From: Forficula auricularia
Taxonomy: Eukaryota; Arthropoda; Insecta; Dermaptera; Forficulidae
NCBI GenBank assembly: GCA_024734495.1
Contig: JALMQS010000267.1
Location: 372,001 to 436,000 of the forward strand
DNA: 64,000 nucleotides
Direction of reading: 5' to 3'
This document shows positions 1 through 64,000 of this stretch, in pieces. The notes below the pieces were generated by a model, which worked only from the letters and a program-made list of their open reading frames with translations, made no database searches and was not told the origin of the DNA. The translations under genes and the position numbers were made by a program. Numbering within the stretch: position 1 is the first letter of the stretch; each line of letters opens with the position of its first letter.

Positions 1-385
1 ATTTTACTTAATTTTGGCCTTTTTTTTGGGGGGGGGAGGGGGGTTTGACATTTACCATCACTCTTAGGAGAAAAAATTCAAGTGTTGGAAACATTGGAAA
101 TAGCCTACGTTTTACAATATTTCAGTTTAGGTTTTTTTTTCTTAAATTTTGGCCTTTTTAGAGGTTTTTGCCTTCATTCTTAGGGAGAAATTTTTTTGGT
201 ATTGGTGACCCCGGTTGGTGACATTGTTTTGTATTGTTTCTATATCATTAAACATTCCTATTGTTGCATCAGTCTGAATGTTTTGTATTTATTCAAAGTA
301 GATATGAAATTTTATACTATAATATACCTACTCTTGTGATCTAGAAACTTCGAGTTTTTCCTTGAAAACAAGATTTCCATTTAAA
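1..385. other. AT-rich sequence, no gene seen
   Basis: The stretch has homopolymer T and G runs and two loose copies of a motif around cattcttaggagaaa (near 57 and 172). No splice-bounded open frame or recognisable protein was found. Confidence 0.5.
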
Positions 386-688
386 GGGTGTTTCAAAATA
401 GATGGGTGTTTTTGAAATGACAATAACTCAGCTGTTTTTTAACTTACAAAAATTTTTATTGCGAAAAATGAAAGCTTAGATATGACCATTTAACAATTAA
501 AAAGTGAAATTCATAAAAAAAAAAAAAAAAAAACATTTTCCAGAAGACGATTTTGTTTTCTTTAATTTCACTTTTAATTGTTAAATAGTAATATCTAAGC
601 TATCATTTTTTGCAATAAAAATTTGTGTAAGTTAAAAAACAGCTGAGTAAATCTCATTTCAAAAACACCCATCTATTTTGAAACACAA
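386..688. repeat. MITE with ~130-bp terminal inverted repeats
   Basis: The left end GTGTTTCAAAATAGATGGGT is matched in reverse complement at 667-686. The inverted similarity continues inward through the cagctgttttttaac and ttaacaattaaaa blocks to a central A-run (about 517-533). No coding potential. The structure fits a non-autonomous Tc1/mariner-type MITE. The family name is unknown to me. Confidence 0.8.
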
Positions 689-2079
689 ATGGTATTTCGA
701 AAATGTATTTTTTTAAATAATATAATATTTTTTTAAAATAAAGATTAATAAATTTTAATATAATTTGAATAAAATTGATACAGAAAGTAGCGGAAATCCG
801 AAAACTTATTATAGTAAATAAAAAAATTAAATTTTTATAGAGTAAAAATTTGGAAAGCCTTTTTTCTTCCTCTTAAAAACGCCATAAACATTTTTTCCCT
901 TAAAAAAAAAAAATCCGTTCAACTTTTTCGCCCCCAATTTGGTGACAATGTTGCCAACCGACAAACAAACATTTACTTATGGATTCAAACCCGGTGCGCT
1001 ATTTAAATGAGCCTTAATTTATATTTTAAGAATATCTCTTCTAGACATTGGAATATTCTTTGAATGTTCTTAGAATATTCTGGTAATATTCTTTCTTCTC
1101 TGGCATGCCCTTTGAAGTTCATTAATACATAATAAGTTAAGAATGCGTTATATTAAATATTGTATTGTTACGGGTGTGTGTCAATTGATGAATTCTCATT
1201 ATATGACGTTTGATCTATAACACACTCTAAAATGGCATAAATAGTTAGTGTTATAAGAAAGGGTGTTTAGCCAACCAGCCCCATATGCGACGCTTCTTTT
1301 TCATCCCCTAAAACAACCACCCTCTTAAAAACACTCTCTAAATTCCCTTTTGTCTATAAACCAAAGGGCAGAGAAACGATAATTAATTGAATTTCTATGA
1401 AATCTCCATAGACGAAAAGGGCTTAAGAACGGGAAAGTCCGAGAGTTCCGATTTCCAATGCCCTTTTAGGGCAATGCATTAAAAATTCAAAAGCCTCAGG
1501 ACACCATCTAACCACCCTCAACCCCTCACCCCCTATATAGACCACTTTTTAGTCTGAAATTTGTTTTTGCTTTGCCAGTTTATTAAAAGGGATCTAAGGG
1601 CTGTTTAGAGAGAATCTGAGCCCATGTCCCTTGGTATCAATTATTCTTACTTGAAATTTACATTTATATAACAATACATACGGGATATGGCGGATGGGCA
1701 AAGTAGTATTAGTAGTAGTAGTAGTAGGAATATACAGGGTGGGTAGGTGGCGGCTTAAAGCTCAACGATTCTTCTCTCACACACACACATGGACAAAGAC
1801 ACACCCTCTAGAGCTGCGATTTAATGATTTAAGGGCTGGATAAAAGGACAGAAAAAGAAAAAAATACAACAAAAAAGGGCAGAAAGAAAAACAAAAAGTG
1901 AGAAACAGAGATAGAAAAAGAGAAATAATCCCTTTTGCCTTTAAAATATATTTGAATGATAAATAAACGGAGATATTTTATTATTTATCTTTGTATTTAT
2001 TTATTTATTTTATATTATATAAATATTCCTTCTATAGACGAATCAGAGATTATTTTTATGTATTCATATATATAGTCAC
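689..2079. other. Unassigned AT-rich spacer with simple repeats
   Basis: No coding region is supported. It contains a short (AGT)n tract at about 1709-1727, an (AC)n tract near 1780 and TTTAT-rich sequence near 1990. Around 1040-1090 there are several GAATATTCT-type palindromic motifs like those in the hairpin element at 45.3 kb. Confidence 0.5.
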
Positions 2080-2438
2080 AGATTAGCAATTATAGGTATA
2101 TATATATATATATATATATTCGAATATAAAAAGTAGTGACATCTATTATCAATCACGAATATTAAAGTATAAAAGCCAAGTAACAATTTTATATATAATT
2201 AATTTTTAATTGATTAAAAAGTTATATATTGTTTCTAAAATAATTAAATAATTAAATTTATTTTAATTAAATAATCGAAAATTGGATATCATAAACAATT
2301 AATTTTATTAATTGTTTACAAATAATAATTAAAATTGAAAGTAATGGAAGGCAGCCCAGAGGTAGTGAGGAAAGAAAAATTAACACATATAAAATAAGTT
2401 GTAATTTATTGGAATCCTTCTTCCTTTCCTTTCAAACC

Positions 2439-2470
2439 GACGTTTCGGAGGATTTTCCCTCCTTCTTCAG
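2439..2470 (-). ncRNA. Hammerhead-ribozyme-like motif, P1 family, left arm
   Basis: On the minus strand it reads CUGAAGA, one extra A, stem II GGAGG/CCUCC, GAA, palindromic ACGU, then C. The flanks CTTTGAAACC and GGTTTGAAAGG form stem I with one mismatch. CUGAAGA differs from the usual CUGAUGA at position 7, which is known to be variable. The 4-nt stem III implies dimeric folding, as known for PLE hammerheads. Confidence 0.6.
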
Positions 2471-2696
2471 GGTTTCAAAGGGTCAATGAATGAAACAAAT
2501 AAAATGTTTCCTTCTTCTCTCCACAGTAGCTTTCTTCATTTTTAACAAAAGGCATAGAAAGACAAAAAAAATTTTTCCCTTCTTTTCTTAATTAGATTTC
2601 TATGCCTTTTGTTAAAAATGAAGAAAGTTTTTGAACACTACTGTGGAGAGAAGAAGGAAACATTTTATTTGTTTCATTCATTGACCCTTTGAAACC

Positions 2697-2729
2697 CTGA
2701 AGAAGGAGGGAAAAATCCTCCGAAACGTC
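2697..2729 (+). ncRNA. Hammerhead-ribozyme-like motif, P1 family, right arm
   Basis: The same core lies on the plus strand: CUGAAGA at 2697-2703, stem II, and GAAACGUC at 2722-2729. Stem I is complete because the intron seen at 57695-57823 is absent. Together with the left-arm copy it gives two head-to-head ribozyme motifs. Confidence 0.6.
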
Positions 2730-3420
2730 GGTTTGAAAGAAAAGGAGGAAGGATTCCAATAAATTACACCTTATTTTATATGTGTTAATTTTTTTCTTCC
2801 TCACTACCTCTGGGCTGCCTTCCATTACTTTCAATTAAAATTTCTACCAGTCCGTCTCTCTCCAGAGAAAATTTCGTTGCAAAAAAATAATTAAAATAAT
2901 TAATTTAGAATCAAATAATCAAATATCAAATGTTATAATAGTCACAGATTAGCAATTATATATATACGAATATAAAAGGAGTGACATCTATTATCAATCA
3001 CGAATATTAAAGTATAAAAGCCAAGTAACAATTTTATATATAATTAATTTTTAATTGATTAAAAAGTTATATATTGTTTCTAAAATAATTAAATAATTAA
3101 ATTTATTTTAATTAAATAATTGAAAATTGGATATCATAAACAATTAATTTTATTAATTGTTTACAAAAAATAATTAAAATAATTAATTTAGAATCAAATA
3201 ATCAAATGATATAATAGTCACAGATTAGCAATTATATACTAGTATATACGAATATAAAAAGTAGTGACATCTATTATCAATCACGAAAAATAAAGTATGC
3301 AAGCCAAACAACAATTTTAAATATTTAATTTATTTTTAATTGATTAAAAAGTTAAATGTTGTTTCTAAAATTAGTAAATAAAGAAATTTAATTTATTTAA
3401 ATATTCGAAAATTAGATCTT

Positions 3421-5154
3421 GATCAATTAATTTTATTAATTAACTTCACCATTTATTCATATCAAATATAATTTCTTAACTATAAATATATCGTATTTTT
3501 AGTGTATTTGCTTAATCAATAAGAAATTAAATAAAATTTAAACAACATATTTGATTTAAAATAATGTTGGCAAATAAATGTGCCTTCGGCATATACCTAG
3601 TATATATCTATCATAACATAAATAAAAGATAAACAGCTGAATACAAATTCATGAGAACAATTCCGATTGTAAAAGCATGAGATAAAAATAAATAAATAAA
3701 TGATTTTTGAGGGGGAGCGGAATTTAAATGTCTCGTCTCTAGGCTATGTATATGGCTCCCCGAATGGCGATATAAACTGGATTTATTCACCTAATAAAAT
3801 GTTTAATATATTAAGAGGTGTCACGTAACTAGACAGAGAAGAAAAATCTTCTCCGATTGCCTTCATTAATTAGCTTATATATAGCTTATTTCAGATTTTT
3901 GAAAATATTTTAAAAATGACAATTATTTTTCTTGATTTAACCACTTCAATTGTTTTAAAAAATTCTAATAGGCTGAAAAAACAATATATTTATAGTTAAG
4001 AAAATATATTTGATATGAATAGATGGTAAAGTTAATTATGGCGAAATCGATCTCTGTTCAATTTGAATAAATGATATATTACGTATTTTAAGTATTCTCA
4101 TATTTTTAAAGCAACTTTAGATATATTAATAGCTAAGATGCCGCTATTTGAACCAAGCACCAACAAGTAAATTATAAAAATATTGCTATTTGAGTAAAAT
4201 AGTGGAATAGTTAAATTTAATAGTTGTGTATTTAAATGGAATAATACGTAATTACGACAAGAAATGATATAAACTTGAATATATAAGGTATGATATAAGG
4301 TACTCGGTAATCTAATTTTAAAATATATTGATATTTTTTCTAATCTTATAGTGGGTTTTAAAATTAAAAAAAAACAATTAATAATGTAATACATAATTTT
4401 TGTTATTTATTTTTAATATCTTAATTATTAAGATATCACTATTTGCGAAAAATCTAAGGCGTTTTATGATAAAAAAACATTTGTTTAGATATAATAAGAG
4501 GTTTCACTAGAATTATAAAAGACATTTATTTAATATTAAGAGATATCTAATAAAATAAAATAGATCACTCAAGTATATAATATATTTGGATTAAATACAT
4601 AAAAATTTGGACATATTTGGAATGGTTTCGATATATCTTGATTATTAATCAAATATCTTTGGAATAAATAAGAGCTTATTAAAAATTCTCAAATCTATCA
4701 ATATATTTATTATAAAGAAATTGTTTTTTCAGTGTACTTTATAATTAAACGCCCGGTATATATGTGTTATATTGTTTATATAGGTGTAAAAATTGTCAAA
4801 ATAAAGGAAAAGTGTCCATTAAAATACATTATAATAACAAATAAGAATAATTCAAACTTATAGATGAATTATGCATAACATAACCTCACTTTTAAATTAT
4901 CATTGTTGCATTAATAGCGGGACATTTTGAATAATATAAGATTTCATGATTATATAAATAAAGCCAAAGCTATACCTACATATAAAATGATACAATATAA
5001 TAAATTAAATAAACAAGTACATATAATTAAAAAAAATAGGTAACATAACCTCACTTTTAAATTATCATAGTAATTGTTGGGTTAATATCCAAATAGCGGG
5101 GCTTTTTGAATAATATATTTTTAAAATGCGATATTCAATTGTTTTTCTAGTTTT
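3421..5154. other. AT-rich sequence with dispersed short repeats, no gene
   Basis: The block acataacctcacttttaaa occurs near 4878 and 5043 and again near 5800 and 6797. A cgcccggtatat block occurs near 4749 and 5661. These point to an old AT-rich repeat duplicated across 4.7-6.9 kb. The 98-codon minus-strand open frame at 4098-4394 is low-complexity Ile/Leu/Tyr and has no recognisable domain. Confidence 0.5.
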
Positions 5155-5159
5155 AACCA

Positions 5160-5554
5160 TCCATACAGGGGGGTCGGAGGTGGCGACGCCCCCCCCCCCC
5201 CATAGAGGCCCATGCCTGGCGGAAGTGCAACAAGTGCGTCGCACGCAGAGGCCAAAAAATGGCGGCCAAATCGACAGGGAATTTATAACAATTTTTTTAT
5301 TTTAACGAACTTAAAATATGAGATATGAAATTTGTAAAAAAAAACTTTTTTTTTTTAATTTTAAAATTGAAAATAAAGTTCTATGTGTCTGTGTAGAGGG
5401 GGCGGCGTCTGTGACCCCCCCCCCCCTCCCCCGATTGGACAATTCGATCGCGACACACTTCCGAGATAAAAGGTAGATCTTATATACATCGGGCACCTTA
5501 TATACATTCTCCCCCCCCCCCCCACCATAAAATATTGCTGGATCCGCCCTTGAC
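5160..5554. repeat. TIR element with poly-C/poly-G tracts (GGCGGATCC family)
   Basis: It matches 40899-41225 over the blocks atagaggcccatgcctggcg and gcgtcgcacgcagaggcc. The right end CTGGATCCGCCCTTG is the reverse complement of the left end CAAGGGCGGATCCAG seen intact at 40899. Runs of 10-15 C or G occur inside. Further members or pieces are at about 6105-6340 and 33402-33560. No coding capacity is convincing. Confidence 0.65.
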
Positions 5555-5878
5555 TGCAAGTGTTTTTAAAAAATTCTAATATATTGTCATTTTAACCAGC
5601 TTCGAAGTTTCATCATTAATAATCAATATTATAATATACCTATATACCTACTTTAAAATGAACGCCCGGTATATATATATATATGTAATATTATTTACTT
5701 ACCTACGTGTAAAAATTGTCAAAATATAGAAATAGTATCCATTAAAATACATAATAATAACAAACGAGAATAATTTAAACTAATAGATGAATTATTTCTA
5801 ACATAACCTCACTTTTTAAATTATCATTGTTGCATTAATAGCGGGACATTTTGAATAATAAAAGATTTCATGATTATA

Positions 5879-6694
5879 TAGGGTGGGGGCATAAAGATCT
5901 CCCACATTTTGAAGAGGTATAAAAAATGAAAAAATCTAACTAGAATAAAACAGAATATATTTTTGAAAAGAATATATAAAATATTTTTTTTTTTTAATGT
6001 GTTTTAAATATTATATCAGAAGAAAAAATTGGGGATAGAAATTAAAATTCTACCCCTTTCAATCAAACTCAACCAAATTTTGTATACATATTCGGTGGAC
6101 CATGCGCGGATCCAGGGGGGAGGGGGCGATGGGAACGACCGCCCCCCCCCCAACCATTGGAGATCAACATTTTTTAAATGTTTATTTATTTAATTTTTTA
6201 TAACATTAAATTTTAAAATTGAAGAAAAATAAAAGTTCTATGTGGGGGGGGCGGCGTCTCTGCCCCCCCCCCCCCACTTGGACAATTCGACCGCGACACA
6301 CCTGCGAGATCAAAAGTAGATCTTATATACCGACGACCGCCCCCCCAACCCAAATCCGAGGCTGCGGTGGACCCCAGAAGGCTAGAAATGGGGCGCGGGT
6401 CAAAAATGAAAATTCTAGCCCTTTCGATCAAACTATGTATACAAAAATGATTAGTTTTTTCATATCTAGCCTTCTCGGTGTCTACAGAATATACAAAATT
6501 TGGTTGAGTTTGGTCGAAAGGGCTAGAATTTTCATTTTTGAGCCCCCTCCCCCTTTTTTGTCTGATAATGTTTAAAATACGTTAAACATTAATATTTTAT
6601 TTTATTTTCAAAAATGTATTCAGTTTTTTTCTAGTTAATTTTTTCATTTTTTATACCTCTTCAAAATGTAGTAGATCTTTATGCCCCACCCTGT
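5879..6694. mobile_element. TIR DNA element (GGGTGGGGCATAAAGATCT ends) with nested insertion
   Basis: The left terminus TAGGGTGGGGGCATAAAGAT is mirrored at 6671-6694. The inverted similarity continues through attttgaagaggtataaaaa. A second inverted pair (around aaattttgtatacatattc at 6076 and its complement near 6485) lies inside. A poly-C/G GGCGGATCC-family piece sits at about 6105-6340. Open frames on both strands in the centre follow from the inverted repeats. The type (Tc1/mariner-like MITE) is inferred from the terminal GGGTG. Confidence 0.65.
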
Positions 6695-6935
6695 ATAAAT
6701 AAACGAAATACGTCCAATATACATCCTATTATACATATAAAATGATACAATATAATAAATTAAATAAAGAAGTAGATATAATTTAAAAAATAGGTAACAT
6801 AACCTCACTTTTAAATTATCATAGTAATTGTTGCGTTAATATCCAAACAGCGGGACTTTTTGAATAATATAAGATATTTATTTCATGATTTTAGATTAAT
6901 AATTTACATATTGTAATGTTTACAACAATTATTCC

Positions 6936-6966
<31 letters not shown>

Positions 6967-7899
6967 TTCTCTAAAGATAATAATTTATTTTCAACATTTT
7001 TATCTCCCATGTATACTGTAATTTATTTATTATAATTAACAATTTATCTTATCATTCATATTATTATTATTAACAATAAAAATAATTATACTAATAATAA
7101 TATTTAATTTATCTAATGAAAATCTAAAATTCTTTTGATATATTTATAATTCATTGTGCAGAGCCTGCCCCCCGCACCCCCGCACCCCCCACCTCGCCCT
7201 CCGACGGCCCTTCGCTTTATTATAAGTTTGTTATCACATTCAATCTAACAACAATTAATTATAATCATATGATAATGGAAAATGAATGGGTGCGTGGGTG
7301 GACGGGTGGTTATTAACTCTCTCTATATATACATATAGGGTAGGTAGGTAGACTAAAAAATAAAACAACTTTGACCATGAGGAAGGGAGGTTTAGATAAA
7401 TTTAATACAAAAATAATAATGGGAGTGTGCGCCAAACACTTAATTTTCACTTAATTTTATTATCTCATTTATTATTACTTGGAGCTTTTTAGTTAAAATC
7501 GATATATTAAAATGTTTATATATGTATTTAAGATCAAAAGAGGTGGAAATTGTAACAATTAATTACAAATATAACAATTCTAAAAAAACTCGAACAAATA
7601 AAAAGGTAAATAACCCCGGGGGAAAATTTCCCATCCATATAAGGCTATGCATACCCTTTTAAAAAGTTAATGAAAAAATTTCCAATACAAATTTTAAATT
7701 TTATAAACAAATAAACAGATGAACAATGTCAATAAATTAATATTTTTATTATTATACACTTATAACAATTAAAAGTTAATTAGAATTGGTATTTTAATTA
7801 TTTTTATTTTATAAAAAGTATTAAATTAATTGATTAATTAATATTTTAATTATTTATTTTAACAATGTATTAAAATATATAAATGAGCTCGTGACGTCA
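6695..7899. other. AT-rich spacer with (ATT)n microsatellite
   Basis: An (ATT)n tract lies at about 6939-6965. A C-rich patch (7168-7205) interrupts otherwise A/T sequence. No gene-like open frame was found. Confidence 0.5.
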
Positions 7900-8268
7900 G
7901 ATGGCAAATGAAAATTATTTTGCATATATATATTTGTATATATATATTAATATTTGCTATAACCTATTTGTGGGTTTTAAAATTAAAAAAACCAATTAAT
8001 AAATAAAAGATAATTGATAAAAATGTAAACAAACTTTTTTTATTGAGATTTTCATCTATCAATAATTACTTTAATTAAAAAAAAGATCAATCAAGATGAA
8101 ATTTGTCGAGGTCCAGACCTAGCCAGATCGCTTTCTAATCCTCAAAACTTGTTAATAGATATTGTTTCATCAAAATCGGTAGAGCCGTTTTCAAAATAGA
8201 TATAAGATACAAATATATATACAAACAAATATATATATATAAACAATTTTTACTCGTTGAATAAGAGT
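7900..8268 (-). repeat. Helitron-like repeat family, 5' portion only
   Basis: On the minus strand it starts TCTACTCTTATTCAACGAGT, then runs through the hallmark block ttctatttt/gaaaacggctctaccgat and ends near the cccactaataggttatagc block. It abuts the 3' end of another copy at 8273, so two copies lie head to tail. The TC start and the terminal hairpin of complete copies suggest a non-autonomous Helitron; no Rep/helicase is present. Confidence 0.55.
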
Positions 8269-8269
8269 A

Positions 8270-9060
8270 GAGTACCTGGAGGCACCGAGCGATGTTCGGT
8301 AACTTCTTCCTTCAGTTAAAAGCTTTATTTTAATATTATTTTTAAATTAATTTAAAATTCTGATAAAAAAGGTCGATTTTTATTTGAGAGCCGTTTTCAA
8401 ATTAAAAAAATAAAATAAAATAAAATACAATATATAATATTCGATATTCGACCACTGTACCCCCACCCCCGAAACCTCGCCCTACCCCGAATCACCCACC
8501 ACTGCACCGCACCTCCTGCACCTGTTTTGATTCAATCATATGATTCATTTTTATTCATCCAATTTATAATAAATAAAACCTATATGTGTTGTTTTTTCAG
8601 AAAATTGAGACCTGCTTATGCGAAATATATTTTTAAATAAATTCTTGATTATTTTTTATTCTATTAAATAAATAAAGTTCTTTATAAAAACGTTTATTAA
8701 TATTTATAACGTTTACCGACAACAAAATATGTTAAAATCCACAATCACAATACTTCTTCAAGGCCTTTGAGTATAAAGGATTAACCCAACCCATTGTCTG
8801 CCTGAGCACAAAAAGGAAAAGGGAAACTCTTTTTTTAAAAACCCTAAGAATGGGATTTGTCTACCTGAGAATAATTAATTTGATTACGAAAAAACCCATC
8901 AAAAACAATTTTGTCGGAAGATGAGACCGTGACAGATAGAATTGTCACCCCAAAAAACCCGTGAATTTCATCAAAATCGGTAAAGCCGTTTTCAAAATAG
9001 AACCAAGATACAAATATATATATACAAATATACAATTTTTCTCGTTTAATATGAGTAGAT
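8270..9060 (-). repeat. Helitron-like repeat, complete-looking copy
   Basis: Read on the minus strand, the 5' end is at 9060 (TCTACTCATATTAAACGAG). The 3' end at about 8270 carries the hairpin around ACCGAACATCGCTCGGT followed by GCCTCCAGGTACTCT. The inside contains the block cgatctgtcacggtctcatc-like sequence shared with 42.8 kb and 52.2 kb. Helitron assignment is inferred from end structure; the CTRR terminus is not clean. Confidence 0.55.
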
Positions 9061-10739
9061 ATGGGCAAAAAAATAAAAAACCTTCTATTGAACGGTTTTA
9101 GTCAAAAAAAATTTGAAAAATTTTCTAGACTCCCTTTTCATAAAGAACAAAAAAAAATATTTCAAATAAATCAAAAATTAAAATTTTTCAAACTGTCCGA
9201 TTTAGTAAGGAATACGTCCCATATTTTTCCTAAAACACCTGTTAAATCGATCAAACTAGTAAGTTTTATTTCAAGAACATTTTTAACGTTTTATTTCAAC
9301 ACCAATCTACTCAAGGGTGAAGTTGTTTTTTATCTTTATTCACATATAATTGTATATACAGTGTTACTTCCGTTTCCTTGATCCCTATACTTATAGATCA
9401 TCTATTCGAAAGAGGGTAGAATTGAGAGATGTAAGAAAAACGTTCTTTTTTATTTTCCAACCACCCCCTCGTTTGTTTGTTGTTTAAGTCTCCAGTGTTT
9501 TTTTTGTTCGACTGTGCGGGGGTGGCAAACTCTCGTCGGAGAGGGTAACTACGTTGTTTTATTTTTATAAAAGAAAGTACCATAAAAAACAGACATACAA
9601 GACAGCCAGCACTAACTTGAACTCTCGTATATTTATGTTAGTTTCCAGCCATTAATTTCGATTATTTCACAAATATGGAGACCCTCTCTTGTGTGCTTTG
9701 CGCACCCCTAGAAATAGGGGCTGAGTGAGATATGGCGCCCGCCAGTCCAAGAGGGATGAAAATATATATCTACAATATAACTACAACCTGCTGGATTAGA
9801 TCTTTAAACCACTTAAGTGGAAAATCTGTATTATTATTCAAAGTTCAATCATTACATTATAGGCCTTATTTAAGTTCTAAAATGGATTTAAAGAATCAAT
9901 AGAAAGTTTAAAATGTTCATGAAAAAATTCCCCCATAGAAATTTTGAATTTTATAAACAAACTAGCTGACGTTGTGATTTAAAAAATAATAATAGTTTTG
10001 AAAATAAATTGAAAATGCAAATAATTATAAAATAGGTATTAAAACAGTAAATGAATTATATATTATTTGTCAAAATTGTTCTCTTAACCAAAAATAATAT
10101 TGACAGTTGAAAGATTTCCAAAAAAAGTATTATCGGTCATCTTGTTTGTTTGCTTTTACCCCCAGAGAGGCGCTGGTGTTGTTTTCTCAAAAAATATTTT
10201 TTCCATGCCACAGGTGTGATATCTATAAAAACACTCGTGTATTTGAATGGAATATTGTGTGAAAATTTCAAAGAAATCGGTCAAGAACTTTCGGAGATCC
10301 TTCAACGTATCACTTAAGAGTAACAGTACATTTTTATTTATATAAATAAACAGACAAACAATGTCAATAAATTAGTATTTTTATTATTATAACAATTAAA
10401 ATTTAATTAGATTTTTTATTTTAATTATTTTTATTTGATAAAAAGTATTTGTATCAATAATTAATTAATATTGATTAATATTTCAATAATTTATATCAAC
10501 AATGGACTAAAATAATTTTTTTTTACTTATTGAACTTTTCACAAGTTTGCCTCTAGAGAAAAAAAATGTGTTCCTAAAATAGTCCTATAAGTTTCGGTTA
10601 GCATATATTCAGAGTCTTATCTTCGAGTAAATTTTATTAGATTGTTTGTTTCTTAATTGGTGACTCTGGGTTGGCATTGTTAGGATTATATATTGAGAGA
10701 GACTTACTCATTTAAATTTTGTTTTTTATGATAATGATG
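9061..10739. other. No supported gene
   Basis: The 106-codon plus-strand open frame at 9061-9381 is Lys/Phe/Leu-rich and its first bases overlap a repeat end, so I do not call it a gene. No TIR, splice or RNA signature was seen in the rest. Confidence 0.45.
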
Positions 10740-10830
10740 AGAGAAGGAGTTATACCAAAAAGGTGCAACCCCTAAAGGCCTGGGTTGGCCCCTCCATCGT
10801 GAAAAGAAGAAGAAATAATTTTATGGGTTG
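10735..10830 (-). repeat. SINE 3' tail fragment
   Basis: The block gagaaggagttataccaaaa plus cctaaaggcctgggttggcc and ccatcgtgaaaagaagaag recurs at 13033-13105 and 35268-35345. At 13.0 kb the same block is the 3' part of a tRNA-derived SINE on the minus strand, so this is a tail fragment of that family. Confidence 0.6.
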
Positions 10831-11818
10831 GACGGGGGTCGAAGATATCTGTGGATACGGGTCTGGAGGTTATAATTCGCGGAAAAGACGGTGGCTGGGA
10901 GCGACTTCCAGTCTCTGGAGGTCATAGGTATAAAAGAGTTGGCGAAAGCGCTTGTTCGACTTTTAAGGGGTGGTAAGCGTTTGAAAACCGCTGAAAAACT
11001 ATTTCTGTATTCTTTTTATTACTGCCCTACGAGGTATTTTATTATAAATAAATAATTAAACTAATTAATCACACATGTGGTCAATAATTAATATTATTTA
11101 TTATTATAAATTAAAACAATTAAAAGTTAATTAGATTTTACATTTTAATTATTTTTATTCTATAAAAAGTATTAAATTCAATAATTAATTAATCAATATT
11201 TCAATAATTGATTTCAACAATGGACTAAAATACACAATTGAGCTCGTGACGTCAGATGGCAAATGAGAATTATTATTTCTCGCTAGCCATCTTTCTGGGT
11301 CACAAATTTTTTATTATTGATTAGATTTTGGTTGAAATCGGACCCAAAATTAATGGAAAGGGGTGAGGCGTTTAAAAATTAAAATTTTGAAACTAAAAAA
11401 AAAAGAAAATTGATATTTACTGTAAAATGAATCTATAATAATAAAAAAGAAAATCCTTATTTTCTTTGGGCGACAAAATTGGGGAGGTTCAAAAAAATAA
11501 AACTATCAATATAAGTTGAAGACCCTTTAATCGATTTGTACGAAATTTCGCATATGCACCCTATATAACTTTATGAAAATGACTCACTAAGTGATATTAA
11601 TAGTGGCCAAAAAAAGGTGTGGGGGGGGGGTCTAATGAGTGAACATCGAAAAAATTATATTTTTTGAGATATTAACTGTTTAATGTTAGCTGATAAAATC
11701 TTTAGTCCGGCAAAAATCTTTTTTTCTCCAAAAGGATAGACCTTATGGTTTTATTTTGAATTCTGGTCCCTAGCAGGACTATTCAGGATTGCGTAACAAA
11801 ATTTAGAATAATAAAATA

Positions 11819-12340
11819 CACTACGGTGCAAAGAAATTGACCCACTAATAAAAACTTGATTAAATAGCAAATTATTTTTAAAATTCTTACAAATAGTCAT
11901 ATAATTTTTGTTCTATTAACTCTTAAACTAACATATTCAATAAATATTGTTGATAATTTTTGAATTTTATAAAGAAAGAAAAATAAGTGAAATTAAATTA
12001 AAAGATACAATTACAAATTATTCTACTTTTTCAATATCACATTTACATTTAAATAAAGTTTTAATAAAAGATCAAATTCCATTTGAAATATCAATAAAAT
12101 GAATAATTTTGAATTAAGCATCATTGATAGAAAAATAAAATATACAAAATGGATATTTCTGAAGTTCAAGCAGTTCAAATTGGGTGCTTAATTAATCAAG
12201 GGCTAAGTCAACAACAAGTGGCTATTACACTTGCAATAAGCAATAATTTCAATAATGTATGGTTCCTTGTAAAAAAATTAAAAATGATTTACTATTTAAT
12301 AAAGTTTTTATTGGTGGGTCGATTTTTTTGCACTTAAGTG
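11819..12340 (+). mobile_element. Internally deleted Tc1-like DNA transposon
   Basis: Terminal inverted repeats of about 40 bp begin CACTACGGTGCAAAGAAATT and end with the complement of CACTTAAGTGCAAAAAAATC. TA dinucleotides lie immediately outside both ends (11817-11818 and 12341-12342). At 522 bp it is far shorter than an autonomous element of about 1.6 kb. Confidence 0.85.
12149..12337 (+). pseudogene. N-terminal remnant of Tc1-like transposase (HTH)
   Basis: A 62-codon frame starts MDISEVQAVQIGCLINQG and continues LSQQQVAITLAIS. This resembles the first helix-turn-helix (paired-like) DNA-binding domain of Tc1-family transposases. After about 32 residues it runs into sequence unrelated to a transposase and then into the right TIR. 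The catalytic DDE domain is missing, so no activity is expected; a DNA-binding peptide is the most it could make. The family assignment rests on motif resemblance and on the TIR/TA context. Confidence 0.6.
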
Positions 12341-12561
12341 TATGTAAATTTGTAAACTTAGCAACTCATTATTTAGGGCAGGGTAGCGATTTTCACCATT
12401 TTCAAAAAAACGCCTATAGTTCGAAAACTATGAGATTTTTATTAGTTGAATAAAAGATTTCACTGTCGATGGTAACAGAATTGTTTTTATTTTAGGTTAA
12501 AAATAAAATAAAATGAGAGTCTTCTGTTTTTTAAATAAAATAATTTTTAATTATTTCTAGA

Positions 12562-12596
12562 GACTATAGTTTCGAAGGCATTGCCTTCATCATCAG
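12562..12596 (-). ncRNA. Hammerhead-ribozyme-like motif, P2 family, left arm
   Basis: On the minus strand: CUGAUGA, one extra U, stem II GAAGGC/GCCUUC with loop AAU, GAA, palindromic ACUAUAGU, then C. Stem I pairs TAGA with TCTA and then TATTT with AAATA across an internal loop. The core matches the consensus except for the extra base before stem II. Confidence 0.6.
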
Positions 12597-12629
12597 TCTA
12601 TCACACTAATTTGAAATATTTGTGATAGA

Positions 12630-12663
12630 CTGATGATGAAGCAATGCCTTCGAAACTATAGTC
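12630..12663 (+). ncRNA. Hammerhead-ribozyme-like motif, P2 family, right arm
   Basis: CUGAUGA lies at 12630-12636 and GAAACUAUAGUC at 12652-12663. Stem II has lost one G relative to the left arm (GAAGC against GCCUUC), so this arm may be weaker. Confidence 0.5.
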
Positions 12664-13019
12664 TCTAGAAATAATTAAAAATTATTTTATTTAAAAAACA
12701 GAAGACTCTCTCATTTTATTTTTATTTTTAACATAAAATATGAGATTTTTATTAAAAAAAAAGCTCAGGACCTTCGTAAATTGCCCTATCCCCCGTTCAC
12801 GGTTTATCCTTGTGATACGGGACACCCTGTATAATATTTATTTATTCATTTTCGAAAATCTCAAACAATTATTTATTATTTTGTAATTAATTTTTTTGAT
12901 ATTTTGTTTGTTTCAGGATTCTGTGACTGAAAAACTACACTACACAACTCGTAGAACTATTGTAAGTACCTACCTACTTTTAATATCTCCCTATTATAAA
13001 AATTATTATTATTTTTTTT

Positions 13020-13368
13020 TAATGATATTGATGTGAGAAGGAGATACACCAGAAGGTGGATCCCCTAAAGGCCTGTATGGGCTGGCCCCTACATCGTGAA
13101 AAGAACAGAGCAGAAAGGAAAAGAAGCCGGGATCACGAGCCAATCTCAGAAACTTAGATACAATTCAATATCCAATTTACCAAGGTTTTAGGGGCTTCGA
13201 GCAGTGGTAAATTCTCCGCGCGATAAATTCGGTTAAATTTATCTCCCACTTAATTTTTATTACCAGACCCTATACTTACAGAAAAAATGTCTGGGTATAG
13301 CCGGGAATCGAACCCGAGACCTCCGGGTTGCCAGTCAGTTACTCTGACCATTACACCAGGGAGGCGGA
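13020..13368 (-). repeat. tRNA-derived SINE
   Basis: Read on the minus strand, the head (13368 to about 13288) has a tRNA-like A box (TGGTGTAATGG) and a B box (GGTTCGATTCC) followed by CCGG. This is the layout of an internal RNA polymerase III promoter. The body runs to the conserved tail ggcctttaggggatccacct near 13055, which recurs at 10.75 and 35.3 kb. The acceptor-stem ends do not pair, so this is a SINE and not a functional tRNA gene. Confidence 0.75.
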
Positions 13369-14640
13369 CATTGTAGTTTTCTAGTTCAATTTGAAATACG
13401 CTGTTAAACACCTAAAATTAACATTAGCGAGCGCAGGTATATCTATCAGATCTTTAAAACGAACTTTCCATTTTATCCAATTTAATTTTTTTTAACTACT
13501 GATTTCGAGATTATTGAAAAAAACAAAAAAAAACAAAAAAAAAACGCTGAATTAGATTTAAATCTTAAAGATATTTTACTTTTAGTATCGAAATCCACTT
13601 TATTATTATTATTATTAATAATATTATCTCCCTTCTTAGGGGTGAAAAAAGCCTCTTAAATTCACCCCTCCACCCCCGCATTATATTTTTCTCTCTTTTG
13701 ATGAAGAAACTTTTACTCCATTTGATATGATTATGTAAAGCCATTTCCGGGGGGGGGTTGTCTTTGATAAAACGAAATTACCCTTGATATATAAATATAT
13801 AGCAGCAGGTGGGGGTGGGGGGTAGGGGGATGTTCTACCCTAATTTAAGAAGTTAGATCTGAATGAACATCCCTTGCTTGCTTTCTTCTTCTACGCGAAC
13901 ATTAAAAACCTTTTTGCTTTTAATATCCACCCTCTCCAACCCTGATAGTGGGTAATTAATCTTTTTTAAGCCCCTCCTCTTAATCCCCCCCCGCACTCTT
14001 AAATACTGATACTTGATTTACAAACATTCATATTTCGTCATTTTTCTTCACTTTGTTAACATTGGCAACAAAGGAATATAAAGTGAAATGAACAAAGGAA
14101 ATAATAATGAAAAGATTACGAATAGTAATATACATATTATATTGTTGCTAGCCGCCCCGGAATTGAAGTTGTTTTGTCGAAAATTCCGGTTGAATGTCCA
14201 AACTGTCCCGGAATTTCAGAAAAATTTATCGATAAAACGAAATTACCTTTGATATATAAATGTATAGCAGCAGGTGGGGGTGGGGTGGGGGTGAGGGGTG
14301 GGGGGATGTTCTACCCTAATTTAAGAAGTTAGATCTGAATGAACATCCCTTGCTTGCTTTCTTCTTCTTCTACACGAACATTAAAAATCTTTTTAATTTT
14401 AATATCCAGCCTCTCCATCCCTGATAGTGGGTAATTAATCTTTTTTAAGCCCCTCACCTTAATCCCCCCCCCCGCACCCTTAAATACTGATACTTGATCT
14501 ATAAACACTCCTATTTCGTATTTTTTTCATTTTTCCTCACTTTGTTAACATTAGCAACAAAAGGAATATAATGTGAAATGAACAAAGGAATTAAAAATGA
14601 AAAGAAATTTTTCTGTTTTTGATTCTTAAATATATTTATT
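13369..14640 (+). repeat. Direct duplication, two units about 475 bp apart
   Basis: The blocks aaaacgaaattaccttgat, gatgttctaccctaattt and gaacatcccttgcttgcttt occur in the same order at about 13768-14115 and 14236-14605. Each unit includes a variable poly-G tract and a C-run. The first unit is followed by a non-duplicated linker (14116-14228). No coding signal was found. Confidence 0.75.
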
Positions 14641-14647
14641 TTCAGGA

Positions 14648-14680
14648 GACGTTTCGACAAGTATGCCTTGTAATTATCAG
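14648..14680 (-). ncRNA. Decayed hammerhead-like motif (fourth family)
   Basis: On the minus strand: CUGAUAA (G8 changed), stem II ACAAG/CUUGU, GAA, ACGU, C. The altered CUGAUAA core and a weak stem I make activity unlikely. The ttttcaggagacg block beside it is not found elsewhere in the window. Confidence 0.35.
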
Positions 14681-14777
14681 TCTATAAAGTAAATACAAAA
14701 CAAGGAACATGAATATAAATTTGTCATGAAGTGAAACCATGCAAGGTCTATTAATTGAAATATAAAGTGATCACTTA

Positions 14778-14813
14778 TTATATGATTATTAAACATGTTT
14801 AATAATCATATAA
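14778..14813. repeat. Perfect 36-bp palindrome
   Basis: TTATATGATTATTAAACA is followed directly by its reverse complement, with no loop. It lies just outside the left edge of the exon array. Confidence 0.9.
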
Positions 14814-14901
14814 TATCATTTTTTTAAACTCGAAACGTACTTGAAAATAAAGTATTTGTTACTTATTCAATTTTAAGAGTACAGTATTATAAAGAACTTA
14901 C

Positions 14902-14994
14902 CTTAACAGCCAACGTCTCGAGCTTGGACCTGGCATACTCTGACCTCACAGGAACACAATGTGATCCAAATGTTAGTAGACGTAGAGCGAGCAC
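14902..14994 (-). CDS. Intact 93-bp exon, copy 1 (parent protein unidentified)
   Basis: Read on the minus strand, the exon follows a pyrimidine-rich acceptor (TTTTTTCAGGTAG) and ends GTTAAG before a strong donor GTAAGT. It is 93 bp, phase 0 at both ends, and open throughout: it begins VLALRLLTFGSHCVPV and ends KLETLAVK. Using the upstream CAG as acceptor would give 97 bp with a stop in every frame, so the TAG acceptor is the one that makes a coding exon. A plus-strand reading is also open here but is broken by a stop in copy 2. I do not recognise the protein; the helix-like, Leu-rich peptide would suit a large alpha-helical protein, which is only a guess. No other exon of the gene was identified in the window. 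Confidence 0.6.
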
Positions 14995-15293
14995 CTACCT
15001 GAAAAAAGAAAAAAAATACAATTAGTAAAATAATATAGTTATATAAAAGTATTAATTATTGTCATCATTGGGAATCAGTTCCATAACTTATTAATGTAAT
15101 TTTTGTTCCTCATCCTCTGAAAAACAAAAATTACATTATTTATTGTAATATTAGAAATAAATTTATATTTATTATATTATTTATTTAATTTAATTGATTA
15201 TTTTTTTTTGAAAAACTAGAAAAATGTACTTGAATAATAAAGTATTTGTTAATTATTTAATTTTAATAATAGAAAATAATAAAGATATATTAC

Positions 15294-15386
15294 CTTAACA
15301 GCCAACGTCTCGAGCTTGGACCTGGCATACTCTGACCTAACAGGAACACAATGTGATCCAAATGTTAGTAGACGTAGAGCGAACAC
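15294..15386 (-). CDS. Intact 93-bp exon, copy 2
   Basis: It is identical in layout to copy 1, 299 bp away. It differs by two substitutions: CTC to TTC (Leu to Phe at residue 2) and GTG to GTT (synonymous Val). On the opposite strand the second change creates a TAA stop, which supports minus-strand coding. The donor is GTAATA, weaker than in copy 1. Two equal-length, phase-0 neighbouring exons are the arrangement expected of mutually exclusive or tandem duplicated exons. Whether either is used in mRNA cannot be told from sequence. Confidence 0.55.
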
Positions 15387-15665
15387 CTACCTGAAAAAAG
15401 AAAAAAAATACAATTAGTAAAATAATATAGTTATTTAAAAGTATTAATTATTGTCATCATTGGGATTCAGTTCCATAACTTATTAATGTAATTTTTGTTC
15501 CTCATCCTCTGAAAAACAAAAATTACATTATTTATTGTAATATTAGAAATAAATTTATATTTATTATATTATTTATTTAACTGATTATTTTTTTGAAAAA
15601 ATCGAAAAATAAATCATTTCTTAATTATTTAATTTTAATAATAGAAAATAATAAAGATATAATAC

Positions 15666-16853
15666 CTTAACAGCCAACGTCTCGTGCTTGGACCAGGAAT
15701 ACTCTGACCTCAAAGGAAAACACAATTAATATCAGGCACAAGTAAAATATATACTAATTACTAAAATTACCAATTATTTCAATTATATTTTCAGTCAAAT
15801 ATAATTACTTCAAATTTCATATATAATATCACATACTATTATTTGCATAAATTTTGAAAGAATTTTACTTTTTTAAATTAAACAAGTAGCAATTTTTATC
15901 ATATTTTGAGTTTTCGAAATTGATAATTATTATTATTATCATTAATGTAAATGTAAAGTGTGTATTAAATATTATGCAAATGTATTTATTATATATGATT
16001 ATGTCTCGATAGTTAATTTAAACTCAGAGACATAGACAGCTGTTTAGCGAGAACAGGGGGCACCACGAGAAGGCAGCTGTCACCACCCCCCACATGGATA
16101 GATAAATAACTTATAATTCAGGGGTGATTATTAATATAATTTTAATCACGAATTACATAACATACTCATAGAGTAATAATTTTAAAATTTTAAATATTTT
16201 TTTTATTTTCAAATGTATAAAACAATCAGAAATTCAATTTGAAATTTGAAGGCGGAAATTAATGAAAATTTCAAAGGCAGACGTGTTTTTAAACAAATAG
16301 GAGACATTGTATTTGTCGAAAAATACGTCTAAACTTGAGCTAATTAATTGTTCAAAGACCTTTTCCGAACCAAATACCAGTAAAATGTCTCCAATACTGA
16401 CATTTGTTTCGAATCAAAGTCTTAAATATTCGAAATTTTGTAGAAAAATTTTGACAAATATTTGTAGTTAAGAAAAAAATATAAATAATTTGAGGATCTG
16501 AGTATGTGAAGAGAAAGGACTTAAGCATAAGATCAAAAACAAAAAAAAATTAGATCTAAGTTTAGAGGCGAATATTTAAATATAAGCGGATTATTTTTGA
16601 ATGTAAATGATTTATTGTTTAGTCTTGAATATAATTTTTTAAACAAAATTGATATTGTATTATCTATCCATGTGAAATAAATTTATTAAACTGAAAATAT
16701 AAAGGCGAAATTGTTTCAAACCAGTATTTCAAATTAAATTTAGAAAAAAGAAAAAGAGTGCAAAATTGCAAATAGATAAATTTTATATTTAATTTAATGA
16801 TTTATTTTTAATTAATAATTTTATATAAATGTTAGTATTAGTAGGACGAGCAC
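15666..16853 (-). pseudogene. Exon copy 3, interrupted by ~1.09-kb insert
   Basis: Donor side (ending GCTGTTAAG) and acceptor side (GTGCTCGTCC) flank a long AT-rich insert with the conserved block agacagctgtttagcgagaa (about 16035) and a C-run block. The insert starts with a sequence homologous to that of the short inserts (ACACAATTAATATCAGGCAC against ACACTATTACACTCGCGCAC). There is no long open frame. Confidence 0.75.
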
Positions 16854-17046
16854 CTACCTGAAAAAAGAAAAGAAAAACAATTAGTAAAATAATGTATTCA
16901 ATCAAAAGTATTTTTTAATCGAAATATTTGATATAAAAATATATTTAATTATTAAATATAGTTGATTTTTTTTGAAAAAATTGAAAAAAGTAAATTAGTT
17001 TTCAATTAATTAATTTTAATAATAGAGAATAATAAAGTGATATTAC

Positions 17047-17381
17047 CTTAATGGCCAACGTCTCGTGATTGGACCTGGAACACTATGACTCGACAGGAAC
17101 ACACTATTACACTCGCGCACAAGTAAAATATATACTCGCGAAACACTTCGATTTCGAATGGAATTTGGTTAGGATTAGGGAGAGGACATGATCCTCTTGA
17201 TAAAAGAATAATGAGCTCACGAGGGCAGGGTTGCCAAGCCCTGAAGTAGATCTGTACTTTTTTATCTAAAAGAACAAAGAAGTACAGACCTACCCGTTAC
17301 CCAAGGATAAAGAATTTGATTTTCCACAAAATAAGAAAACCAAATACTTGATCCAAATGTTAGTAGAAGTAGAGCGAGCAC
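17047..17381 (-). pseudogene. Exon copy 4, short insert with ~24-bp deletion
   Basis: The unit is 335 bp. The segment gaataaggaattgtgaaaac is missing, so ttcga joins atggaattt directly. The donor-side exon reads GCCATTAAG in place of GCTGTTAAG, shared with copies 10 and 13. Confidence 0.75.
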
Positions 17382-17582
17382 CTACCTGAAAAAAGAAAAA
17401 AAATACAATTAGTAAAATAAAATACTGATTTAATTGAATTATTTATTGTAATATTCGAAATAAATTTATGTTTAATATATTATTTATTTAATTTAATTGA
17501 TTATTTTTTTTGAAAAAATCGAAAAAGAAATTATTTCTTAATTATTTAATTTTAATAATAGAAAATAATAAAGATATATTAC

Positions 17583-17942
17583 CTTAACAGCCATCGTCTC
17601 GTGCCTGGACCTGGCATACTCTGACCCCAAAGGAACACACTATTACACTCGCGCACAAATAAAATATATACTCGCGAAACACTTCGATTTCGAAGGAATA
17701 AGGAATTGTGAAAACAGGAATGGAATTTGGTTAGGATTAGGGATAGGACATGATTCTCTTGTTAAAAGAATCATGAGCTCACGTGGGCAGGGTTGCCAGG
17801 CCCTGAAGTAGATCTGTACTTTTTTATCTAAAAAACAAAGAAGTACAGACCTACCCGTTACCCAAGGAAAAAGAATTTGATTTTCCATAAAATAAGAAAA
17901 CCAAATACTTGATCCAAATGTTAGTAGAAGTAGAGCGAGCAC
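17583..17942 (-). pseudogene. Exon copy 5, short insert, 99-codon open frame
   Basis: The exon frame runs on from GTG at 17942 through most of the insert and ends at tandem TAA TAG near 17640, before the second half of the exon. The frame is open only because this copy is one base shorter in the hairpin loop than the 361-bp copies. It is therefore not conserved and is unlikely to be a gene. Confidence 0.75.
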
Positions 17943-18143
17943 CTACCTGAAAAAAGAAAAAAATACAATTAGTCAAATAATATAGTGATTTAATTGAATT
18001 ATTTATTGTAATATTCGAAATAAATTTATATTTAATATATTATTTATTTAATTTAATTGATTATTTTTTTTTGAAAAAATAGAAAAATAAATTATTTCTT
18101 AATTATTTAATTTTAATAATAGAAAATAATAAAGATATATTAC

Positions 18144-18504
18144 CTTAACAGCCATCGTCTCGTGCCTGGACCTGGCATACTCTGACCCCAAAGGAACACA
18201 CTATTACACTCGCGCACAAATAAAATATATACTCGCGAAACACTTCGATTTCGAAGGAATAAGGAATTGTGAAAACAGGAATGGAATTTGGTTAGGATTA
18301 GGGATAGGACATGATTCTCTTGTTAAAAGAATCATGAGCTCACGTGGGCAGGGTTGCCAAGCCCTGAAGTAGATCTGTACTTTTTTATCTAAAAGAACAA
18401 AGAAGTACAGACCTACCCGTTACCCAAGGATAAAGAATTTGATTTTCCATAAAATAAGAAAACCAAATACTTGATCCAAATGTTAGTAGAAGTAGAGCGA
18501 GCAC
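18144..18504 (-). pseudogene. Exon copy 6, short insert (361 bp)
   Basis: A consensus-type unit. The frame meets TAG in the hairpin loop (TTTTAGATAAA). Confidence 0.75.
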
Positions 18505-18709
18505 CTACCTGAAAAAAGAAAAAAATACAATTAGTCAAATAATATAGTGTATTTAATTGAATTATTTATTGTAATATTCGAAATAAATTTATATTTAATA
18601 TATTATTTATTTAATTTAATTGATTATTATTTTTTTTGAAAAAATCGAAAAATAAATTATTTCTTAATTATTTAATTTTAATAATAGAAATATAATAAAG
18701 ATATATTAC

Positions 18710-19061
18710 CTTAACAGCCATCGTCTCGTGCCTGGACCTGGCATACTCTGACCCCAAAGGAACACACTATTACACTCGCGCACAAATAAAATATATACTC
18801 GCGAAACACTTCGATTTCGAAGGAATAAGGAATTGTGAAAACAGGAATGGAATTTGGTTAGGATTACGGATAGGACATGATTCTCTTTTTAAAAGAATCA
18901 TGAGCTCACGTGTTCAGGGTTGCCAGGCAGATCTTTACTTTTTTATCTAAAGAACAAAGAAGTACAGACCTACCCGTTACCCATGGAAAAAGAATTTGAT
19001 TTTCCATAAAATAAGAAAACCAAATACTTGATCTAAATGTTAGTAGAAGTAGAGCGAGCAC
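18710..19061 (-). pseudogene. Exon copy 7, short insert (352 bp)
   Basis: A 10-bp deletion removes ccctgaagta from the junction gccagg/gatctttac. It carries the ggattacgg variant also seen in copies 14-16. Confidence 0.75.
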
Positions 19062-19244
19062 CTACCTGAAAAAGAAAAAAATACAATTAGTCAAATAATA
19101 TAGTGATTTAATTGAATTATTTATTGTAATATTCGAAATAAATTTATATTTAATTGATTATTTATTTTTTTGAAAAAATATCGAAAAATAAATTATTTAT
19201 TAATTATTTAATTTTAATAATAGAAAATAATAAAGATATATTAC

Positions 19245-19606
19245 CTTAACAGCCATCGTCTCGTGCCTGGACCTGGCATACTCTGACCCCAAAGGAACAC
19301 ACTATTACACTCGCGCACAAATAAAATATATACTCGCGAAACACTTCGATTTCGAAGGAATAAGGAATTGTGAAAACAGGAATGGAATTTGGTTAGGATT
19401 AGGGATAGGACATGATTCTTTTGATAAAAGAATCATGAGCTCACGTGGGCTAAGTTTGCTAGGCCCTGAAGTAGATCTGTACTCCTTTATCTATAATAGC
19501 AAAGATGTACACATCTACCCGTTACCCAAGGAAAAAGAATTTGATTTTCCATAAAATAAGAAAACCAAATACTTGATCCAAATGTTAGTAGAAGTAGAGC
19601 GAGCAC
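19245..19606 (-). pseudogene. Exon copy 8, short insert with variant hairpin
   Basis: The hairpin loop differs (ctcctttatctataatagca) from neighbours. The same variant occurs only in the terminal truncated copy 21, 9 kb away, which argues for sequence exchange across the array. Confidence 0.75.
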
Positions 19607-19807
19607 CTACCTGAAAAAAGAAAAAAAATACAATTAGTCAAATAATATAGTGATTTAATTGAATTATTTATTGTAATATTCGAAATAAATTTATATTTAA
19701 TATATTATTTATTTAATTTAATTGATTATTTTTTTTGAAAAAATCGAAAAATAAATTATTTCTTAATTATTTAATTTTAATAATAGAAAATAATAAAGAT
19801 ATATTAC

Positions 19808-20988
19808 CTTAACAGCCAACGTCTCGTGCTTGGACCTGGCATACTCTGACCTCAAAGGAAACACACTATTAATATCAGGCACTAGTAAAATATATACTAA
19901 TTACTAAAATTACCAATTATTTCAATTATATTTTCAGTCAAATATAATTACTTCAAATTTCATATATAATATACATACTATTATTTGCATAAATTTTGAA
20001 AGAATTTTACTTTTTTAATTTAATCAAGTAGTAATTTTTATCATATTTTGAGTTTTCGAAATTGATAATTATTATTATTATCATTAATGTAAATGTGAAG
20101 TGTGTATTGAATATTATGTAAATGTAATTATTATATATGATTATGCCTCGAGAGTTCATTTAAACTCAGAGACATAGACAGCTGTTTAGCGAGAACAGGG
20201 GGCACCACGAGAAGGCAGCTGTCACCACCCCCCACATGGATAGATAAATAACTTATAATTCAGGGGTGATTATTAATATAATTTTAATCACGAATTACAT
20301 AACATACTCATAGAGTGATAACTATAAACTTTTAAATATTTTTTTTATTTTCAAATGTATAAAACATTCAGAAATTCAATTTGAATTATGAAATTAATGA
20401 AAATTTCAAGAGCAGACGTGTTTTTAAACAAATAGGAGACATTGTATTTGTCGAAAAATACGTCTAAACTTGAGTTATTTAATTGTTGAAAGACCTTTTC
20501 CGAACCAAATACCAGTATAATGTCTCCAATACTGACATTTGTTTCGAATCAAAGTCTTAAACATTCGAAATTTTGTATAAAAATTTTGACAAATATTTGT
20601 ATTTAAGAAAGAAATATAAATAATTTGAGGATCTGAGTATGTGAAGAGAAAGGACTTAAGCATAAGATCAAAAACAGAAAATAATTAGATCTAAGTTTAG
20701 AGGCGAATATTTAAATATAAGAGGATTATTTTTGAATGTAAATGATTTATTATTTACTCTTGAACATATTTTTTTAAACAAAATTGATATTGTATTATCT
20801 ATCCATGTGAAATAAATTTATTAAACTGAAAATATAAAGGCGAAATTGTTTCAAACCAGTATTTCAAATTAAATTTAGAAAAAAGAAAAAGAGTGCAAAA
20901 TTGCAAATAGATAAATTTTATATTTAATTTAATGATTTATTTTTAATTAATAATTTTATCTAAATGTTAGTATTAGTAGGACGAGCAC
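19808..20988 (-). pseudogene. Exon copy 9, ~1.09-kb insert
   Basis: The second long unit. The acceptor TAG is changed to TTG (GGTTGGTGC), so the in-frame acceptor is lost while the upstream CAG remains. The open frame at 20475-20663 is not conserved in the other two long units. Confidence 0.75.
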
Positions 20989-21188
20989 CAACCTGAAAAA
21001 AGAAAAGAAATAGAATTAGTAAAATAATGTATTCAATTAAAAGTATTTTTTAATCGAAATATTTGAAATAAAAATATATTTAATAAATTAATTATTAAAT
21101 ATAATTGATTTTTTTGAAAAAATTGAAAAAAATAAATTAGTTTTTAATTATTTAATTTTAATAATAGAGAATATTAAAGATATATTAC

Positions 21189-21549
21189 CTTAATGGCCAA
21201 CGCCTCATGCTTTGACCAGGCATAAGTTGAACCCAAAGAAACACACTATTACACTCGCGCACAAATAAAATATATACTCGCGAAACACTTCGATTTCGAA
21301 GGAATAAGGAATTGTGAAAACAGGAATGGAATTTGGTTAGGATTAGGGATAGGACATGATTCTCTTGAAAAAAGAATCATGAGCTCACGTGGGCAGGGTT
21401 GCCAGGCCCTGAAGTAGATCTGTACTTTTTTATCTAAATGAACAAAGAAGTACAGACCTACCCGTTACCCAAGGAAAAAGAATTTGATTTTCCATAAAAT
21501 AAGAAAACCAAATACTTGATCCAAATGTTAGTAGAAGTAGAGCGAGCAC
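21189..21549 (-). pseudogene. Exon copy 10, short insert
   Basis: The donor-side exon half is the most diverged in the array (cgcctcatgctttgaccagg on plus), while the insert is consensus. The two parts may have had different recent histories. Confidence 0.75.
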
Positions 21550-21727
21550 CTACCTGAAAAAAGAAAAAAATACAATTAGTCAAATAATATAGTGATTTAA
21601 TTGAATTATTTATTGTAATATTCTAAATAAATTTATATTTAATTGATTATTTTTTTGAAAAAATCGAAAAATAAATTATTTCTTAATAATTTAATTTTAA
21701 TAATAGAAAATAATAAAGATATATTAC

Positions 21728-22088
21728 CTTAACAGCCATCGTCTCGTGCCTGGACCTGGCATACTCTGACCCCAAAGGAACACACTATTACACTCGCGCA
21801 CAAATAAAATATATACTCGCGAAACACTTCGATTTCGAAGGAATAAGGAATTGTGAAAACAGGAATGGAATTTGGTTAGGATTAGGGATAGGACATGATT
21901 CTCTTGATAAAAGAATCATGAGCTCACGTGGGCAGGGTTGCCAGGCCCTGAAGTAGATCTGTACATTTTTATCTAAAAGAACAAAGAAGTACAGACCTAC
22001 CCGTTACCCAAAGAAAAAGAATTTGATTTTCCATAAAATATGAAAACCAAATACTTGATCCAAATGTTAGTAGAAGTAGAGCGAGCAC
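21728..22088 (-). pseudogene. Exon copy 11, short insert
   Basis: A consensus unit. The acceptor tract is altered to TTTTTACAG by one base. Confidence 0.75.
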
Positions 22089-22287
22089 CTACCTGTAAAA
22101 AGAAAAAAATACAATTAGTCAAATAATATAGTGATTTAATTGAATTATTTATTGTAATATTCGAAATAAATTTATATTTAATATATTATTTATTTAATTT
22201 AAATGATTATTTTTTTGAAAAAATAGAAAAATAAATTATTTATTAATTATTTAAATTTAATAATAGAAAATAATAATGATATATTAC

Positions 22288-23466
22288 CTTAACAGCCAAC
22301 GTCTCGTGCTTGGACCAGGAATACTCAGACATCAAAGGAAAACACTATTAATATCAGGCACTAGTAAAATATATACTAATTACTAAAATTACCAATTATT
22401 TCAATTATATTTTCAGTCAAATATAATTACTTCAAATTTCATATATAATATACATACTATTATTTGCATAAATTTTGAAAGAATTTTACTTTTTTAATTT
22501 AATCAAGTAGTAATTTTTATCATATTTTGAGTTTTCGAAATTGATAATTATTATTATTATCATTAATGTAAATGTGAAGTGTGTATTGAATATTATGTAA
22601 ATGTAATTATTATATATGATTATGCCCCAAGAGTTCATTTAAACTCAGAGACATAGACAGCTGTTTAGCGAGAACAGGGGGCACCACGAGAAGGCAGCTG
22701 TCACCACCCCCACATGGATAGATAAATAACTTATAATTCAGGGGTGATTATTAATATAATTTTAATCACGAATTACATAACATACTCATAGAGTGATAAC
22801 TATAAACTTTTAAATATTTTTTTTATTTTCAAATGTATAAAACATTCAGAAATTCAATTTGAATTATGAAATTAATGAAAATTTCAAGGGCAGACGTGTT
22901 TTTAAACAAATAGGAGACATTGTATTTGTCGAAAAATACGTCTAAACTTGAGTTAATTAATTGTTCAAAGACCTTTTCCGAACCAAATACCAGTACAATG
23001 TCTCCAATACTGACATTTGTTTCGAATCAAAGTCTTAAACATTCGAAATTTTGTAGAAAAATTTTGACATATATTTGTAGTTAAGAAAAAAATATAAATA
23101 ATTTGAGGATCTGAGTATGTGAAAAGAAAGGACTTAAGCATAAGATCAAAAACAAAAAAAAATTAGATCTAAGTTTAGAGGCGAATATTTAAATATAGGA
23201 GGATTATTTTTGAATGTAAATGATTTATTATTTAGTCTTGAATATAATTTTTTAAACAAAATTGATATTGTATTATCTATCCATGTGAAATAAATTTATT
23301 AAACTGAAAATATAAAGGCGAAATTGTTTCAAACCAGTATTTCAAATTAAATTTAGAAAAAAGAAAAAGAGTGCAAAATTGCAAATAGATAAATTTTATA
23401 TTTAATTTATTGATTTATTTTTAATTAATAAGTTTATCTAAATGTTAGTATTAGTAGGACGAGCAC
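22288..23466 (-). pseudogene. Exon copy 12, ~1.09-kb insert
   Basis: The third long unit, very close to copy 9 (2,480 bp away), so a higher-order repeat of one long plus two short units is visible. Confidence 0.75.
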
Positions 23467-23662
23467 CTACCTGAAAAAAGAAAAGAAATACAATTAGTAA
23501 AATAATGTATTGAATCAAAAGTATTTTTTAATCGAAATATTTGATATAAAAATATATTTAATTTAATTATAATATAGTTGATTTTTTTTGAAAAAATTGA
23601 AAAAAGTAAATTAGTTTTTAATTATTTAATTTTAATAATAGAGAATAATAAAGATATATTAC

Positions 23663-24023
23663 CTTAATGGCCAACGTCTCGTGATTGGACCTGGAACACT
23701 CTGACTCGACAGGAACACACTATTACACTCGCGCACAAATAAAATATATACTCGCGAAACACTTCGATTTCGAAGGAATAAGGAATTGTGAAAACAGGAA
23801 TGGAATTTGGTTAGGATTAGGGATAGGACATGATTCTCTTGATAAAAGAATCATGAGCTCACGTGGGCAGGGTTGCCAAGCCCTGAAGTAGATCTGTACT
23901 TTTTTATCTAAAAGAACAAAGAAGTACAGACCTACCCGTTACCCAAGGATAAAGAATTTGATTTTCCATAAAATAAGAAAACCAAATACTTGATCCAAAT
24001 GTTAGTAGAAGTAGAGCGAGCAC
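23663..24023 (-). pseudogene. Exon copy 13, short insert
   Basis: It carries the GCCATTAAG donor variant. The plus-strand open frame across it is a shadow. Confidence 0.75.
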
Positions 24024-24221
24024 CTACCTGAAAAAAGAAAAAATACAATTAGTAAAATAATATAGTGATTTAAATGAATTATTTATTGTAATATTCGAAA
24101 TAAATTTATATTTAATATATTATTTATTTAATTTAATTGATTATTTTTTTGAAAAAATCGAAAAATAAATTATTTCTTAATTATTTAATTTTAATAATAG
24201 AAAATAATAAAGATATATTAC

Positions 24222-24581
24222 CTTAACAGCCATCGTCTCGTGCCTGGACCTGGCATACTCTGACCCCAAAGGAACACACTATTACACTCGCGCACAAATA
24301 AAATATATACTCGCGAAACACTTCGATTTCAAAGGAATAAGGAATTGTGAAAACAGCAATGGAATTTGGTTAGGATTGCGGATAGGACATGATTCTCTTT
24401 TTAAAAGAATCATGAGCTCACGTGGGCAGGGTTGCCATGCCCTGAAGTAGATCTGTACTTTTTTATCTAAAGAACAAAGAAGTACAGACCTACCCGTTAC
24501 CCAAGGAAAAAGAATTTGATTTTCCATAAAATAAGAAAACCAAATATTTGATCTAAATGTTAGTAGAAGTAGAGCGAGCAC
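24222..24581 (-). pseudogene. Exon copy 14, short insert (360 bp)
   Basis: Like copy 5 it lacks one loop base and so shows a 99-codon open frame ending in the insert. The amino-acid changes against copy 5 are scattered. Confidence 0.75.
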
Positions 24582-24781
24582 CTACCTGAAAAAAGAAAAA
24601 AATACAATTAGTCAAATAATATAGTGATTTAATTGAATTATTTATTGTAATATTCGAAATAAATTTATATTTAATATATTATTTATTTAATTTAATTGAT
24701 TATTTTTTTTGAAAAAATCGAAAAATAAATTATTTCTTAATTATTTAATTTTAATAATAGAAAATAATAAAGATATATTAC

Positions 24782-25141
24782 CTTAACAGCCATCGTCTCG
24801 TGCCTGGACCTGGCATACTCTGACCCCAAAGGAACACACTATTACACTCGCGCACAAATAAAATATATACTCGCGAAACACTTCGATTTCGAAGGAATAA
24901 GGAATTGTGAAAACAGGAATGGAATTTGGTTAGGATTACGGATAGGACATGATTCTCTTGTTAAAAGAATCATGAGCTCACGTGGGCAGGGTTGCCAGGC
25001 CCTGAATTAGATCTGTACTTTTTTATCTAAAGAACAAAGAAGTACAGACCTACCCGTTACCCAAGGAAAAAGAATTTGATTTTCCATAAAATAAGAAAAC
25101 CAAATACTTGATCCAAATGTTAGTAGAAGTAGATCGAGCAC
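24782..25141 (-). pseudogene. Exon copy 15, short insert (360 bp)
   Basis: It has a ctgaattag in place of ctgaagtag change, and agatcgag in the acceptor-side exon half. Confidence 0.75.
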
Positions 25142-25341
25142 CTACCTGAAAAAAGAAAAAATACAATTAATCAAATAATATAGTGATTTAATTGAATTAT
25201 TTATTGTAATATTCGAAATAAATTTATATTTAATATATTATTTATTTAATTTAATTGATTATTTTTTTTTGAAAAAATCGAAAAATAAATTATTTCTTAA
25301 TTATTTAATTTTAATAATAGAAAATAATAAAGATATATTAC

Positions 25342-25702
25342 CTTAACAGCCATCGTCTCGTGCCTGGACCTGGCATACTCTGACCCCAAAGGAACACACT
25401 ATTACACTCGCGCACAAATAAAATATATACTCGCGAAACACTTCGATTTCGAAGGAATAAGGAATTGTGAAAACAGGAATGGAATTTGGTTAGGATTACG
25501 GATAGGACATGATTCTCTTGTTAAAAGAATCATGAGCTCACGTGGACAGGGTTGCCAGGCCCTGAAGTAGATCTGTACTTTTTTATCTAAAAGAACAAAG
25601 AAGTACAGACCTACCCGTTACCCAAGGAAAAAGAATTTGATTTTCCATAAAATAAGAAAACCAAATACTTGATCCAAATGTTAGTAGAAGTAGAGCGAGC
25701 AC
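25342..25702 (-). pseudogene. Exon copy 16, short insert
   Basis: A consensus unit with acgtggacagg in place of acgtgggcagg. Confidence 0.75.
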
Positions 25703-25902
25703 CTACCTGAAAAAAGAAAAAAATACAATTAGTCAAATAATATAGTGATTTAATTGAATTATTTATTGTAATATTCGAAATAAATTTATATTTAATATAC
25801 TATTTATTTTATTTAAATGATTATTTTTTTGAAAAAATCGAAAAATAAATTATTTCTTAATTATTTAATTTTAATAATAGAAAATAATAAAGATATAATT
25901 AC

Positions 25903-26263
25903 CTTAACAGCCATCGTCTCGTGCCTGGACCTGGCATACTCTGACCCCAAAGGAACACACTATTACACTCGCGCACAAATAAAATATATACTCGCGAAAC
26001 ACTTCGATTTCGAAGGAATAAGGAATTGTGAAAACAGGAATGGAATTTGGTTAGGATTAGGGATAGGACATGATTCTCTTGATAAAAGAATCATGAGCTC
26101 ACGTGGGCAGGGTTGCCAAGCCCTGAAGTAGATCTGTACTTTTTTATCTCAAGGAAAAAAGAAGTACAGACCTACCCGTTACCCAAGGATAAAGAATTTG
26201 ATTTTCCATAAAATAAGAAAACCAAATACTTGATCCAAATGTTAGTAGAAGTAGAGCGAGCAC
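25903..26263 (-). pseudogene. Exon copy 17, short insert
   Basis: The loop variant atctcaaggaaaaaag is shared with copy 20. Confidence 0.75.
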
Positions 26264-26371
26264 CTACCTGAAAAAAGAAAAAATACAATTAGTCAAATAA
26301 TATAGTGATTTAATTGAATTATTTATTGTAATATTCTAAATAAATTTAAAATTTAATTGATTTTTTTTTGA

Positions 26372-26465
26372 AAAAAATTGCAAATAGATAATTTGTAATT
26401 TTAATTTATTGATTTATTTCTAATTAATAATTTTATTTAAATGTTAGAATTAGTAGGACGAGCAC
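26372..26465 (-). pseudogene. Acceptor-side fragment of a long unit
   Basis: Only the last part of the 1.09-kb insert plus GTGCTCGTCC and its acceptor remain, fused to the intron of the previous unit. It has no donor half. This is a deletion or recombination product between long and short units. Confidence 0.65.
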
Positions 26466-26675
26466 CTACCTGAAAAAAGAAAAAAATACAATTAGTAAAA
26501 TAATATTGTTATTAAAAGTATTTTTTATTGAAATATTCGAAATATATTTATATTTAAAAATCATCTATTAAATTTAATTGATTATTTTTTTTAAAAGTCG
26601 AAAAAATAAATTGATAAATAAATGTATTTTTTAATTATTTAATTTTAATAATAGAAAATAATAAAGATTAATTAC

Positions 26676-27036
26676 CTTAACAGTCAGCGTCTCGAGCCTG
26701 GACCTGGCATCCTCTGACCCCAAAGGAACACACTATTACACTCGCGCACAAATAAAATATATACTCGCGAAACACTTCGATTTCGAAGGAATAAGGAATT
26801 GATAAAACAGGAATGGAATTTGGTTAGGATTAGGGATAGGACATGATTCTCTTGATAAAAGAATCATGAGCTAACGTGGGCAGGGTTGCCAAGCCCTGAA
26901 GTAGATCTGTACTTTTTTATCTAAAAGAAAAAAGAAGTACAGACCTACCCGTTACCCAAGGATAAAGAATTTGATTTTCCATAAAATAAGAAAACCAAAT
27001 ACTTGATCCAAATGTTAGTAAAAGTAGAGCGAGCAC
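26676..27036 (-). pseudogene. Exon copy 18, short insert
   Basis: The insert has aaggaattgataaaacag in place of aaggaattgtgaaaacag, shared only with copy 19. The intron beside it is more diverged than in the array centre. Confidence 0.7.
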
Positions 27037-27215
27037 CTACCTGAAAAAATGAAAAAAATACAATTAGTCAAATAATATAGCTGATTTAATTGAATTATTT
27101 ATTGTAATATTCTAAATAAATTTAAATTTAATTGATTTTTTTTTGAAAAAATCGAAAAATAAAGTATTTCTTAAATATTTAATTTTAATAATAGAAAATA
27201 ATAAAGATAAATTAC

Positions 27216-27576
27216 CTTAACAGTCATCGTCTCGTGCCTGGACCTGGCATACAGTGACCCCAAAGGAACACACTATTACACTCGCGCACAAATAAAATAT
27301 ATACTCGCGAAACACTTCGATTTCGAAGGAATAAGGAATTGATAAAACAGGAATGGAATTTGGTTAGGATTAGGGATAGGACATGATTCTCTTGATAAAA
27401 GAATCATGAGCTCACGTGGGCAGGGTTGCCAAGCCCTGAAGTAGATCTGTACTTTTTTATCTAAAAGAACAAAGAAGTACAGACCTACCCGTTACCCAAG
27501 GATAAAGAATTTGATTTTCCATAAAATAAGAAAACCAAATACTTGATCCAAATGTTAGTAGAAGTAGAGCGAGCAC
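27216..27576 (-). pseudogene. Exon copy 19, short insert
   Basis: The donor-side half reads catacagtgacc (plus), a variant shared with copies 20 and 21. This marks a right-hand subfamily. Confidence 0.7.
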
Positions 27577-27784
27577 CTACCTGAAAAAAGAAAAAAAATA
27601 TAATTAGAAAAATAATATTGTTATTAAAAGAATTATTTATTGTAATATTATAAATATAAATTATATTTAATATATTATATATTTAATTTAATTTATTTAT
27701 TTTTAATTTGAAAAAGTAATTGAAAAATAAAGGTATTTTTTAATTATTTGATTTTAATAATAGAAAATAATAAAGATTAATTAC

Positions 27785-28145
27785 CTTAAGAGTCATCGTC
27801 TCGAGCCTGGACCTGGCATACAGTGACCCCAAAGGAACACACTATTACACTCGCGCACAAATAAAATATATACTCGCGAAACACTTCGATTTCGAAGGAA
27901 TAAGGAATTGTGAAAACAGGAATGGAATTTGGTTAGGATTAGGGATAGGACATGATTCTCTTGATAAAAGAATCATGAGCTCACGTGGGCAGGGTTGCCA
28001 AGCCCTGAAGTAGATCTGTACTTTTTTATCTCAAGGAAAAAAGAAGTACAGACCTACCCGTTACCCAAGGATAAAGAATTTGATTTTCCATAAAATAAGA
28101 AAACCAAATACTTGATCCAAATGTTAGTAAAAGTAGAGCGAGCAC
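27785..28145 (-). pseudogene. Exon copy 20, short insert
   Basis: The exon ends CTCTTAAG in place of CTGTTAAG before the donor. It is the last unit with an acceptor. Confidence 0.7.
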
Positions 28146-28359
28146 CTACCTGAAAAAAGAAAAAAAATACAATTAGTAAAATAATATTGGTTTTAAAAGT
28201 ATTATTTATTGTAATATTAGAAATTAATTTATATTTAATATATTATATATTTAATTTAATTGATTATTTTTTTTTAAAATCTCGAAAAAAGTAATTGAAA
28301 AATTAAAGTATTTCTTAATTATTTAATTTTAATAATAGAAAATAATAAAGATTAATTAC

Positions 28360-28642
28360 CTTAAGAGTCATCGTCTCGAGCCTGGACCTGGCATACAGTG
28401 ACCCCAAAGGAACACACTATTACACTCGCGCACAAATAAAATATATACTCGCGAAACACTTCGATTTCGAAGGAATAAGGAATTGTGAAAACAGGAATGG
28501 AATTTGGTTAGGATTAGGGATAGGACATGATTCTCTTGATAAAAGAATCATGAGCTCACGTGGGCAGGTTTGCCAAGCCCTGAAGTAGATCTGTACTCAT
28601 TTATCTATAATACTAAAGATGTACACACCTACCCGTTACCCA
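28360..28642 (-). pseudogene. Exon copy 21, truncated at array edge
   Basis: The donor half and most of the insert are present. Similarity stops after cgttaccca at about 28642, so the acceptor half is missing. Confidence 0.7.
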
Positions 28643-28789
28643 CTTAGCAATATTTTATTTTCGATCTCAAATTAATTTCAAAAATGCAACCTTTTATCTT
28701 GGGATGGAATTATATTTGAAATCTCTAAATTATTTTTCATAATTAATCTAAAATTAAATTATTGTATAGATTCTTAAAAAATAGCTGAT

Positions 28790-30020
28790 TTTTTGGATTT
28801 ATTTGATCTCAAAATATAATCACATTCTCTACAAATACACATTCACAAACACACTCACACACACAATTTGTACTTACTTAAAACTATAATAAATAGAAAG
28901 AAATTAAATTGTATTTAATGTTCTATACATATAATTAATATAAGGGATGAATGGTTGCTTAGAGGTTAAGTGTTGTTTATTGGTGAGGAATGGTGTCAGC
29001 TCAGAGGCTGGATGAAGATGAAAAGGCCATATCGTAATATTCCCAGTTGATGATTCACTGACCACTGCCTGGACCACACTGCCAATTTCCCAATCACTCT
29101 CCCCCTTATATACCCATTGTCCCTATCTCTCCCCTCTCACATTCCCCTCACATTGTCTCTATCTACCCCCTCTCATATACTCCTCCCATAGTCCCTATCA
29201 TTTTAGGATTCATTTGATCTCAAATTATAATCACATTCTCTACAAACAGACATTCACAAACACACCCACACGATTTGTACTTACTTAAAACTATAATAAA
29301 TAGAAAGAAATAAAATTATATTTAATGTCTTATACATATAATCAATATAAGGTATGAATGGTTGCTTAGAGGGGAAGGGTTGTTTATTAGTGACGAATGG
29401 AGTCATCTCAGAGGTTGGATGAAGGTTGAAAGTCCATATTGTAATATTCCCAGTTGATGTTTCACTGACCATTGCCTGGACCACACTGCCAATTTCCCTA
29501 TCACTCTCCCCCTTATATAACCATTGTCCCTATCTCCCCCCTCTCACATTCCCCTCCCATAGTCCCTATCTACCCCCTCTCACATACTCCTTCTATTGTC
29601 CCTACCATTTTAGGATTAATTTGATCTCAAAATATAATCACATTCTCTACTAACACACATTCACAAACTCACACACACGATTTGTACTTACCTAAAACTA
29701 TAATAAATAGAAAGAAATAAAATTATATTTAATGTTCTAGACATATAATTAATATAAGGGATTAATGGTTGCTTAGAGAAAAAGGTTGTTTATTAGTAAG
29801 GAATGGGGTCAGCTCAGAGGCTGGATGAAACTGGAAAAGCCATAAAGCAATATTCCCAGTTGATGTTTCACTGACCACTGCCTGGACCACACTGCCAATT
29901 TCCCTCTCACTCTCCCCCTTATATACCCATTGTCCCTATCTCCCCTCTCACATTCCCCTCCCATTGTCCCTATCTCCTCCCTCCGACATACTCATCCCAT
30001 TGTCCCTATCTATCCCCTCC
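28790..30020 (-). repeat. Three tandem ~410-bp units with exon-like content
   Basis: Units start near 28790, 29201 and 29607. On the minus strand all three keep an open stretch reading EIGSVVQA then a TGNI-containing segment of roughly 45 codons. About 170 bp further on, each has a strong donor-like GTAAGTAC (near 28877, 29281 and 29690). The frame reaches that point only in the middle unit; the other two have stops. An acceptor could not be placed because the upstream sequence is purine-rich. This could be a second duplicated-exon array of the same locus or a non-coding minisatellite. Nonsynonymous differences are frequent, so constraint is doubtful. Confidence 0.6.
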
Positions 30021-30410
30021 CCCTTTTTATACCTTTCCAGAGCAATAAGGACAATCTATTCTTAGCTTATCTTCCGAGATAATCTTAATCGGCTTAGAAT
30101 AGTATGTCATACTATTTTTACCCATCACTTTCAATTATTTAATAGTGCTTTAAAGCACACCATTCGATTTTAAGTCATCACTCCCAATTGTTTAACTATT
30201 CTCTCTTATCTAGAACATTCCATTATTTATGTTTAGATACATTCACAATAAAATAAAAATGAAATATAACTTGATTTATACTTTTATTCAATGTTTAGCA
30301 CCTGCTATTGCCATCATTTAGATGTATGACTGACAACAAAGATTTTAATATGATTGCAATTAAAAATAATATTAATACACGGAGGTTCTTTTCCTTGTCC
30401 CTTTTAAATC

Positions 30411-30442
30411 CTGAAGAAGGAGGTACGATCCTTCGAATTGTC
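30411..30442 (+). ncRNA. Decayed P1-type hammerhead-like motif (spliced form)
   Basis: CUGAAGA, extra A, GGAGG/UCCUU, GAA, UUGU, C. The preceding gtcccttttaaatc is colinear with the spliced P1 arrangement gaccctttgaaacc, with no intron between. Several pairs are lost, so it is probably inactive. Confidence 0.4.
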
Positions 30443-30599
30443 GGATTTTTTAATACACTGAAATTAATATTCTAATAAATTATTTTATAGAAAAATACCT
30501 TCAATTAATTAAATTTACATAATCTAATGTATAATAATATTTATAATGATCTATTAGTGGAATTTAAAATAAAAGAAACAAAATGAAATTATAAATTTT

Positions 30600-33080
30600 T
30601 ATGCAAACAACCACCTGTAAATAATTATTTCAATTAACAAAAAAAACCATCAAAAGCATCTTAGCTGAAGATGAGACCGCGCGTAATCGAATTGTGATCC
30701 CAAAAATCCCCTAACCCGTGAATTTTTCGAGCCGTTTCCGAGAAACTGATTCTATATATATACAAGAATTGCTCGTTCAATATAATAAGATAAGATACAA
30801 ACAAAACACCAACTTATCAATTTCAAGTCCAATTTCTATTTTGGGCTCAAGCCCTGGTTCTCTCGAATTTATACTTAGAGGTCCGAAAAATAAAATAAAA
30901 TAAAAAAATATTTAAAAATTCTTCTTTTATCTCATATTTTCGTTTTCTCAAATATTTATTATTTCAGTAATTTATATGCTACGACACTAACCAAGTCTAT
31001 ATTTATCATTGGATGAAGAATGTCAAAAGATCCTTAAGGATAATTAATGAAAAAGTGACTTAATTTTATTCAAAATGTTGTTAAATAGCTAAAACTAAAC
31101 TTTGGTTCAAATTCAATAAAGAGTGGGAAATATCCTTAAGGATAATTAATGAAAAAGTCACTGAATTTTATTCAAAATATTAATAGAAAGCTAAAACTAA
31201 AATTTGGTTCAATTTGGATGAAGAATGTCCTTAAGGATAATTAATGAAAAAGTCACTGAATTTTATTCAAAACGTCGTTAAATAATGTAAGAGGTTGATT
31301 ATATTTAATAAGGGCGCTAAGTAGTTCACTAATCCCTCATATGGAACAATTTCCATCGATGTTCACAGTAAGAAGCTCCGAGCACAAATGGTTCGGGTGC
31401 TGGGATTCATCTCCTTATATAGCAACTAGATGGAGGGGAGGTATGGAGGGGGGATTATTCAATATTATCAAAAAATACCTTCAAATTCCAAATCTAGATA
31501 TTATATCCTATTTCTTATCTAACAATTTACTTATTTTTATTTTGGGTCTACCCCTTGGTCGAGAGGGTTAAAAAGGGATCCAGAACCCCCCCCCACCCCC
31601 GAATTAATATAAAATAAAAAAACATTTGAAAAAGAAAGATTTTAAATGTTAACTTATAATCTTTATCTTTCTATACGTCTACTTAAACAACAAAAAATCT
31701 GAACAACTTTCATTAGAACTATTTTTTTATACGACATCAAATAATAATAAAAAATATTAAATTAAAAAAAAATATATATAATTAACAATTTTTTAACTTA
31801 ATTATCAAATAATAATGATCAAATATTTAATTATTAAATAAATAATTTAATAATAATGAATAATTTAATGATTTTTAAAAATACCTTTAATTAATTAAAT
31901 TAAGAATTTCTAATATATAATAATATTTGTAATCTATAAGTGGAATTTAAAATCAAAATAAAATTATAAATTTTTATGCAAACAACCACCTGTGAATAAT
32001 TATTTCAATTAACAAAAAATAACATCAAAAGCATCTTAGCTGAAGATGAGACCTCGCGTAATCGAATTGTGATCCCAAAAATCCCCTAAACCGTGATTTT
32101 TTTTCAAAATGTTCGAGCCGTTTCCGAGAAACCGATTCTATATATATATACAAGAATTGCTCGTTTAATATAATAAGATATTTCCTGTCAAAAAATTTAT
32201 CCATATATACTTATATTTATGTATTATAGTAATCAGAATACTTAGAATTTCAAATATTAATATCTATAATAGACTTTTTGAGGAATTTGACCTTATTTCT
32301 ATTTATAAATTAAAATATATTTTAAATATAACAACATAATTTGATGGGGGGGGGTGGTCAAACATGCCATTAGACACATTCATTCACTAATCAGAAGAAA
32401 TAATTTACAAACAAAACACCAACTTATCAATTTCAAGTCCAATTTCTATTTTGGGCTCAAGCCCTGGTTCTCTCGAATTTATACTTAGAGGTCCGAAAAA
32501 TAGAATAAAATAAAAAATTATTTAAAAATTCTTCTTTTATCTCATATTTTCGTTTTCTCAAATATTTATTATTTCAGTAATTTATATGCTACGACACTAA
32601 CCAAGTCTATATTTATCATTGGATGAAGAATGTCAAAAGATCCTTAAGGATAATTAATGAAAAAGTCACTTAATTTTATTCAAAATGTTGTTAAATAGCT
32701 AAAACTAAACTTTGGTTCAAATTCAATAAAGAGTGGAAAATATCTTTAAGGATAATTAATGAAAAAGTCACTGAATTTTATTCAAAACGTCGTTAAATAA
32801 TGTAAGGGTATGATTATATTTAATAAGGGCGCTAAGTAGTTCACTAATCCCTCATATGGAACAATTTCCATCGATGTTCACAGTAAGAAGCTCCGAGCAC
32901 AAATGGTTCGGGTGCTGGGATTCATCTCCTTATATAGCAACTAGATGGAGGGGAGGTATGGAGGGGGGATTTTTCAATATTTTCAAAAAATACCTTCAAA
33001 TTCCAAATCTAGATATTATATCCTATTTCTTATCTAACCATTTACTTATTTTGGTTCTACCCCTTGGTATTATTATATAA
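30600..33080 (+). repeat. Direct duplication of a ~1-kb composite segment
   Basis: Copy A (30605-31470) and copy B (31970-32180 plus 32400-32985) share the blocks gcatcttagctgaagatgag, caatttctattttgggctca and tcgatgttcacagtaagaag. Copy A has three and copy B two tandem ~110-bp units containing ccttaaggataattaatgaa. Copy B holds extra sequence (32181-32400), including a poly-G tract. The 74-76-codon frames starting MEQFPSMFTV occur once per copy. They differ at the end, have no recognisable domain and lie in a repeat, so I do not call them genes. Confidence 0.75.
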
Positions 33081-35260
33081 TTATAATTAATTATCTTTCC
33101 ACAAAGAGTATTATTGGTAATATTATTTTTTCTATTCAAAACAAAAACAAAATAAAAGATTCAATTCTATTTGTAAGAATCTATTTCTTAAGCAAATTAA
33201 TTCTCTTATCAAAAGAAATAATTTCAAAACAAAACACCATCTTATTCATTTCAAGTGGAATTTCTATTTGAGCTCAAGCCCTCGAATATATACCTAGAGG
33301 TCCGAAAGGCCTAATTATTTCGTGGGGAAAGTATTAAAAATTTTGACAAAAAAGCTATTTAAATTATTCCAAGAACATGTTATAATTATAAATAATAAAA
33401 CCAAGGGCGGATCAGAATTCACTTGGGGGGGGGCGGGCGGGCGTGACATGTACATAAGATCTATTCATTAATCAGATCGAAAGATGTGTAAAAAACGCCG
33501 ACTCTTGAATTGTCCAAGCGGAGGGGTTTCAATGACGCCGCCCCCCCCCCGCGCTACACGCACATATAGAACTAATTATTTGCAAGGTTTTAAAATTTTT
33601 TAAAATAATAATAGTTTTTTACAAATCTCTTATTGCTAGGCACGGGCAGTCGATGGTGGAGGCGGTCGCCCCTCCGCCCCCTGGAGTCCGAACTTGAATC
33701 AAAACCTAATGTATTCACTTTGGGGTTCAAGCAAACCAACAGACGCATTCATACAATTAATCAGAAGAAAGAATTTAAAATATCAAATTCCACTCTGAAT
33801 TCTTATGAATTTCAACATCTGAATTTTTTAACAAATACCCAATAACCAATTTGTTTATTTATGTATTAAATTATATATTTACAAAAAATTAAAAAACACC
33901 CTTCTAAAGAAGTGAAAAATATCGCCATCAATTTTCTGTATTTTCAATCGAACACCACAAATATTTTGCATCATTAGATCAAGTGTTAAAAACTAAGATG
34001 ATTTTGTATAATGCACTTGATGTTTAAAAATTATAATTTCCAAGTTATTTTAGATAGTTTGTTACTAATTTAGCGTTCATCTTTAAAAATTAATAATAAT
34101 TAAACTATTGTTTCTAGAATTAATTTGATCAATCAGAACTCTTAATTAGACATTAAAGAATCTTATTTAATTATAAAAATTCAAATTTTATATTCAGGAT
34201 GACCATAATAATCGTTTATTTCTGAAAATCAAAAAGGTGTTAATTCTCAATTTTTTCAAATGGCATAAATTTTAGTATTTTTTGAATTCTACATAAAAAT
34301 CCAATAGGAGTTTATTAAATAGTCCCAATACCTAAAATGAATGGTTTTTTTAAATAAAAAAATTTTAAATTTTGAAAAGGTTTTCAAGACGCAATACGCT
34401 TAAAGTTATCAAAAAAAAAAAAAAAAACTTTTTTCATTCGCACAACAAAGTAAAATGTGTGCAAAATAGTGCCAATATTTCGTGTTCTAGTGATACAATA
34501 TTTGGTTCCGTTTTACTTATGTTTCGGAACCCTAAGAAAAATCAAAAGAGTTATGATAGGATTGATATTTGTAGAATACAAAGTCTGTTATCATTTATCA
34601 GCAAGATACAATACTATATTGGTTACTGGTTAGGGATTCTTCCAGTAGGGGAAATGCAATTTCAAATTAAAGGGGAAATAGATAAATTTAACCCCCCCCC
34701 TAGTTCGTTTTTTTATTCCTACTCAATTTGACCGACAGGTGTTGTTTTTGTTGTTATGGGAGAGAGGTCGTAAGGTCCCTCCTTGGCTAGTGGCCATTTA
34801 TTTAGCGGAAATAATTCCATTTATTATACGGCCAATAAACTTTCATTCTATATCAATTAGATCGTCTGATTACTTTCCAACGATGATCCGGATGGGGCTT
34901 GGCACTGAATGCACACTGTGCAAAAAAAAAGTTAAAAACAAACAAATAGCATAAGTTTTGAAAATAAATTGAAATGAATTGTTAATTAATTAAAAAAAAG
35001 AAAAAAAATGAGGTTATGTTACTTCATCCAACAATGTAAACAAAATTAATTTAAAAACTAAAAATAAAAAGATTTAATTCAATTAAAGAATAAATAATTA
35101 ATAAAATGTCACAAATGATTTTTGGCTAATTATAATAATTAAAAGCTAGAAAAATGCTCTGCGAGCTGTTAGCTCAGTGGTGGGGGAATACTTGTGGATT
35201 AGTCTCTCACGGGCCATTATATCACATCACACCATAGCTGGTCCGATTTTCTTTTAATGA
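33081..35260. other. No supported gene; one poly-G/C element piece
   Basis: The element piece is at about 33402-33560 (aagggcggatcagaattcac then G-run, C-run). Open frames at 33633, 34372 and 34739 lack recognisable domains, start in low-complexity sequence and show no splice context. Confidence 0.45.
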
Positions 35261-35600
35261 AAATAATGAGAGAAGGAGTTACACCAAAAAGGTGCGTCCT
35301 CTAAAGGCCTGGGTTGGCACCTCCATCGTGAAAAGAGGAAAAAGAAGGGTTCTTATGGGGAGGGTAGGGGTCCAAGGTATCTGTGGATACGGGTCTTAAA
35401 CAGCGGAAGGTTATAACTCGCGGGGAAGACGTTTGGTGGGAGTGAGTTCCAGTCTCTGGAGGTTGTTTGTCCAGAAATAATATTTATTTAATATGTAAAT
35501 ATAATACGAGCTGCTCCAGGCGTGCCTTTGGCCCGCGCTCTACAGCTCGTCCCTCCGGGCAGGTGGCCCTGGCGGACGGCGTCTCGGCATGTGATTATTA
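35261..35600. repeat. SINE tail fragment and adjacent GC-rich patch
   Basis: 35268-35345 matches the SINE tail of 13.0 kb. From about 35509 to 35592 there is an unusual GC-rich island (blocks caggcgtgcctttggcccgc and ctccgggcaggtggccctgg) in otherwise AT-rich sequence. I do not recognise it. Confidence 0.5.
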
Positions 35601-36518
35601 GGTCTCCAAAATTCTATAAATTTTATAGATTTAAAAACCTGTATTTTCTATCAAAATTACTTACGTGAATTTCGGGACACCCTTTATACAGGGTGTCCCA
35701 AAAGTCAAGGATCAAACGTGAACACGAGATAGGTGAGTTCATGATTGTCCAAAATAAAAAAAAATTTAATAAAACTCTCTTAGTTTTCGAGTTATGGGCA
35801 TTTTTTGAAAACCGTGAAAATCGCTACCCTGCTCTAAATAGTTGAATGCTGTGGCTACGAATTTTCATATTTTATAATTCTAATTTTTGTTACGGAATCC
35901 TGAATAATACTGCTATCGATCACAAAACAGAAAATAACTAAGAGTATTATACTTTTTGAGAAAAAAATATTTTTGTCAGATTCATGTGTCAAAAAATTTT
36001 AATCAGCTAACTTTGACTCTTGATATCTTAAAAAAAAACTGTATCAAACAATAATGTCAAATTATCTAAAAAATTGACGCATTTAATCAAGATTTCAAAA
36101 TGATATAAAACATTCCACTTTTTTAAAAAACAAAAACTAATATTTGCATTTTTATGCGAAAGAAACTAATTTCAAAACACAATTCGTAATTGGCTAAAAG
36201 GGTAGAATTTAATATGAAAACAGATATCAAATAATTTTAATTTTAAATATTATTAGATATTGAATATAAAAACAATTATTATTTTGAACATTTTCTTTAA
36301 TTGAACAAAAATATTTTAATAAATTAAATTAGTTTTCATGTTAAATTCTACCCTCTTTAGCCAATTACGAATTGTGTTTTGAAATTAGTTTCTTTCGCAT
36401 AAAAATGCAAATATTAGTTTTTGTTTTTTAAAAAAGTGGAATGTTTTATACCATTTTGAAATCTTGATTAAATGCGTCAATTTTGTAGATAATTCTCCAT
36501 TATTGTTTGATACAGTTT

Positions 36519-36986
36519 AGCAAACAGGAAGTTGCTATTGAAGACATATGTATGGAGCATAGCCATGTACGGGTGTGAAACCTGGACAATTGGAAAAGCG
36601 GAGAGAAAGAGATTGGAGGCTTTCGAAATGTGATGCTACAGAAGAATGATGAATATCAAATGGATGGATAAAATTACAAATGAAGAAGTTCTTGGAAGAA
36701 TCGGAGAAAGAAAGAACCTTGTGGAAGAGTCTGAAGAAGAGAAGAGAGTCAGATGATGGGGCACACACTGAGACATGGGGGACTGCTTGGATATCTTGGA
36801 GGGGGGTGGGAAAGAAAAGGGGAAGGGGAAGAACCAGATTAGAATATTTCAACCAAATAATTGGGGATATGGGATGCCAGACATTTAGAGAGGTTAAACA
36901 GCTGGCGGGGGACAGAGTCGAGTGGAGACGGATTGTTGCATCAAACCAGTCTTAGGACTGTATACTCAATGATGATGATGATGATG
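36519..36986 (+). pseudogene. RTE/LINE-type reverse transcriptase C-terminal fragment
   Basis: The plus strand carries YGCETWTIGKAERKRLEAFE followed by in-frame stops. After a frameshift it continues GRGRTRLEYFNQI and ends DRVEWRRIVASNQS. This is the tail of the reverse transcriptase of RTE/BovB-like non-LTR elements, in which the YGCETW block follows the catalytic domain. The 3' end is a (GAT)n run, a typical RTE terminus. A 7-bp duplication ACAGTTT flanks it (36512-36518 and 36987-36993). It is 5'-truncated, frameshifted and dead. The 105-codon minus-strand frame is a shadow. Confidence 0.75.
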
Positions 36987-36997
36987 ACAGTTTTTTA

Positions 36998-37580
36998 CTT
37001 TATCCAATGCGAAGCATGGGAGAAAGTATTGTAATGGGTCTCGCGGCAAGCGCGACTTCAAAGGGTCCTCAGGTAAAGACTACGGAACCCATAGACTGAA
37101 TTAAGGTCACAAATTGAAGTATTCAATGAGATTGAATTTTAGCACGTGACGGTTTTGCCAAAAATTACCTGGAATCTCGTCGAGAGGCCAAAAAGTGCCA
37201 TTTTTTTTGGAAGTGCGTGGGGATGGATGGATGGATGGATGTATGTATGTGTGTTATCGTTTTTTTCGTCCACGATTTTTTCCACACCGTTGCACCGATT
37301 GAAATGAAATTGAAAACCTACCATTAGTTTAACAAAATGAAGCGCTGATTAGTTTTTGGTACATATCGGTCCACAAACATTAGTACTTTATTTCAGTACT
37401 TTTTTAGTTTTTCTAAATATCTTGAAAATGACTTAACCAATTTTGATGAAATTTAATATCCTAATTAAGTACCTTGGGGACCACAAAAAAGGTTAAATAA
37501 AGTTTTTAGTAAAATTATATTTTAAAGTACTTTACTCAAGAACATATTACTATTTCAAATGAATTTGGATAAAGTTTAGC
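36998..37580. repeat. TIR element with ACTTTATCCAA ends
   Basis: The left end ACTTTATCCAATGC is mirrored by TTTGGATAAAGT at about 37567-37578. Inside are a (GGAT)n/(GTAT)n tract (37221-37250) and the block gtctcgcggcaagcgcgact. It interrupts the palindromic host element. Confidence 0.55.
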
Positions 37581-38131
37581 AACGATCCGTTGCAGTTTAT
37601 TTTAAGATATCAAGAGTCAAAGTTAGCTGATTAAAATTTTTTGACAGATGAATCTGAAAAAAAAATATTTTTTTTTTCTCAAAAAGTATAATACTCTTTG
37701 TTATTTTCTGTTTTGTGATCGATAGCAGTATTATTCAGGATTCCGTAACAAAAATTAGAATTATAAAATATGAAAATTCGTAGCCACAGCAATTCAACTA
37801 TTGAGAGCAGGGTAGCGATTTTCACGGTTTTCAAAAAAATGCCCATAACTCGAAAACTAAGAGAATTTTATTTAAATTTTTATTTTTATTTTGGACAATC
37901 CTGAACTCACCTATCTCGTGTTCACGTTTGATCCTTGACTTTTGGGACACCCTGTATATAATTAACAATACTGTAAATATTAATTACCATTAAATTATAC
38001 TCATATAAAATAATTATTTAATAAAGTAAAAATTTTTCGTAGGTACGTACGTAACTTTTTAATTAGAATTATTATTTTATTACTAATTAAATAAAAAAAC
38101 TGACGTGTTCTGATGTGGCCATCCACTTGAC

Positions 38132-38797
38132 TTTACCATACAACCTGGCCCCTCATTTATATTTAATATTTAATAAAATTATTTATAATCATGAAGGGGA
38201 GGAGGGTTGGTTTTTTTATTTTTAGACTCCTGGGGGCCCACTGATTATGTATACAAAATTTGGTTGAGTTTAGTAAATGGGCAAGATTTTCATTTTTTGG
38301 CCCTACGAACCCCCCCCCCTATTTTGGGCGGTTAGTTTTTGCATTTTTAGACTCCTGGGTGCCCACTGATTATGTATACAAAATTTGGTTGAGTTTGCTC
38401 AAATGGCCTAGATTTTTAATTTTTAACCCCCCTCCAGCCCCCTTAATTTTGGGTCTATATGCACCAAAATCTAATCAGCTCTTAATCTTAATAGACCAAA
38501 AATACATGTGAAATTTGGTTTTTATATCCCCACTAGTTTTTGAGCTAGCTCGTCCACAAAAATTTGATAACGCACAGACTAACTAACTAACAAAACAATT
38601 ATTATCTCAAAAAAATATAATTTTTTCGATGTTCACTTATTAGAGCTTTTTTGTAGAACGAAATACCATGATTTCGCTCAATTTTTTTAATCAAAATATT
38701 TTCAGCCGTTTTTGAGATATTTTGAAAAAAAGATGGAAAAAAAACACTTTTTTTATGCACGATTACAATACTTGACCATATCCTGTATGGTAAAGTA
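38132..38797. repeat. Possible TIR element with duplicated internal block
   Basis: The ends share ACTTTACCATACA in inverted orientation. The internal block actcctgggggcccactgat occurs twice (38226 and 38350), each followed by aaaatttggttgagtttg. The TIR is short, so the boundary call is tentative. Confidence 0.4.
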
Positions 38798-39154
38798 AAA
38801 AGTTTATTTAATTAATGAATGAATAAATAGAGAGAATAAGGCACGCAGCACCTATTTATTTATTTTTTAAAACGTTTTCCTAATAGAGTAGACGAATGTC
38901 TATAAAATATTCATCATTTTCATTTTAGTTAACTACGCATGCGTGGGTCCGACTGGATCTATAATATATATCTATATATCTATATATACGAAGAATGTGA
39001 AATTCCAAGTCTGCTGATTGCTAAAACATGTCACATTTATTATTTATTCGTTTAATAATAATAATAATATTAGAGTAAAAAAAAAAAAAAAAAAAAAATT
39101 GAAAATTACCGCAATCCAATGACGCAATTATTCTATTCTATTCTATCTACATTT
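38798..39154. other. AT-rich spacer with simple repeats
   Basis: It has an (ATA)n run near 39055, an A-run at about 39079-39098 and (TTCTA)n near 39132. No gene. Confidence 0.5.
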
Positions 39155-39181
39155 TATTAAACGAGCAAAAATTGTTTGTTT

Positions 39182-39217
<36 letters not shown>

Positions 39218-39952
39218 ATCTTAGTTCTATTTTGAAAACGGTTCTACCGATTTTAATGAAACCAGCCCTATTAACAAGTTTTGAGGATGAGAAAACGATT
39301 TGGCTAGGTCTGGACCTGGAAAAATTTCATCTTAATTGATCTTTTCTTAATTAAAGTAATTATTGATAGATGAAAATCTCAATAAAAAAGTTTTTGTTTA
39401 CATTTTTTTTCAATTATCTTTTATTTATTAATTGGTTTTTTAATTTTAAAACCTACTAATAGGTTATAGCAAATTTTAATATATTATATTAAAATTAAAC
39501 AATTTAATTGATTATAAATTCAAGTATTAAATCCCATAAAGACTTAATAAGAAATATGATTATATATTAGAATTCGCCAATTTAATTGATTATTATAAAA
39601 CCCGATAAATTGTTATTTAATTAAAAAAAATAATTATATGGAATTTATTTATATACCTATAGGTATATACATAATCTGTGGGCCACTAGAAAATTAGAAA
39701 TGTAAAAACTGGTGGTGGGGGTGGGTGGTGCAGGAGGTGGGGTGCATTGTTGATCGAGTGTCCAGGGAGTGCGGTGCGCGGGGGCGGTACGGGGGTGCGA
39801 TATGGGGCGGGGATCCAGGGGGGGGGGGTGCTGAGGTGGTGTGCAGTGACGGGGTTGTTTTTATCAGAATTTTAAATTAAAAATAATAATAATATATAAC
39901 ATTTAACTGAAGCAAAAAGTTGCCGAGCATCGCTCCAGGTACTTTTTAATAA
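39155..39952 (+). repeat. Helitron-like repeat copy
   Basis: The 5' side is TTATTAAACGAGCAAAAATT; the middle has the cctactaataggttatagc block; there is a G-rich stretch 39710-39850. The 3' end GCCGAGCATCGCTCCAGGTACT has lost part of the terminal hairpin seen at 43.36 kb. Non-coding. Confidence 0.55.
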
Positions 39953-40006
39953 GTATACATGGCCGAATTTTTTGAAACTGTCATTGTATAATATCTATTA
40001 TATATA

Positions 40007-40400
40007 ATTAATTAAATTAATCTTAAGAAATTCAAAGAGAAATTCAAAGATGTTTTTATAAGGCGAAATTTAGAAGAATACTTAGCGAGACTACCGATTT
40101 TATAAGAACCATCGAGGTCCAGCTGATTCTCTATCCTGAACCGCTCTCTTGGTTCAGGATAGAGAATCAGCTGGACCTCAATGGTTCTTATAAAACGGTA
40201 GTCTCGCTAAGTATTCTCTAAATTTCGTCTTATAAAAACATCTTTGAATTTCTCTTTGAATTTCTTAAGATTAATTTAATTAATTTGATAATTTTCTATA
40301 TTTGTATAAATATACTAGAAAAACAAATTTACTTATAATTTGTTAAAAATTCCGTTGAGTGGATTTGCTCGCGAGTTTTACTCCGCGGAATTCTAAATTA
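40007..40400. mobile_element. Palindromic insertion with 14-bp target duplication
   Basis: Two arms of about 130 bp (40012-40142 and 40148-40283, blocks ttcaaagagaaattcaaaga and ggttcaggatagagaatcag) are followed by an unpaired tail of about 117 bp. ATCTATTATATATA flanks both sides (39993-40006 and 40401-40414). The layout of palindrome plus tail plus duplication matches the PLE foldbacks, but I see no hammerhead core here. Confidence 0.8.
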
Positions 40401-40414
40401 ATCTATTATATATA

Positions 40415-40898
40415 ACATTAATGTTTTATTTGTACATTGGTCCAAATCGCCTCAAATTTTTGATGCACCCATTTCAAGCAAAATTATTAAAGAAAACACC
40501 TTCAAAAAAAAATGAATGTCTGTCTGTTTGTCTATCCGCGCTCTTTTGTGTCCAGTGGACATTAAAACGGCTTGAGGATTATTGGAAGATTATGTGGAAT
40601 TATTTTTGGATTCATTAGATAATGCCCCTTCATCTATTGTCTTCTCACTTGGAAATGAAAGTGGAAGTAGATGTACACAATATTAGGTCCCGGTTCACCC
40701 CTCGGAAAAACCTAAATTCGATATCTTTTAAAACCGGTGATCAAAAAAATTTCAAAATTTACCAGGAAGAGTTTTTTGATGGGTACTAAAAAAATGTCAA
40801 AAAAAAAAAATGAAGGAACCCTAGTAGGACAATGATTCAAACTATGTAGTAAACTAAATAGTGCCTATGTGAAATGTATTTAGGCGCTATGTAGTTAC
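40415..40898. other. No supported gene
   Basis: The block ggttcacccctcggaaaaac at about 40689 is shared with the short TIR element at 50.55 kb and with 45.65 kb, so part of this is a repeat fragment. The 65-codon frame at 40421 shows no domain. Confidence 0.45.
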
Positions 40899-41225
40899 CA
40901 AGGGCGGATCCAGGGGGGGCGCCCCCCCCCCATAGAGGCCCGTGCCTGGCGTGAGTGCAACATGAGCGTCGCACGCAGAGGTCAAAAAACGGCGGCCAAA
41001 TCGACAGGGAATTTTAACAATTTTTTTTTTTTAATGAACTTCAAATATGAGATATGAAATTTACAAAAAACATTTTTTTTTTAATTTTAAAATTGAAAAT
41101 AAAGTTCTATGTGTCTATGTGTGTGTGTGTGGGGAGGGGTCGCCGGAGATCTTATATACATCGGGCACCTCATATATAGATATAGATTCTCACCCCCCTC
41201 CATAAAAAAATTCTCGGATCCTCTC
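40899..41225. repeat. GGCGGATCC-family TIR element, second copy
   Basis: The left end CAAGGGCGGATCCAG is intact. It shares blocks with 5160-5554 (cgacagggaattt and ataaagttctatgtgtct). The right end has decayed to ctcggatcctctcttgg. Confidence 0.65.
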
Positions 41226-41334
41226 TTGGTGGTTACTATATAGTTTGAAACATTGTGCTACTAGGGAAATCAAAAAATTAAAATTTCTCCATCCATCTAA
41301 TTTGGTGGGGAATAATGCCCCATTTTTTTTTTTA

Positions 41335-42060
41335 ATTTATTAAACCAATTATTTTACATTAATTAATGTATACATTGTATTTTAGCTTCGACTCGGAGAT
41401 TACTTCTCCACCATCTAGTGTCCTTGATCATCTTAAGTCCTTGTTTTTAATAAGAGGAAAAAACTAATTATAGAAAAAAACCTCTTTTCCGATAATTATT
41501 GCAATACCATATTGCGGAAATTAATCCATCCAATTAATTTCCTAATAATGCCCCATTTATATTGGAAGAAAAAAAATGCATTTTATTGATAAAGATTTGC
41601 GAGAGTTAAAGTAGACAAAATATAAAATAATTAATTGGCTAATAATATAATATTTTGTTGTTTTTGTTTTTAATTTTCCATTATAATTATTATTGTGAAA
41701 ACAAAAACATTTATTGAATTGATATTACCCGTGAATGAATTAATATAAAATTCTTTATATATAACATTGTATTTGAGAATTTTTTTTTTTTTTTTATGAC
41801 GAGAGGAAGGATTGAGAGGGAGAATATACCAATCGATTTGATTGGAGAATAATGGAATTGGAATAATTATTGGAAAAGAGGTTTTTTTATCTAATTAGAT
41901 TTTTCCTCTTATTAAAACATGGACTAAAAATGAATAAGGACACTCGATGGTGGAGAAGTAATCTCCGGAATCGAAGCAAAATACAAGGTATACATTAATT
42001 AATGTAAAATAATTGGTTTAATAAAATTTATAAAAAAATAAAAAAAAAAAAAAAAAGAAT
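41335..42060. repeat. Inverted pair of ~200-bp retroelement-like arms
   Basis: The left arm (41335-41535) and right arm (about 41830-42035) are reverse complements around cattaattaatgtatac, gagattacttctccacc and cctcttttccgataatta. A third single copy lies at 53908-54145, ending in an A-rich tail, so the arms are probably two 3'-end copies of one retroelement in opposite orientation. The space between them is AT-rich filler. Confidence 0.7.
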
Positions 42061-42136
42061 TTTTTTATATCAATACTAATCAATTAAAAAAAGAAAAAAT
42101 TTTATATAATGTAATAAATTAAATATTTAAAAAAAA

Positions 42137-42312
42137 CAACTAAAAAACACCCTTGTAAAAAGTACAAAATAATGTAATACTTAATCAAAAAAGTGTGGGG
42201 CTTGAAACTTCTTCTTCATATACTTTTAATTATTTTCTACAAACTGCCCAACGCTTTTTGATTAAGAATTACATTATTTTGTACTTTTTAGAAGGGTGTT
42301 TTTTAGTTTTTG
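42137..42312. repeat. Short MITE with ~50-bp TIRs
   Basis: The left aactaaaaaacacccttgta and right block gaagggtgttttttagtttt are complementary. The match continues through gtacaaaataatgtaat. A solitary end-like block aaaaaacacccttctaaaga also occurs at 33890. Confidence 0.75.
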
Positions 42313-42729
42313 TAAAAAAAAATAATGACTTAATATAATACCTTGCATTCATCTCGTAAGAGTAAGGGTCGGGCGAATGAATCAGAAAATGATAATAAAA
42401 TTCAATTTATAAATAGAGAAATTCTCTCGAAACGTTTGTGGGTTTTAAATGAACGTTTTAAGATTGATTATTTTTTATAAAATATTTTATTTATTATAAT
42501 TTAGATTATTTGGTCATAAGAATTGAATATTTACGTTATTTTGTCATTGATCCTATTATCAGAACTTGACTAAATTAATATGGTAACACCCCTAAGGTAT
42601 GCTTTTTCCAATAAAAAAAGAATCATTAAAATCGCTTTATAAACAAAGAAGTTATACCATGAACAAACATATCAAAAAATAGGTCCAATACCAATGAAAA
42701 AAACGGGACCAATCGGAACCTAGGAGCAA

Positions 42730-43380
42730 AAATTGTATATTTATTTGTATATATATTTGTATATATATTTGTTTATATATTTGTATCTTGGTTATATTTC
42801 GAAAACGACTCTACCGATTTTGATGAAATTCACGGGTTAGGGGTTTTTGGGGTGACAATTCGATCTGTCACGGTCTCATCTTCGACAAAATTGTTTTTGA
42901 TGGTTTTTTTTGTAATCAAATTAATTATTCTCAGGTAGACAAATCCCATTCTTAGGGTTTTAAAAAAGGTCTCCTTTTCGTTTTGTACCCAGGCAGACAG
43001 ACAATGGGTTGCCTTATTTCATTGTTCTAAAAGGCCTTGAAGAAGTATTGTGTTTGTGGTTTGTTGTTCTCCCTAAACGTTAGAATTATTAATAAACGTT
43101 TTATAATTGTTTTTATAAAGAACCTTATTTATTTAATAGAATAAAAAATAATCAATAATTTATTTAAAAATATATTTCGCATAAGCAGGTCTCAATTTTC
43201 TGAAAAAATAACACAGTGGTCGAATACATTATATATATTTGTATTTTTTTTAATTTGAAAACGGCTCTCAAATAAAAATCGACCTTTTTATCAGAATTTT
43301 AAATTAAAAATAATATTAAAATAAAGCTTTTAACTGAAGGAAGAAGTTACCGAGCATCGCTCGGTGCCTCCAGGTACTTT
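42730..43380 (+). repeat. Helitron-like repeat copy with intact 3' hairpin
   Basis: It contains gactctaccgattttgatga near the 5' side. It ends with ACCGAGCATCGCTCGGT (palindromic) followed by GCCTCCAGGTACT. The 5' limit is blurred by TTTGTATATA repeats. Confidence 0.55.
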
Positions 43381-43943
43381 ATTTATTTAAATAGAAATCT
43401 AATTCTCAACCCTTGAATATTTAATTATTAGTTGTTTTTTTTAAGTGTTCCGTAGAATAGTCGAATTGAATTCTATAAAACACCAAAAAATTGATCTACA
43501 TGAAATCCTAGACTTTGAATAGATAATTAAATAATCGATTATTTATTTATCATATAATGATTAATCGATTATCACAAAAATTATTTTTTTAATTAAGAAT
43601 GTGTAATTAGCTTTATCAACCAATGTTTTTTTTTCAGTCAAATTAATTAAATATCAATTATCTTTTATAATAATTTATTTGTGAGAATTAATTTAATAAT
43701 TAATATAATAATTTAATTAAAATCAATTTGATTTATTTCTTTCTACGTCATTCCTGATCAATTTATTCTATTTATGGAGTTTTTTTTATAATTGGAATTG
43801 TATTTAAATGTTAACCTCATGAAGGTATGAACAATATTCTCAAAAAAGCAGTTGTCAACAAAAGTACACAAAACACGACACCCACATAACACAAATATTT
43901 TAACCACTTGCCTGGCTGACTGTTCAACTCGAAATGAAATATA

Positions 43944-44856
43944 CTACTGTGGGCAATAAATAGTAAGACTTTGTTCTTAATTTTAACATTCTTTATTTAT
44001 TCTTCCAAATCTATTTCGTCCCCCTCAAAGTAATCCCCCCGGCCTCAATACACTTGCGCCAACGTTTTTTCCAATCCTCGAAACAGTTGTTAAAGCCAAT
44101 TTCCGGAATAGCCTTCAATGCGCGTAGCGATTCGCGTTTAATATCTTCAATTGACTCAAAACGGTTTCCCCGGAGCGGTCGTTTGAGTTTTCTGAACAGC
44201 CAGAAGTCACAAGGAGCTAAATCAGGCGAATACGGTGGTTGTGGAACGATATTGATTGAATTTTTGGAGAAAAACTCACGAATAATCAATGCAGTATGCG
44301 AAGGTGCATTATCGTGGTGCAAAAACCAAGAGTTGTCGGCCCATAATTCCGGCCTCTTTTTACGAATAACTTCGCGCAAACGACGCATAACACTCAAATA
44401 GTATTCCTTGTTGACAGTTTGGCCAGAGTGCACCAAACCTTGATAATCGAAGAAAACTATCAACAGGACCTTGATTTTTTACTTGCTTTTGACTTGCTTT
44501 TCTCGACCCTCTTTGAACAGTTTGTACCAATCAAAAACACTTGCTCGCGACATACAATTATCATCGAAGGCCTTTTGCAACATTCTGAACGTTTCGGCAC
44601 CAGAAATTTGATTCCGCGCACAAAATTTAATGAAACATCTTTGTTGAATAATTTCACGCATTGTAAAAATCGCCGAATGCACTTTTTGTACTTCAGAAAG
44701 ACAAGCGTATACTAAACACCAATGATTATTTTGATGTGACATTTGGCACAGATCTCACTGACAGTCATACCAACCTAGAAAAAATATATTATGACGAATG
44801 ATTTTGCGCGCGAAATTTAAATTAATAAGTCTTACTAATTATTGCCCACAGTAGTA
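43944..44856 (-). mobile_element. mariner element, internally deleted
   Basis: The TIRs start ACTACTGTGGGCAATAA and are matched at the other end (GACTTACTAATTATTGCCCA complement region), flanked by TA/TATA. The length of about 913 bp compares with about 1.3 kb for full mariners. Confidence 0.85.
44011..44742 (-). pseudogene. mariner transposase, deleted and stopped
   Basis: Read from 44742 down, the N-terminal part contains the HTH region (ISGAETFRMLQKAF, then SVFDWYKLFKEGRE). It hits a TAA at about 44479-44481 and continues in the same frame with KIKVLLIVFFDYQGLVH. The C-terminal part keeps the second catalytic Asp in HHDNAPSHTA and the third in SPDLAPCDFW, with 34 residues between them, the mariner DD34D signature. 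About 100 residues of the normal ~345 are missing, including the first catalytic Asp block, and a short segment after GLVH is gone. It therefore cannot catalyse transposition. Plus-strand open frames over it are shadows. Confidence 0.9.
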
Positions 44857-45289
44857 TATGCATTTCAAATGCAAAAGAATAAAGAGAAATGGGAAAAGAA
44901 TCTCGTTTTATTTGATTAGATATCAGAAAAAAAGAAAGGAAAATGATAATACTATATATAAAATAAAAACATATAGGTATTCAAGAAATGACCCCAATTG
45001 ATTGGAGATTGTTAAAAAAAAAAAAACTTGCCTGTACGTCAGTTAAGTGATTTTCACTTAACATTTCGTCATTAAAAAAAAAAATTTAGATGAATAAACT
45101 TTTAAATAAATCTACATAATTAAAATGAATTTCTGTTTCTTCGTAAGCCTAGATCTCTCAAATGCCTGGACCGATTTGGCTAATTTTTTTTTTAAATGTT
45201 CGTAATAGTCCAATTCAGGTTAATACGTAAAAAAAAAAATTGGAAAAGTTGCCCGGAAAATTGGAAAATTCCGGAAAGTTTCAATTATT

Positions 45290-45400
45290 TTGTTCCCAGG
45301 TAACCACAATGTCCTAAGAATATTCTAAGGATATTCTAAGGACATTTAAATCTTCTTAGAATATTCTGAGGATATTGTGTGTTACCTGGGTTAAGCAATT
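45290..45400. repeat. Hairpin element with CCCAGGTAAC ends
   Basis: Inverted ends CCCAGGTAACCACAATGTCC and complement gtgttacctggg surround repeated TATTCTAAGGA/TCTTAGAATATTC motifs. It is about 105 bp and capable of one long hairpin. Confidence 0.65.
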
Positions 45401-45732
45401 TGAAACCCGTCGGATGCTCTATTTATTTTTCCTTTTGAAAAATAATAAAATAATTTTCTAAATGTAGAATTAACATAGGAAATTGTTTATATATAGTATA
45501 AATATATATAGATTCATATATAGTATATTTATCATATTATTTAACTTTCGCGGTTCAAATTGCTTAATAAAGATTTATTTAATTATTTATTTAAATATTT
45601 CCAAATACTTCCAAAATACTTCCAAAGAGATGTACACCTACTTCCAATCGCGGACCACCCCTCGAATTAAACTATACTCATATTACGTAAAGAAGTAAAA
45701 TTAGTAGTATTTACAAAAAAAACACCCTTTAC

Positions 45733-45799
45733 CTATTGAAGGCGACAATAAAAGAGTGTGTCTTCTGCTGGAATTATAAATTTTATTTATTTATAACGA
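45733..45799 (-). repeat. P2 PLE terminal fragment starting at predicted ribozyme cleavage site
   Basis: On the minus strand it begins TCGTTATAAATAAAT, the sequence directly 3' of GAAACTATAGTC in the P2 copy at 51.19 kb. It then follows that copy through ccagcagaagacacactctt. No ribozyme core precedes it. Confidence 0.6.
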
Positions 45800-45805
45800 T
45801 CGTTA

Positions 45806-46455
45806 CAATTTTTTTTTGCTAAATAAACACTTATTTAGCGTCTAATAATAATAAAAATAAGTATGGTAATAATTTATCAAATTTACGATGAATAAAAATT
45901 TGTATTAAAAAACAAAAATTATTAATAACAGGTATAGTAAGGAATTGGTAATAAATTGAACGTCAGGTAAGGTTACACAAAAATGAATTTTGCTATTAGA
46001 CAAAACATCATTAAAATATACTTGGCTCAAAATAATCACAACAATCTTGCAAAAGTCTTTTCTCTAACGTTCTCTATCTCTATGTTCACTGACCTCCAAA
46101 TTAAACTACTTAACCGATTGACTTGAAATTTGCAACATAGACTCCTGATGGGTCTAGTAGCCGATAGGATTCATAAAAAATCAAATTTTTTATCCCCACA
46201 GGAACTTTTTTTCGTATTCTTGTTTAGAACTTCATTATCTCTGGAGAATGGGTGCAAGTGATTTATGAATATCCGAAACAGTCTTAAAAATATAATAAGA
46301 CGAAATTTGAAAGAGATTTTCAGTAGGTATATCCATTTTATTTCAATATTCTTTCTTAATAAAATTTATAATTCCAGCAGAAGACACACTCTTTTATTGT
46401 CTCCTTCAATATATAAAAATTCTGCTACTCTCGGCAAAAACTTTCAACCCTTTAC
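45806..46455 (+). repeat. Repeat family X, copy 1
   Basis: It shares the blocks gctaaataaacacttattta, taacaggtatagtaaggaatt-like sequence and aaccgattgacttgaaattt with 62403-63050; a partial copy lies at 61135-61420. Its right end joins the P2 terminal sequence attccagcagaagacacact in opposite orientation to 45733-45799. It is bounded by inverted P2 ends, so it may be the interior of a P2-related element. Confidence 0.65.
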
Positions 46456-46973
46456 CTATATTATGTGAGAGGGCTTGTATAAAAACCCTTTGTGTTAATT
46501 TATTTGTTTATTTTTCAGTATGTTTATTTATTTTTATTTTTTTTGTTGTTGTTGAACAATTTCAATTGATCAGCTAATTTCTGTTAAATTGACTCAAGTG
46601 TTCAATATATAAAATCCCCCCTCCCCTTTGTGTGTTTGTCTGTGTATATATATATATATAGGAGCATTAGTAATAGTAGTAATATTATTATTGGTAGTAG
46701 AGAGATTATTCATTCATGCATTGAATTGTGCTTTAAAAGCAGATTCGGTATATATTTATTTGTGTCTGTGTTTATTTTGTAAGTCGAACCCCATACTTCC
46801 ACTCACAACCCGGGGCTTTCTTTTCCAGAGAGAGAGAGGTAGATAATAAATAAATATATTTGTATGTGTGTGTGTGTGTATTGGTGACTAGTGATGCGTG
46901 TGGGAAATGAGAAATATGTCGACGTAACAGACAGACAGACACACATACTGGGACAAAAAGGACAAAAAATGTG

Positions 46974-47330
46974 CATTATCTACTCTTATTAAACGAGCAA
47001 AAATTGTATATATATTTATATATTTGTACCTTTGTTCTATTTTTAAAACGGCTCTAACGATTTTGATGAAACCAACTTTATTAACAAGTTTTGACAATTA
47101 GAAAACGATCTGGCTAAGTCTGGACCTCATCAAAATTCATATTAATTGACTTTTTCTTAATTAAAGTAATTATTGACAAATGAAAATGTCAATAAAAAAA
47201 GTTTGTTTACATTTCTTTCAATTATCTTTTATTATTTATTAATTGGTTTTTTAATTTTAAAACCCACTAATACTTTATAGCAAATATTATTATATATTAA
47301 AATTAAACAATTTAATTGATTATAAATTCG
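46974..47330 (+). repeat. Helitron-like repeat, 5' portion
   Basis: It starts TCTACTCTTATTAAACGAGC at 46979 and runs to the cccactaatactttatagc block. The 3' half is missing. Confidence 0.55.
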
Positions 47331-48420
47331 GGTTTTAAATCCCTCTATTTTTTTTAATTTTATTATTCATTTATTTACATTTTGCTTGCAAGCTTATTGA
47401 CTGAAATCGAAACATAGAAGATATGAAAAATGGTTCCAAATCGGTTGACCAGGATAATCTCAAAAACTACTGGACCGATTCATATACATAATAACATTCT
47501 AAGTAAATACTAGGGATGGGCAAATAGGAAAAATATATATGGGGCGCTCAGGGCTAAAGTAGATCAAGTCCAAAATAATAAAAATTTCAAAATCAACTTG
47601 TGATATATTCTAGTGGTTGGGTTCGACTCCCGAGGGGACAAGACCCTCCCAATACACGCAATATAAACATATATATTAAAATCTTTGATAAATGACCTAA
47701 ATTCATGTCCGTAAAATAACAATTTTGCTTATTGCGGATTAATACAGGGTGGGGCGCGGCCACTTTCTTATTTTAAAAAATCATAACACAAAAAGTATTG
47801 AGAGTATCAAGTTAATTTTTTTTCTGTATACAGGGGTATATTTAAAGTTTTATTTTATTAGGTTTTAAAAACGACGTCGTCAATACACTGATCTCAGACG
47901 AATTTTGAAATTTCTGACCACTTTTTCGATCGAGGAGCTTTTTCTACGCAAACTCGAAGAATTCTTCCACTAACAACTGGACTCGCCTAGCTCTTACGCA
48001 GCTTTCGTTCTTCTGCGCCGAATTGGTTGCCTAAATCCAGGCGCAGCAACTTTATAAATGAAAAAAACAATAGTAGTAATTTCTCATAAGTGTATGTGTA
48101 TGTATGTGTCAGTAAAGTAGATGAGGCCCAAATGGCAACCCACTCCTAATAGAGATTAGTTTATTAGAATAGGAGAATCAACCCCTCCCCTCACCCCTCC
48201 TAGATCTTGTTACATTTTCACCCCCTTCACATATTACACACACACACACACACACACACTTACCTACACTCTCAGACATTTCTATTTAATATTTATATAC
48301 CTCTCTATATGTCAAAAATGTTCTCGAGAAGCTTAAAATGAAAATAGTTAAAAATTATTATTATTATTATTATTATTTTATTCATTCATTGAGGCTGGAT
48401 GTTTCAAATAAAAACTATTT
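47331..48420. other. Mixed repeat fragments and simple repeats, no gene
   Basis: A B-box-like block ggttcgactcccgagg lies at 47631. A TACAGGGTGGGGCGCGGCCA start at 47745 looks like a DNA-transposon terminus without a partner. (CA)n is at 48238-48260 and (ATT)n at 48356-48376. Confidence 0.45.
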
Positions 48421-48439
48421 ATATAAGTAGATAAATATA

Positions 48440-49480
48440 ATAGAGAAGAAACCACTAATAGTTCATGACAAATATAAATTATTAAAATTTTAGGAAATTT
48501 TAATTATTATTTTAAAACCCACTAATAGTTCATGACAAATAAAATTTATTAAAATTAGGAAATCTAAGTTATTATTTTAGAAACCACTAATAGTTGTTGA
48601 CAAATAAAATTTATTAAAATTAGGAAATCTAAATTATTATTTTAGATACCCACTAATAGCTGATGACAAATAAAATTTATTAAAATTAGGAAATCTAAAT
48701 TATTATTTTATAACCCACTAATAGTTCATGACAAATAAAATTTATTAAAATTAGGGAATCTAAGTTATTATTTTAGAAACCCACTAATAGTTCATGACAA
48801 ATAAAATTGATTAAAATTAGGAAATCCAAGTTATCATTTTAAAACCCCCTAATAGTTCATGACAAATAAACTTTATTAAACTTAGAAGATTTAAATTATT
48901 ATTTTAGAACCCACTAATAGTTCATGACAAATAAATGTATTAAATTTAAGTTATTATTTTAGAAACCACTAATAGTTCATGACAAATAAAATTTAGTAAA
49001 ATTAGGAAATTTAAATTATTATTTTAAAACCCACTAATAATTCATGACAAATAAAATTGATTAAAATTAGGAATCAAGTTATTATTTTAAACACCACTAA
49101 TAGTTCATGACAAATAAAATTTATTAAAATTAGGAAATTTAAATTATTATTTTAGAACCCACTAATAGTTCATGACAAATAAAATTTCTTAAAATTAAGA
49201 AATTAAAATTATTATTTTAGAAACCACTAATAGTTGTTGACAAGTAAAATTTATTAAAATTAGGGAATCTAAGTTATTGTTTTAAAAACCACTAATAGCT
49301 GATGACAAATAAAATTTATTAAAATTAGGAAATCTAAATTATTATTTTAGAACCCACTAATAGTTCATGACAAATAAAATTTCTTAAAATTAAGAAATTA
49401 AAATTATTATTTTAGAAACCACTAATAGTTGTTGACAAATAAAATTTATTAAAATTAGGAAATATAAATGATTATTTTAA
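48440..49480. repeat. Minisatellite, ~17 units of about 60 bp
   Basis: Each unit reads close to cccactaatagttcatgac, aaataaaatttattaaaatt, aggaaatctaaattatta. Variants such as gttgttgac and gctgatgac recur in order, suggesting multi-unit duplication. The start of the unit equals the cccactaatag block inside the Helitron-like family. Confidence 0.9.
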
Positions 49481-51110
49481 AAACACATCACTGAGTCCAG
49501 GAAACATACCCCCCCCTGGCTAGAAAGATGCCCCCACCGGCTTTTACAGCTGACCTCTAATATATTTGACCCTAGTATAAACCCAAACGTAGATATTTTC
49601 CCCTTATAAATCAAAAAAGAATAAAAAAAAATCCAATTCTCTAGAGAATTCCCCCACCCCTATTTCCCCCTTCTCAGAAATATCCCCCTGTATATTTGTT
49701 CTAGGAAAAATTGAGTTTGATTAAGTTCAATCGTGTGTAAGAAAGGTGCATTATGGGTCTCTCTATATGTGTATGCAAAATCTTTCCTTTTTTTCACGGA
49801 TAATCAAAATAATATTTCACAGACAAATTGCCAATCCCCCCCCCCCCCATTCGATTTTGATTTTCCGCCCTGTTGATAATAATAAAAAATACTCCAAATG
49901 AAGATAGCAACGTTAACAGAGCAGCATTTTTCTGCTCCATTGGGGCTGATTGATCCCAGGTCATTAACTGGCAAACAAATAAACCCTCCCCCTAGCTGGC
50001 TGGTCTAATCAACCCCCCCCTCCCTCTCACATCCGAATCCACCCCCGCAATTTTCATTCTTTGCGCCCCCTGAGTGTTTACCTTGCACTCTTGACATTTT
50101 CCAAGGGTATCTAATCAAATCAACTGATATTCAATTTCCGTTTCAAAAATCAACAGAAAGAACAAAAAAAAACAAAGAAAAAGAAGCAAATCCACCCCCG
50201 CCCTCCCCTTTCAAGTGATTTAATGTTTAATTTTTGTTTGTTTTTTTACAATCGTTTTCAATTTATTTCTTTAATTCTGTCAATTTAAACGTCTATTGTT
50301 AAGTTGTTTATTTCAACAATCATCTGTTTATAAAATAACAATTAGTCAATTATTATTATTATTGATTGTTTATTTTAAATTTCAACCTAGAATGGATAAA
50401 GCGATCGATTTTCATTCACTTTAACTTTCGGGATCACATCAAAAATTTGCATTTATGATACGGTGGAAAAGGCAGCGAGAAACTATAAGACTGTCGATGA
50501 TTTGTCAGGAAAAACTACTGGTATACTGTTAATAACAATCCATAGTAAAATCCGAGAGGTGAACCGCGACCTAAAATTGTGTACACCTACTTCCACCTCA
50601 ACTTTCATTTCCAAGATGGAAGACAATAGATTATCTAATGAATTCCAAATAATTTAAAATACGGTGTACAGCTAATTCCAATCGCGGTTCACCCCTCGGT
50701 AAAATTCCTAACTCTCGAAATCGAGTATCTCACATACGAAGAAAAACTTTAAACAAAAATATAGGTCATCTCATTATTGTGTAACAATCATTTAATTATA
50801 ACTTTATTTACTAATTGATTTTTTAATTATTTTATCAAAAAATACCTACTTATATCGTATTAATAATTAATATTATATATATATTTTCATAATTAATATA
50901 ATTTTATTATAATTATTATAAATTATTAATTTTATTAACCCCTGAAAGTGATAAGAAAAAATTTAATTAACTATCAAATTTCTAATTATTTTTAATTAAT
51001 TGTTACGATTTTGATTAAAGTTGCTTTTTGACATTGTTAATATTATATATTCTTTAATTATTTATAGAATTAAAAATTCTAGTTTTTAAATTGAAAGTTT
51101 TTGCCGAGTA
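49481..51110. other. No supported gene; C-rich patches and one short TIR element
   Basis: Several C-runs lie in 49500-50210. At 50552-50699 a short element has inverted ends CCGAGAGGTGAACCGCGA and complement of tcgcggttcacccctcgg. The 64-codon frame at 50463 lies partly in it and is not called. Confidence 0.5.
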
Positions 51111-51114
51111 GCAG

Positions 51115-51435
51115 AATTTTTTATATATTGAAGGAGACAATAAAAGAGTGTGTCTTCTGCTGGAATTATAAATTTTATTTATTTATAACGAGACTATAGT
51201 TTCGAGGAGCTTTGCCCTCTTCATCAGTCTATTACAATGTATTCACAGAAATTAATTTATGAATGAAAGTGCTTGTTCATTCATAAATTAATTCCTGTGA
51301 ATACGTTGTACAAGACTGATCGAAGGATGAAGAGGTAAAAAGCCCTCGAAACTATAGCTAGTCTCGTTATAAATAAATAAAATTTATACTCCCAGCGTGA
51401 AGACATCACTCTTTTATTGTCTCCTTCCAATTCTA
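51115..51435. mobile_element. P2 PLE-like foldback
   Basis: Arms run from tattgaaggagacaataaaa (51127) inward through cttctgctggaattataaat, and back out at 51360-51430 with the right arm diverged. The left arm has a good hammerhead core on the minus strand. The right arm core is broken (gactgatcgaaggatgaaga). The sequence outside 51127 continues with ctactcggcaaaaac-type sequence also found at 46.43 and 63.04 kb. Confidence 0.75.
51192..51227 (-). ncRNA. Hammerhead-ribozyme-like motif, P2 family
   Basis: On the minus strand: CUGAUGA, extra A, stem II GAGG/CCUC with loop GCAAAGCU, GAA, palindromic ACUAUAGU, C. Stem I can pair GA/TC and then TTGTAA with TTATAA across a small internal loop. It has the consensus CUGAUGA core. 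Confidence 0.6.
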
Positions 51436-51679
51436 GTCTTTAACTATTTTATCAAACGATCTACCAACACTACAGACATATAATAGACAGATAAAAACAT
51501 ATACGACGTTGTTATTGTTGAGTAACAACATAAATCACTTTAAAGTTTTTTTTAAATTATTTGGTTTTATCTTACCTTTAATTAATAGATTTTTAATCCC
51601 ACTAGAAAATATACTTCTACTATATATATTAATTAATCAAATAATCAAATTAATCAAATATCTACTATAGTATATAAGA

Positions 51680-52330
51680 GTACCTGGAGGCACCGAGCGA
51701 TGCTCGGTAACTTCTTCCTTCAGTTAAAATCTTTATTTTATTATTATTTTTAATTTAAAAATCTGATAAAAAGGTCGATTTTTATTTGAGAGCTGTTTTC
51801 AAATTATAAAAAATACAAAATATATATATATAATGTATTCGACCACTGTATCCCCCACCTTACCCCCGGATCCCATCCACCAATGTCCCACCACCTTCTG
51901 CACCCCCCACATCCACCCCCGCTCCTCATCAAGATCGCTTTCTCATCCTCAAAATTTGTTAATAGAGTTTATTTCATCAAAATCGTTAGAGTTGTTTAAA
52001 AAAAAAAAATATACAAATATATATATATATATACCTGAAAGACCGAGCTTTGTTCGGGTTTAGTTAATGCTTGACAACAACACACCACAATCACAAAGTT
52101 CTTCAAGGCTTTTGAGAACAATTAGCCCAACCCATTGTCTGTCTGGGTACAATAGTAAAAGGAAAACCTTTTTTTTAAAACCTTAAGAATGGAATTTTTC
52201 TACCTGAGAATAATTAATTTGATTACGATAAAACCCATCAAAAACAATTTTATCGAAGATGAGACCGTGGCAGATCGAATTGTCACCCCAAAAACCCCTT
52301 AACTAAGCATTGCAGTACATGTGCAATGAT
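51680..52330 (-). repeat. Helitron-like repeat, 3' half and internal fragment
   Basis: On the minus strand the 3' end is ACCGAGCATCGCTCGGTGCC then TCCAGGTACTC. The interior shows the gatttttatttgagagctgt block and, at 52190-52290, the block caaaaacaattttatcgaag. Confidence 0.55.
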
Positions 52331-52510
52331 CCCGGGTTCGAGCCCCGGCTGATCCTTTTGTCTGTAATAAAATTAATCTTGTCTTCGTTCCCTAAATTTA
52401 AATTTGTTATTAATTGTCTTTACACGGCCTCGTTGTGGTCGCGCCCCGGGTGAAGAGAAAATTATTTTCGATCTTTGGGGTCTGCGATCGATTGGGAGGC
52501 GCTGGAATTA
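52305..52510 (+). repeat. tRNA-derived SINE-like sequence
   Basis: The B box GGGTTCGAGCCCCGGC with an upstream tRNA-like arm sits at 52320-52355. The body ends in GC-richer sequence (ctttacacggcctcgttgtg, cgcgccccgggtgaag). The A box is not clear. It is followed directly by minisatellite units. Confidence 0.45.
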
Positions 52511-52514
52511 TTTA

Positions 52515-53130
52515 TTATTTTTTAAAACCCACTAATAATTCATGATAAATTAAAATTTATTAAAATTAGAGCATTTAAATTATTATTAGTTTATGACAAA
52601 TAAAATTTATAAAATTTGAAATTAAACTATTATTTTAAAACATACTAAAATAGTTCATGACAAATAAAATTAATTAATTATTTAGGAAATTTAAATTATT
52701 TTTTAAAACACACTAAAATTCATGATAAATAATAAAATTTATTAAAATCTGGAAATTTAAATTTATTATTTTAAAACCCATTATACTTAATAGTTCATGA
52801 TAAATAAAATTAATTAATTAATTAGAAAATATAAATTATTAATTTAAAAGCCACTAATAGTTCAAGACAAATGAAATTTATTAAAGTAAGAAAATTTAAA
52901 TTATTATTTTAAAAGCCACTTATAGTTCATGACAAATAAAATTTATTAAATTTAAGAAATTTAAATTATTATTGATTATTTTTTAAAACACACTAAAATA
53001 GTTCATGATAAATAAAATTAATTAAAATTAGAAAATATAAATTATTAATTTTAAAAGCCACTAATAGTTCAAGACAAATGAAATTTATTAAAGTAAGAAA
53101 ATTTAAATTATTATTTTAAAAGCCACTTCT
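52515..53130. repeat. Second minisatellite of the same ~60-bp family
   Basis: About ten more divergent units of cccactaatagttcatgac type. One segment of about 125 bp (gccactaatagttcaagaca) occurs twice, at 52854 and 53056. Confidence 0.8.
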
Positions 53131-53564
53131 CCAGCAAGATGTCCGTCGAAGGCGGGCTTTGCATCTGGTAATAATAATAATAATAATAATCTAAAATAAA
53201 TGAAAAAACATACATAGAAATTTTAATATTCAGTCGAAAAAAAAAATAATATATTCGAATATAAAATAAATAAAAGTATGTATTTTATTCTGGTTTGTTT
53301 GGTTTTCCTGATCCTCTATATATGGTTGAGAGGGTTGAGCTTTTGTCTGCGCCACCCCCGCCTAGTATAGAGTAAGAGAGAGAGAGAGAAAAAGTAACGT
53401 TTCGATTTTCCACTCGAGAGCACACACAAAGCTTTGAAAGACTTTAGAATAATATATAATTATTTTGACAAGATAAAAAATATGTTAAAACATTATACAT
53501 ATTATACATTCAGATTGTAAAAATGGAATTTTAAACACATATACTTACTTGTTTTTTATCTATC
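53131..53564. other. AT-rich spacer with (AAT)n and (AG)n
   Basis: (ATA)n is at 53169-53190 and (GA)n at 53372-53388. No open frame is of interest. Confidence 0.5.
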
Positions 53565-53565
53565 T

Positions 53566-54787
53566 ACTCTTATTAAACGAGCAAAAAATTGTTTGTATAT
53601 TTATTTATATATTTGTATCTTGGTTCTATTTTAAAAACGGCTCTAACGATTTTGATGAAACAAATTCTATTAACAAGTTTTGAAAATGAGAAAGGGATCT
53701 GGCTAGGTCTGGACCTCGACAAATTTCATCTTAATTGATCTTTCCTTAATTAAAGTAATTATTGACAGATTAAAATGTCAATAAAAATGTTTTGTTTATA
53801 TTTTTTTCAATTATCTTTTATTTATTAATTGTTTTTTTAATTTTAAAACCCACTAATATGTTATAGCAAATATTAATATATATATATATATATATATTAA
53901 ATTAAGAAGGGATCCAATCGACTTGATTGGGGAATAATGGAATTGAAATAATTATCGGAAAAGAGATTTTTTTATCTAATTAGATTTTCCTCTTATTAAA
54001 AACAAGGACTAAAGATGAATAAGGACACTCGATGGTGGAGAAGCAATCTCCGGAATCGAAGTTAAAATACAAGGTATACATTAATTAATGTAAAATAATT
54101 GGTTTAATAAAATTTATAAAATAAAAAAAATATATATATATTAAAATTAGGAATTTTTTGTTTGTTTTTAATTAACAGGTTGGGGGGTCTGATAGGCTAG
54201 GCGGTAGCGTGTCATCCTGCTAACCAAGTTGACCCGGGTTCGAATCCGAGCTCGAGGCATCCGGCTAAAATCTAACCCCCGGGTAGGGGACAAATTTAAA
54301 AATAATAATTGGTATCGTAAATGGCTTATGGCTAGAAAGGCCGAAAAGCCAAAAAAAAAAAAAAATTAACCTGTGTCTAAATCATAACAAAACAGGTGTG
54401 TTTACAAATAAAGTGATTGAAGTGGCTTTTTTATATATAACTTGGAAACAAATCTTATTTAATTTTATGTTTTTATTTCAGATCCTATACGATTATTATT
54501 TTCCTATTTATTTTTTTATAATGTTTATCAATATGAACGAATGTGAGCAAATTGGTGTACGAGTAAACAAATAGGTATACACATAATATGTAGACCACTA
54601 GAAAGCTAGAAATTCAAAAACTGGGTGCGGGGTGGGGTGGATATGGGAGGTGCAGGAGGTGGGTGAAGTGGTGGGGGATCCGGAGGTGGGGTGGTGCGGT
54701 GTGGGAGCGCAGTGTTGGGGGCGAGGTGTGTAGTTACGGGAGGGGAGGTCAGGGGTTACCGTGCATTGCTCGGTGCCTCCAGGTTCT
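53566..54787 (+). repeat. Helitron-like repeat copy with two insertions
   Basis: The 5' end is TCTACTCTTATTAAACGAGC and the 3' end is tgctcggtgcctccaggttc. A retroelement 3' fragment (53908-54145) interrupts it at the TATA-rich block. A SINE (about 54178-54362) interrupts attaacaggt/gtctaaatcataac. The copy at 55.4-58.5 kb gives both empty sites. Confidence 0.6.
54178..54362 (+). repeat. tRNA-derived SINE with poly-A tail
   Basis: The head shows GATAGGCTAGGCGGTAGCG (A-box region) and GGGTTCGAATCC (B box), i.e. a pol III promoter. The tail is an A-run. A degenerate duplication of AATTAACAGGT (left, about 54169-54179) and AATTAACCTGT (right, about 54364) surrounds it. The uninterrupted sequence is at about 58005-58030. 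Confidence 0.8.
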
Positions 54788-55142
54788 AATAATAATATAA
54801 GTGAGATAGGTGGAATTAATCAAATTGTATTTCATATACAAAAATGTTTTGCATTATATAGTGAACAAAAGAACACATTATTTTTGAATATCAACCCTTA
54901 AACAACCAAGATAAGGGCGTCTTTTTGATTGTTCTACAAGATTATCAAAATTACAGTTTGATTTCAACTACAAACTCGGTTAATTTTCAACCAAATTTAA
55001 AAAAATAAAATGTCGTTTTATTCAGAATAATATGGTAAACAATATTTCATTATTCGTGTCCATGATTAATAATAAAAGGAATCGTAGGGAGTTGGACAAG
55101 ACTTTAAATTAAATTAAATACAAGTTTTGATTAAATATGCCA

Positions 55143-55173
55143 TACGTTTCGTTGCTATTTGCAACTTCTTCAG
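55143..55173 (-). ncRNA. Hammerhead-ribozyme-like motif, P3 family, left arm
   Basis: On the minus strand: CUGAAGA, extra A, stem II GUUGC/GCAAC with loop AAAUA, GAA, palindromic ACGU, A. Stem I is AAUGAGCCA with UGGCAUAUU: nine positions with one mismatch and one wobble. This is the best-preserved P3 copy. Confidence 0.6.
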
Positions 55174-55197
55174 TGGCTCATTTAATTAAATGAGCCA

Positions 55198-55228
55198 CTG
55201 AAGAAGTACAAAATAGCAACGAAACGTA
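55198..55228 (+). ncRNA. Hammerhead-ribozyme-like motif, P3 family, right arm
   Basis: CUGAAGA is at 55198-55204 and GAAACGUA at 55221-55228. Stem II is damaged (GUAC against GCAAC). Confidence 0.45.
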
Positions 55229-55690
55229 TGGCATATTTAATCAAAACTTGTATTTAATTTAATTTAAAGTCTTGTCCAACTCCCTACGATTCCTTTGATT
55301 AATATGGTAAACATTTCATATAATAAAATCATATTTAATAGAACCAATATATATTGAGATATCTACTCTTATTAAACGAGCAAAAATTGTTTGTATATAT
55401 ATTTATATATATATTTGTATCTTGGTTCTATTTTGAAAACGACTTTACCGATTTTGATGAAACAAATTGTATTAACAAGTTTTGAGGATGTGAAAGCAAT
55501 CTGGCTAGGTCTGGACCTCGGCAAATTTCATCTTAATTGATCTTTTCTCATTTAAAGTAATTATTGATAGATGAAAATCTCAATAAAAAAGTTTGTTTAC
55601 ATTTTTTTCAATTATCTTTTATTTTTAATTGGTTTTTTAATTTTAAAACCCACTAATAGGTTATAGCAAATATTAATATATTATTTTTTT

Positions 55691-56233
55691 GCAACAAAAT
55701 TTTCTCTGGAGAGAGACGGACTGGTAGAAATTTTAATTGATAAATACTACCCAAAAATCAGTGACCTATTAAAAAAACTTCTCTCTGTGGGCCGGGTTAG
55801 TGTCGCGCTAAAACCAACAAATACGATCAACTAGTTATTCAACCAAAAACACAAGTTGGAATTAAAGATGAGTACTGGCGTGGTCTATATGATTGAATGT
55901 AACGGAGACGGAGTGCTGCCATGTAATAAAATGTACATAGGTCAAACAAAACGACGACTAGGTGAGAGAATACGAGAACACGAACTATCTATCTCAAAAA
56001 TAATTGGAAACAATACGGCCCTTGCAAATCATGCCCAAGAGAAAAAACACCAATTTAATTTTAACAATTTCAAAGTTCAATTTTATGAACGAAATTATTT
56101 TAAAAGAAGAATCTTGGAAATGATTTGCATAAAAAATCTCTCACATCGCGCCGTAAATGATAGATCGGACGTGTTGGATTTGAATATATGCTATGACGGA
56201 ATTGTGAATGGATTGAAATTGATCAATGAATGA
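55691..56233 (+). pseudogene. PLE reverse transcriptase C-terminus plus GIY-YIG endonuclease
   Basis: One frame runs from 55691: FSLERDGLVEILI, then SVGRVSVALKPTNTIN, a TAG stop at 55832-55834, and onward into the GIY-YIG domain. That domain has GVVYMI (the GIY block), YIGQTKRRLGERIREH (YIG block plus the conserved Arg and His) and a downstream Glu-containing helix. Among retroelements this domain is the hallmark of Penelope-like elements, where it nicks target DNA for primed reverse transcription. The RT catalytic core lies outside the truncated copy, and the in-frame stop separates RT and EN. The endonuclease part alone (125 codons, 55856-56233) is uninterrupted and looks recently active. 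The minus-strand frame at 56141-56467 is a shadow. Confidence 0.85.
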
Positions 56234-56622
56234 ATGAGTTGTAAATAATAGAATTTCGCTATTCTGTGGATTTGTATATTGTATTGTATATGTTAAAAAA
56301 AATATTGTATATATGTATAGATATGTAAGGATTATGATAAATGAATTGATCAATGAACGAATGAAGTATAGATGTAAATATGATATATATTTGTATGAAT
56401 TGTGAATGTATGTTGTATATTTGTGTATAAAAAAAAAAAAAAAAATTTGAATAAGTGAATTGATCAATTAACGAATAAGGTGTGAATTGTGGAATTGTAG
56501 CTAATTGTACATTTTGTATGTTGGGTGATATGAACCAACCATACTATTTGAGAATATGTTAATAACTAATCCCAGTACGCACTCTTGTGCGCATCTGTCA
56601 TAGAATGGGTTTGGTCTATATA

Positions 56623-57536
56623 CAGGGTGCTTCAAAAAAATGTATACACAATTTGAACTTCCATAGAAAATTTATTTACCGTTCTACAAAGTTAAATTTC
56701 AGGAAAATAGAAAGCTGAAAGTCCAATGTAAATGAAACATAAATAACAAATGTTAATACTGTTCAAATTGGTGACCTGCAGCATCAATACAATTCTGAGT
56801 ACGAGTCACCACTGATTCTGTACATCGTATCAAAACGTCCAATGAGATTTCTCTACACACTGCTTGAATCTCATTCCAAAGAATGTCTAGGTTACGTGGT
56901 TTACGTTTGTACACCTCATCTTTTACTGTGCCCCACAAGAAGAAATCCAGTGGTGTAAGGTCTGGAGAGCGTGCTGGAAACTCGATTGGCCCCCTGCGTC
57001 CTATCCACTGGCCCGACAAATTTTGATCCAGGTAAGCTCGTACGTCCCTGTGATAGTGCGGCGGGGCACCATCTTGTTGAAAATAAAAATCATCATTACC
57101 GTATAATGCACGAATGGCAGGAAATATGGAATCAGCAAGCATTGTTAGGTAATTAATACCAGTTACAGTGCCTTCAAATCGAAAAGGTCCAATGAGTCCC
57201 CTTGAAGACAAACCGCACCACACATTTACACCAGGCAAATTTACAGCTTTTTCAATTGTAATGTGAGGATTTTCTTCACCCCAGTAAACACAATTGTGCC
57301 TATTGACAGTTCCATTAAGTTTGAATTGGGCTTCATCCGACCAAATGATGCTACCCATAAATCCCGGTTCACGTTTGCTGCAGGTCACCAATTTGAACAG
57401 TATTAACATTTGTTATTTATGTTTCATTTACATTGGACTTTCAGCTTTCTATTTTCCTGAAATTTAACTTTGTAGAACGGTAAATAAATTTTCTATGGAA
57501 GTTCAAAGTGTGTATACATTTTTTTGAAGCACCCTG
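56623..57536 (-). mobile_element. DD41D-type Tc1/mariner-like transposon, rearranged
   Basis: It is flanked by TA (56621-56622 and 57537-57538). The inverted repeats are 160 bp on both sides (56623-56782 and 57377-57536), beginning CAGGGTGCTTCAAAAAAATG. The arms include the transposase C-terminal codons and stop (HQFEQY end), so the right arm is a copied inversion of the 3' end replacing the N-terminal half of the gene. Length 914 bp. Confidence 0.85.
56753..57376 (-). pseudogene. DD41D transposase, N-terminus missing
   Basis: About 207 residues of the catalytic domain remain in one open frame. First Asp: IIWSDEAQF. Second: [13 protein letters not shown]. Third: [13 protein letters not shown]. 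There are 41 residues between the last two, placing it in the DD41D group of the Tc1/mariner superfamily. The usual ~340 residues include an N-terminal paired-like HTH, here deleted. The frame can be extended to an ATG at 57409 only through the inverted terminal copy ([10 protein letters not shown]). It cannot bind its TIRs as a normal transposase. The plus-strand frame at 56971 is a shadow. Confidence 0.9.
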
Positions 57537-57694
57537 TATATTAGATTCAAAAGCCATTTAGTCATCTAATTAAGAAAAGAAGGAAAAAAAAATTGTCTTT
57601 CTATGCCTTTTGTTAAAAATGAAGAAAGTTTTTGAACACTACTGTGGAGAGAAGAAGGAAACATTTTATTTGTTTCATTCATTGACCCTTTGAA

Positions 57695-57823
57695 GTGAGT
57701 AAATTTATATTTTTTTCTATTGATAATATAGCTGTTTACATTGTATTTATAATTGTATTGTTTTATTGTTGAAATGTATGATGACCAACCCCATTTTTAT
57801 AATTTTGTCATATTGGTTTATAG
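57695..57823 (+). other. Intron in PLE terminal region (129 bp)
   Basis: The sequence ctttgaa is followed by GTGAGT, and ggtttatag precedes accctgaagaagg. The foldback arms at 2.4-2.7 kb read ctttgaaaccctgaagaagg with exactly this segment missing, so it was removed as a GT-AG intron. Introns in Penelope-like elements are known. This one lies directly upstream of the ribozyme core and splits the 5' strand of stem I. Confidence 0.85.
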
Positions 57824-57826
57824 ACC

Positions 57827-57859
57827 CTGAAGAAGGAGGGAAAAATCCTCCGAAACGTC
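57827..57859 (+). ncRNA. Hammerhead-ribozyme-like motif, P1 family, intron-containing copy
   Basis: CUGAAGA (57827-57833), extra A, stem II GGAGG/CCUCC, GAA, palindromic ACGU, C (57859). The 3' strand of stem I is GGUUUGAAAGG (57860-57870). Its partner CCUUUGAAACC exists only when 57694 is joined to 57824. Unspliced, only the ACC next to the core pairs. Confidence 0.6.
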
Positions 57860-58452
57860 GGTTTGAAAGGAAAGGAGGAAGGATTCCAATAAATTACACC
57901 TTATTTTATATGTGTTAATTTTTTTCTTTCCTCACTACCTCTGGGCTGCCTTCCATTACTTTCAATTAATATATTATATTAAAATTAGGAATTTTTTGTT
58001 TGTTTTTAATTAACAGGTGCCTAAATCATAACAAAACAGGTGTGTTTACAAATAAAGTTGTTCAAGCGGTTTTTTTTATTTAATTTGAAAACAAATCTTA
58101 TTTAATTTTATGTTTTTATTTTAAATCCTATACGATTATTTTTTTATTATTATTTTCCTTTATTATTTATTTTTTTATAATGTTTATCAATATGAACGAA
58201 TGTGGGCAAATTGGTGTACGAGTAAACAAATAGGTAAACACATAATATATATGTGGATAACTAGAAAGCTAGAAATGCAAAAACTGGGTGCGGGGTGGGG
58301 TGAATATGAGAGGTGCAGGAGGTGGGGTGCATTTGTGGAAGATCCGGAGGTGGTTGGGGTGGCGTGGGGCGGAGTGAGGGTGCAGTGGTGGGGCGAGGTG
58401 TCAAGGGGTGGTCAGGGGTTACCGTGCATCGCTCGGCGGCTCCAGGTACTAT

Positions 58453-59639
58453 AACATTATATAACAACACGGAAGAGGCTTAAAAAAATTTGAATTTGTT
58501 CAATTTGAGTACTAGCTTTGTTTATATTTATTATAACCTCTTTCTTAAATATTATAATAGTAAATATAATTATTTTACATATTTATTAAATAAATCAATT
58601 ATATTTTTTTTTAATTATTACCTAATAATTATTTATTTAATAATTAGAAAACAAATATAATAATTATTAATTATTACAAAATAATAAAAATGACTTTAAA
58701 CTAACTTGAAAAAATAGTGAAACTTTTTCAAGACTCGGTATCCTCTCTGCAATTTCGGCGGATTAATAATAATTTTTTGATTATAAATATCTAAATGTAA
58801 TATTCTCTAGTATTTTCTAATCTAATCCTTGATGAAATTATTATATTTTGACCAAGATAAGAACAGCAGCCTGCGCAGGGCTTATTTGGTGTTGCACACG
58901 GACCGATGTGCCAGGGAACAGTTTAGTTTAACCTAAATAGGATTAGTATTTTTTTGTTGTTGTTGTTGTTAATGTTGTTCTGTCCATTATTGTACTGAGC
59001 CCCCCCACACCTAATTAATCTCACCTTTAGCTATGAGTATTTAATGTCCAATTTTCACATTAATACGATCATAAATTTCCGACAGATTTTCGTTAAAATA
59101 TTCGCAACACACGGTATAAAGAGGGCGCTAGTGTAGCATATAATATCACTCGCGGCCATAAATAACAGAGCATAATTGGGTGGGTGGGTGGCTGGATATA
59201 CGTATATAGGGTCATTTCGTGTATTTTGCATATTTTACTTGCCCTTTTCAGCCCCCTATCAATCCCCGCTCGCTCTTTTTGTTGTTTTTGACTATTAAAG
59301 CCCTTGTCGCTGCGAATAATCCAATCATTTGGCCGTATTATTATTATCCGAGGGAAAAATCATCCATCACAGCAACGACCCTCTCAAATAGCGCCCTTTG
59401 AGATGCCACAGGTCCAACCTATTCATAAATTGCTCATTATCGTATCCAATTTGTATCAAATGAATAGCAAAAGAGATTATGGGTGTGTAAACAGGCGTTT
59501 TAATGAGAAAAAGGTCAATATACTGAAAGGGGGGCTATACATAAAAAAATACATTTGGACGAACCTCCAGCCTCCCCTGGATCAGATTCACCCCCTCCGG
59601 TAAATAGACCAGTCAATTAAGCAAAAAAATGGGTCAATC
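58453..59639. other. No supported gene
   Basis: AT-rich sequence with a (TTG)n near 58955. Overlapping frames at 59219 and 59304 have no domain or splice context. Confidence 0.45.
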
Positions 59640-60850
59640 TCGGGATGAGAGATAATAATCTGGAAACTCGTATAGATCTTTATTTTGGCGTTCTAAAGGT
59701 TGTCTCAAAAGTCTCATTAAATCTCGTGTCTACGTCGAAAGTTATTCAAGGTCAAAGATCACAAAAATCGGTTTTTCGCAATTATCTCTGTTTCTATAGT
59801 TCTAATGATTTTAACATTCATTATAAAAATTGTAGAGCATAAAATTTTCAACAAATTTTGTAATATACATTTTTCCACACGCTCAACCGTTTTTGAGATA
59901 GAGAGCGGAGAGAACGCAACGTATTTTATATAATTTAACATCGTTGATCTAATAAAAGTTATGTTTTTATTTGACAAAAAAAGGGGCCAACTTTGAAATG
60001 AGAGATAATAAGCTCGAAACTCGTATCCATCTTTCACTTAGCGTCCTAAAAGTTGTCTCAAAAGTCTCATAAAATCTCGTGTTTGCGTCTAAGTTATTCA
60101 AGGTCAAAGATCACAAAAATCGGTTTTTCACGATTATCTCGGTTTCTATAGCTTTAATAATGTTAATACTTGTTATAAAAATTGTAGAACATAAAATTTG
60201 CGATAAATTTTGTTTCAAGCATTTTTTTATGCGCTTAACCGTTTTTGAGATAGAGGGCGGAGAGCGCGCAACGTATTTTATATATTAAATTAAACATCGT
60301 TGATCTAATAAAAGTTATATTTTTGTTGTTTTGTATGTTTTTTGAATTATATCATATCTGATACATCACGTTGATGGGTCATTTTTTATATAATATACAA
60401 AATACTAATTCGAAGTATATGTAAATGGTATGCTCTGAGTGGTGCGCGGTCTCCGTCATCTATCTCAAAAATGGCTGGCCTCATGAAAAAATGTTCCAAA
60501 AAAAAAATTAGTGGCAAATTTTATATTCTACAATTTTTATAATAGTTGTTACATTATTGGAGCTATACAAACCGAGATAATTGCAAAAAACGGATTAAGG
60601 GTCACCAAAATCGGGTTTTTTGCGATTATCTAGGTTTCTATAGCTCCAATAATGTTAACATTTATTATTAAAACTGTAGAGTATAAAATTTGCAACAAAT
60701 TTTGTTAAAAACATTTTTTCATATGATTAACCGATTTTGAGATAGAGGCCGGAGAGCCCACAACGTATTTTATATAATATATTGTTGATCTAATAAAAGT
60801 TATATTTTTGTTGTTTTGTATGTTTTTTTAATTGTATCATGTCTGATACA
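59640..60850 (+). repeat. Tandem ~350-bp repeat, two full and partial units
   Basis: The blocks atgagagataataatctggaaac, ttattcaaggtcaaagatca and gtttttgagatagagagcgg recur at about 59645-59990 and 60000-60340. A third partial unit lies at 60600-60850, preceded by a short inverted piece (60510-60590). The open frames inside are shadows. Confidence 0.8.
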
Positions 60851-61130
60851 TCATATAGATAAACTCAAACAAATTTTGTATACATATTCCGCGGGCCCCA
60901 AAAGTGACTAGAAATGCAAAAATGGGGGGGGTCAAAAATAAAAATTCTACCCACTTTGACCAAACTCAATCAGATTTTATATACATATTCTGTGGAGCCC
61001 CAAAAGGCTAGAAATGCAAAAACTAACCAAATTTTGTATACACAGTTTGGTCGAAAGGGCTAGAATTTTCATATTCTTGGCTCACTGTAATCACTAATCA
61101 ACAATCTTTGAAACGACTTTTCTTTAACAA
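60851..61130. repeat. Pieces of the aaattttgtatacatattc family
   Basis: Three blocks of aactcaaacaaattttgtat type, each followed by a pyrimidine or G tract, resemble the interior of the TIR element at 5.9-6.7 kb and the 38.2-38.4 kb blocks. Confidence 0.5.
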
Positions 61131-61134
61131 TTAA

Positions 61135-62402
61135 AATTTGTCGTTCTATATCTCTATGTTCACTGACCTCCAAATTAAACTACTTAACCGATTGACTTGA
61201 AATTTGCAACATAGACTCCTGATGGGTCAAGTAACCGGTAGGATTCATAAAAAGGGAACTTTTAGTCCTAGGAGGAACTTTTTTTCGTATTCTTCTTTAG
61301 AACTTCATTATCTCTGAGAATGGATGCAAGTGATTTATGATTACCCGAAACAGTCTTAAAAATATAATTAGACGAAATTTGAAAGAGATTTTCAGTAAGT
61401 ATATCCATTTTATTTCAATATTCTTTCTTAAATATTATTATATTATTTATGAAAATTAATCAATTTTATTTTTTAATTATTAACTAATAATTATGTAGGT
61501 ATAATAATACTCAAATATAACAATGATATTAATTGTTAATAATTTAAAATTTCTCAAAATTAAAATAATAATAATAATAAAGGGTCATATATTATATCAT
61601 TGGATTAATAAAAAAATATATCTTATTTAGTGGCCCTAAAATTTAAAAAATATTGAAATATGGACCTGAAAATTATAATAATAACTGACTCACTCACTAT
61701 AGGAGGTAATCGAAACGTTTCGGATTTTTCTAATAATTTTATCAGCATAAAGTTTCAGTCTACCAGGTATTTTGTATTTTAAAAAAAATTTCATCTTCCC
61801 CCACAATTAAAAAAAAATACTTGTCTACTTATACTTCTGTTGTGAAATGATTTCAGTGAACCCCAAGAGATGGATCCACTTATACTTCTGTGTGCTTTCA
61901 GTGATTCCTAAGAGATGGCGTGCCGTTAACCCAAAGAAACATATTGCCTAGTGTAAATGACTGTTGCTGTCTACTCCTTATTCAGTCCAGGCAATATCAG
62001 TCAGAGCATTCAGGCAAAATGCCATCTCTCATTACTTTCTATACTTTCTTAGTTTTTTCATTCATGGGTTATCTTCAGAATTAAACCGTATATTGCATTA
62101 CTATATTGGTATACTTTACTCAATTTACCAATTCATGTTTAGGCGTTTTTTTGCATCAGACATTTTATGATGTCATAGTGGCCCAAGCTGATGTATGGAC
62201 CAACAAACTCAGATCAGTTTGATATTATCTATGTCATCAGTGCATTCATCCCAAGAACGGAATTTATTTGTGCTGCTTTGACTTTTTCTTTTTCTATTTT
62301 GTAATATTAATTGATATTAATTTTTTACTACTTCTGTATTGTTTTTGAAGAGGAAATTGTAATGCAATGAGAGGGAATACTACCCCCTCTGTGATTTAAG
62401 TA
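61135..62402. other. Partial family X repeat then unassigned sequence
   Basis: 61135-61440 matches family X (block gacctccaaattaaactact). From 61830 to 61930 a short block, ccacttatacttctgt with aagagatgg, is present twice. The 68-codon frame at 61964 starts at a GTG-like site in unique sequence and is not called. Confidence 0.5.
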
Positions 62403-63050
62403 CTTTTTTTTTGCTAAATAAACACTTATTTAGCGTCTAATAATAATAAAAATAAGTATGGTAATAATTTATCAAATTTACGATGAATAAAAATTTTTAT
62501 TAAAAAATAAAAATTATTAATAACAGGAATAGTAGGTAATTGGTAATAAATTGAACGTCAGGTAAGGTTACACAAAAATGAATTTTGCTATTAGACAAAA
62601 CATCATTAACATATACTTGGCTCAAAATAATCACAACAATCTTGCAAAAGTCTTTTCTTTAACAAATAAAATTTCTCGTTCTCTATCTCTATGTTCACTG
62701 ACCTCCAAATTAAACTACTTAACCGATTGACTTGAAATTTGCAACATAGACTCCTGATGGGTCAAGTAGCCGATAGGATTCATAAAAATCAAATTTTTTA
62801 TCCCCGGAGGAACTTTTTTTGTATTCTTCTTTAGAACTTCATTATCTCTGGAGAATGGGTGCAAGTGATTTATGATTATCCGAAACGAGTCTTAAAAATA
62901 TAATAAGACGAAATTTGAAAGAGATTTTCAGTAGGTATATCCATTTTATTTCAATATTCTTTCTTAATAAAATTTATAATTCCAGCAGAAGACACACTCT
63001 TTTATTGTCTCCTTCAATATATAAAAATTCTGCTACTCTCGGCACAAAAA
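62403..63050 (+). repeat. Repeat family X, copy 2
   Basis: It is colinear with 45806-46455, including the terminal P2 block attccagcagaagacacact and ctgctactctcggcac. The high similarity points to a recent duplication or transposition. Confidence 0.7.
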
Positions 63051-63388
63051 CTTGATATTTAATACTATTAATTGTTAATAATTTAAAATTTCTTAAAATT
63101 AAAATAATAATAATAATAAAGTGTCATATATTATATCATTGGATTCAAAAAAAAATCTTATTTAGTAGCCCTTAAATTTAAAATTTCGCATTAAATTTAA
63201 AAAATCTATATAATAAAAATGAATTTCTGTTTCTTTGTAAGCGCAGATCTCTCAAATGCCTGGACCGATTTGGCTAATTTTTTTTTAATATTTCATTATT
63301 CGTGTCCATGATTAATAATTAAAGGAATCGTAGGGAGTTGGACAAGATTTTAAATTAAATTAAATATAAGTTTTGATTAAATATGCCA

Positions 63389-63420
63389 TACGTTTCGTTG
63401 TTGTTTTGCAACTTCTTCAG
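63389..63420 (-). ncRNA. Hammerhead-ribozyme-like motif, P3 family
   Basis: On the minus strand: CUGAAGA, extra A, GUUGC/GCAAC-type stem II (loop AAAACAA with shifts), GAA, ACGU, A. Stem I UGGC pairs with a damaged partner (GAGCCCUGAAGA), so it is weaker than the 55.1 kb copy. Confidence 0.45.
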
Positions 63421-63543
63421 GGCTCATTTATTAAACTTATTTGTCAGATTTTTAACTAAGAAAACTAATAGAAAAAAGAATACTGTTTGAAATGTTTTTT
63501 CTCTAGTTAAAAATCCTGACAAATAAGTTTAATAAATGAGCCA

Positions 63544-63575
63544 CTGAGGAAGTTACAAAACAGCAACGAAACGTA
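63544..63575 (+). ncRNA. Hammerhead-like motif, P3 family, altered core
   Basis: The core reads CUGAGGA in place of CUGAAGA. GAAACGUA is intact and stem I GCCA/UGGC is intact. Position 7 tolerates change in hammerheads, so activity is not excluded. Confidence 0.45.
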
Positions 63576-63680
63576 TGGCATATTTAATCAAAACTTGTAT
63601 TTAATTTTTTTTAATGTTCGTAATAGTCCAATTCAGGTTAATACGTAAAAAAAAATTGTAAAAATTCGGGAAAAACTAAA

Positions 63681-64000
63681 AAAAAAACAGGTTAGCCAAC
63701 ATAGCTTGCCAGACAATAAAAGAACTAAACGAGCAAAAAAAAACAAGTGTTGGCGGCCCTGTTTGTAAGATTTTTGAGTGTCATTCATTCTCAATAGTTC
63801 TAACCACATTATCGTTGAAGAAGAATTTAATACTGCATTTTTACTTAAGTATTTATTTAGTAACATTTTTATTGTATAGATTATTTTATTTTATTTGATT
63901 TTCTCAAATTGTAAATATTTATTTTTTCCAAATAATAAATACAATATTATAATTATTTTGTCAAAGTTTTTTATAAAAAAAAAAATATTAAAAATGATAA
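63681..64000. other. AT-rich window end, no gene
   Basis: The 77-codon minus-strand frame at 63633-63866 is low-complexity and partly in the repeat. Nothing else is supported. Confidence 0.45.

Follow-up and report, generated by a model that had tools for sequence, protein, structure and literature searches.

An intron-like GT-AG segment splits stem I of a predicted hammerhead in a likely Penelope-like terminal repeat of Forficula auricularia

In the DNA of Forficula auricularia, a minimal hammerhead motif carries a GT-AG segment of 129 nt in its stem I, within the 5' strand. The hammerhead belongs to a terminal repeat of a likely Penelope-like element in the 64-kb window (the whole stretch of DNA analysed, 64,000 nt, to which all positions refer). 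The layout of the pairing is real: the intron-like segment splits stem I, intronless copies are in exact register, and the predicted fold needs the segment to be removed. Based on the sequence and on folding models, roughly even odds (about 0.5) can be given to the reading that this is a Penelope-like repeat with a minimal hammerhead, in which removal of the intron would assemble stem I and license self-cleavage of the RNA. The features are listed in Table 1.

Table 1. Positions of the repeat and its parts, of the intronless copies and of the associated reading frame
Feature	Position	Strand	Basis and remarks
Terminal repeat (pLTR) copy with intron and hammerhead	57548–57967	+	Limits set by BLAST against the foldback arms and by comparing the copy ends; AATAAA at 57888
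Stem I, 5' strand, outer 8 nt (CCUUUGAA); the upstream exon ends here	57687–57694	+	Faces 57863–57870 once joined to ACC, 7 of 8 pairs
129-nt GT-AG segment, likely spliceosomal intron	57695–57823	+	Exactly missing from both arms at 2333–2836; blunt junction
Stem I, 5' strand, inner 3 nt (ACC); the downstream exon starts here	57824–57826	+	Pairs with 57860–57862
Hammerhead core: CUGAAGA, extra A, stem II GGAGGG/UCCUCC, GAAA, loop-less stem III ACGU, C17	57827–57859	+	Motif scan with shuffles; folds
3' strand of stem I (GGUUUGAAAGG)	57860–57870	+	Folds; comparison of copies
Right foldback arm, intronless copy	2597–2836	+	Flanks fused at 2693/2694; hammerhead core 2697–2729; BLAST and end comparison
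Left foldback arm, intronless copy	2333–2611	-	Flanks fused at 2474/2473; hammerhead core 2470–2439; BLAST and end comparison
Decayed intronless copy spanning the junction	30391–30447	+	80.7% over 57 nt to 2490–2434, E 3.6e-10; core mutated (GAAUUGUC)
End of a reading frame that lacks its 5' part, with one in-frame stop; likely the element's GIY-YIG endonuclease	55787–56233	+	tblastn with P0001; upstream of the repeat

The GT-AG segment and the copies without it

The segment starts with GTGAGT and ends with TTTATAG. It is preceded by CCTTTGAA and followed by ACC, after which come the core CTGAAGAAGGAGGGAAAAATCCTCCGAAACGTC and then GGTTTGAAAGG. When nucleotides 57540–57960 are compared with the 64-kb window by BLAST, both flanks are found joined directly, without the segment, in the two arms of a foldback. 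The junction TTTGAA/GTGAGT...TTATAG/ACCCTG corresponds to TTTGAAACCCTG (TTTGAA ACCCTG) in both arms, and is blunt and unambiguous. Neither microhomology nor a target duplication is seen at the junction in comparison with both arms. The flanks in the right arm are 100% identical to the 57.6-kb copy over 97 nt and 98.5% over 137 nt (BLAST); those in the left arm are 85% identical over 150 columns (gapped) and 96% over 137 (BLAST). Around the junction, the 57.6-kb copy and the arms are 96–100% identical. The exact absence from both arms and the blunt junction agree with the original prediction that a GT-AG segment splits the 5' strand of stem I and that the foldback, at 2333–2836, has the spliced arrangement in both arms. 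The two arms are not simple mirror images, as they differ by a 10-nt gap and several changes and have different start points in the repeat.

Four hammerheads of this family (family A) are present in the window. One of them (57827) contains the segment, and three (2697 on the plus strand, 2470 on the minus strand, and 30411) are without it. The copy at 30411, which had been put forward as decayed and spliced-like, indeed matches the left arm in an alignment spanning the junction. Seven loose matches to the branch-point pattern YTNAY are found in the segment, whose sequence is AT-rich, and the nearest usable one is at -28. With its GT-AG ends and its exact absence from presumed processed copies, the segment is likely to be a spliceosomal intron. 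The simplest reading of the copies with and without it is that the intron was taken out of some templates.

In the three young copies the common sequence extends as far as TTTCAATT, 106–108 nt past the predicted cut site (57859/57860), and the intronless foldback arms are unbroken 106–107 nt past it. Since the arms continue through the cut site, any spliced RNA from which they were copied was reverse transcribed uncut there. In the element of Anolis, according to the excerpts of PMC11167929, reverse transcription starts 111–118 bp into a frame beginning 26 bp before the cut. By subtraction this is 85–92 nt past the cut, an arrangement similar to that of the copy ends here.

The element is likely Penelope-like, judging from its sequence. 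The inverted pair at 2333–2836 fits head-to-head terminal repeats of the Penelope type, and no full-length unit of repeat, reading frame and repeat is seen within the window. The 57.6-kb copy itself is cut short, upstream of the endonuclease, and the claim concerns its family. The C-terminal GIY-YIG endonuclease of Penelope elements is recognized by way of homologues only. No Pfam GIY-YIG match was obtained for the window reading frame or for its closest homologue, P0001, whereas PF01541 is matched by all five of the more distant homologues scanned (15 were found), two of them above the cut-off (P0007 and P0013). One homologue, from the ant Ooceraea biroi, is named GIY-YIG domain-containing protein. 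The AlphaFold model of the endonuclease has a mean pLDDT of 31.

Other sequences are found around these features. A 60-bp sequence at 2831–2890, after the right foldback arm, recurs inverted (98%) at 55681–55740, before the truncated endonuclease, and may be an optional tail of the element. Between the endonuclease and the terminal repeat lies an inserted transposon (56618–57541) whose inverted ends of 166 nt are 99% complementary. Its reading frame of 218 aa looks mariner-like and has no Pfam match at 1e-3. Matches to Rfam microRNA families at 40114–40179, 12560–12665 and 55124–55247 are below the cut-offs and lie on palindromes or foldbacks, and they are weak evidence of microRNAs.

The hammerhead motif and its pairing

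The elements of a minimal type I hammerhead, CUGANGA, stem II, GAAA, NUH and stem I, are found in order at this site. Once the segment is removed, CCUUUGAAACC faces GGUUUGAAAGG with 10 of the 11 positions paired, a G-G mismatch in the middle of the stem and a duplex energy of -11.1 kcal/mol, as had been predicted for the pairing. In the right foldback arm the outermost pair is lost. By chance, 10 of 11 is reached by 1.4% of 200,000 random 8-mers (window composition, exonic ACC given, wobble allowed). The companion statement, that ACC alone pairs before removal, is wrong. In the unspliced RNA, UAGACC faces GGUUUG in six contiguous pairs (two of them G-U), because the 3' splice site contributes UAG, and 9 of 11 positions pair in total, wobbles included. 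The unspliced duplex reaches -4.2 kcal/mol. The same six pairs would be kept by any intron ending with UAG here, and 9 of 11 is reached by 32% of random ends.

The plain pattern of the hammerhead core has 11 matches in the window. A stricter scan, in which stems I and II each have at least four contiguous pairs and one extra nucleotide is permitted before stem II, finds six places, against one match in total in 100 dinucleotide-preserving shuffles. The extra nucleotide is present in all six, and the five places that fail include three of the four of family B, described below. The Rfam hammerhead models gave no match to any copy searched; variants with a loop-less stem III may be beyond the reach of these models. 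The extra nucleotide before stem II may make the hammerhead slower. A minimal stem III and insertions of 1–2 nt beside CUGANGA occur in accepted hammerheads, based on the excerpts of PMC7761336 and PMC10085705.

Stem III in GAAACGUC is ACGU without a loop. It is self-complementary, and can be closed by two molecules, not by one; therefore cleavage would have to be dimeric. A diminished stem III is reported for hammerheads of Penelope-like elements (PMC7761336). The 3' half of stem III is continuous with the cut site and, beyond it, with the 3' strand of stem I, and stem I would therefore form between the same two copies. By this geometry, the intron of one copy would control cutting at its partner's site and not at its own. 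A third type of hammerhead, with a palindromic ACTATAGT as stem III, is seen as an inverted pair at 12560–12665, which passes the stricter scan, and as a single copy at 51197–51227 (minus strand), which fails it. These sequences suggest dimeric hammerheads of another element.

Family B consists of two foldbacks, 55067–55304 and 63313–63617 (CTGAAGAAGTTGC...GCAACGAAACGTATGGC), with head-to-head inverted, intronless copies. They have the same register of stem I and the same extra nucleotide before stem II as family A. Seven natural intronless hammerheads were aligned: the two arms and 30411, which belong to family A, and four from family B (55143–55228 and 63389–63575). This alignment excludes the intron-bearing copy, the match at 45366 and the third type (12.6 and 51.2 kb). 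Of its cells, 80.8% pair in the spliced register, against 34–44% after shifting the partner by 1–3 columns. Changes on both sides are seen at 7 of 16 pairs, and are largely one split between families A and B. None of 500 shuffles equals the real alignment in the proportion of paired cells, in the count of two-sided cells or in the covariation score; two other measures, the pairs with a two-sided change (213/500) and the further pair types (258/500), are not above the shuffles. Pairing of stems I and II by two-sided changes between the families indicates that the fold was maintained at least until families A and B split.

Folding predicts no stem I in 30411 or in the family B copy at 55198. For 55198, its own foldback is the probable competitor in the folded stretch. 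Compensatory changes of stem I in 30411 were considered and dropped, as this copy has A-A and U-U positions in the aligned register.

Public collections, which possibly exclude the host genome, were also searched, and the results are not informative about that genome. A hammerhead pattern has 7 matches in a collection of viral contigs, 6 of them in loci of 0.56–0.66 G+C, and another has 20 matches in genome contigs, all bacterial by record title. No similar stem I is seen by eye in the flanking 20–40 nt, and these matches were taken for chance rather than relatives. Two further patterns have no matches in the viral collection. The endonuclease scan gave one matching stretch, which encodes no relative.

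Predicted effect of splicing and alternative explanations

The probability of the inner stem I pairs is 0.98–0.99 in the joined RNA and at most 0.19 in the unspliced RNA in a 265-nt context; in a local context of 92 nt, with 30 nt of upstream sequence, the unspliced values are 0.29–0.37. At 25 C they are 0.99 joined and 0.05 unspliced. The whole hammerhead fold within one RNA has a probability of 0.66–0.68 when spliced, against 0.11–0.13 when unspliced, and the predicted gate within one RNA is partial, about 5- to 6-fold. A large gate, 7.5–9.7 kcal/mol, is predicted for the dimer: over four upstream lengths, the half-site assembles with -8.3 to -11.5 kcal/mol when spliced, compared with -0.8 to -1.8 kcal/mol when unspliced. 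The exact dimer hammerhead fold is a minor state (0.04 of the complex spliced, 0.001 unspliced), and a different mode of binding, worth -5.0 to -5.7 kcal/mol, is left to the unspliced halves. All fold energies are nearest-neighbour estimates, with tertiary contacts and protein outside the model.

The original prediction that splicing gates cleavage is partly supported, in that the predicted fold needs removal of the segment. It has to be modified in three points: not ACC alone pairs before removal, the predicted gate within one RNA is partial, and the site of the partner would be gated instead of the own site. The mechanism could be as follows. Splicing would remove the 129-nt segment and assemble stem I at 10 of 11 pairs. 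Two hammerheads would pair via ACGU, stem I would then form between the copies, and the spliced copy would cut its partner. An RNA retaining the intron would assemble poorly and stay whole. After splicing, two repeats in one transcript, or two transcripts, could cut each other. The fuller version, in which the unspliced RNA is the whole template that carries the intron on and the spliced RNAs cut one another in pairs via the palindromic ACGU, is rather doubtful on the present models. If true, it would explain why these retroelements keep introns and what purpose weak dimeric hammerheads have. An intron within a ribozyme would link these two puzzles, the kept introns and the role of the minimal hammerhead, through one simple switch that lends itself to testing. 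It would also make the spliceosome the assembler of a natural self-cleaving ribozyme.

The gate is plausible from the models, and any benefit to the element is hypothetical. The excerpts of PMC11167929 report that, for the Anolis element, uncut RNA is the dominant substrate of insertion in vitro, which fits a use for a gate. The same source reports that hammerhead mutants insert normally, that the hammerhead requires the protein of the element, and that no reads begin or end at the cut site. Against the gate, the window has a sole intron-bearing copy, and the copies to compare it with are one decayed copy and the two arms of a single foldback. The intronless state of family B also speaks against it and would fit a recent gain of the intron.

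It is possible that the segment is an ordinary intron in the untranslated part of the terminal repeat, and that its position in stem I is incidental. The hammerhead would then be rarely or never active, and splicing would serve expression or nothing. Introns are reported in these repeats (PMC11722881), the intronless copies passed the cut site uncut, and insertion of the Anolis element in vitro does not need its hammerhead (PMC11167929). Clear tuning of the intron is not seen among 200 shuffled introns, 66% of which leave stem I at or above the level of the real one. The median for the tested inner stem I pair is 0.46 with shuffled introns, against 0.18 with the real intron, which is predicted to block stem I more than most shuffles, not exceptionally. 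Against an incidental position, when the real intron is moved along the joined sequence in steps of three bases (41 positions), the tested inner pair falls below 0.5 at only seven of them, and two of these flank the real site (0.18). The pairing of stems I and II, kept by two-sided changes between the two families, is also against this reading.

A recent gain, where the intronless hammerhead is ancestral, the 129-bp segment was inserted in one lineage or copy and the foldback copies were never spliced, is unlikely. The segment is in only one copy in the window, and the most diverged copy (30411) and all four aligned family B hammerheads are intronless, as this explanation expects. Against it, the junction has neither a target duplication nor microhomology, the ends are canonical (GTGAGT and TAG), and no second copy of the segment is found within the window beyond four short partial matches (16–43 nt). 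A mere likeness to a hammerhead, due to chance or decay and with nothing to gate, is very improbable: the missing Rfam match, the extra nucleotide between CUGANGA and stem II and the zero-loop stem III would suit it, but six places against one match in 100 shuffled windows, the two-sided changes in both stems and the like features of accepted hammerheads (PMC7761336, PMC10085705) argue against it.

Comparison with known systems

Introns in Penelope elements and hammerheads in their terminal repeats were both taken as established in the original prediction, and the excerpts of the literature bear this out. Penelope repeats contain spliceosomal introns (PMC11722881), and also minimal hammerheads in tandem, which may cut as dimers (PMC7761336). 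For retroelements, it is unusual to keep introns as Penelope-like elements do, and intron retention has been discussed (PMC3846280). The role of their minimal hammerheads was called a mystery (PMC7761336).

The hammerhead described here shares with those of Penelope elements the location in the terminal repeat, the diminished stem III and the proposed dimeric action (PMC7761336). It differs in the GT-AG segment that splits stem I; no hammerhead is so described in the excerpts compared. The intron is likewise similar to those of Penelope-like elements in that it is in the terminal repeat and kept in at least one genomic copy (PMC11722881, PMC3846280). It differs in that intron-bearing and exactly intronless copies coexist, and in lying within a ribozyme motif. 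Among the literature matches listed, in excerpt, neither an intron within a hammerhead stem nor a self-cleaving ribozyme assembled by splicing is described; the primary papers on hammerheads and introns (Cervera and De la Pena 2014, Lunse 2017, Craig 2021, Arkhipova 2003, Schostak 2008) are outside this comparison. The claim to novelty of an intron inside a hammerhead stem is therefore weak.

Like the introns and hammerheads of Penelope repeats, RNA-processing stems assembled by splicing are already known. In a fission yeast snoRNA precursor, a hairpin cleaved by the RNase III Pac1 spans an exon-exon junction, and the structure for cleavage is present only after splicing, which orders the processing (PMC12508059, in excerpt). 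There the cut is made by a protein nuclease and was shown by experiment, whereas here the RNA itself is predicted to cut. In a microRNA precursor of Solanaceae, as in miR444, an intron separates the strands of the stem, and its removal is needed for efficient processing (PMC11706861, in excerpt). That case concerns the processing of a microRNA from a host gene, and the present one would concern the self-cleaving ribozyme of a retroelement.
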